Part shown: positions 1 through 32,175 of the stretch, piece after piece | Layout: each line of letters opens with the position of its first letter | Numbering within the stretch: the first letter of the stretch is position 1 | Assembly (NCBI GenBank): GCA_009777535.1 | Contig: WRLP01000029.1 | Location: 1-32,175, forward strand | DNA length: 32,175 bases | Direction of reading: 5' to 3' | Source of the DNA: Treponema sp. | GTDB lineage: Bacteria > Spirochaetota > Spirochaetia > Treponematales > Breznakiellaceae | Notes under the pieces: generated by a model | What the model saw: the letters and a program-made list of their open reading frames with translations, nothing else | What the model was told of the DNA's origin: nothing | Database searches by the model: none | Translations under genes and position numbers: made by a program

Positions 1-125
1 GGCTTGCAGAACGCAGGAATAAAATGCATACTGCATATATTAACAGGCGGAATTATTGGCAGTCGATGGCTGACAATTCCGAGCCACCTTATAAGCCTGC
101 CTGAAAAACGGCAAGTCCGGCTTAG
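1..125. other. Left-edge non-coding sequence, possible remnant of an upstream gene cassette
   Basis: I see no supportable gene here. An open frame on the minus strand across 40-222 runs through the structured repeat and has no ribosome site or recognisable protein character, so I do not call it. The stretch holds TTAACAGGCGG at 40-50, which resembles the left core of the repeat at 3448 (CCTAACAGG), and an imperfect inverted repeat around 51-82 (GGAATT...AATTCC). It could be the left part of the attC-like site that ends at 296, or the tail of an earlier cassette. Confidence 0.4.
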
Positions 126-126
126 G

Positions 127-296
127 CTCTACAGTCTGTTTACGCTTCGCCGATGAAGCGGCTTGGGCTAAGAAAAACCGCAGTCGGGCTTCGCCCTTTG
201 TGCGGTTTTGTCTCCGCCACATTTGGGGCAGGGGTCATTGCTATGCAATGCCCTATTACCTGCCCCAAACGTCGTCAATCTAGAACGTTATATGCC
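127..296 (+). repeat. attC-like structured repeat, copy 1
   Basis: Highly folded sequence. It contains AAAACCGCA (174-182) pairing with TGCGGTTTT (201-209) around an inner GGGC-TTC-GCCC hairpin. A second hairpin pairs TTTGGGGCAGG (222-232) with CCTGCCCCAAA (259-269) and nests CATTGC-TAT-GCAATG. It ends in GTTATATGCC (287-296), which resembles an integron R' core. Its right 34 bases (270-303) are nearly the same as those of copy 2 (1805-1838), and its left part (135-208) matches copy 3 (3458-3525). The left boundary is uncertain, about 127 or about 38. No integrase gene is in the window, so the attC identity is inference from core-site symmetry. Confidence 0.5.
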
Positions 297-334
297 ATAA
301 AATCAGAAATATTGTTATTTTAAGGAAAAATAAC

Positions 335-363
335 TTGAAAAATGATTAAAAAAATGATATAAA
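335..363 (+). promoter_or_regulatory. Promoter of the first lipoprotein gene
   Basis: TTGAAA (335-340), a 17-base spacer and TATAAA (358-363) give a near-consensus sigma-70 promoter. The start would fall near 370, with AAAGGAG about 6 bases before the ATG at 397. It lies inside the putative cassette, so the gene need not depend on an external integron promoter. Confidence 0.55.
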
Positions 364-396
364 AAAAATAATGGTTACCAAAAAAAGGAGAAAATA

Positions 397-1701
397 ATGG
401 CAAATTTTAAATTATGGCTGGTAATGATACTGGCATTCGGATTCATTGTTAATGGTTGTGATAATGGTAGTGGAAATAATACGCATAATCATTCGTTTGG
501 AACATTATGGAAAACAGACAAAGATGAGCATTGGCATGAATGTACTTGTGGTGATAAAAACGACATTGGATCCCATACCTTAATAGACTTATTAACTACT
601 GCAGCTACCGAATCAAGTGACGGCTTCAAAATATTGGAATGTGCTGTATGTAAATATCTCGAATCCCAGACTATACCTGCAACAAATGCTAGCCACAGCC
701 ATGATTACAGCACATCATGGAAAATAAGCGTAGACAAGCATTGGCACGAATGTAGTTGTGGCGATCAAAGTGCTGTTGCTGACCATAATTTTAGTAATGA
801 TATATGTATCATTTGCGGCTATATAAAAGCATCAGGAGGTGATGTAAATGTCCCTAAAACTCTTATTTTTTACGGCATTAGCTCGAATTTAATGGGTGAA
901 CATGAAAACGATTCTAACGGATTTATATTCATATATCCTGCCGGAACACCATGGGCTACTGTAGAGACCGAAATAATAACTGTAAAGGCTGGCTCTACAT
1001 CTATAACAAATGCGGTAGCTGGTAATACTTTTAGAAAAATGGAAAGGCCTGTTCAGAATGGAATGCTTTATACAGCAACAGCTCCTTTATATACAGCGTC
1101 TAGTTTAATTTCTGGGGGACAAACGTTATGGACAGGGTCAGGATCATTTGATATTTACTCAGCCGGTTCTGATGAGGATTATAATTATATTTATCAAATG
1201 GCTGGTATATCAATTGAATTCGCAATAACAAATATTCCGGCAGCAGGTGCGTTACTAGTGCATAAAGAAGCAGTTCCCGCTATTCCTGCTATCCGTGGTA
1301 CGATTAGCCTTACCAATATACCCACCGATACCGATGTAACAGGAGTATTTGTTATCGTTGACGCTTCCACAGTCCAGGTATTCATATATCCAGATACAGA
1401 TATTTGGCATAACGGTACAAATATTGCTAATGGGGTAGATTTTCGTAAAGTGCCCCCGGACAACCTCTCCTGGAAAATTCCTCTTCAGGAACTTGTCTGG
1501 TATACAGGTAAAGAAAGAGAAGATTTTTTCCCGGCATGGTTAAGATTCACTTTGTATGTCGAATACAATAACAATCACATGGACAGTAGAAGCTATTCGG
1601 TTTGGTATCCAAGTGCTAATACGCCAAGGCATATCACCAGTCTAGAAAATGCCCAAGCGATTGATCTAGGCACGGTGGATCTTACAAAACAGTCGCCATA
1701 A
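397..1701 (+). CDS. Lipoprotein with two HWHEC/CxxC repeat modules
   Basis: 434 residues. The N-terminus is a short hydrophobic signal peptide with a lipobox ending VNGC, so Cys21 should be lipidated and the protein exported to an outer or periplasmic leaflet. Two related modules follow, at about residues 30-63 and 100-133. Each has the pattern W..(x)D.HWHEC.CG....H, and each is followed by a close cysteine pair (ECAVC at 81-85, CIIC at 137-140). This suggests two small metal-binding, zinc-ribbon-like units. The remaining 290 residues look like beta-rich extracellular sequence that I cannot assign. Start choice is supported by AAAGGAG upstream. The gene sits alone between attC-like copies 1 and 2. 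Function unknown; surface exposure and metal binding are inferences from composition. Confidence 0.75.
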   Translation: MANFKLWLVMILAFGFIVNGCDNGSGNNTHNHSFGTLWKTDKDEHWHECTCGDKNDIGSHTLIDLLTTAATESSDGFKILECAVCKYLESQTIPATNASHSHDYSTSWKISVDKHWHECSCGDQSAVADHNFSNDICIICGYIKASGGDVNVPKTLIFYGISSNLMGEHENDSNGFIFIYPAGTPWATVETEIITVKAGSTSITNAVAGNTFRKMERPVQNGMLYTATAPLYTASSLISGGQTLWTGSGSFDIYSAGSDEDYNYIYQMAGISIEFAITNIPAAGALLVHKEAVPAIPAIRGTISLTNIPTDTDVTGVFVIVDASTVQVFIYPDTDIWHNGTNIANGVDFRKVPPDNLSWKIPLQELVWYTGKEREDFFPAWLRFTLYVEYNNNHMDSRSYSVWYPSANTPRHITSLENAQAIDLGTVDLTKQSP

Positions 1702-1710
1702 ATATATGCA

Positions 1711-1740
1711 GTTTCATTATATTGTAATGAAACAGATTTT
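1711..1740 (+). terminator. Hairpin after the first lipoprotein gene
   Basis: GTTTCATTA (1711-1719), loop TATTG and TAATGAAAC (1725-1733) make a perfect 9-base stem 9 bases after the stop codon, followed by AGATTTT. The T-run is short and the stem AT-rich, so this is a weak intrinsic terminator or an mRNA-stabilising hairpin. Confidence 0.45.
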
Positions 1741-1742
1741 AC

Positions 1743-1831
1743 GGCATATAACAAACGGTTTACGCTACGCCGCCTATTCAGCCTTCAACCAGACGAAGCT
1801 GGAACGTCGCCAACCTAGAACGTTATGTGAC
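1743..1831 (+). repeat. attC-like structured repeat, copy 2
   Basis: Begins with GGCATATAAC (1743-1752) and ends with GTTATGTGAC (1822-1831), which resemble the R'' and R' cores of integron attC sites. The first 10 bases are the exact reverse complement of GTTATATGCC at 287-296. That is the relation expected between a cassette's own 3' R'' core and its 5' end after excision. Inside are GGTTTACGC near the left and GTCGCCAACC near the right, which pair imperfectly, plus a small CCAG-ACGAAG-CTGG hairpin. Length of about 89 bases is within the attC range. No integrase is visible, so this is a well-motivated inference. Confidence 0.55.
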
Positions 1832-1851
1832 ATAAAATATGAAATTATTGA

Positions 1852-2202
1852 TTAAATAGTAATTTTATTATTCTTAATTTTTTTAAGATAATCGTTTTGA
1901 ATGTTATTTAAGGCATCTCCAAATATCTGATAAATATCGGCTGTATATTTTTCTAATATATTAACAGCATTGTCAGGAATAATAGTTTCAGGTTTTAACA
2001 ATTCATAGACGTTAATATTTAAAGCATCTGCAATTTTTACTAAGGTAGTTGGAGAGAGCCATTTTTTACCATTTTCAATGTCGCTAAGGAAAGGTATGGA
2101 TATATCTACTTTTTCTGCAAAATCAGCCTGCGATAATTTACGATAACCCCTAAATCTCCTGATATTTTGGCTTAGAATGGCCCTCAAATCCTTTTCTGTC
2201 AT
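1852..2202 (-). CDS. XRE-family helix-turn-helix regulator
   Basis: 116 residues. The N-terminal two thirds is a classic Cro/C1 HTH: residues about 10-70 contain LSQADFAEKVDISIPFLSDI and the following ENGKKW...L.KIADALN. The remaining 45 residues are charged, probably helical, and may dimerise. A GTGAGG ribosome site lies 7 bases before the ATG. The gene is opposite in orientation to both flanking lipoprotein genes. It sits directly after attC-like copy 2, as minus-oriented genes sometimes do in chromosomal integron cassettes. Its target is unknown; the divergent lipoprotein gene at 2339 is the obvious candidate because the two share a 136-base intergenic region. Confidence 0.85.
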   Translation of the reverse strand: MTEKDLRAILSQNIRRFRGYRKLSQADFAEKVDISIPFLSDIENGKKWLSPTTLVKIADALNINVYELLKPETIIPDNAVNILEKYTADIYQIFGDALNNIQNDYLKKIKNNKITI

Positions 2203-2238
2203 ATATTAACCTCACAGATAATTTATTATGCTATTGGA

Positions 2239-2265
2239 TTGACAGGTGTAGAATAATCTTATAAA
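2239..2265 (+). promoter_or_regulatory. Possible promoter of the second lipoprotein gene
   Basis: TTGACA (2239-2244) and TATAAA (2260-2265) are separated by only 15 bases, short for sigma-70. Both boxes are good and lie in the divergent region between the XRE gene and the lipoprotein gene. The short spacer could mark a promoter that needs an activator. Confidence 0.35.
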
Positions 2266-2338
2266 TTAAGGACATTAGCCAATAGAAATATAAGAATTTG
2301 GCTAAAATCTTGGAATTTGCATGTTTAAGGAAAAATCA

Positions 2339-3394
2339 ATGGCAAACAAAAAAATGTTCTGGTTGGGAATACTGGCAATGGTGCTGGTATTCGGAATGAC
2401 GGCTGTTGGGTGTGATAATGGCTCAACGGATAGCAATGACAAAGGTAATTTGTTCACCCTTTCTATTGCCGTAGCGGATGGATCTCAAGCAATGGGGTCT
2501 GTAGTAATTACAAGCGGCAGCCCCACTGGAAACGCTCAAGGGACCAGTGTTACTGTTACGGCTAATCCGTCTGCAAATTACCATTTCGTAAAGTGGTCAA
2601 ATAATATAGCCGGTATGGGTTCTGTTTCAACAATCGTTTCATACACATTCAACATTAGTACAAATACAGTGCTTTTTGCCGTTTTTGCTCCTGACAATGG
2701 AACTGATGGAATTATTTCCCCAGAAGGAACGTGGGACACAGACATAGGAACAGGAATCGTTGAAGCAATTTTCTCAGGAGGTCAAACATGGACTTTTACT
2801 TTAGGTACAGATTATAGCGACAGTGGGACGTATACGCTTACAGGAAATTACGGGGAAATTTTCAGCACCACCTATGGGGAAAACATAGGAATGTTCGCCC
2901 TTACATCCGATTCAACGATGACTATGTATTTAGTTTCGCCTAATCCGGTTACTGGAACGTTTTATGGAACTAAACGGTTAGGTAACGACCCTCCCACAAC
3001 CAATGGAAAACTGACCATTACTGGTCTTAGCAATTACAATGATAATTACGCTTTTGCCCATACGACATGGGAGTTTTTTGAAAAAGGAGTTATTATGCTC
3101 TTTGGTGGAATAGCAACCAGTTCCACGACCGTAGAAGCGGTAAAAATCACAGCTGGCGAAGTGGTAATGCCAATTTACTCTACACCTGACTTTCAATCAG
3201 TAACTGAATTTAGCGGAAACATTACACTCGATATGGATATAGTAATCATGAGCAGTAATGTTATACCAGCAACATGGACTAATCACCCTGATAATTGGGT
3301 TGCCAATGATGAAGTTTCTATAACCTTTACTGACGGCATTGCAACTTTAGATGGCGGTGATCCTAACATTATTGATTGGGATGGTGACGATTAA
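2339..3394 (+). CDS. Lipoprotein with an InlB B-repeat-like domain
   Basis: About 351 residues from the ATG at 2339. I prefer this start over the in-frame ATG at 2321, because AAGGA lies about 7 bases before 2339 and the MANKKMFWLG leader is a normal lipoprotein signal with lipobox AVGC (Cys25). Residues about 39-115 resemble the divergent InlB B-repeat (List_Bact_rpt / Flg_new family): G.V......G...G..V.VTA.P...Y.FVKWS......S...YTF......LFAVFA. The C-terminal 230 residues are beta-rich and rich in Thr/Ser/Gly, with two WTF/ TGTFYGTK-like strands typical of lipocalin-like treponemal lipoproteins, but I cannot name the fold. Probably surface or periplasmic; function unknown. Confidence 0.8.
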   Translation: MANKKMFWLGILAMVLVFGMTAVGCDNGSTDSNDKGNLFTLSIAVADGSQAMGSVVITSGSPTGNAQGTSVTVTANPSANYHFVKWSNNIAGMGSVSTIVSYTFNISTNTVLFAVFAPDNGTDGIISPEGTWDTDIGTGIVEAIFSGGQTWTFTLGTDYSDSGTYTLTGNYGEIFSTTYGENIGMFALTSDSTMTMYLVSPNPVTGTFYGTKRLGNDPPTTNGKLTITGLSNYNDNYAFAHTTWEFFEKGVIMLFGGIATSSTTVEAVKITAGEVVMPIYSTPDFQSVTEFSGNITLDMDIVIMSSNVIPATWTNHPDNWVANDEVSITFTDGIATLDGGDPNIIDWDGDD

Positions 3395-3447
3395 ATAAAG
3401 GACGCCACCATGTCCTTGGCGTGATGCTTTGTAACATATTTTACATC

Positions 3448-3541
3448 GCCTAACAGGTCTGTTTACGTATCGCCGTTGAAGCGCCTCGGATTCCGGAAAA
3501 CACCAGTCGGGTTGCGCCTTTTGTATGGTTGGTGGTTAATT
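3448..3541 (+). repeat. attC-like structured repeat, copy 3 (possibly degenerate right end)
   Basis: Starts with GCCTAAC (3448-3454), a perfect match to the RYYYAAC core of integron attC R'' sites. It shares CTGTTTACG..TCGCCG.TGAAGCG and AGTCGGG.T.CGCC with copy 1. The right end reaches GTTAATT at 3535-3541, one mismatch from GTTRRRY, and this supplies the TTA (stop codon, minus strand) of the DJ-1-family gene. It marks the right edge of the accessory lipoprotein region. Confidence 0.45.
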
Positions 3542-4132
3542 ATTCTTTTCGGGTACTACCAGAACCGAAGCGGCTGTTTTTTTTGCGGCGGCTTCGTCGA
3601 GTAAATTTGCAATAATGGCAATGGCAAACTCGCCGGCTGTTCCCGCGCCCCGGCTGGTAATAATATTGCCGTCAATCACCACACGATCAGTTGAGTGTCT
3701 GCCGTTTTTCACTTTTTCTTCCAGCCCCGGATAACAGGTAAAGTTTTTTCCAGAAAGAATGCCAAGCGGCGCAAGAACAACCGCCGGCGAAGCGCAGATG
3801 GCGCAGATAAATTTCCCCGCCGCGGCCATTTCTTTAAGAAAGGCGCCGATCTCTTCGCAGGCGGCCAGGTTTGCCGCACCTGGCATTCCGCCGGGAACTA
3901 TTGCAGCGTCCCAGCAATCGGCTTTCAGTTTGCCCTGTTTAACAAGCTCTGCCAGAGCGACATCAGTGCAGACAGTAATGCCCCGCGCGCCCTTCACGCA
4001 AACCTGGCCGCCTTCCAGGCCGGCCGCGGCGATGGTTACTTCCACGCCTGCCCTGCGAAGATAGTCAATGGGCGTAACCGCCTCCACCTCTTCAAAACCC
4101 CCGGCCAGAAAAATAATTGCTTTTTTTAACAT
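3536..4132 (-). CDS. DJ-1/PfpI family protein
   Basis: 198 residues. The family covers ThiJ/PfpI proteins, including YajL/DJ-1 glyoxalase-deglycase-like stress proteins. Seen: flavodoxin-like start KKAIIFLAGGFEEVEAV with the conserved Glu17, and the nucleophile elbow FICAICASP with Cys113, matching DJ-1 Glu18/Cys106. The C-terminal part (ITSRGAGTAGEFAIAI) is the usual DJ-1 helix-strand. The start at 4132 is preferred over an ATG at 4165 because AGAAGG lies 6 bases upstream of 4132 and the domain begins immediately. The likely role is protection against carbonyl or oxidative stress; the exact substrate cannot be read from sequence. It lies downstream of and on the same strand as the GNAT gene (23 bases apart). 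Confidence 0.9.
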   Translation of the reverse strand: MLKKAIIFLAGGFEEVEAVTPIDYLRRAGVEVTIAAAGLEGGQVCVKGARGITVCTDVALAELVKQGKLKADCWDAAIVPGGMPGAANLAACEEIGAFLKEMAAAGKFICAICASPAVVLAPLGILSGKNFTCYPGLEEKVKNGRHSTDRVVIDGNIITSRGAGTAGEFAIAIIANLLDEAAAKKTAASVLVVPEKNN

Positions 4133-4154
4133 GGTGCCTTCTTGTAACATGGGA

Positions 4155-4718
4155 CTAGTCTTCATAGATATCTTTTCTCATACTAACTGTACTGCGGTTT
4201 TTATTGTATAGTTCGGTATTTGGGATGAATCCGTTTTTTTTATAGAAAGCAAGGATACCTTGGTCATGTTCAATGTCGGCGTCAACCGTTAGAAAGCGGG
4301 CTGCGCAATGGGTTTCGTTGCATGATAAAGCCAGATGTTTTGCACTGTCAATCATGTATGTACCGATACCTTTGTATTTTTCTGAAAAATGAATGTCAAC
4401 TGCCAGTTTCGCTATTTTCATGGAGGGAATGGTACGAAAGGGGTAATTGAGGCGGTGGAGTTCTTTTTCGGTAAATGACAGTTTTATTGCGTCCATGATG
4501 AGAGACATATAGGCAGTTATTTGATATGTTATCCGCTCAGTAAGCAACCATGTCAACGCGATATGGTCGCTCATGGATCGAAAGGCATCAATAGTCAAGT
4601 AATCATTATATTCTGGTATTCCACAATCAAAAGAGCCCAAAGACGCTGAATATGTCAATACCTGAAAATAAAAATATTCTGGTGCGTTACTTGGGACTAT
4701 ATTAATCCTACGGTTCAT
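4155..4718 (-). CDS. GNAT acetyltransferase of the TacT-like toxin type
   Basis: 187 residues. The N-terminal block SFDCGIPEYNDYL (29-41) corresponds to the FDCG..LN.WL motif of the GNAT toxins that acetylate aminoacyl-tRNA (TacT/AtaT/KacT group). Residues 103-120 hold KLAVD...SEKYKGIGT, the acetyl-CoA binding loop, and FYKKNGF at 158-164 includes Tyr159, the position of the catalytic Tyr in those toxins. The start codon overlaps the stop codon of a 51-codon upstream ORF (ATGA), the layout of a toxin-antitoxin pair. In known systems the partner is a DUF1778 ribbon-helix-helix protein; here it is not obviously so. An ordinary GNAT enzyme remains possible. Confidence 0.82.
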   Translation of the reverse strand: MNRRINIVPSNAPEYFYFQVLTYSASLGSFDCGIPEYNDYLTIDAFRSMSDHIALTWLLTERITYQITAYMSLIMDAIKLSFTEKELHRLNYPFRTIPSMKIAKLAVDIHFSEKYKGIGTYMIDSAKHLALSCNETHCAARFLTVDADIEHDQGILAFYKKNGFIPNTELYNKNRSTVSMRKDIYED

Positions 4719-4870
4719 TTCCGGAACATCTTGTTAAAGTACTCGGCATTCTGTTTATGACGCTCGTACACCGATGGTGGTATGGGCTTGCGGATATGTT
4801 CAATTACTTCGCGGGCAATTTTTTTGTTTTTTATTTCCGTGGGCTGTACTGGCTTGACTTTATTTGCCAC
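4715..4870 (-). CDS. 51-residue lysine-rich protein, candidate antitoxin
   Basis: Short ORF with a GTG start, too short for routine gene calls. AGAGGT lies 6 bases before the GTG (4877-4882) and a promoter TTGCAA-17-CATACT lies just upstream. The protein starts VANKVKPVQPTEIKNKK and ends YFNKMFRK. It is strongly basic, with a predicted helix IAREVIEHI followed by RKPIPPSVYERH. Its stop overlaps the GNAT start by ATGA, giving translational coupling. By position it would be the antitoxin of the GNAT protein. It is shorter than DUF1778 antitoxins (about 90 residues), and I do not recognise a ribbon-helix-helix pattern. The coding call rests on frame, ribosome site, promoter and coupling. Confidence 0.68.
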   Translation of the reverse strand: MANKVKPVQPTEIKNKKIAREVIEHIRKPIPPSVYERHKQNAEYFNKMFRK

Positions 4871-4888
4871 TTAATTACCTCTGCTATA

Positions 4889-4917
4889 AGTATGCTGGTT
4901 TTACGAATGATTTGCAA
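4889..4917 (-). promoter_or_regulatory. Promoter of the candidate toxin-antitoxin pair
   Basis: Read on the minus strand: TTGCAA (4917-4912), 17 bases, CATACT (4894-4889). Transcription would begin near 4882, at the ribosome site AGAGGT, leaving a leader of about 12 bases. The GNAT gene has no separate promoter that I can see. Confidence 0.45.
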
Positions 4918-4940
4918 GTATATAATGATTATCCAGTTTC

Positions 4941-5155
4941 CCCCTACGCCAGCGTTTCACTACTATGGCAATTTCAGAAATGTGTGCCCCTACGCAAGCG
5001 TTCCACTGCTGCGGCAATGCCAAAATGCATAAATAAATTTAACATGGGGTGTCCGGTGAACTGCGGGCCCTCGAACGAGGGACGCGAGTTCACCGGACGG
5101 GACCCCAGGAATATTTAAATATGCATTTTGGCCGCTGCCATAGTCGTGGAAAAGC
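4941..5155 (+). repeat. Intergenic palindromic element, copy R1
   Basis: Member of a family found five times in the window. The left end is doubled: CTACGCCAGCGTTTCACTAC (4944-4963) and a variant at 4990-5010. It then runs through CCAAAATGCATAAATAAATT and AACATGGGGTGTC (5041-5053) to a stem GTCCGGTGAACT (5051-5062) / AGTTCACCGGAC (5087-5098) with an inner CCCTCG/CGAGGG hairpin. After that come GACGGGACCCCAGGAATATT and GCATTTTGGC.GCTGCCATAG, the inverted copy of the left end. The frame is asymmetric, so orientation can be assigned (+). No coding potential. The 382 bases 4871-5252 hold only this element and the promoters beside it. Confidence 0.75.
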
Positions 5156-5252
5156 CCACTTGACAAAATTCAAAACTTGCGTCAATGTACGCTGGATTAT
5201 ACAGTTAAAGTGTGCGGCAGTAAAAAACGTCACTTAAAAGGGAGATAATAAA

Positions 5253-5648
5253 ATGGCGGCAACCAGCAAAAAGAAGAAAAAGAGCGTTCCGATTGATCAG
5301 GAATTTATCGAAAATATGGAAAAATCTCTTTTAAAATTAAAATCAGAAATCGTTGAAAATTTGATAGCCAGCAGCAATGATTTTAAGGAAATTGTGGAGG
5401 GAATGGACCCCAAAGACCTTGTTGATGTCGCTTCTGACGATATCGACCGTAAAATGATAGAAGCAATCGGTTCGCAGGAGCTGAAGCGGCTCAAATTGAT
5501 AGAATCCGCCCTTACAAGGATCAAGCAGGGCAAGTACGGTCTTTGCATTAAATGCTCTGTAAAGATACCATCGGACAGGCTGCAGGCTATTCCCTACGCA
5601 TTAATGTGCATCGAATGTAAAACCGAGGAGGAAAGGCGCAATCGCTAG
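5253..5648 (+). CDS. dksA: DksA/TraR-family zinc-finger transcription regulator
   Basis: 131 residues. A lysine-rich N-terminal tail is followed by a helical hairpin (about 15-92) and a C4 zinc finger with Cys98, Cys101, Cys119 and Cys122 (C..C...IP..RL.A.P.A..C..C), the diagnostic TraR/DksA C-terminus. The hairpin contains acidic residues near its tip (EGMDPKDLVDVASDD, about 49-63), as needed for reaching into the RNA polymerase secondary channel. Expected role: rRNA/stringent-type control with ppGpp. GGGAG lies about 8 bases before the ATG. A TTGACA (5160-5165) just after element R1 may be part of its promoter, but no good -10 box is at the right distance. It meets the lipid kinase gene tail to tail, the two stop codons sharing the palindrome CTAG at 5645-5648. 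Confidence 0.88.
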   Translation: MAATSKKKKKSVPIDQEFIENMEKSLLKLKSEIVENLIASSNDFKEIVEGMDPKDLVDVASDDIDRKMIEAIGSQELKRLKLIESALTRIKQGKYGLCIKCSVKIPSDRLQAIPYALMCIECKTEEERRNR

Positions 5649-6715
5649 GATGCGCACAAAAGCGGAATTACGGGCGCTGTAAGCTCTATTGCCGCCGGGA
5701 AATCCTCAGGCTGCAGGAGCATGGTTTCGCCGTCCATCTGGACGAGAATTGGGCTGCTCCCCGAAAATTCAACCCTGTGGGCATTTAAAAACATTGCATC
5801 CTTATGGCTTGTATGCATGCCTGATACAACGAGTTTTTTTATTGCAATCTTGCCAAACAGGGATGTTTGCTTTATAGCGCAGACATTATGTTCATCGGGA
5901 AGTATCTTTTTACCGGCGCCGTATGTCCGCATGCCGGAAACTCCCATTGCCAGGAGCAGCAATTTTTCCCTGAAAGAACGGATTTCCCTGTTTTGCTGGT
6001 CAAGTAGGCGGACATCAATATAATCAACCTTGTAAACCCTGTCATAGAAAATGGCGGCAATGTCTACCCAAAGTTTGTAGGAATTTCCCGGGAATTTTCC
6101 CTTCATTATGTTGGCCATGTGGGTTACATAGGCGTCGAGCCCTACAGACAGTATGTTGAAAGCCAGGCCGCTTCCTTTTTTACAGGCCGCACCGCCGGGG
6201 GCAGTAACAAGGCGCAGTGCGGGCGCAAACTTTACATGGGCGGGGTTTATCAACAAGTCGAGGGCGCCTGCCAGATGAATGCTGTCGGCGCTGTCGTTAC
6301 CGGTTCCCATGGGAAGCCGCAATACGGCAAAATTGGAACGTATGTGGGCAGGCGCATTATACATGCCGGATAATACTTCAAGGCTTGTCCCGTCGCCGCC
6401 CGCGGTAATGATAAGGTAGAAAGGAGCGGGGTCTTTTTCAGCCTCCTTTATAAGGGACAGGGTAATTTTTTCCGCCGAGCCCTTTCCATCTGTAAGAATT
6501 AAGTCGCTTCCGCCGTAAATTTTTCGCAGCGGATTTAGGGCGGCCTTTTGTCTGTATTCATGCAGGGTTTTTAGATGCTCATTCCATCTGGAATGGATTG
6601 TAAATCCGCCAGCTTTCGGATTGGCAATTACGACCGGGCGCAGGGAACGCCCCGGCGACACAAGGGAATGGGCGCAAATTTCTGCCAGAGATTGGGAAAA
6701 GAACTCCAAATCCAT
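5645..6715 (-). CDS. Diacylglycerol-kinase-family lipid kinase
   Basis: 356 residues. The DAGK catalytic domain begins VVIANPKAGG (28-37). The nucleotide-binding GGDGT is at 106-110, and LPMGTGNDSAD at 134-144 is the second conserved block. The C-terminal beta-sandwich half (about 150-340) matches the YegS/DgkB/sphingosine kinase fold, including FNILSVGLDAYV (the conserved G.G.DA.V motif). It phosphorylates a lipid such as diacylglycerol at the membrane; the exact lipid cannot be decided. No Shine-Dalgarno is evident before the ATG. The preceding 274 bases (6716-6989) contain the operators and promoter of the divergent bdhA operon. Confidence 0.85.
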   Translation of the reverse strand: MDLEFFSQSLAEICAHSLVSPGRSLRPVVIANPKAGGFTIHSRWNEHLKTLHEYRQKAALNPLRKIYGGSDLILTDGKGSAEKITLSLIKEAEKDPAPFYLIITAGGDGTSLEVLSGMYNAPAHIRSNFAVLRLPMGTGNDSADSIHLAGALDLLINPAHVKFAPALRLVTAPGGAACKKGSGLAFNILSVGLDAYVTHMANIMKGKFPGNSYKLWVDIAAIFYDRVYKVDYIDVRLLDQQNREIRSFREKLLLLAMGVSGMRTYGAGKKILPDEHNVCAIKQTSLFGKIAIKKLVVSGMHTSHKDAMFLNAHRVEFSGSSPILVQMDGETMLLQPEDFPAAIELTAPVIPLLCAS

Positions 6716-6793
6716 AATTAATTGTTTGCATGGATTATCTGCCAGGTCAAGAGCGAATTTTAGCCTTTTGCCGTATATTTGAGCAAAAATATA

Positions 6794-6807
6794 CGCTATA
6801 TATAGTG
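6794..6807. promoter_or_regulatory. Palindromic operator, distal copy
   Basis: CGCTATATATAGTG, a 14-base near-palindrome (one mismatch). It is repeated exactly 32 bases downstream. It lies between the lipid kinase and bdhA genes, about 80 bases upstream of the predicted bdhA promoter. Just to its left GTATATTT...AAATATAC forms another inverted repeat. Confidence 0.6.
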
Positions 6808-6825
6808 GTATTTTGCCGATGTACC

Positions 6826-6839
6826 CGCTATATATAGCG
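6826..6839. promoter_or_regulatory. Palindromic operator, proximal copy
   Basis: CGCTATATATAGCG, a perfect 14-base palindrome, 32 bases (about three helical turns) from the distal copy, so both sites face the same side of the DNA. Likely the binding site of a dimeric regulator of the hydroxybutyrate operon. No regulator gene lies next to it. Confidence 0.65.
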
Positions 6840-6886
6840 TATTAGTATTCAAAATTGAAAAGTATTTCAAATCAGTAATATTTTTC

Positions 6887-6915
6887 TTGCGGTATTCTGA
6901 TTTAGGGGTTAAAAT
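6887..6915 (+). promoter_or_regulatory. Promoter of the 3-hydroxybutyrate operon
   Basis: TTGCGG (6887-6892), 17 bases, TAAAAT (6910-6915). Start near 6922, leaving a leader of about 68 bases with GGAGG before bdhA. The -35 box is weak, which suits activation from the upstream palindromes. Confidence 0.5.
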
Positions 6916-6989
6916 TCCTTAGCATCTTAAAAAGTGGCGGAAATTCTTGCTATCCGAAGAATCCGACCTAAAAAAATCAGGAGGAATTT

Positions 6990-7751
6990 ATGGTTAAAGG
7001 GAAAGTAGCGATCGTGACCGGTGGCGCCAGCGGAATTGGGCTGGCAATATCCCAGTCCCTGGCTAAGGACGGGGCCACAGTTGTCATGGCTGACGTCAGC
7101 GAAGCAAAGCTGAAGGAAGAAGCGGGAAAAATCAACGCTTCCTGCATCGCGGTGGATTTGAGCAAAAGAGACGGCTGTAAGGCTTTGGTGGATTTTGCCC
7201 TTCAAAAACACAACAGGGTAGATATTCTCGTGAATGTTGCGGGAATACAGACCGTATCTCCCATCGAGGATTTTCCGGAAGACAAGTGGGAGTTTATGAT
7301 CAACCTTATGCTTAATGCGCCGTTCTATTGCACCAAGTATGTGTGGAAGTCCATGAAGGCAAACGGCTGGGGCAGGGTAATCAATCTGAATTCAATACAC
7401 GGGCTTGTAGCCTCTGAATTCAAATCTGCCTATGTTTCGGCAAAACATGGTCTTTCAGGTCTTACCAAGTGCGCCGGCCTTGAGGGCGGCCCCCATGGTA
7501 TTACAGTTAATTCAATTTGTCCCGCCTATGTAAGAACGCCTTTGGTGGATAATCAGATTGAAGCCCAGGCAAAAACCCACAACATACCGGCCGAAAAGGT
7601 TATCACGGATATCATGCTGGTTAAGTCCAGTATCAAGAAGCTCCTTGAACCTTCAACGATTGCTGATATTGTTAAATTCCTCTGCTCCGATGCCGCAGCG
7701 GGAATTACAGGCGCTCTGATTCCGATAGACGGAGGTTGGACTGCCGGATAA
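6990..7751 (+). CDS. bdhA: D-3-hydroxybutyrate dehydrogenase (SDR family)
   Basis: 253 residues, full length for the family. It oxidises D-3-hydroxybutyrate to acetoacetate with NAD+ in the cytoplasm. The Rossmann motif TGGASGIG is at 10-17 and NVAG at 82-85. The catalytic set is Ser135, Tyr148 and Lys152. Gln87, His137, Lys145 and Gln189 all fall at a constant offset of 7 from the substrate-binding residues Gln94, His144, Lys152 and Gln196 known in Pseudomonas HBDH, which is what separates this enzyme from generic SDRs. GGAGG lies 5 bases before the ATG. First gene of the operon; a terminator-like hairpin (7763-7792) follows before the permease gene. Confidence 0.92.
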   Translation: MVKGKVAIVTGGASGIGLAISQSLAKDGATVVMADVSEAKLKEEAGKINASCIAVDLSKRDGCKALVDFALQKHNRVDILVNVAGIQTVSPIEDFPEDKWEFMINLMLNAPFYCTKYVWKSMKANGWGRVINLNSIHGLVASEFKSAYVSAKHGLSGLTKCAGLEGGPHGITVNSICPAYVRTPLVDNQIEAQAKTHNIPAEKVITDIMLVKSSIKKLLEPSTIADIVKFLCSDAAAGITGALIPIDGGWTAG

Positions 7752-7762
7752 TTGCATGTTTT

Positions 7763-7792
7763 GCCCTGTCGTATGACGGGGCAGTATTTTTT
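7763..7792 (+). terminator. Intra-operon terminator/attenuator after bdhA
   Basis: GCCCTGTC (7763-7770), loop GTAT, GACGGGGC (7775-7782), one G-U pair, followed by AGTATTTTTTAT. It has terminator geometry and sits between bdhA and the permease gene, whose ribosome site follows within 20 bases. Probably partial termination that lowers expression of the downstream genes relative to bdhA. Confidence 0.65.
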
Positions 7793-7809
7793 ATAAAAGG
7801 AGATCTTTT

Positions 7810-9165
7810 ATGAGTCTTTCTTTGGTTTCTATCTTTCTTGGTCTGGGGCTTTTAATGTTCCTGGCCTACCGGGGGCATTCCATCATCTGGGTGGCACCCC
7901 TCTGCGCCGCCTTTGTTGCGCTTCTTAGTGGAATGAACATCATTCAAACCTACATTGCCTTCGGCAGGACTGCCGACGGAGCTTACCAGGGAAGTTATAT
8001 GCGCGGCGCCGCCGAGTATTTCGTCCAGTGGTTCCCGGCCTTCTTCCTTGGCGCTGTCTACGGAAAGGTAATGGATATGACCGGTTCGGCGCGATCTCTC
8101 GCGAACGCTCTGGTTAAAGTTATCGGACCCAAGCGGGCTGTTCTTGCAGTCGTGCTTCCATGTATGCTCATGACCTACGGCGGTATCTCCCTCTTTGTAG
8201 TTGTATTCGTTATTTATCCCATGGGTTATGCGATTTACCGTGCGGCGAATCTGCCCAGGACGCTTCTGCCGGGAGCAATTGCTTTTGGAGCTTTCGGTAT
8301 TACCATGACTACTGTACCGGGTACTCCGCAAATTCAGAACCTGCTTCCCATGAGTTTCTATAATACGACTCCCATGGCTGCTGTACCTCTGTCAATTGTA
8401 GGTATGCTTGTTATTGGTATTCCGGGTTACCTTTACCTGGAGTGGGAAGTTAGAAATGCCCGCAAAAATAATCTGCTTTTTGCAGAAGATCCCCAATTTG
8501 TGGAAGGTACAAAGAGTGATTCACTTCCCAAGTGGCACTGGCTGGCCGGCTTGCTGCCAATAGTAACCGTTGTTTTGGTTCTCAATGTTTTTAAGCAGCA
8601 CATCGTTGTATCCCTGCTTTCAGGTATTGTTCTCTGCTGTCTCATGAATATCCAGCAATGGAAGATATTGGCTCCGGCAATTTCTTCGGGTGCCAACGGA
8701 TCGTTGACGGCAATTATGAACACCTCCTGCGCGGTAGGTTTCGGCTCTGTTGTGCGTTTGGTTCCCGGCTTTGCGGCTCTTACCAGCGGAATGATGAACA
8801 TGCCCGGTAATATCCTTTTCTCCCAGTCTGTGGCGGTCAATGTATTGGCCGGTGCTACGGGCTCCGCATCGGGAGGTATGTCAATTGCCCTTAGCGCTCT
8901 TGGGCCCCAGTATTTGGAAAAAGCCAATGCTCTGGCGGGCGGCGTGGCAGCCAGGACAGATGAGATTGCCCAGATGCTGCACCGTGTTGCTTCCCAGTCA
9001 TCGGGAGGTTTGGACACTCTGCCACATAACGGCGCGGTACTTACCTTGCTGGCTGTTTCTCATTGTACTCACAAAGAATCCTATAAGGGCGTGTTCGTTA
9101 CTACCTGTTTGATCCCGACCTTCTTCTCGATGCTGTTGGCATTGGTTTGGGGATTCACACTCTAG
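7810..9165 (+). CDS. GntP-family permease, probable 3-hydroxybutyrate transporter
   Basis: 451 residues, strongly hydrophobic, with about 12 membrane segments spread along its length, as in the gluconate permease (GntP) family. The C-terminal signature RTDEIAQMLHRVASQSSGGL and the following DTLPHNGAV...LTHKESYKG-like stretch match the subset annotated as D-beta-hydroxybutyrate permeases, which usually neighbour bdhA. AAAGGAG lies about 8 bases before the ATG. Position between bdhA and atoDA supports import of 3-hydroxybutyrate or acetoacetate across the inner membrane by a cation symport mechanism. Substrate is inferred from context. Confidence 0.85.
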   Translation: MSLSLVSIFLGLGLLMFLAYRGHSIIWVAPLCAAFVALLSGMNIIQTYIAFGRTADGAYQGSYMRGAAEYFVQWFPAFFLGAVYGKVMDMTGSARSLANALVKVIGPKRAVLAVVLPCMLMTYGGISLFVVVFVIYPMGYAIYRAANLPRTLLPGAIAFGAFGITMTTVPGTPQIQNLLPMSFYNTTPMAAVPLSIVGMLVIGIPGYLYLEWEVRNARKNNLLFAEDPQFVEGTKSDSLPKWHWLAGLLPIVTVVLVLNVFKQHIVVSLLSGIVLCCLMNIQQWKILAPAISSGANGSLTAIMNTSCAVGFGSVVRLVPGFAALTSGMMNMPGNILFSQSVAVNVLAGATGSASGGMSIALSALGPQYLEKANALAGGVAARTDEIAQMLHRVASQSSGGLDTLPHNGAVLTLLAVSHCTHKESYKGVFVTTCLIPTFFSMLLALVWGFTL

Positions 9166-9191
9166 ATATTGAAAGGTTCTTATTAGACGCA

Positions 9192-9212
9192 AGCCTCGTA
9201 TGAGGCTCAATA
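9192..9212 (+). promoter_or_regulatory. Small hairpin between permease and atoD genes
   Basis: Within the 106-base gap, AGCCTC-GTAT-GAGGCT forms a 6-base stem with the same GTAT loop as the hairpin after bdhA. No T-run follows, so it is more likely an mRNA processing or stability element than a terminator. A good AAGGAGG ribosome site precedes atoD. Confidence 0.35.
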
Positions 9213-9271
9213 ATTCACGGCTGCACTCGCCTTTTCGGACGGGTGTAGTTTGTTTATAGAAGGAGGCAGGA

Positions 9272-9955
9272 ATGCTGAACAAAATAAAAAATTCGGCAGA
9301 TGAGGCCGTAGCCCCGGTAAAGGACGGCTCTGTCATCATGGTTGGCGGCTTTATGGCCTGCGGAACGGCGGAGATTCTGATTGATGCACTGGTTAAAAAA
9401 GGCGTTAAGAATCTTACAATAATTTGTAACGACGGAGGGTATCCCGACAGGGGTGTTGGCAAACTCATAGCCAACGGACAGGTTAAACGCTTGATCGCTT
9501 CCCATGTTGGACTTAACCCCGAAGTTGCCAGGCGCATGAACACGGATGTTGAAGCGGACAAGATGGAAGTTATTCTGGTTCCCCAGGGAACACTTGCCGA
9601 GCGGATAAGGGCAGGCGGCGCAGGCCTGGGCGGCTTTCTTACCCCCACAGGCGTCGGAACCATAGTTGCCGACGGCAAACAAACAATAAATGTTGATGGC
9701 AGGGATTATCTGCTGGAAAAACCCCTGCGTGCGGATTTCGCGTTTATAAGGCCAACCAAGATAGATAAACAGGGAAGTTGCGTGTTCGTCGGGACGACCA
9801 GAAACTTCAATACCCTTATGGCAACCGCCGCGGATTGTGTAATTGCGGGCGCCTGCGAGGTTGTTGAAACCGGCGGTATCGATCCAAACGCTATTCATCT
9901 TTCCGGTATTTTCGTGAATACAATCGTTGGAGGAGAAAAGAAATGGCAGATGTAA
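9272..9955 (+). CDS. atoD: Acetoacetate CoA-transferase, subunit A
   Basis: 227 residues, the usual length for the alpha subunit of 3-oxoacid CoA-transferases (AtoD/ScoA type). The family start V.DGS.IMVGGFM.CGTAE is at about 17-35. The block [12 protein letters not shown] and the later RADFAFI..TKID.QGSCVF.G follow the family order. With subunit B it transfers CoA from acetyl-CoA or another acyl-CoA to acetoacetate. AAGGAGG precedes the ATG. The gene overlaps atoA by 13 bases, and the ribosome site of atoA lies inside its last codons, so the two subunits are translationally coupled. Confidence 0.9.
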
Positions 9956-10593
9956 AAGATATTATTGCGGCCAGGGTTGCCAAAGAACTTAAAGACGGCG
10001 ACGTAGTTAACCTGGGTATTGGCCTGCCCACAATGGTTGTTAATTTCCTCCCTCCCGGAATTGACATTATTATCCAGTCAGAGAACGGTATTATGGGAAT
10101 GGGTCCGGCTCCCGCTGCGGGAAGCGGGGATGTGGATATCGTAAACGCCGGAGGCCAGCCGGTAACAATAACCAACGGGGCAATGTTTTTTGACAGCGCC
10201 ACATCCTTTGGCATTATCCGCGGCGGCCATGTAGACGCCACGATTTTGGGCGCGCTGGAAGTTGATGAAAAGGGAAACCTCGCAAACTGGATCGTACCCG
10301 GAAAGATGGTTCCCGGAATGGGCGGCGCCATGGATCTTGTTGTCGGTGCGAAAAAGGTTATCGTTGCGATGACTCATACGCAAAAGGGCGCGCCGAAAAT
10401 CCTGAAAAAATGCACGCTTCCATATACCGCTTTAGGTGTTGTTAACATGATTGTTACCGAAATGGGAGTCCTCGAAGTAAAACCCGAAGGGCTTGTGCTG
10501 ACTGAACTGCATCCCGATTTTACAAAGGAGCAGGTGCAGGAAGCAACCGAGGCAAAGGTAATTGTCAGCCCGAATCTAAAGCCAATGCAATAA
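9943..10593 (+). CDS. atoA: Acetoacetate CoA-transferase, subunit B
   Basis: 216 residues. The active-site glutamate that forms the enzyme-CoA thioester is visible in [11 protein letters not shown] (Glu47). G.GLPT...N and the glycine-rich [16 protein letters not shown] block are typical of the beta subunit. Start set by GGAGGAGAAAAGAA before the ATG inside atoD. The stop TAA overlaps the ribosome site TAAGGAG of atoB, 10 bases before its start, so the three genes form one translational string. Confidence 0.92.
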
Positions 10594-10603
10594 GGAGAAA
10601 AGA

Positions 10604-11788
10604 ATGGCAAGAGAAGTAGTATTGGCCGGCGCATGCCGGACAGCAATTGGTAATTTCAACGGATCATTGTCGAATATAGGCGCCGCCGAACTTGGGGCAA
10701 TTGTTATTAAGGAAGCCCTTGCCAGGGCGGGCGTAAAACCAGAGCTTGTCGAGGAAGTGTTCATGGGTTGTGTTATCCAGGCAGGGCTTGGGCAAAATGT
10801 GGCGCGTCAGGCAATGATAAAGGCCGGGCTTCCCATTGAAGCACCAGCCCTGACGGTTAACAATGTCTGCGGTTCAGGATTAAAATGTGTTAACCTTGCG
10901 GCCAGTCTTATTGCCGCCGGTGAGGCAGACATAATTGTAGCCGGAGGCACCGAGAACATGACCGCCACTCCGTATGCTCTTCCCCAGGGCAGAAACGGTT
11001 ACCGAATGGGTAACGGAACAATTATTGATACGATGGTAAATGACGCCCTTTGGGAAGCCTTCAATAATTATCACATGGGTATCACTGCAGAAAACCTTGC
11101 TGCCAAATACAGCATCAGCCGGGCAGAACAGGATCAGTTTGCCGCTTCCAGTCAGCAGAAATGCGAAAAGGCCCAGGGTGAAGGCAAGTTCAAGGATGAA
11201 ATAGTAGCCGTCCCTGTTAAGGTTAAAAAGGATATTGTTCCTTTTGAAGTTGATGAGTTCCCAAGGAAGGGCGTTACCGCCGAAAGCCTGGCTGGCCTAA
11301 AACCTGCCTTCAAACCCGACGGCGGCACTGTTACAGCAGCGAACGCATCAGGCATTAACGACGGCGCCGCGGCAATGGTTGTCATGAGTGCAGACAAGGC
11401 CAAAGAGCTGGGAGTAAAACCCCTGGCACGTTTTGTCATGGGCTCCTGGGCAGGAGTTGAGCCTTCCATCATGGGTATCGGCCCGGTTGCGGCTGTTCAG
11501 AAACTGCTTAAAAAGGCATCGCTTACGATCAACGATTTTGATCTTATCGAAGCGAACGAAGCATTTGCGGCGCAGGCCCTGTCGGTTGGAAAGGAACTGA
11601 AGTGGGATGCCGGACGTGTGAACGTTAACGGCGGCGCCATTGCTTTGGGGCACCCTGTCGGTGCATCAGGCGCAAGAATACTGGTAACCTTGCTCTACGA
11701 ATTAAAGAGAAGGAATGCCAAAAAAGGTCTTGCAACCCTTTGTGTTGGCGGCGGTATGGGAGTTGCTGCAGCAGTAGAAGCGCTTTAA
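10604..11788 (+). CDS. atoB: Acetyl-CoA C-acetyltransferase (thiolase)
   Basis: 394 residues, standard thiolase II length. Catalytic residues: Cys89 in NNVCGSGLK (acyl-enzyme), His350 in LGHPVGASG, and Cys380 in [15 protein letters not shown] is the fourth conserved thiolase block. It interconverts acetoacetyl-CoA plus CoA with two acetyl-CoA. Last gene of the operon, followed 22 bases later by a strong terminator. With bdhA and atoDA it completes the path from 3-hydroxybutyrate to acetyl-CoA; in reverse it would make acetoacetate and hydroxybutyrate. Confidence 0.94.
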
Positions 11789-11810
11789 TAGAGGCGATTT
11801 AACAGTATCC

Positions 11811-11847
11811 AAACCGCTCACCCCGGAAGGGGTGAGCGGTTTTTTTA
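11811..11847 (+). terminator. Intrinsic terminator of the hydroxybutyrate operon
   Basis: AAACCGCTCACCCC (11811-11824), tetraloop GGAA, then the exact complement (11829-11842) ending in a run of seven or more T. It stands between the convergent atoB and aldehyde dehydrogenase genes; on the minus strand only AAA/TTT flanks it, so it may serve that side weakly. Confidence 0.92.
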
Positions 11848-11858
11848 TCCGTAAAAGT

Positions 11859-13367
11859 TTAGCGTCCGCCTATGGAACCGTCCCAGGTATCAACTTTTTT
11901 GGAGGCCGATCCCTCATCAAACCAGGTGGAAGTAATTACCTTGCTCTCGGTAAAGAAGCGTATGCCGTCTTTGCCAAGGCAGTGCAGGTCGCCAAAGAAA
12001 GACTGCTTGTGGCCGGAGAAGGGGAACATTCCAACCGGCACGGGGATGCCGACGTTGATGCCTACCATTCCGCCGTCAATCTGCAGCGAGAAATTGCGGG
12101 CATCGTAGCCTGATGAGGTATAGATTACAGCTCCGTTTGCAAAGCGGCTGTTATTGATCAGCTTAATCCCTTCCTCAAGTGTCTTTACCTTTTTGATTGC
12201 CAATACCGGGCCAAAGATTTCTTCCCGGCCTATGCTCATGTCTTCGGTTACACCGTCAAAAATTGTCGGGCCGATAAAGAAGCCGTTTTCAAAACCGGGA
12301 ACCTTAACGCCCCGGCCGTCAAGCACAAGTTTGGCTCCTTCCTTAACGCCTTTCTCAATCCAGCCATGTATTCTGTCCAGGTGTTTTTTATTTACCACCG
12401 GGCCCATGCCGGAAGCCTTATCATAAGCGCAGCCAACCTTAAGGGCTTTAGTTTTTTCAACAATCTCTGTAACAAGTTTATCGTGAATGCTTTCCTGGGC
12501 AACTACAACCGGCAGGGCCATGCAGCGTTCGCCGGCACAGCCAAAGGCGGAGTTGATGATGCCCATTGCGGTTCTTTCGAGAGCGGCATCGTTCATAACA
12601 AGGGCATGGTTCTTGGCTTCACACTGAGCCTGGACCCGCTTGCCGTGTGCCGCTGCTTTTGCATAAACCTGAAGGCCGACTTCTGTGGTTCCAACAAATG
12701 TGATGCCTTTTACTATGGGGCTTGTTAAAAACAGGTCGCCTACTGTGCGGTCTGTTGTAACAACACTGACCACTCCGGGAGGGAGGCCGGCTTCCATGAG
12801 CAGTTCAAGAAGCTTTATGCCGCTCATGGGGGTGGAGCTTGATAGTTTTAAAACCATGCAGTTACCTGCAGCGATGCACAGTGGTGTCATCCAGCCAAAA
12901 GGGATCATGGCGGGGAAGTTGAAAGGCACAATTCCGGCAAAGACTCCAATCGGCTCCCGTATCATCATGGAATCGTAACCGGTGCTGGTTTCCGTCAATG
13001 ATTCGCCCTGCATAAGTGTTGCGGCGCCACAAGCCAGTTCTACCGGTTCTTTGACCTTTAGCAAATCACCTTCGGCTTCTGCCCAAATCTTACCGTGTTC
13101 ACGGGCTACCATCCTGGTAAGGTCTTCCATGTTTTTTATGACGAGGTCCCGGAATTTGTAGAGGATTTGGGTTCGTCCAATAACAGGGGTCTTCGACCAG
13201 GATTTGTACGCTTCCTGTGCGGCGTCAAGAACGGCCTGGACTTCTTCTTTTGTACAGCATGGCGCCTGTGCTATAACTTCGCCCTTGCTTGGATCATACA
13301 CGTCCATCCATTTATCAGTTTTTGAATCAAGCCACTTGCCGTTACAGGCATATTTTAGTTTTTCCAT
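11859..13367 (-). CDS. mmsA: CoA-acylating aldehyde dehydrogenase, methylmalonate-semialdehyde dehydrogenase type
   Basis: 502 residues, normal for MMSDH. ALDH superfamily: VPFNFPAMIP..W (147-159), the nucleotide-binding FVGTTEVG (224-231), AKNHALVM.DA (251-261) and the nucleophile in GCAGERCMAL (Cys282), which follows the MmsA/IolA pattern. Family chemistry: oxidative decarboxylation of (methyl)malonate semialdehyde to propionyl- or acetyl-CoA with NAD+. Some members act simply as CoA-acylating aldehyde dehydrogenases. AGGAGG lies before the ATG. It is 31 bases downstream of the iron alcohol dehydrogenase on the same strand, so an alcohol-aldehyde-acyl-CoA route is suggested. Exact substrate not decidable; no other inositol or valine genes are present. 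Confidence 0.85.
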   Translation of the reverse strand: MEKLKYACNGKWLDSKTDKWMDVYDPSKGEVIAQAPCCTKEEVQAVLDAAQEAYKSWSKTPVIGRTQILYKFRDLVIKNMEDLTRMVAREHGKIWAEAEGDLLKVKEPVELACGAATLMQGESLTETSTGYDSMMIREPIGVFAGIVPFNFPAMIPFGWMTPLCIAAGNCMVLKLSSSTPMSGIKLLELLMEAGLPPGVVSVVTTDRTVGDLFLTSPIVKGITFVGTTEVGLQVYAKAAAHGKRVQAQCEAKNHALVMNDAALERTAMGIINSAFGCAGERCMALPVVVAQESIHDKLVTEIVEKTKALKVGCAYDKASGMGPVVNKKHLDRIHGWIEKGVKEGAKLVLDGRGVKVPGFENGFFIGPTIFDGVTEDMSIGREEIFGPVLAIKKVKTLEEGIKLINNSRFANGAVIYTSSGYDARNFSLQIDGGMVGINVGIPVPVGMFPFSGHKQSFFGDLHCLGKDGIRFFTESKVITSTWFDEGSASKKVDTWDGSIGGR

Positions 13368-13398
13368 TTTCTTCCTCCTAAAAATTTTTTATTGTAAG

Positions 13399-14571
13399 CT
13401 ATGCTCTTTGCTCACAATCATTCCAAAATGCTGTGTACAGTTCTGCCAAATCTTCTTTTGTCGGCGTCCTTCTTGTATTGGAAGGGCTTCCGCTGGCCAT
13501 GGCATCTTCCGACATTTTCGGAATGTACTTAAAGAAATCTTCTTTTTTAATGCCATAGTCCATTGGGGTTTTAATCTTCAGCGATTTAAGAAGATCATTT
13601 GTAGCGGCGACAAATGCCTCAGAGCCCTGCTCTGCGCTCATGCCTGCTTTGTAAACTCCAATTACCTTTGACAATTCACATAGTTTGTCCACCACGCCCG
13701 ACTTAAAAAAATTAAGGCATGTTTTTAACAGCATTGCGTTGGACATACCGTGTGGCACATGGAAAAGAGCGCCTATGGGGCGGCTCATCCCGTGAATGAT
13801 TGTAACAGAAGCATTGCTGAAAGAAATTCCGGCTTCATAAGAGCCGAGCTGCATTTCTCTTCTGGCATTGATATTGCCGCCGTTTACAAAGGCTTCATGC
13901 AGGTTTCCGTAAATTCTCCTGAGGGCCGAAACTGCAAATGTTTCGCTCATAACATTTGCCTTAACCGAGGTAAAGGCTTCAAGGGCATGCGTAAGCGCAT
14001 CGACGCCTGTTGCCGCAGTTACCGATGGCGGAGCTGTAACCGTAAGCTCGGTTTCCAGAATTGCCAGGTCAACCATTAGTTTTGGATTGCTCAAAAGCAT
14101 TTTGACATTTGTGTCGGAATTCGTAATGATGGAGAATTTTGTCGCTTCCGACCCTGTTCCGGCAGTTGTTGGAATTGCGCACATGGGGGGCAGGTCCTTA
14201 TCGAGCGCCTTGCCTAAATAGCCTGTGACACTTCCGCCTTGCGCACTGACTGCGGCGATTGCCTTCATGGCGTCTATTGGGCTTCCGCCGCCAAGGCCAA
14301 TAAGGAAATCGCATTTTTCGTTTTGATAAAGCTTGACCCCGTCGTCAATAACGGTATGGTTGGGTTCAGCATTCACCTCTGCATACACATGGTGTGAAAC
14401 GCCAACCTGGTCAAGTTCATCTGTTAATTTTTTTAAATTCCCCAGATCTACCATGGACTTATCGGTAACGATCATAGCCTTTTTTCCAAAGGCTTTAAGC
14501 TCAACCATTGCTGTTTTCATTGCATTTTCGCCATAGATAGTTAAATGCGGGACTAAAAATGCATAAGCCAT
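13399..14571 (-). CDS. Iron-containing alcohol dehydrogenase
   Basis: 390 residues from the ATG at 14571. This start is chosen because AGGAGG ends 7 bases before it, whereas the ATG at 14577 directly abuts that site. Group III ADH: GGGSPIDAMK (94-103) binds NAD(P), and PTTAGTGSEAT (134-144) follows. Metal ligands are Asp191, His195, His260 and His274, spaced as in FucO. Typical substrates are 1,3-propanediol, butanol, 4-hydroxybutyrate or ethanol. Cotranscribed with the downstream CoA-acylating aldehyde dehydrogenase from the promoter at 14605-14632. Direction and substrate unknown. Confidence 0.9.
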   Translation of the reverse strand: MAYAFLVPHLTIYGENAMKTAMVELKAFGKKAMIVTDKSMVDLGNLKKLTDELDQVGVSHHVYAEVNAEPNHTVIDDGVKLYQNEKCDFLIGLGGGSPIDAMKAIAAVSAQGGSVTGYLGKALDKDLPPMCAIPTTAGTGSEATKFSIITNSDTNVKMLLSNPKLMVDLAILETELTVTAPPSVTAATGVDALTHALEAFTSVKANVMSETFAVSALRRIYGNLHEAFVNGGNINARREMQLGSYEAGISFSNASVTIIHGMSRPIGALFHVPHGMSNAMLLKTCLNFFKSGVVDKLCELSKVIGVYKAGMSAEQGSEAFVAATNDLLKSLKIKTPMDYGIKKEDFFKYIPKMSEDAMASGSPSNTRRTPTKEDLAELYTAFWNDCEQRA

Positions 14572-14604
14572 TATCATACCTCCTGATTATGGAATTGTTT
14601 ATTA

Positions 14605-14632
14605 ATCATACCATGGAATTTCAGGAAGGCAA
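14605..14632 (-). promoter_or_regulatory. Promoter of the alcohol/aldehyde dehydrogenase pair
   Basis: Minus strand: TTGCCT (14632-14627), 16 bases, TATGAT (14610-14605). Start near 14598. It is back to back with the leuS promoter. Confidence 0.5.
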
Positions 14633-14656
14633 GGTTTTTTTTGGGCTGTTAATCCT

Positions 14657-14702
14657 GAAAACCGGCATTACGGTTTTCATTTTCCGCTAAATATCATATA
14701 AT
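14657..14702 (+). promoter_or_regulatory. leuS promoter with overlapping inverted repeat
   Basis: TTTTCA (14674-14679), 17 bases, TATAAT (14697-14702), only 8 bases before the leuS ATG. An inverted repeat GAAAACCG (14657-14664) / CGGTTTTC (14671-14678) covers the -35 box, so it may be an operator. It could instead be a terminator-like hairpin closing minus-strand traffic. Confidence 0.55.
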
Positions 14703-14710
14703 TTCTTACC

Positions 14711-17179
14711 ATGGCTAAATATCCTTTTGAGACAATCGAACCCAAGTGGCAGAAATACTGGGCTGATCACAAAACCTTTAAGGCGGCCGAAGATCCGTCC
14801 GTGCCGAAGGACAGGCGCTGTTATGTCCTTGATATGTTCCCTTACCCATCAGCGCAGGGCCTTCATGTGGGACACCCCGAAGGCTATACCGCGACCGACA
14901 TTTACTGCCGCTATCTGCGCATGAACGGCTATAATGTGCTGCACCCAATGGGTTTTGACGCCTTCGGGCTCCCGGCGGAAAACTACGCCATCAAAACGGG
15001 CACTCATCCGGCCGCCACAACAGCGGCAAATATAGAACGCTTCCGCTCTCAGATCAAATCGCTGGGCTTTTCCTACGATTGGGATCGCGAGGTAGATACA
15101 TCAGACGAGGACTATTACCGCTGGACACAGTGGATATTTCTAAAACTGTTTGAAAAGGGCCTGGCCTATGAGGCTGAAAGCCCCATCAACTGGTGTCTTT
15201 CATGCAAGACGGGCATCGCCAACGAAGAAGTCAAAGACGGCCTTTGCGAGCGCTGTGGATCAAAAGTAACCCGCAAGCGCATCCGCCAGTGGATACTGAA
15301 GATAACCGCTTATGCCGAGCGGCTGCTCGCCGATCTGGACAGTCTTGATTGGCCTGAACCGATAAAGCTGATGCAGCGCAACTGGATAGGCCGCAGCGAA
15401 GGCGCCAATGTCGTTTTTAAAATAGACGGACATCCCGATGCGCTTGAAGTTTACACCACAAGACCGGACACTCTTTTTGGCGCAACCTATATGGTTCTGT
15501 CGCCGGAGCATTCGCTGGTTGAAAAAATTACAACTCCCGAACAGAAGCAGGCGGTAACGGCATATATCGAAGAAGCCGCCGGAAAGAGCGACCTGGAACG
15601 CACCGACCTCGCCAAGGAAAAGACCGGCGTGTGGAGCGGGGCCTTTGCGATAAATCCTGTAAATGACGAAAAGATTCCGATTTGGATTGCGGACTATGTG
15701 CTTATTTCCTATGGAACGGGTGCCATTATGGCAGTACCAGCCCACGATGAACGGGACTGGGATTTTGCAAAAACATTCGCCCTGCCAATCATTCAGGTTG
15801 TGGCCGCAGAAAAGCCGGAAGCTGGAAAAGATTATTCCGGTGAGCCGCAGGAGTGTACTGCTGCCGACGGTTACTCGGTGAACTCCGGCCAATTTGATGG
15901 CCTGACCACTGCCGAATTCAAAAAGCGCATTACCGAATGGCTTGAACAAAAGGGCATTGGAAAACATGCCGTGAACTACAAGCTGCGCGACTGGATTTTC
16001 AGCCGGCAGCGTTACTGGGGCGAGCCTATTCCCGTCGTGCATTGCGAGAAATGCGCCGCCGCCGGCTCCGCCATTGTTGCCCTGCCGGAGAGCGAGCTTC
16101 CGCTGAAACTGCCGAAGGTAAAAACCTATGTCCCGACTGGAACAGGTGAGTCTCCGCTGGCCGGCATTGAAGAATGGGTAAACACTACCTGCCCGAAATG
16201 CGGCGGCAGGGCAAAGCGGGAAACAAATACCATGCCCCAGTGGGCGGGTTCGTGCTGGTACTATCTTCGATACCTCGATCCAAACAATGAAAAGGCTCTT
16301 GCGGCAAAAGATAAAATTGATTACTGGATGCCGGTGGATCTATATGTCGGCGGCGCGGAACATGCGGTATTACATTTATTGTACAGCCGCTTCTGGCACA
16401 AAGTCCTTTATGACTGCGGTATTGTAAACACTGTCGAGCCCTTCCAGCGGCTGATCAACCAGGGCATGATCCTGGGCGAAGACAATCAGAAGATGAGCAA
16501 GAGCCGCGGCAATGTAATTAACCCCGATGACATAATTAATGATTACGGCGCAGACTCCATGAGGGTCTACGAAATGTTTATGGGGCCGCTCGAAGTCAGC
16601 AAGCCGTGGATCACGGCAGGCCTTGTCGGCGTGTCCCGCTTTTTGGAACGCCTGTGGGCGATAGGAGAAAGACCTCTGAGCAAGGCGGCTGCCGGAAGCG
16701 AAAAAGCCGGCGGCGCTGCGCTGCAAAAACTCCTGCACCGTACCATAAAGAAAGTTTCAGGAGACACGGAGACCCTCAATTTTAACACTGCAATCAGCGC
16801 CATGATGATCTATTCCAACGAACTTGGAAAACTTACAGAGATCCCGCGCACGCTTTGGGAGCCGCTGGTAATTATGATCAGCGCCTACGCTCCGCACCTT
16901 GGCGAAGAACTCTGGGAAAAATTGGGCCACAAGGAATCTGTTTCCACCTGCCGCTGGCCGTCTTACGATGAGCAGCTGACGCTCGACGATGAAGTAACAG
17001 TAGTTGTACAGGTGAACGGAAAAATACGCGACAAGTTTGTTGCCGCTGTGGGAACAGACAAAGCGGAGCTGGAAAAAACTGCCCTTGCCATGCCGGGTAT
17101 TCTTAAATGGACAGAGGGACACTCTATCGCCAAGGTAATTTCCGTCCCCGACAAGCTGGTCAGTATCGTATTAAAGTAG
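14711..17179 (+). CDS. leuS: Leucyl-tRNA synthetase
   Basis: 822 residues, complete class Ia LeuRS. It charges tRNA-Leu with leucine. The HIGH-type motif is HVGH (52-55) in [21 protein letters not shown] is at 594-598. The CP1 editing domain (about 215-405) carries [12 protein letters not shown] and [15 protein letters not shown]. Two Cys pairs in the N-terminal catalytic insert (CLSCKTG, CERCG, about 163-184) and a further set near CPKCGG (about 497) look like zinc-binding. The C-terminal anticodon-binding and leucine-specific domains are present to the end ([11 protein letters not shown]). No Shine-Dalgarno precedes the ATG and the -10 box ends 8 bases upstream, so the mRNA may be leaderless. 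Confidence 0.97.
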
Positions 17180-17183
17180 CCTT

Positions 17184-17346
17184 TACCCGTAAGCCTTACA
17201 CTGCTACGGCAATGCCAAAATGCACTTGTAAATATTCCTGAGGTCCCGTCAGGGGGAAAAGTGTCATGCAAGCATGCCATTTTTCCCCCCTGACACCCCT
17301 CGTTGAATTTATTTGTACATTTTGGCATTGCTGTAGTTGTGAAACA
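17184..17346 (-). repeat. Intergenic palindromic element, copy R2 (inverted orientation)
   Basis: Reverse complement of the R1 layout: on the minus strand it reads CCAAAATGTACAAATAAATT, then CGAGGGGTGTC, a stem GTCAGGGGG.AAAA/TTTTCCCCCTGAC (plus-strand arms 17248-17260 and 17281-17294), then GACGGGACCTCAGGAATATT and CATTTTGGCATTGCC. Ends and frame match R1 closely, but the stem sequence is different. It begins 5 bases after the leuS stop codon. Confidence 0.75.
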
Positions 17347-17410
17347 TTTACATATGGAGGCAAGCCCTAAAAAAGGTAAAAAGTAAAAATTAAAAGGTAA
17401 ATTCTTTTTT

Positions 17411-17698
17411 CGTCAGCGTTTCACTACTTTGTCCATTGCAGAAATGTGTACCCAATGAAGGTAACATGGGGTGGCAGAGGCAAAAATGCCGCCCCCGCGC
17501 GGCACCCACGTCTGCACAGCAACAGGCTGTGCAGATGAATAATGCCACAAGGTGTGGCGCTCAATAAAGGCCGATGAGAAGCGCAAGGCGCGAAGGCTTT
17601 AGCCTGAGCAGCGCGCCCGGATTTTTTGGCCTCTGACAGGACCCCTGTTCCCTGCTTTAGGTACACATTTCTGCAGTCGCCATAGCCGTGGAAAAGCC
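17411..17698 (+). repeat. Intergenic palindromic element, copy R3, with a long multi-hairpin insert
   Basis: Left end CGTCAGCGTTTCACTAC and CAGAAATGTGTACCC; frame AACATGGGGTGGC ... CTCTGACAGGACCCCTG; right end ACATTTCTGCAGTCGCCATA. The outer stem GGCAGAGGC.AAAAA (17472 on) pairs with TTTTTTGGCCTCTGAC (to 17637). Inside are about 130 bases with CTGCACAG/CTGTGCAG, GCCACA/TGTGGC and GGCGCG...CGCGCC around AGGCT/AGCCT. The element ends at GCCTCA, whose TCA is the stop codon (minus strand) of the glutamine synthetase gene. Together R2 and R3 fill the whole 519-base gap after leuS; I see no gene in it. Confidence 0.75.
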
Positions 17699-19129
17699 TC
17701 AAAGATCAAAGTACATCTGAAACTCAACCGGATGGGGCAGTTGTTTGTACCTTGCCGTTTCCTTCCTCTTGTTTTCGATCCAGATTTCGATCAGCCGCTT
17801 GGGAAACACGCCCGTTTCGGTTAAAAATCCGTGATCGCTTTCAAGGGCATTCAATGCTTCGTCCAGGCTCTGGGGCAGAAACTTGATCTTCGCCTGTTCC
17901 TTTTTTGAAAGATTATAAAGGTTAAAATCATAGGGGCCGTATTTTTCTTTTTGCGGATCAATTTGTTTTTTGATTCCGTCTATGCCAGCCATCAATATTG
18001 CGGAGTAGGCATAATAAGGATTGCATGTCCCGTCGGGGCTCCTCAGTTCAAATCTTTTTTGTTCAGGGGTTTTTGCATACCCGGGAATACGAATGACAGA
18101 GCTTCTGTTGGAAGTGGCATAACCAATTGTAACGGGAGCCTCGTAGCCGGGGACAAGCCTTTTGTATGAGTTGGTGCTTGGATTTGTAAAGCCGCACAGG
18201 GCGCGGACATGCTTTAAGATGCCTCCGATGAAATAAAGCGCCGTCTGACTCAACTGTGAATAACCCTCCGGATCATAAAACAGGGGCTTGCCGTCTTTAA
18301 ACATGTGCATGTGTACATGCAGCCCATTTCCGGCTTCGCCATAGATTGGCTTTGGCATAAAGGTAACTGTTTTTCCTTCGGCAATCGCAGCATTTTTAAG
18401 AATATATTTTGTCAGCATGGTTTTGTCGGCCATTTCCCGCATTGCGCCCAACTCTACTTCAATTTCGGCCTGGCCGGGGCCGCCGACTTCATGGTGATGA
18501 TATTTAACGGCAATTCCCTGTTTTTCCATCAGCATGGCAACCCTGCTTCTGAACCCGCTTAGAATATCATGCGGAGGAGTGATATGATAGCCGCCTTTCA
18601 ACGGAATGTTGTAGCCCAGGTTATCAGTTTCCTGCCCTGTATTCCATTCCGCCTGCGCAGTATCAACCTTGAATTTTGAATAGTGCCCGTGAACGGCGTA
18701 ACTGACATGATCAAATACATGGAATTCAAACTCCGGTCCGATTATCAGCGTGTCGGCAATACCTGTTGAGCGCAGGTATTCTTCCGCATGGAAGGCGACA
18801 TTGCGGGGGTCCTGATCGAATCTCCTGTTGTCCGGCACGTCTATGGCGTAGACATCTCCTATCATGGAAAGCGTGGGAATCTCCGCAAACGGATCCAGGC
18901 GGGCTGTTGTTAAATCGGGGATAAAAACCATATCGCTTTTTTCAACAGGCGCAAAACCGTAATTTGAGCCGTCAAAGCCGACGCCGTTCTTCATGGTATC
19001 CTCGGTAAACCTGTCGATCGGCATGGTAAGATGGCGCCAGCGTCCGTTCAAATCGATCATCAGAAAATCTGCCATCTTTACCGAATTTTCCGTGCAAAAC
19101 TTTTTAACATCCGCCAATGAGACTGCCAT
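17699..19129 (-). CDS. glnA: Glutamine synthetase, type I
   Basis: 476 residues from the ATG at 19129, chosen because GGAGG lies 6 bases upstream. Longer in-frame starts run through the promoter. It makes glutamine from glutamate, ammonia and ATP as a dodecamer. Seen: FDGSN (latch/beta-grasp), GPEFEFHVF and EVGGPGQAEIE (metal-binding glutamates), GNGLHVHMH (ATP/metal His), N.YKRLVPGYEAP and SNRSSVIRIP (active-site loop and Arg), and RSPDGTCNPY. Near the C-terminus FNLYNLS keeps the Tyr that is adenylylated in enterobacterial GSI (NLYDLP), so covalent control is possible, although no glnE is in view. Convergent with leuS across elements R2 and R3. Confidence 0.95.
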   Translation of the reverse strand: MAVSLADVKKFCTENSVKMADFLMIDLNGRWRHLTMPIDRFTEDTMKNGVGFDGSNYGFAPVEKSDMVFIPDLTTARLDPFAEIPTLSMIGDVYAIDVPDNRRFDQDPRNVAFHAEEYLRSTGIADTLIIGPEFEFHVFDHVSYAVHGHYSKFKVDTAQAEWNTGQETDNLGYNIPLKGGYHITPPHDILSGFRSRVAMLMEKQGIAVKYHHHEVGGPGQAEIEVELGAMREMADKTMLTKYILKNAAIAEGKTVTFMPKPIYGEAGNGLHVHMHMFKDGKPLFYDPEGYSQLSQTALYFIGGILKHVRALCGFTNPSTNSYKRLVPGYEAPVTIGYATSNRSSVIRIPGYAKTPEQKRFELRSPDGTCNPYYAYSAILMAGIDGIKKQIDPQKEKYGPYDFNLYNLSKKEQAKIKFLPQSLDEALNALESDHGFLTETGVFPKRLIEIWIENKRKETARYKQLPHPVEFQMYFDL

Positions 19130-19147
19130 TTGTTTCCTCCGTATTTC

Positions 19148-19176
19148 ATTTAATTGCATTGACTGTTGTTCGTCAA
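19148..19176 (-). promoter_or_regulatory. Promoter of glnA
   Basis: Minus strand: TTGACG (19176-19171), 17 bases, TTAAAT (19153-19148). Start near 19141, just ahead of the GGAGG ribosome site. No NtrC or GlnR-type palindrome is evident. Confidence 0.5.
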
Positions 19177-19196
19177 CCGGGGCGCGCATCATGGTA

Positions 19197-19226
19197 TTGC
19201 GCTGCTGGATTGCAATTCAGTATTAT
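19197..19226 (+). promoter_or_regulatory. Promoter of the NifU-domain gene
   Basis: TTGCGC (19197-19202), 18 bases, TATTAT (19221-19226). The start would fall near 19233, right at the AGGAG ribosome site. It diverges from the glnA promoter. Confidence 0.45.
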
Positions 19227-19242
19227 TATAACAGGAGTTACT

Positions 19243-19467
19243 ATGTTAGAAGAACAGGTTAAAACCGTTTTGGAAAAAGTGCGGCCTTCTTTACAGGCTG
19301 ACGGCGGAGATGTGGAATTTGTATCGGTTAATGAAGCCGGCGTTGTTTCTGTCAAGATGACCGGCGCCTGCGGAAATTGTCCCAACGCTCACATGACCCT
19401 GAAAATGGGAATTGAAAATATTCTTAGGAAGGAAATACCCCAGGTTACGTCAGTTGTCGGTGTATAG
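19243..19467 (+). CDS. NifU-like Fe-S scaffold domain protein
   Basis: 74 residues consisting of one NifU C-terminal (Nfu) domain: VRPSLQADGGDVEFV followed by the Cys pair in GACGNCPNAHMTLKMGIE. The two Cys residues bridge a [4Fe-4S] cluster between two subunits for delivery to client enzymes. The start at 19243 follows ACAGGAG by 6 bases; longer in-frame readings upstream cross the promoter and glnA start and are not real. Stand-alone domain, no IscU or aconitase-like partner. It ends 7 bases from the convergent TPR gene with no terminator between. Confidence 0.92.
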   Translation: MLEEQVKTVLEKVRPSLQADGGDVEFVSVNEAGVVSVKMTGACGNCPNAHMTLKMGIENILRKEIPQVTSVVGV

Positions 19468-19474
19468 GCGCTGT

Positions 19475-20146
19475 TTACCGCGCCCCTAACCGTACCAGCC
19501 CGTCAATCGCGTTCTGATAATTCGGATCGAGCCCGACTGCGCGCTGAAATGCTTCTATTGCAGATGCCCTCTCCCCAGATGCTTCGCGGACTGTTCCAAG
19601 GCGGAACCACCACAGCGGAGTGCTCGGATCCAGGCGGACTGCGGTGGTGTAGGCAATGTCGGCGTGATGATATTTTTCTGTAATACGGTATATTTCCCCA
19701 ATAAAGAAAAAGGCTACAGCGCTGCGCTCACCCTGGGGAATCGCGTTTGTGTATCGCTGCATATAGGAAAGCGAGCGGTTGTACTCGCCAAGGTAAAACC
19801 AGGATTCCCCCATTGTTTCCACGATGCGGTATTCATCCTGATACAGGCGTAAGCCCCGCTCGCCCCATGTGATTGTATCGGCGTGCCTGTTCTGGCGTCT
19901 GAGCGTCCATGTTATAACCGTGTAGGTTTCGCGGGTCGCTGCATTACGCGCTACTTCGTCCTGACAAATGCGGATTGCCTCGCTGTAATACTGTTCCGCT
20001 TCGGACATACGGTTTCTTGCTTCCAGGTCTCGTCCGATTTGATAATTCTGCAATGCACTTAAAACCGGCGGGCTTTGGGCGTCGGCGGTAAAGGGACAGT
20101 GATAGAAAATTATAAACAGCCACAGATAAAGCCCATTGCGATTCAT
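19475..20146 (-). CDS. Exported TPR-repeat protein
   Basis: 223 residues. The N-terminus MNRNGLYLWLFIIFYHCPF..ADAQS is a signal peptide with a likely cleavage after ADA. The rest is tetratricopeptide-like helix pairs: about 33-66 (YQIGRDLEARNRMSEAEQYY), 105-135 (GESWFYLGEYNRSLSYMQRY), 140-172 (FFIGEIYRITEKYHHADIAY) and 174-206 (WWFRLGTVREASGERASAIE). TPR proteins are protein-protein scaffolds; in spirochaetes many sit in the periplasm or on the outer membrane. No Shine-Dalgarno is present and the -10 box ends 6 bases before the ATG, so the mRNA is probably leaderless. Confidence 0.85.
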   Translation of the reverse strand: MNRNGLYLWLFIIFYHCPFTADAQSPPVLSALQNYQIGRDLEARNRMSEAEQYYSEAIRICQDEVARNAATRETYTVITWTLRRQNRHADTITWGERGLRLYQDEYRIVETMGESWFYLGEYNRSLSYMQRYTNAIPQGERSAVAFFFIGEIYRITEKYHHADIAYTTAVRLDPSTPLWWFRLGTVREASGERASAIEAFQRAVGLDPNYQNAIDGLVRLGAR

Positions 20147-20152
20147 AATAAC

Positions 20153-20181
20153 AGTATACCCAAATTATTCCATAAACTCAA
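20153..20181 (-). promoter_or_regulatory. Promoter of the TPR gene, placing +1 at the start codon
   Basis: Minus strand: TTGAGT (20181-20176), 17 bases, TATACT (20158-20153). The seventh base after the -10 box is the A of the ATG at 20146, so a leaderless transcript is expected. Confidence 0.6.
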
Positions 20182-20203
20182 CCGGCGTTTTTTCCTGTAT
20201 GTG

Positions 20204-20212
20204 TGATATTAT
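20204..20212 (+). promoter_or_regulatory. Extended -10 promoter of the UDG-like gene
   Basis: TGATATTAT is an extended -10 (TGn plus TATTAT, 20207-20212). The ATG begins 7 bases after its end, mirroring the divergent TPR promoter. No convincing -35 box at 17 bases; extended -10 promoters often lack one. Confidence 0.45.
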
Positions 20213-20218
20213 GATTAT

Positions 20219-21007
20219 ATGAAACGCAGCGCATGGAATAAATTTATTATAGCCAGGGATCGCTACCGTCTGGCTGTAGAAGAAATAACGGGCATTGCGC
20301 CGAATCTTGCAAAGTTCCAGCAGAAACTAGCCGACGGCAGGACAGATAAAGGCGGGGCAGTCCAGGGCTATAAGGTAGAGACTCCAGTTGTGTATAACCG
20401 CGCACTTGACGAAATTACGGTGGGCGATGAGATACGCCTGATCCTTGTTGCAGATAATCCTGGCCGCCGCGAACAGGCTGCGGAAAATCGTCGCTACCTT
20501 GTGGGCCCGTCGGGAAAAATTGCCGAAAAATTCTTCAATAATAATCCTGCTCTTGGAATTGATTTTCGCAAAAATACGATCATATTAAACAAGACGCCAA
20601 TTCATACGCCGCGCACTGTAGAACTGAGGGAACTGTGCCGCCTGGAGGCCTTAACCGGAAAACGTACAATCGAAAAAGCCCTCGAAGAATCGCAGAGAAC
20701 CATGGCCGCCCTTCTGCTGGAATTTCACAAGGCTCTTTATACGGGCGGGGACAATGATCTTCAAATATGGATTATTGGCTATTCGGAAATGAAGAAGGGC
20801 GGAATCTTTTCAGTTTATACTGATGAGGTAAGGCAGCTTTACAGTGAAGCCGGCAGTGAAATGATGGAACGGCTTTTTCTGTTCCGCCACTTTTCGATGA
20901 ATCAGTTTACCATTGATTTAAACCAACAGAAAAAGCCCGCAGAAACTACGGAGAAGGCCCTGCGGAGAATTGGCTCGGCATACAGGCAGCGTATACTGGG
21001 ATTTTAA
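20219..21007 (+). CDS. Uracil-DNA glycosylase superfamily-like protein
   Basis: 262 residues. Residues about 76-105 read ILVADNPGRREQ...RRYLVGPSGKIAEKFF, resembling the GEAPG..E...G.PFVG.AG..L motif 1 of family 4/5 UDGs. NTIILNKTPIHTPRT (about 121-135) resembles the conserved N.V...P block, and RHFSMNQF near 223 could stand for the HPSP motif. The match is partial, so the catalytic function is uncertain. The stop overlaps the addB start (TAATG), showing operon membership with the AddAB-type helicase-nuclease genes. A leaderless start is suggested by the -10 box 6 bases upstream. A DNA-repair role is inferred from motif and context. Confidence 0.65.
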   Translation: MKRSAWNKFIIARDRYRLAVEEITGIAPNLAKFQQKLADGRTDKGGAVQGYKVETPVVYNRALDEITVGDEIRLILVADNPGRREQAAENRRYLVGPSGKIAEKFFNNNPALGIDFRKNTIILNKTPIHTPRTVELRELCRLEALTGKRTIEKALEESQRTMAALLLEFHKALYTGGDNDLQIWIIGYSEMKKGGIFSVYTDEVRQLYSEAGSEMMERLFLFRHFSMNQFTIDLNQQKKPAETTEKALRRIGSAYRQRILGF

Positions 21008-23976
21008 TGTATAATGCACTAAATATGAATTCTGTTGAAACCGTTCTTTTGGAAAATATAGATAACCCCAAATCCCTTTTTATTTTCCCGACCGACATTG
21101 CCGTTTCCCAGTGGGCGGATCATCTATTGAGGCTCCGCGGCGGCACGGTTGCAATGAATAAATTTATCGCCTGGGATAAATTAAAGCAGAATTCGATCCG
21201 GTCTAAAGTACAGAACAAACGCAGCATTCCTTCGGCTCTAAGGAAAATTTTTGTCTGCCGGCTTATCAGGGAAAACGCCGAAGCCTGCGCGCAGGGCCGG
21301 CCGCCTGTTTTCTCTTCGCTGATAGGACCCCAGTGGGCGCGGCAGGCTGCGCAGTTTACTGGCTGGCTGACAGATATTCTGCCCCAGCTTGGCTCATGGC
21401 TCAGAAAAACAACCGGACTTGCGCCCTCCATGATCCCTGGCGCAGAAGCCGGCGGCCGGACTGAAAAATACGAAGCCGATGACAGGGATTTATTTGTCCT
21501 GGCAAAACGTTATGCGCAGTTTCTTGACGCCAACGGGCTGTTCGAGCCTGCCTGGGAAACACCGCCTTTTGAAGATGACGGAAAAGAATGTTTTATTTTC
21601 TTTCCACAGGCCCTTTCCGATTACAGTGATTACAGGGATTTGCTGTCGGAAAGCGGCCATGTAAAAACGGTAAGTGCAGACGCGGAAAACATGCTGCCGG
21701 AAACCTGGTTTTATACAAACTCCCGCAGCGAAATAACCGAGGCGGCTCTTTATATCAGGGCTCTCCATGAAAACGAAGGTGTAAACTGGGAAGCAATCGC
21801 CGTGTGTATTGCAGACGAGCAGGACTATGAGCCATACGTGCTGCGTGAATTTACCGTCAGGAATATTCCCTTTGTTAAACGAATCGGAAAACCTCTTTCG
21901 GATTATGCGGCAGGGCAGTTTTTCCGGTCTATAGCCGATTGTATATCGCGGGACTTTGCCTTTCCGGTTGTTACCGGCCTGCTGTTAAACAGCAACCTTC
22001 CGTGGAAGGATACGCCGGAAATTAAAAAACTTGTCGATTTTGGAATTAAAAACAACTGTGTCAGTTCATGGGTGGAGCCGGAAAACGGGAAGGATAGGCC
22101 GGTAAATGTCTGGGAAGATGCATTTGCCATGCCTTTCGGCGGTTTCGACCCGGCAGTACGACAGTTTTTCACGGATTTTAAAAAAAGGGTGAAGGATTTC
22201 AGGGGAGCCGGCTCTTTTGCCGAACTTCGCAGGCAGTATTTTATATTCAGGGAACGTTTTTTTGACATGAATAACTGCACTGATGAGACAGACCTTATTC
22301 TTTCACGCTGCATATCGGAATTAACATATCTTTGTGAACTCGAAAAAGATTTTCCCGAAGTGCAGCCTCCGGATTCTTTTATGTTTTTTACGGAATATCT
22401 TGGCGAAGTTATCTACCTTGCCCGCCAGTCTGCTTCGGGGGTGGCAATCCTTCCGTATAAAACCGCGGCGGCTGCTCCTTTTGACTGCCACATAATACTT
22501 GGCGCAAGCCAGGAAAATCTTTCTCTCCTTTTTTCGGGTTTTAAGTTTTTGCCCAAGTCTAAAAGGGAATTACTGGGATTTACTGATGAAGATGCGTCAT
22601 CGGTATTTATCAATCTGCATAAATACAACTCGAAAAAGCCGGCGGCTTTCTTTTGCTCCGAACAAACTTTCTCCGGTTATGCAATTCCCCACTCAATGCT
22701 TGACGCTCCTTCAAAGCCAGTGCTGCGTTATGCGCAAGAAACGGCGTTTGAAGGCAGGTTTTGCGAAGATTTATTCAGCGCCGAGAATAATTGTTTTAGC
22801 TCCATTAACAGCGGAAAAGAAGCCGGTTTGATAAAACTTTACGCGAACCAGAGTATGGGGTTCGATTCATGGCGCTCTCGCAGGGAAGGCCATGCGGATT
22901 GCGGCGGAATGTGGAGGGCGGATGAAAATTTACTCAACATCATACGGGAGCAATTTGCGGCTAATCCTGAATTTCCCGGCAAGTACAGCGTTTCCGCTTC
23001 TTCCCTTGAAGTATATTACCGCTGTTCCCTGGAGTGGCTTTTTCAGCGCGTTCTCAATCTGGAAAATGTGGAGATCGAAGCGGGCATGATGACGGAAAAT
23101 ATCACCGGCGTGGTGTTTCATGCTGCGCTGAATATGTTTTTTTCTGAATTAATTAAAAATGATGATGTGCTTGAACGTCCTAAATATGGCGGTGCGGAAA
23201 ATACGCCGTATCTTCCTGAAAGTTACCGTAAGCTGCTAAGGCGATGTTTGGATACTCTTTTCGATGGATTCCCGCGCCTGCCGCCGGACGGCAAACCACA
23301 GATGAGCGCCCTTACTATGCGGCTTCTGGCTGCGGAAAAAAATCATTTTCAGCATAAGCTGGAAAAATGTATTGCTGTCTTTCTTTCTTTTTTTCACGGC
23401 TGCCGTGTAAAGGGAAGCGAAAATTTATATTATTCGCAGCGCGATTCCTATTTTTTAAGGGGAACACTGGACTGCATTCTGGAAGATGCCCGTGAAAACT
23501 CGGAAACAAAGGGCGGGCTTATAATAATCGATTTTAAGCTTAAAAATACGCCAAGCCGCACAGATTGCATTGGCGGTGAGAAAACAGGGCTTGCCAATTT
23601 TCAGCTTCCCGTGTACATGAGCCTTGCAGAAGAAGCCGAAAAAAACGATGTGCATACCGCCCTGTTTTTCAGTATTCTTGAGCTAAAGCCGGTGGTGATA
23701 TTCGGTACGGTGAAAAATTCAATAACCAATGCTGTAACCCCCAATATAAAAGCATCCCGCATATTGCGTAACAGCGAAAGATTTATGGATATTATGGAGG
23801 AATTTGGCCGGAAGGCGGAGCGTTTTGCGGAAGAAATAAAAAGCGGAAATTTTTCTGTTTTTGAATCTGAGTTTAGCGGATGTAGTAACTGCAATTACCA
23901 AAGGGTATGCCGGACAGTTTACAAAATTGGCAGTGAAAAGGGCATTGTGTCATTAGGAAGCTCCAATGGAAAATAA
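21007..23976 (+). CDS. addB: AddB-like helicase-nuclease subunit
   Basis: 989 residues. The N-terminal two thirds is a divergent, inactivated-helicase-like region (FIFPTDIAVSQW at about 18-29, then a UvrD-like region around HIILGASQENLSLLFSG). The C-terminus is a PD-(D/E)XK RecB-type nuclease: RGTLDCILED and LIIIDFKLKN supply the D...D.K catalytic set. Cys residues in YYRCSLEWLFQ (about 674) and CSNCNYQRVC near the end have the 1+3 spacing of the AddB [4Fe-4S] staple. Partner of the next gene, which it overlaps by 11 bases. Together they resect double-strand breaks to load RecA. The Walker A site seen in most AddB proteins is not evident. Confidence 0.82.
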   Translation: MYNALNMNSVETVLLENIDNPKSLFIFPTDIAVSQWADHLLRLRGGTVAMNKFIAWDKLKQNSIRSKVQNKRSIPSALRKIFVCRLIRENAEACAQGRPPVFSSLIGPQWARQAAQFTGWLTDILPQLGSWLRKTTGLAPSMIPGAEAGGRTEKYEADDRDLFVLAKRYAQFLDANGLFEPAWETPPFEDDGKECFIFFPQALSDYSDYRDLLSESGHVKTVSADAENMLPETWFYTNSRSEITEAALYIRALHENEGVNWEAIAVCIADEQDYEPYVLREFTVRNIPFVKRIGKPLSDYAAGQFFRSIADCISRDFAFPVVTGLLLNSNLPWKDTPEIKKLVDFGIKNNCVSSWVEPENGKDRPVNVWEDAFAMPFGGFDPAVRQFFTDFKKRVKDFRGAGSFAELRRQYFIFRERFFDMNNCTDETDLILSRCISELTYLCELEKDFPEVQPPDSFMFFTEYLGEVIYLARQSASGVAILPYKTAAAAPFDCHIILGASQENLSLLFSGFKFLPKSKRELLGFTDEDASSVFINLHKYNSKKPAAFFCSEQTFSGYAIPHSMLDAPSKPVLRYAQETAFEGRFCEDLFSAENNCFSSINSGKEAGLIKLYANQSMGFDSWRSRREGHADCGGMWRADENLLNIIREQFAANPEFPGKYSVSASSLEVYYRCSLEWLFQRVLNLENVEIEAGMMTENITGVVFHAALNMFFSELIKNDDVLERPKYGGAENTPYLPESYRKLLRRCLDTLFDGFPRLPPDGKPQMSALTMRLLAAEKNHFQHKLEKCIAVFLSFFHGCRVKGSENLYYSQRDSYFLRGTLDCILEDARENSETKGGLIIIDFKLKNTPSRTDCIGGEKTGLANFQLPVYMSLAEEAEKNDVHTALFFSILELKPVVIFGTVKNSITNAVTPNIKASRILRNSERFMDIMEEFGRKAERFAEEIKSGNFSVFESEFSGCSNCNYQRVCRTVYKIGSEKGIVSLGSSNGK

Positions 23977-26900
23977 AACACCGCCGCTTAACAGAGAACA
24001 GGAAGCTGCAGCGTTCTGTAATGATAATGCGGTTATTGCGGCAGGGGCAGGCTCGGGAAAAACAAAGGTTCTTGCCAGCCGTTTTGCGTGGCTTATTACC
24101 GAGAAAAATTTAAAAGTTAACGAAATTCTCACGCTCACTTTTACAACAAAGGCCGCCGCTCAAATGTACAGCCGGATTCATTCGCTGTTAGCTGAAATTG
24201 CTGTCAGCGGTACGGATGTCAAAGCTCAAAGGGCACGTCAGGCGCTTGATGATTTTATTAACGCAAGAATACAAACCCTGGATTCCTACAGCAGCGCCCT
24301 TGTAAGGCAAAGTTCCCATAGATATGGTATTAGTCCCAATTTTAAGATTGATCAGGAACGCTGTCGGGACATTGCCCTTGAATTATCGCTTCCCTTTTTG
24401 ATTGCACACAGGCGCCATCCGGCTGTCGAAAGGCTTTATTCGGGAAAAAGACCAAAAGAAATTATTCATGGTATTTTTAATCAATTGCTGCTGCTGCACA
24501 CTAGGATCGATCAAAAACCGGACCTAAAAAGTGATGTAAAAAAGCAGTTCAATATTGCCTGCGATGAATGGACAGAACAGTGCGCCGGTTTATTTAAGCT
24601 GCTGAAAGAAATTGAAGATTTAATTATTAACAATGAAGCCCTGCTCCCGGAGCTTGTCCCTTTGATGGGAGAATTCAAAAATGGTAAAATACCCATTCCC
24701 TCTGCTGTGGATATTCGCATATATTTTAATTTTCTTTTGGAAGTCTCTGGTGAAGAGTGTATTGAAAAAGCCGAATCCCATCCATTACAGAATTCAATAA
24801 TGCAGCTTCTTGGTTTTATCACAGCTATAAATAAACTGAATTTGGGAAAGGGAATCCAGAAAAATAATCCAGTAAAAGAAAGGATAAATCAATTACGTTC
24901 ATTGTTCGGCGAATTTTCTTCTTTGGCTGTATTTTGTTTACAGGCTGGTTTTATTCTTTCGATTATGCCCCTTCTGGAGACATTGCAATACCGTTACCTG
25001 GAAAGAAAACGTGCAGAGAAAGTTCTTACATTCGCCGATGTGGCAAGTCTCGCCAGAACCATACTCCTGGAGCAGGAAGATATCAGGAAGAGTGAAAAAG
25101 AATCCTTTAAGGCAATTATGATCGACGAATTTCAGGACAACAACGAATTGCAGAAGGATTTGCTTTTTCTGTTAGCCGAAAAACCTGATAAGATAACCAG
25201 GGGAATTCCGGAAGCCGAAGATCTTTCACCTGGTAAACTTTTTTTTGTCGGGGATGAAAAGCAGTCGATTTATCTTTTCAGGGGCGCCGATGTATCTGTT
25301 TTCCGCAAATTAAAAAAAGAATTAAACAGCGCAGACCTTCCCCTGAAAATCAATTACCGTTCTACGGCGCAATTAATCGGAGCGTTTAACGCAATTTTCG
25401 GCGGTAGCGGTTTTGATCCGCAGGGAATACTTCCAATGGCGGAAAAGCCATCGGTTTTTGCACATGCAGGGGAACTGCCGCTTTACGAGGCGGCATACAC
25501 TCCATTGCAGGCAAACAGAAGTGACGAAGGTAAATTCGCTGTTTGTATTCTCGATACAAAGACAAACGGCAGCCAGGAAAATGAAAACGAAAATTTGCAG
25601 CCGGACGAAAACGAAGCCCATTTTGTTGCCGGGCAAATTCGACGGCTGCTCGAAGAAAAAACCGAAGCCGGCTCTCCCAAATATCAGCCGGGTGATATCG
25701 CCATATTATTTCGAAAGCGCAGCCCCCAGCATATTTTTGAAAAACATCTGCGGCTGCTTGATATACCGTATACAAGCGAAGACCTGAACGATATTTTTTA
25801 CGGCGGCCCTGTGAACGACATTATGTCTGTATTTCGCCTGGCCGCTTATCCAATGGACAGCGCTGCCTACGCTGAAATGCTGCGCTCTCCTTTTTCGGGG
25901 CTTTCCCTTTCCGGCCTTGCCCTGTGCCTTTCGGTGTTTAAAAAATCTGAAAACCCTGAGCCCTTCGGCGATGAGGCTCTTATACTTCTTGATGAGGCAG
26001 ACCGGAGCAAATACGAAAACGGGAAAAAAGTATATGAACTGATCTGCGCAAGGGCAGCGGTTGAAAATGTCAGCTCACTGATCAGCGAATTATGGTACAA
26101 CCTGGGCTACCGTTACGAGTGCGAGTGGAATCCGCAAGCCTCGGTATATCGGCAGTTTTATGACTATCTTTTTCACCTTGCGGTTAAAGCTGATGCTGCC
26201 GGCCAGGGGCTTGCGGCCTTTACCGATTCAATCATCGCTTTGCGGGAATCCGGCGAGAGGCTTGCTGATATTGAAATTCCTCTGGAGCGTCCCGGAGCGG
26301 TGCATCTTTTAACGATACATAAAAGCAAGGGCCTTGAATTTCCCGTGGTCTTTCTCTGCTGCTGCGGAAAAAGAAGCCGTACCGGAACTGATGGCGATGT
26401 GTATTTCGCCGATGACGCCGGAATTGTTTTAAATCCGCCGCTGCCTCCGCAATGTTCGTCAATTCCCGATATACGCAATAATTTTTTCTGGATGCGTACA
26501 AGTGCCGAAATAAAGAGAAAAAGAACTGCTGAGCTTCGCCGGCTTTTATATGTGGGAATGACAAGGGCCGAGAAAGAATTGTATCTGACTGGCTGCCTTG
26601 GCATTGGCGTAACAGATGATAATTTTACTGTTAGTCTAAATAATTATATAGAAGAAAAAGCCAATGCCGATAAAAATATCGCCGGAGATTCCATTATTGA
26701 TGACGATACTTTTTTCGGTCTTTTCTTGCCGGCGCTCTGTTCGCACATTCCGCTGGATGCCAATGCCGGAAAACCCGCATTTTTCAGTCTTGAGGAAATT
26801 CCGGTTTATTCCGAAGAATTCATGCGCAGCCAGGAAACCCAAAGCTCCGCCCTTGCGAATAATCGGGAAGGCTTAATGGCTTTCTTTGAAAAGTTCTCGG

Positions 26901-27634
26901 CTCTTTACAAAAACGCCGAAGTGATTCAAACGCCGGTTTTACGCGATAATCACATAACACCGGTTTCTCTGAAGGGCAAAAAAAAGATGCCTGGTGATGA
27001 AAAAGCTGAAGCTGCTGCCAATCGCGCGTTTTCCGGCGAAGAAGCCGGCGATATTTTTGAAAAAGTTGATCCAATGCTGGCTCGTTTAACGCAGGCCGGC
27101 GTTGACGAGGGTGAAAAATTTAACAACGCCAGTTTCGGGACAATCGCGCACATTTGCGTGGAAGCCCTGTTAAACAAAAAGGAGCCGCAGATCCCTGTTA
27201 ACATCGCCGGCTTAATAAGCCCCAAAGAAGCGGAAACTTTTCTTGATGCCGGCAGGGAATTGGCGGTTCGTTTCCTGCGCTCTCCCCTTGGCAAAATTGC
27301 CGAATGTGCAGGGCTGCGTGAAAATGAATTCCTATTCAGGACGCTGGTTAAAAATACCGATGGGAAGGAAATGTTTATCAACGGAGCAGTGGATCTTTTA
27401 TTCGACGATAGCGACCATATACATGTAGTTGACTTAAAAACCGACAGCCGTGAGCTGCCAATGGAGCATATTGCGCAGATGGCGTGCTACTACCAGGCGA
27501 TTGATTATCTTTTTGCGCAGCCGGCCAAAAAAGAATGCCGTATCTGGTTGTACTATCTGCGCACAGGCCATGCCGTTGAGATGACAGGAGAGGTGAAGAG
27601 GGTTAAGCTTTATGCCTCACAGCCAAATTCTTAA
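23966..27634 (+). CDS. addA: AddA-like UvrD-family helicase-nuclease
   Basis: 1222 residues, typical of AddA/RexA. SF1A helicase motifs: Q-motif LNREQEAA (8-15), Walker A AAGAGSGKTKV (about 25-35), LTFTTKAA (Ia), Walker B IDEFQDNN (about 388), GDEKQSIYLFRGAD (III), INYRST (IV), TIHKSKGLEFPVVFL (V) and LLYVGMTRAEKELY (VI). The C-terminal RecB-type nuclease has DLLFDDSD..HVVDLKTDS (D...D.K). AGGAAG lies about 8 bases before the ATG within addB. It unwinds and degrades DNA ends in recombinational repair. Overlaps the convergent MATE gene by 32 bases. Confidence 0.93.
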   Translation: MENKTPPLNREQEAAAFCNDNAVIAAGAGSGKTKVLASRFAWLITEKNLKVNEILTLTFTTKAAAQMYSRIHSLLAEIAVSGTDVKAQRARQALDDFINARIQTLDSYSSALVRQSSHRYGISPNFKIDQERCRDIALELSLPFLIAHRRHPAVERLYSGKRPKEIIHGIFNQLLLLHTRIDQKPDLKSDVKKQFNIACDEWTEQCAGLFKLLKEIEDLIINNEALLPELVPLMGEFKNGKIPIPSAVDIRIYFNFLLEVSGEECIEKAESHPLQNSIMQLLGFITAINKLNLGKGIQKNNPVKERINQLRSLFGEFSSLAVFCLQAGFILSIMPLLETLQYRYLERKRAEKVLTFADVASLARTILLEQEDIRKSEKESFKAIMIDEFQDNNELQKDLLFLLAEKPDKITRGIPEAEDLSPGKLFFVGDEKQSIYLFRGADVSVFRKLKKELNSADLPLKINYRSTAQLIGAFNAIFGGSGFDPQGILPMAEKPSVFAHAGELPLYEAAYTPLQANRSDEGKFAVCILDTKTNGSQENENENLQPDENEAHFVAGQIRRLLEEKTEAGSPKYQPGDIAILFRKRSPQHIFEKHLRLLDIPYTSEDLNDIFYGGPVNDIMSVFRLAAYPMDSAAYAEMLRSPFSGLSLSGLALCLSVFKKSENPEPFGDEALILLDEADRSKYENGKKVYELICARAAVENVSSLISELWYNLGYRYECEWNPQASVYRQFYDYLFHLAVKADAAGQGLAAFTDSIIALRESGERLADIEIPLERPGAVHLLTIHKSKGLEFPVVFLCCCGKRSRTGTDGDVYFADDAGIVLNPPLPPQCSSIPDIRNNFFWMRTSAEIKRKRTAELRRLLYVGMTRAEKELYLTGCLGIGVTDDNFTVSLNNYIEEKANADKNIAGDSIIDDDTFFGLFLPALCSHIPLDANAGKPAFFSLEEIPVYSEEFMRSQETQSSALANNREGLMAFFEKFSALYKNAEVIQTPVLRDNHITPVSLKGKKKMPGDEKAEAAANRAFSGEEAGDIFEKVDPMLARLTQAGVDEGEKFNNASFGTIAHICVEALLNKKEPQIPVNIAGLISPKEAETFLDAGRELAVRFLRSPLGKIAECAGLRENEFLFRTLVKNTDGKEMFINGAVDLLFDDSDHIHVVDLKTDSRELPMEHIAQMACYYQAIDYLFAQPAKKECRIWLYYLRTGHAVEMTGEVKRVKLYASQPNS

Positions 27635-29015
27635 CCCATCGTTCTTTGGCAAGGAAGTAACGTGCTATAAAATATTTTGGGACATCCGTTAGTTTAAGAA
27701 TGGCGTACATAGGAACGGGCGCAATAGACGTTGCAAGAGAAAGGATAATGGAGCCAGGAACAAAGAGCAGGGTATTCACTGAAACATCGGCATACATTCC
27801 CATAGCGGTGTCGCCTCCGGCTCTGGATACAGCGAACTGAACGTTTAACAGACCCCATAGGGGCAGATAGATAAGAACAACAATAACAAGGCCAATACTG
27901 ATTCCTCGTGCGGCGGCAGTTAGGTTGGAAAACACAAGCGGGATTAGAAAGGCAGCCAACAAAACCCCCGGAATGGCGACAATGAAGCCGATCGCAACCG
28001 ATCCGGATTTTAGCCATCTGGCACGTTGGCGGGCTTCGTCAAGTTTGCCTGCCCCCAATGAGCCGCCCACAAGGATGCTCGAAGCAGTCCATATTCCTCC
28101 AAAAATCAGGAAGAAAATATTTGCTATTGTCCAGCCTGCCGCCATGCCTGCAACCACCTCAGCGCCGCCGCGTCTGTTGTACATGGCAGTCATTATGGTT
28201 TCAGAGCTGACCCATGATAATTCAGAGGCAAATATCATGGTAGACTTCAGGAAGATTTCGACGATCAACCGTTTTTGAATGTTAAAAATATTTATAATAC
28301 CCACAAAGAACGGCGCTTTCGAGAATGATGCATAGCCGATAAATACCAAAACCTCGAAGATACGCGCAATGATTGTAGCGTATGCGGCTCCATATACTTC
28401 CAGCCGCGGAGCGCCAAGATTGCCATAAATTAAAATCCAGTTGCCAATGGTGTTCACGACGGTTGCTGCAGCGGATATAATCAGGGGTATCTTTGGGCGG
28501 GCTATTTCCCTGAAACTGGTGCCGATGGAAGCAGATATGGCCATTGGAAAAAAAGTCCATGAAACCAGTCTTAAATATGATGAGCCGATGGTTATTATTT
28601 CGTCCCTGGCGGCGTTATTCGTAACCATGATTCCGATCAGCCGATCGGGAATTGTTTTGCATAACGTAAAGTAAAGGATTGAAGCGCTAATCGAAAAAAG
28701 TATTTTGAAACGGTAGGCATGTTTCATGCCGTCGGGATTTTCCGCGCCCTTAAACTGTGCGATGTAAATACCTCCGGCCTGGCATACTGTGTTAATTATG
28801 ATGATATATACAAAATTAATCTGATTGGCTACGTTTACAGCGGCCATGGATATATCGCCCAGACCGGCAACCATGAAGTTGTCTATCAGCGAGACCATGC
28901 TCATGATAAACTGCTGCATCATCACCGGCAGTGCAATGGCCAGAGCTTCCCGGTAAAAAGAGAAAGGGCCGAACTGTGAGGATATACTGCGTAAGGGATT
29001 TTTGAGACTATTCAT
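27603..29015 (-). CDS. MATE-family efflux transporter
   Basis: 470 residues with about 12 membrane segments in two related halves, as in NorM/DinF-type MATE proteins. Near the N-terminus IALPVMMQQFIMSMVSLIDN and AGLGDISMAAVNVANQI correspond to the conserved P..........D....G..G..A......A pattern of helix 1-2. It should export drugs or metabolites by Na+ or H+ antiport. No Shine-Dalgarno is visible. The half-element R4 lies 22 bases upstream of the start. The last 32 bases overlap addA on the other strand, so the pair is convergent without a terminator. Confidence 0.92.
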   Translation of the reverse strand: MNSLKNPLRSISSQFGPFSFYREALAIALPVMMQQFIMSMVSLIDNFMVAGLGDISMAAVNVANQINFVYIIIINTVCQAGGIYIAQFKGAENPDGMKHAYRFKILFSISASILYFTLCKTIPDRLIGIMVTNNAARDEIITIGSSYLRLVSWTFFPMAISASIGTSFREIARPKIPLIISAAATVVNTIGNWILIYGNLGAPRLEVYGAAYATIIARIFEVLVFIGYASFSKAPFFVGIINIFNIQKRLIVEIFLKSTMIFASELSWVSSETIMTAMYNRRGGAEVVAGMAAGWTIANIFFLIFGGIWTASSILVGGSLGAGKLDEARQRARWLKSGSVAIGFIVAIPGVLLAAFLIPLVFSNLTAAARGISIGLVIVVLIYLPLWGLLNVQFAVSRAGGDTAMGMYADVSVNTLLFVPGSIILSLATSIAPVPMYAILKLTDVPKYFIARYFLAKERWVKNLAVRHKA

Positions 29016-29036
29016 ATTTATGGTTTATTTTTGTTT

Positions 29037-29097
29037 GACAGGACCCCTGTTGTATGTTTCAGGCATACATTTCTGTATTTACTGCAGTTACTAAAAA
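29037..29097 (+). repeat. Intergenic palindromic element, right half only (R4)
   Basis: GACAGGACCCCTGTT (29037-29051) and ACATTTCTG match the right half of R3 (17634 onward), including the TTTCAGGCATACA-like connector. The left half and stem are absent. It lies immediately upstream of the MATE start codon. Confidence 0.65.
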
Positions 29098-29117
29098 GCT
29101 TCGTTTAATAGTTTCTC

Positions 29118-29134
29118 GGAGAGAGAGGGATTCG
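29118..29134 (-). repeat. tRNA-Ser 3'-end fragment
   Basis: 17 bases identical to the 3' end of tRNA-Ser(GGA) at 29434-29450 (GGAGAGAGAGGGATTCG on the plus strand), then abrupt divergence. The following CAGTTCCAGTC is matched after another tRNA-like GGGATTCG at about 30826 (CCTTCCAGTC). Such a fragment can be left by integration into a tRNA gene or by tandem duplication and decay. Confidence 0.6.
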
Positions 29135-29139
29135 CAGTT

Positions 29140-29253
29140 CCAGTCGCGGACGTCCTTGTCCGCTCCTTCCACTGCCGCCTGCGCGCTCCCGGTGCGTCCA
29201 TGCACCGCATTACCTACGGCAAGGCTTACGCCTTGGAATAAAACAGGAGCTTT
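29140..29253. other. Non-coding stretch of tandem small hairpins
   Basis: No gene seen. Hairpins: GCGGAC-GTCCTT-GTCCGC (29146-29163), CGGTGC-GTCCAT-GCACCG (29190-29207), and CAAGGC-TTAC-GCCTTG near 29220-29235. Forms part of the 417-base gap between the MATE gene and tRNA-Ser(GGA). Confidence 0.5.
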
Positions 29254-29355
29254 GGCCTGAAGCCATTACTTAAAAGTTATGGCTTTTCCCTGGCCTACGC
29301 CGTATTAACTTTGCACCAACAACCCGCTCACCGGTTCGCGGGCTTTTGCTTGGCG
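29254..29355 (+). repeat. About 100-base repeat X, copy 1
   Basis: GGCCTGAAGCCATTACTTAA ... AACCCGCTCACCGGTTCGCG GGCTTTT ... TTGGCG recurs at 30719-30820 with few changes. It contains the hairpin AAGCCAT...ATGGCTT and a GC-rich hairpin CCCGC...GCGGG followed by CTTTT (terminator-like on the plus strand). Confidence 0.7.
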
Positions 29356-29358
29356 TGT

Positions 29359-29370
29359 TTCGAATCCCTC
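29359..29370 (+). repeat. Inverted copy of the tRNA-Ser(GGA) T-arm in its trailer
   Basis: TTCGAATCCCTC here is the exact reverse complement of GAGGGATTCGAA in the tRNA gene, 62 bases beyond the tRNA 3' end. In the minus-strand transcript it could pair with the T-arm. Confidence 0.6.
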
Positions 29371-29432
29371 AATATCCGGCTACATGTTGCCATAAAAAAT
29401 CATGATGATCTTCCGGCTGCAAATTAATTTCC

Positions 29433-29519
29433 CGGAGAGAGAGGGATTCGAACCCTCGGTACCCTTCCGGGTACACACGACTTCCAATCGTGCACCTTCG
29501 GCCGCTCGGTCATCTCTCC
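29433..29519 (-). tRNA. tRNA-Ser (anticodon GGA)
   Basis: 87 bases on the minus strand. The acceptor stem GGAGAGA/TCTCTCC, anticodon loop TTGGAAG with GGA, long type II variable arm (TACCCGG...GGGTACC) and T-loop TTCGAAT are all present. Discriminator G; CCA is not encoded. It reads UCC/UCU codons. Probably cotranscribed with tRNA-Ser(CGA) upstream. Confidence 0.95.
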
Positions 29520-29535
29520 AAATGTGTCGTTTTCC

Positions 29536-29545
29536 CGAATCCCTC
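29536..29545 (+). repeat. Inverted copy of the tRNA-Ser(CGA) T-arm in its trailer
   Basis: CGAATCCCTC, complementary to the T-arm of the tRNA gene at 29608-29694, again 62 bases from its 3' end. The 60-base spacers after the two serine tRNAs are near-identical (CTACATG.TGCC.TAAAAAAT), showing a tandem duplication of spacer plus tRNA. Confidence 0.6.
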
Positions 29546-29607
29546 AATTTCCGGCTACATGCTGCCGTAAAAAATCATGATGACTTTCCGGCAATATATA
29601 AATTTAC

Positions 29608-29694
29608 CGGAGAGAGAGGGATTCGAACCCTCGGAACCCTTGCGGGTTCAACGGTTTTCGAGACCGCCCGATTCAACCGCTCTCGCATCTCTCC
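29608..29694 (-). tRNA. tRNA-Ser (anticodon CGA)
   Basis: 87 bases, minus strand. Acceptor GGAGAGA/TCTCTCC, anticodon loop CTCGAAA (CGA), type II variable arm, T-loop TTCGAAT, discriminator G, no encoded CCA. It reads UCG. Same acceptor and T-arm as tRNA-Ser(GGA), so the two arose by duplication or are homogenised. Confidence 0.95.
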
Positions 29695-29717
29695 TATAGG
29701 TGTTCTCGAACTAGTCC

Positions 29718-29746
29718 AATATAGTATTTTGTAGCCTTTATGTCAA
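29718..29746 (-). promoter_or_regulatory. Promoter of the serine tRNA pair
   Basis: Minus strand: TTGACA (29746-29741), 17 bases, TATATT (29723-29718). Consensus -35 and optimal spacing; start near 29711, 17 bases before the mature 5' end of tRNA-Ser(CGA). Confidence 0.75.
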
Positions 29747-29750
29747 TCTT

Positions 29751-29787
29751 ACATTTCTGCTGTTGCCATAGTTGCGAAAAAGCCTCA
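29751..29787 (+). repeat. Intergenic palindromic element, right end only (R5)
   Basis: ACATTTCTGCTGTTGCCATA and GAAAAAGCCTCA match the right terminus of R1 and R3. It ends 2 bases before the metallophosphoesterase ATG. Confidence 0.6.
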
Positions 29788-29789
29788 TT

Positions 29790-30533
29790 ATGAAGAACAA
29801 TATGTCTATTTTACTGTCCGGCGATTTTCATGCCAATGCTGTTGGTGAACTGTCAATTCTGACAAAAAAAAGCCTGCTCGCAAAATACGGCGCGGAAAAA
29901 TTCAGAACAATAAAATACCACATCATTCTTGGAGATGGTGGTTTTCTCTGGCCTGGCAATGCTCGAACCGATTTATATAATTACCGCACATTTACTCAAA
30001 GACCGTTTCCTGTTTTATGCGTCATAGGCAATCATGAGCCCATGCTGGGCATGACGCTGCCCGAAGAGGATATCGGTATTGGGGAGACCGTCTATCTTGT
30101 AAATAAAAAACCTTATGTAGCGTATCTGAAAAGGGGAAAAACGTATCAGATTGACGGCTTTAAATTTCTTGTAATGGGCGGTGCGCTTTCAATAGACAAG
30201 GGTTTCCGCATTCCCGGGAGAAGCTGGTGGAAGGAAGAATACTGGGACGACAGGGAAAAGAAAGCCCTGTTTGAATTGCTTGATGCCGATAATGAGTTTG
30301 ACTATATTCTTTCGCATACCGGCCCTGATAGTATAAACAATAAATTATTCAAAAGTATTTTTCATGGTTCGGTTAAGTTTACCGATGAGGTAGCTGTAAT
30401 GAATGATGCCGTAGATTCGCGGGTCAGGTGCAAGGGCTGGTTCTGCGGACATTGGCATCAGGACAGGTTTTACAATGATGATGAAAAACGTTTCTATCAG
30501 TTTTTGTATAATGATGTTAAGCTGCTGAGTTAA
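29790..30533 (+). CDS. Calcineurin-like metallophosphoesterase
   Basis: About 247 residues from the ATG at 29790; an ATG at 29802 is also possible. Metal-binding motifs in order: GDFHAN (D.H), ILGDGGFLW (GD), CVIGNHEP (GNHE), ILSHTGP (H) and CGHWHQD (GH.H), which fully define the calcineurin-like phosphoesterase fold with a two-metal centre. Substrate unknown; small members act on nucleotides, phosphodiesters or proteins. No Shine-Dalgarno is clear, and the repeat end R5 abuts the start, so the 5' end of the gene may have been rearranged. It lies between tRNA genes that run the other way. Confidence 0.88.
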   Translation: MKNNMSILLSGDFHANAVGELSILTKKSLLAKYGAEKFRTIKYHIILGDGGFLWPGNARTDLYNYRTFTQRPFPVLCVIGNHEPMLGMTLPEEDIGIGETVYLVNKKPYVAYLKRGKTYQIDGFKFLVMGGALSIDKGFRIPGRSWWKEEYWDDREKKALFELLDADNEFDYILSHTGPDSINNKLFKSIFHGSVKFTDEVAVMNDAVDSRVRCKGWFCGHWHQDRFYNDDEKRFYQFLYNDVKLLS

Positions 30534-30541
30534 TAATCTAA

Positions 30542-30617
30542 CTGAGGCTGACACGACTTGAACGTGCGACCTGCAGATCCGCAATCTGCTGCTCTATCCA
30601 GCTGAGCTACAACCTCA
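30542..30617 (-). tRNA. tRNA-Arg (anticodon GCG)
   Basis: 76 bases, minus strand. Acceptor TGAGGTT/AGCCTCA, D-arm TAGCTCAGCTGGATAGAGCA, anticodon stem GCAGA/TCTGC with loop TTGCGGA (GCG), T-loop TTCAAGT. Discriminator G, no encoded CCA. It reads CGC/CGU; most bacteria use an ACG (inosine) tRNA for this box, so GCG is worth noting. Its 3' end lies 8 bases from the stop of the convergent phosphoesterase gene. Confidence 0.88.
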
Positions 30618-30655
30618 AGTGTACGGGACTCGAATCCCCCGTAAACAGTTAGTGT

Positions 30656-30705
30656 GGAGTTTTGCTATGCAAAACTCCAAGGTCAAAATCCTTTGGATTT
30701 TGACC
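30656..30705. repeat. Double-hairpin repeat, copy 1
   Basis: Two perfect hairpins in tandem: GGAGTTTTGC-TAT-GCAAAACTCC (30656-30678) and GGTCAAAATCC-TTT-GGATTTTGACC (30681-30705). The same pair recurs at 31184-31233 with both loops reverse-complemented. TCCGGAGC follows here, a remnant of a tRNA-Ser 3' end. Confidence 0.8.
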
Positions 30706-30718
30706 CGTATCCGGAGCC

Positions 30719-30820
30719 GGCCTGAAGCCATTACTTAAAAGTTATGACCTTTACTTGGCCTACGCCGTGTTAACAATACTCCAACAACCCGCTCACCGGT
30801 TCGCGGGCTTTTTCCTGGCG
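30719..30820 (+). repeat. About 100-base repeat X, copy 2
   Basis: Second copy of the sequence at 29254-29355. It begins right after TCCGGAGCC and is followed by GGGGGGGGATTCG, both looking like pieces of a tRNA-Ser 3' end, as if X had interrupted a tRNA copy. Confidence 0.65.
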
Positions 30821-30883
30821 GGGGGGGATTCGCCTTCCAGTCCTCAACATCCTGTTTCGGACTTCCAGGCCGGGGTTTTTTCT

Positions 30884-30942
30884 AAACCGGCATCCATGCC
30901 GGTTTGCTTGTTTGAGGCTGCGATGTCTCGCCTCAAACAAGC
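30884..30942. repeat. Tandem hairpins in the tRNA spacer
   Basis: AAACCGGCAT-CC-ATGCCGGTTT (30884-30905) is followed at once by GCTTGTTTGAGGC (30906-30918) pairing with GCCTCAAACAAGC (30930-30942). It is the third double-hairpin in the cluster, unrelated in sequence to the other two. The 415 bases 30618-31032 hold only such repeats and tRNA fragments; an open frame across them is not a credible gene. Confidence 0.65.
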
Positions 30943-30953
30943 CGCAAAAACCC

Positions 30954-30965
30954 TTCGAATCCCCC
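30954..30965 (+). repeat. Inverted copy of the tRNA-Ser(GCT) T-arm in its trailer
   Basis: TTCGAATCCCCC is the exact reverse complement of GGGGGATTCGAA in the tRNA gene at 31033-31120, 67 bases beyond its 3' end. The rest of this spacer is unlike the GGA and CGA spacers. Confidence 0.6.
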
Positions 30966-31032
30966 TATTCGTGCAATGTCAAATAACTCCCTCAATAGAA
31001 GGGGAAATCTACACGGAAAACTTATTCCGTTC

Positions 31033-31120
31033 CGGAGCAGGGGGGATTCGAACCCCCGGTACCCTTGCGGGGTACAACTCCTTAGCAGGGAGCCCGATTC
31101 GGCCGCTCTCGCACCGCTCC
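31033..31120 (-). tRNA. tRNA-Ser (anticodon GCT)
   Basis: 88 bases, minus strand. Acceptor GGAGCGG/CTGCTCC, anticodon stem GCTCC/GGAGT with loop CTGCTAA (GCT), type II variable arm TACCCCGCAAGGGTA, T-loop TTCGAAT, discriminator G, no encoded CCA. It reads AGC/AGU. Downstream spacer carries hairpins and an inverted T-arm fragment. Confidence 0.95.
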
Positions 31121-31183
31121 AAGGAAGCAGCCCGTTAAGGGCTGTGCTAAAAAAAAGAAAATCTACCCATCAGGTAAAAGCGT

Positions 31184-31233
31184 GGAGTTTTGCATAGCAA
31201 AACTCCAAGATCAAAATCCAAAGGATTTTGACC
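31184..31233. repeat. Double-hairpin repeat, copy 2
   Basis: GGAGTTTTGC-ATA-GCAAAACTCC (31184-31206) and GATCAAAATCC-AAA-GGATTTTGACC (31209-31233). Stems match copy 1 except one base; each 3-base loop is the reverse complement of its counterpart. It lies in the trailer of tRNA-Ser(TGA). Confidence 0.8.
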
Positions 31234-31240
31234 ACGTTTC

Positions 31241-31325
31241 CGGAGCAGGGGGGATTCGAACCCCCGGTACCTTGCGGCACAACGGTTTTCAAGACCGCCT
31301 CCTTCAACCACTCGGACACCGCTCC
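31241..31325 (-). tRNA. tRNA-Ser (anticodon TGA)
   Basis: 85 bases, minus strand. Acceptor GGAGCGG/CTGCTCC, anticodon loop CTTGAAA (TGA), type II variable arm, T-loop TTCGAAT, discriminator G, no encoded CCA. It reads UCA and, by wobble, UCG/UCN. The acceptor and T-arm equal those of tRNA-Ser(GCT). Confidence 0.95.
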
Positions 31326-31330
31326 ATGTT

Positions 31331-31345
31331 TTGATAGTCTATCAA
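31331..31345. promoter_or_regulatory. 15-base palindrome before tRNA-Ser(TGA)
   Basis: TTGATAGTCTATCAA is a perfect palindrome apart from its centre base, 6 bases upstream of the mature tRNA 5' end. It may be a regulatory or processing site, or chance. The remaining bases to 31421 show nothing else I can name. Confidence 0.35.
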
Positions 31346-31421
31346 GAGCCGCGTCCGCGCCGTTGCTCCAGCTTCCTCCTAAATACTAGCCGGTTTTATG
31401 GGCTTAGGTCAAGAATAATCC

Positions 31422-31898
31422 TCACCCCGCCCAGGATGCTTCTGTTTCCCTGATTGCGGTAATTATTTCTTCTTTTCGGGCCTGGGATTTTATCAAAGAC
31501 TGGAAATATTCCTGTTGGCACAGGAAATTTATCCTGGATAATACATTTAGGTGTTGCTTTGACGATATCGATACAATCAGAAAAATTGTATGAACCTTGC
31601 TGCCATCTGGTGTATTCCAGTCGATGGGTTCTGCCGGAAAATTAATTGCTACAAAGGGAGAATCAGTTTCTTTAAGCAGGGGAGTGCGGGGGTGGGGCAG
31701 TGCTATACCTCTGCCAATGCCCGTGGGCATAATGGCTTCCCGCTCCATAACTGCCTGTAAAAGGGCTTCCGGCATGAAAGACGGAAAGGCAGGAAGCAGG
31801 TTAATTACATTTGATAAAATTTCCGATGGATAACTGCCGGTTAAGCCATGGTAAACGCCTCCGCGCGCAACAAGCCCTGCAAGACTGTCCTTACTCAT
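31422..31898 (-). CDS. ptsN: PTS EIIA domain protein, PtsN (EIIA-Ntr) type
   Basis: 158 residues, one PTS EIIA type-2 domain. The phosphorylated His is His69 in GIGRGIALPHPRTP, preceded by MEREAIMPTG. The later stretch KVHTIFLIVSI....HL..LS...FL matches the family's C-terminal half. No membrane EIIC partner is nearby, so this is likely the regulatory nitrogen-PTS branch that reads the phosphorylation state of HPr rather than transporting sugar. Its start overlaps the stop of the upstream gene (ATGA), so the two are cotranscribed and translationally coupled. Confidence 0.85.
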   Translation of the reverse strand: MSKDSLAGLVARGGVYHGLTGSYPSEILSNVINLLPAFPSFMPEALLQAVMEREAIMPTGIGRGIALPHPRTPLLKETDSPFVAINFPAEPIDWNTPDGSKVHTIFLIVSISSKQHLNVLSRINFLCQQEYFQSLIKSQARKEEIITAIRETEASWAG

Positions 31899-32175
31899 TT
31901 TTTTAACTCCATTGAATATTCTTTACTAAAATTGCGGTTGCTCTTTTCCATGTCAAAAAAGTCCGGTGTAAAATCTGGCCCAAGTTCATACCGGGCATTT
32001 TGTTTTTCCGCTTCAGTTCCGGTTTCCAGAATACTTAAGATTCTGCGAAAGCGAAGGGGCCCGCTTACGGTTTCCAGCGGGGCGGCGCCGGCACCGGCTA
32101 CAAAGCGGACAGATTCTTCTTTTTCCGGATGGTATGATGACATAATAATAATCTTGATATTCCACTTGGCTCCAT
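31895..32175 (-). CDS. C-terminal part of an unrecognised protein, cut by the window edge
   Basis: The frame is open to the right edge, and the bases before the ATG at 32143 continue the frame (WNIKIIIMSSYHPEKEE) without a ribosome site. This is therefore the 3' end of a longer gene rather than an 82-residue protein. About 93 codons are visible. The hydrophobic IKIIIM strand is followed by charged, partly Ala/Gly-rich sequence and a Lys-rich end; LRFRRILSILETGTEAEKQNA looks helical. I do not recognise the family. It overlaps ptsN by ATGA. Confidence 0.6.
   Translation of the reverse strand, partial: GAKWNIKIIIMSSYHPEKEESVRFVAGAGAAPLETVSGPLRFRRILSILETGTEAEKQNARYELGPDFTPDFFDMEKSNRNFSKEYSMELKK

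Follow-up and report, generated by a model that had tools for sequence, protein, structure and literature searches.

An integron cassette array in a Treponema genome and a candidate integrase without the I2 insert

This study examined a stretch of 32,175 nucleotides from Treponema sp., a spirochaete of the termite-gut type (assembly GCA_009777535.1, contig WRLP01000029.1; hereafter the window), which very probably begins with the distal end of a chromosomal integron array whose cassettes are moved by an IntI-like tyrosine recombinase that lacks the I2 insert and is encoded on another contig, C26, of the same genome. A preliminary description had proposed an integron cassette array and pointed to the chromosomal integron of Treponema denticola; the array is upheld, but not an integrase of the T. 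denticola kind, as the I2 insert is absent and the sites have no extrahelical bases. The cassette-array reading is supported because the two ends of a cassette are complementary to each other in 63 cassettes, because C26 carries an integrase-like gene with an attI-like site and attC-type sites, and because a relative harbors a precise cassette duplication. Sequence comparison establishes the anatomy of the array, the linkage of such arrays to the recombinase, the signature of the sites and the exact bounds of that duplication.

Sites and cassettes in the window

Three attC-type sites were recognized as first described, the first without an R'' arm and the third truncated, and the limits originally given for the two units between them were correct. 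The features are listed below; site scores are those of R2, our covariance model with hand-set R and L boxes, which replaced a poor model built on predicted structure (R1).

1-133, no strand: end of a dispersed, IS-like repeat, inserted into the first attC site, whose R'' arm it displaced
134-294, plus: attC W1, without R'' (R2, 70.5 bits; alignment)
288-1822, plus: cassette 1, from the T of one G^TT to the G of the next, ends complementary at 17 of 18 nt
397-1701, plus: cassette 1 gene, 434-aa lipoprotein-like protein with HWHECxCGD repeats
1741-1829, plus: attC W2, short (R2, 59.6 bits, as a member of the training set; alignment)
1823-3535 (right end approximate), plus: cassette 2, last of the array, start matching its own 3' end at 16 of 20 nt
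1852-2202, minus: XRE/HTH_3 regulator of cassette 2 (PF01381, 52 bits), against the array direction
2321-3394, plus: cassette 2 gene, 357-aa lipoprotein-like protein (PF18998, 35.7 bits)
3441-3535 (right end approximate), plus: attC W3, truncated (77% identity to 134-207 across 74 nt)
3536-4165, minus: DJ-1/PfpI family protein of the chromosomal flank (PF01965, 141 bits)

W1 consists of L'' CTGTTTACG (136-144), L' CGTCAATC (273-280) and R' G^TTATATG (287-294), while W2 displays all four boxes, R'' ACGGCATATAAC (1741-1752), L'' GGTTTACG (1757-1764), L' CGCCAACC (1808-1815) and R' G^TTATGTG (1822-1829). W3 retains R'' TTACATCGCCTAAC (3441-3454) and the L'' box CTGTTTACG; it has no R', its right half is absent, and the end of the array abuts the chromosome there. 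The repeats were confirmed at 134-207/3457-3530 (77%), 268-310/1803-1845 (86%) and 131-152/1751-1772/3454-3475. The R2 scan placed its matches at 127-294, a site outside the training set, and at 1742-1829, where the score is not independent because W2 was used in training; W3 was unreported at E 0.01, and an Rfam scan of 1-6000 disclosed no attC-type family. Copies of the repeat at 1-133, 99% identical, lie at C8:115625-115757 and C15:1-106, and the sequence that follows its terminal ...GGCNCTACA differs at each.

The exact complementarity first seen between GTTATATGCC (287-296) and GGCATATAAC (1743-1752) was borne out and extends to 17 of 18 nt; no second pair of this kind exists within 1-4500, and 300 shuffles gave 0.0 on average. 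Its sole mismatch is at position 11, A against G, and the ends of cassette 2 are mismatched at positions 5, 7, 10 and 11. A DNA search of 200 relatives detected no other copy of the window cassette.

It was also suggested at first that such an array would shuffle surface lipoprotein antigens, which found weak backing and which we consider unlikely as its main role. Lipoprotein-like genes are present in both window cassettes and in the first cassette of C26, the 434-aa protein having no Pfam match and the 357-aa protein an InlB-like B-repeat (Flg_new_2). However, these are only three of about 13 cassettes in this genome, and the others carry transporter, acetyltransferase or cysteine-metabolism genes or no long ORF, as identified partly by eye; moreover, the relatives live as gut symbionts and would have no obvious need to escape through antigen change.

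The signature of the sites

In cassettes of this type the two ends are complementary over about 18 nt, compared with about 8 nt in 66 canonical cassettes, and R'' pairs with the 5' end of its own cassette far above any other pairing (63 cassettes). Position 11 is mismatched in every one of the 63 and is A/G in 61, which reads as a G.T wobble when the bottom strand folds and as an A.C mismatch when the top strand does. The R'', L'', L' and R' boxes and the AAC/GTT triplets were observed in alignments and model matches. An L-stem bulge, the mark of an extrahelical base, was called in none of 61 sites, whereas the same crude metric called an L'' extrahelical base in 40 of 72 canonical T. denticola-type sites, where it is also visible by eye. 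The bottom-strand hairpin was the more stable in all 59 sites folded, though part of this bias comes from energy parameters that score G.T as a pair.

The recombinase and the mobility of the cassettes

Both an intI-like gene and the further sites looked for were found in the same genome, although the gene lies on C26, a different contig from the window, and is non-canonical. On C26 the tyrosine recombinase gene (34009-35178) is followed 1.1 kb downstream by an attI-like site (36317-36341) and then by three co-oriented cassettes; in relatives the attI site, with the consensus GAAATTCGnATAnGGGA^GTTA, stands mostly 40-500 nt past the gene. Additional attC-type sites were detected on C5, C10, C13 and C26. 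When the end of C26 and the start of the window were tried as one cassette, they gave no match. For one gene of the C26 cassettes, a 77% relative was found in another genus, where the flanking sites are absent.

The C26 recombinase has 66 residues between the catalytic K and H and its homologues have 65-66, against 107 in 15 of 15 IntI proteins, the IntI-specific I2 insert being absent. TIGR02249 aligns with it in two pieces only (4-171 and 241-314; 112 and 88 bits), below the curated cut-off of 265 bits, and a search of the whole genome with this model returned nothing above that value. The catalytic residues are invariant, and the best PDB fold match is an integron integrase, 2a3v. Viral contigs, searched for recombinases, yielded only distant ones (at most 40% identity, one short fragment excepted). 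An AU test does not reject a single clade made up of the I2-less enzymes (p = 0.11), so that their ancestral status is no more than a hypothesis.

Sequences of relatives suggest that each cassette moves whole, with cuts at G^TT. In G144, a complete single-contig genome that is probably Treponema primitia, a 1,424-bp cassette is present twice with 99.8% identity and with its ends at G^TT, and canonical IntI was not found there; the relative G012 points the same way less strongly. Earlier work considered T. primitia and T. azotonutricium to be without an integron (Wu et al., PMC3607928). In G144, G012 and Brucepastera, all single-contig genomes, the I2-less gene stands directly before the array and, as on C26, is co-oriented with it, while a Bacillota locus (L148) has it divergent.

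Among 200 genomes of the family, recombinase homologues were detected in 79 (about 73 once Xer-level matches were removed) and site matches in 162; 65 held both, 8 the recombinase only, 97 the sites only and 30 neither (p = 0.04). Fragmentation of the bins or true loss may explain this weak association, and on account of it physical linkage was used as the test. In the family, contigs break off shortly past the recombinase, within a co-oriented site. The enzyme, the attI spacing and the signature are also seen at homologue loci of Bacillota, Bacteroidota, Nitrospirae and an archaeal bin; in loci outside the family 61 of 66 pairs are mismatched at position 11, a position excluded from the pairing test, and in 12 loci the first cassette begins 70-170 nt past the recombinase match. 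The repeats beside homologues in Robiginitalea (L151) and Prolixibacteraceae (L158) did not clearly fit the signature.

There is a slim chance that the window holds the remnant of a Treponema integron of the usual kind, with a canonical intI that has been lost or left unassembled, the I2-less gene being an unrelated Xer-type enzyme. The completeness of this genome (93%), the many family genomes with sites and no recombinase, and the presence of canonical IntI in 5 genomes of the family and 60 of 244 of the order would agree with this. Nevertheless, neither the recombinase nor its sites are present in any family genome with canonical IntI, the L-box bulge and the terminal pairing set canonical Treponema sites apart, the I2-less gene immediately precedes the array in the three single-contig genomes, and a recent and precise cassette movement is visible in G144, where canonical IntI was not found. 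Just as improbable is movement in trans by other machinery, such as host Xer or a HUH transposase of the IS91 kind, with the I2-less recombinase only resolving the products. The closest plasmid relatives of its catalytic part are genes adjoining IS91 transposases, and host XerCD recombines CTXphi hairpins (PMC4792948); yet the short gap between recombinase and first cassette in many loci leaves no room for a transposase, and the attI-like site keeps a similar distance from the gene across phyla. That the sites are dispersed hairpin repeats (REP-like or transposon-borne) flanking genes by chance is almost certainly wrong, for although sites do occur on C5, C10 and C13, solitary on the last two, and positions 1-133 belong to an inserted dispersed repeat, the sites are mostly cassette boundaries in a single orientation with a linked recombinase and attI, their ends differ between units yet match the other end of their own unit over about 18 nt, and the duplicated unit is cut at G^TT.

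Proposed mechanism and known systems

For the preferred reading, an array served by the C26 enzyme, we infer the reaction, the strand choice and the role of the N-terminal domain as follows. The recombinase would cut G^TT in the R' arm of attC and in the attI-like site. The bottom strand of attC would fold into a hairpin with paired L boxes and an unpaired spacer, the R arm of the excised circular cassette being paired over about 18 bp and so mimicking a double-stranded recombinase site, as in CTXphi recombination by XerCD. Since the arm would imitate such a site, the I2 helix and an extrahelical base would not be needed, although according to the literature cassette capture requires I2 (PMC7790495), and IntI1 and VchIntIA require extrahelical bases to recombine attC with attC (PMC2727003). 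Strand choice would come from the asymmetry of the hairpin itself, above all from the fixed position 11, and the HARP-like N-terminal domain may aid hairpin folding or binding.

Comparatively, the chromosomal integron of T. denticola and other Treponemataceae shares the R''/L''/L'/R' sites cut at G^TT (PMC3607928), an integrase gene pointing toward attI and array and, in some spirochaetal IntI, a HARP-like N-terminal region; it differs in the I2 insert of its IntI, in own-end pairing of the canonical length and in the reported L'' extrahelical base of its attC (PMC3607928). Class 1 IntI1 and the Vibrio cholerae integrase (2A3V) are alike in fold, RKHRHY active site and attI x attC logic, but they have the I2 helix and use extrahelical bases, both absent here, and the C26-type enzyme has an extra N-terminal domain. 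CTXphi integration likewise employs an I2-less recombinase on a single-stranded hairpin that mimics double-stranded DNA without extrahelical bases (PMC4792948), but that is a phage using host Xer, whereas here a dedicated recombinase stands with attI and a cassette array. The IS91-linked recombinases share the 66-residue K-to-H spacing; unlike the C26 enzyme, they adjoin a transposase and have no N-terminal extension, and no cassette array was seen with them.

We consider the chances evenly balanced that I2-less integrons form a second, multi-phylum class that may predate integrons with I2. Cassettes, attC and attI would then have worked together before the I2 helix existed, the strand being chosen through a long terminal stem and a fixed G.T / A.C position, and IntI would have arisen inside this group through gain of I2, its sites gaining extrahelical bases. 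Searches keyed to I2 would miss the integrons of termite-gut spirochaetes, Bacillota, Bacteroidota and others, groups of the kind in which integrons were described as scarce or missing (PMC9024848, PMC3607928). The invention through which integrons can use folded single-stranded sites is described as the I2 helix together with the extrahelical bases docked to it; a natural system that has neither and, judging from the relatives, moves its cassettes precisely would make the origin of integrons directly testable.

Cassette array at the window start and its site signature

We observed that the first 3.5 kb of the window, where the preliminary description had placed three attC-like sites, indeed harbor three sites of one type, but only the second is complete, and it is short. 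Insertion of a dispersed repeat at 133/134 cost the first its R'' arm, and the third is cut off, with a DJ-1/PfpI gene bordering the array end. Both cassette units carry lipoprotein-like genes, plus one XRE regulator, as had been described. The exact complementarity of 287-296 and 1743-1752, read earlier as integron cassette ends, extends to 17/18 nt; the first 4.5 kb contain no second pair of this kind, and none arose in 300 shuffles. The dispersed repeat, which terminates in ...GGCNCTACA, is located at the edges of contigs; its window copy sits within an attC site:

window 1-133: dispersed repeat end
C8:115625-115757: 99% copy on another contig of the same genome
C15:1-106: 99% copy at the start of contig C15

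A palindromic repeat, GTTTTGCTATGCAAAACT, with two exact copies at window 30659-31201, bears no relation to the array. The window forms the beginning of contig C29 in a genome (2.77 Mb, 47 contigs, 93% complete) that also contains the further sites that had been sought, of the same type, on contigs C26, C5, C10 and C13. Its relatives appear in public records as Treponema sp. bins and Brucepastera parasyntrophica, and Breznakiellaceae is the family to which most termite-gut spirochaetes are assigned (PMC13067680).

Across 63 cassettes, the 5' start agrees well with the reverse complement of the 3' end up to position 17-18, whereas its agreement with other cassettes' ends is at background level past position 12. 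At position 11 none of the 63 pairings matches, and 61 of them combine A in the start with G in the reversed end. In canonical cassettes (T. denticola and T. succinifaciens type, n=66), end agreement stops at position 8. The L boxes are paired with no bulge in 61/61 sites, unlike canonical sites, where the known extrahelical base is present. The A/G rule at position 11 gives A.C in the top-strand hairpin and G.T in the bottom-strand hairpin. When the circular cassette form was folded with DNA parameters, the bottom strand was the stabler in 59/59 (mean -51.1 vs -44.5 kcal/mol for the top), and in 54/59 for the outer arm alone, a strand bias that the outer arm of canonical sites does not display (14/66).

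The I2-less recombinase and its surroundings

An intI gene had been expected to accompany the array; what was disclosed is a tyrosine recombinase with an array on C26, which the integron integrase model matched in two pieces only, with model positions 171-241 missing:

C26 34009-35178: tyrosine recombinase, 389 aa

Downstream of the recombinase lie an attI-like boundary and three co-oriented cassettes, and the contig end falls within a fourth. A 62-protein alignment places 65-66 residues between the catalytic lysine and the HxLRH histidine in enzymes of this family lacking I2, the extra helix insert of canonical IntI (62 in one Paenibacillus row), against 107 residues in 15/15 canonical IntI, IntI1 included. 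The active-site residues are invariant throughout the family, and the Brucepastera enzyme, as modelled by AlphaFold (pLDDT 81), finds its best match in 2a3v, a Vibrio integron integrase. The conserved N-terminal domain of ~100 residues is HARP-like: Pfam HARP lies above cut-off in two relatives' recombinases (29.6 and 26.5 bits), slightly under it in two canonical spirochaetal IntI (23.0 and 21.1), and has no match in the C26 enzyme itself.

DUF3791 and DUF3990 genes sit between recombinase and attI on C26 (locus L023, 7214-7769), perhaps an old cassette that lacks its site; this interval is often only ~150 nt in relatives. The same locus holds a cassette without a long ORF in which four copies of a 60-nt minisatellite are found (9190-9428). 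On C5 (locus L024, 10459-12290), a cassette-sized unit whose site has two diverged halves encodes a 460-aa protein that, judged by eye, looks like an AtoE-type fatty acid transporter. C13 carries another, different tyrosine recombinase (locus L022, C13:5975-6457), likewise with an attC-type site ~640 bp downstream (92 bits).

Distribution and cassette movement

Recombinase homologues (E 1e-30) were detected in 79 of the 200 family genomes, six of them at Xer level only, and site model matches in 162. Canonical IntI is present in five family genomes, and neither the recombinase nor these sites were found in any of the five. Many contigs break off within a co-oriented site shortly 3' of the recombinase, as repeat-broken assemblies would. 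Arrays are seen in single-contig genomes: G144 has three sites immediately downstream of the recombinase and others 20-30 kb off, and G012 has ~40 sites within 40 kb. G144 is probably T. primitia ZAS-2, G142 probably T. azotonutricium ZAS-9 and G245 probably T. denticola ATCC 35405. Wu et al. (PMC3607928) reported T. primitia and T. azotonutricium to be without integrons. G142 retains two broken recombinase copies and a few sites (loci L059, L060); its system is decaying.

In G144, one 1,424-bp cassette occurs twice, at 2,033,382 and 2,058,258, with 99.8% identity. On the right this identity stops a few bases past G^TT and then drops to background; the attC adjoining the cassette on the left is just 78% identical. 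As read from the sequence, this duplication bears the mark of site-specific recombination at the base predicted for it, which speaks for the reaction rather than for a particular enzyme; no canonical IntI over cut-off was found in G144. A similar pair (88%) occurs in G012.

A search for cassette-end pairs in homologue loci outside the family, made with position 11 excluded from the test, gave 66 pairs, 61 of them mismatched precisely there (A/G in 47, G/A in 8, six of the latter from loci L148 and L152, whose pairs face against the recombinase). In a Bacillota bin (L148 611-4465) the array faces away from the recombinase, as in typical integrons. In 12 loci, which belong to Bacillota (Paenibacillus, Cohnella), Nitrospirae, Altarchaeum, Spirochaetota and Bacteroidota-related bins, the distance from the recombinase match to the start of the first cassette is 70-170 nt, with MAG taxonomy as stated in record titles.

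Evolution and proposed mechanism

In a tree rooted on archaeal Xer, IntI forms one clade (support 100/100) nested in the I2-less group; the alternative topology, with all I2-less enzymes together, was not rejected (p = 0.11). The closest plasmid relatives of the recombinase are IS91-linked recombinases. A search of open-access papers yielded no account of an integron whose integrase lacks I2, and the archaeal integrons described in 2022 possess the I2 domain (PMC9668308).

Our data establish anatomy, polarity, linkage, signature and precise cassette duplication. The folded bottom strand would be recombined by the I2-less enzyme. For IntI1 and VchIntIA, attC x attC recombination is impossible without extrahelical bases (PMC2727003), and I2 has been described as necessary (PMC7790495), so an I2-less system requires other means of strand choice. 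In CTXphi, XerCD, which is without I2, recombines a hairpin free of extrahelical bases (PMC4792948), a precedent indicating that the chemistry is possible without either. Strand choice in the I2-less system may be exerted via the long arm with its wobble.
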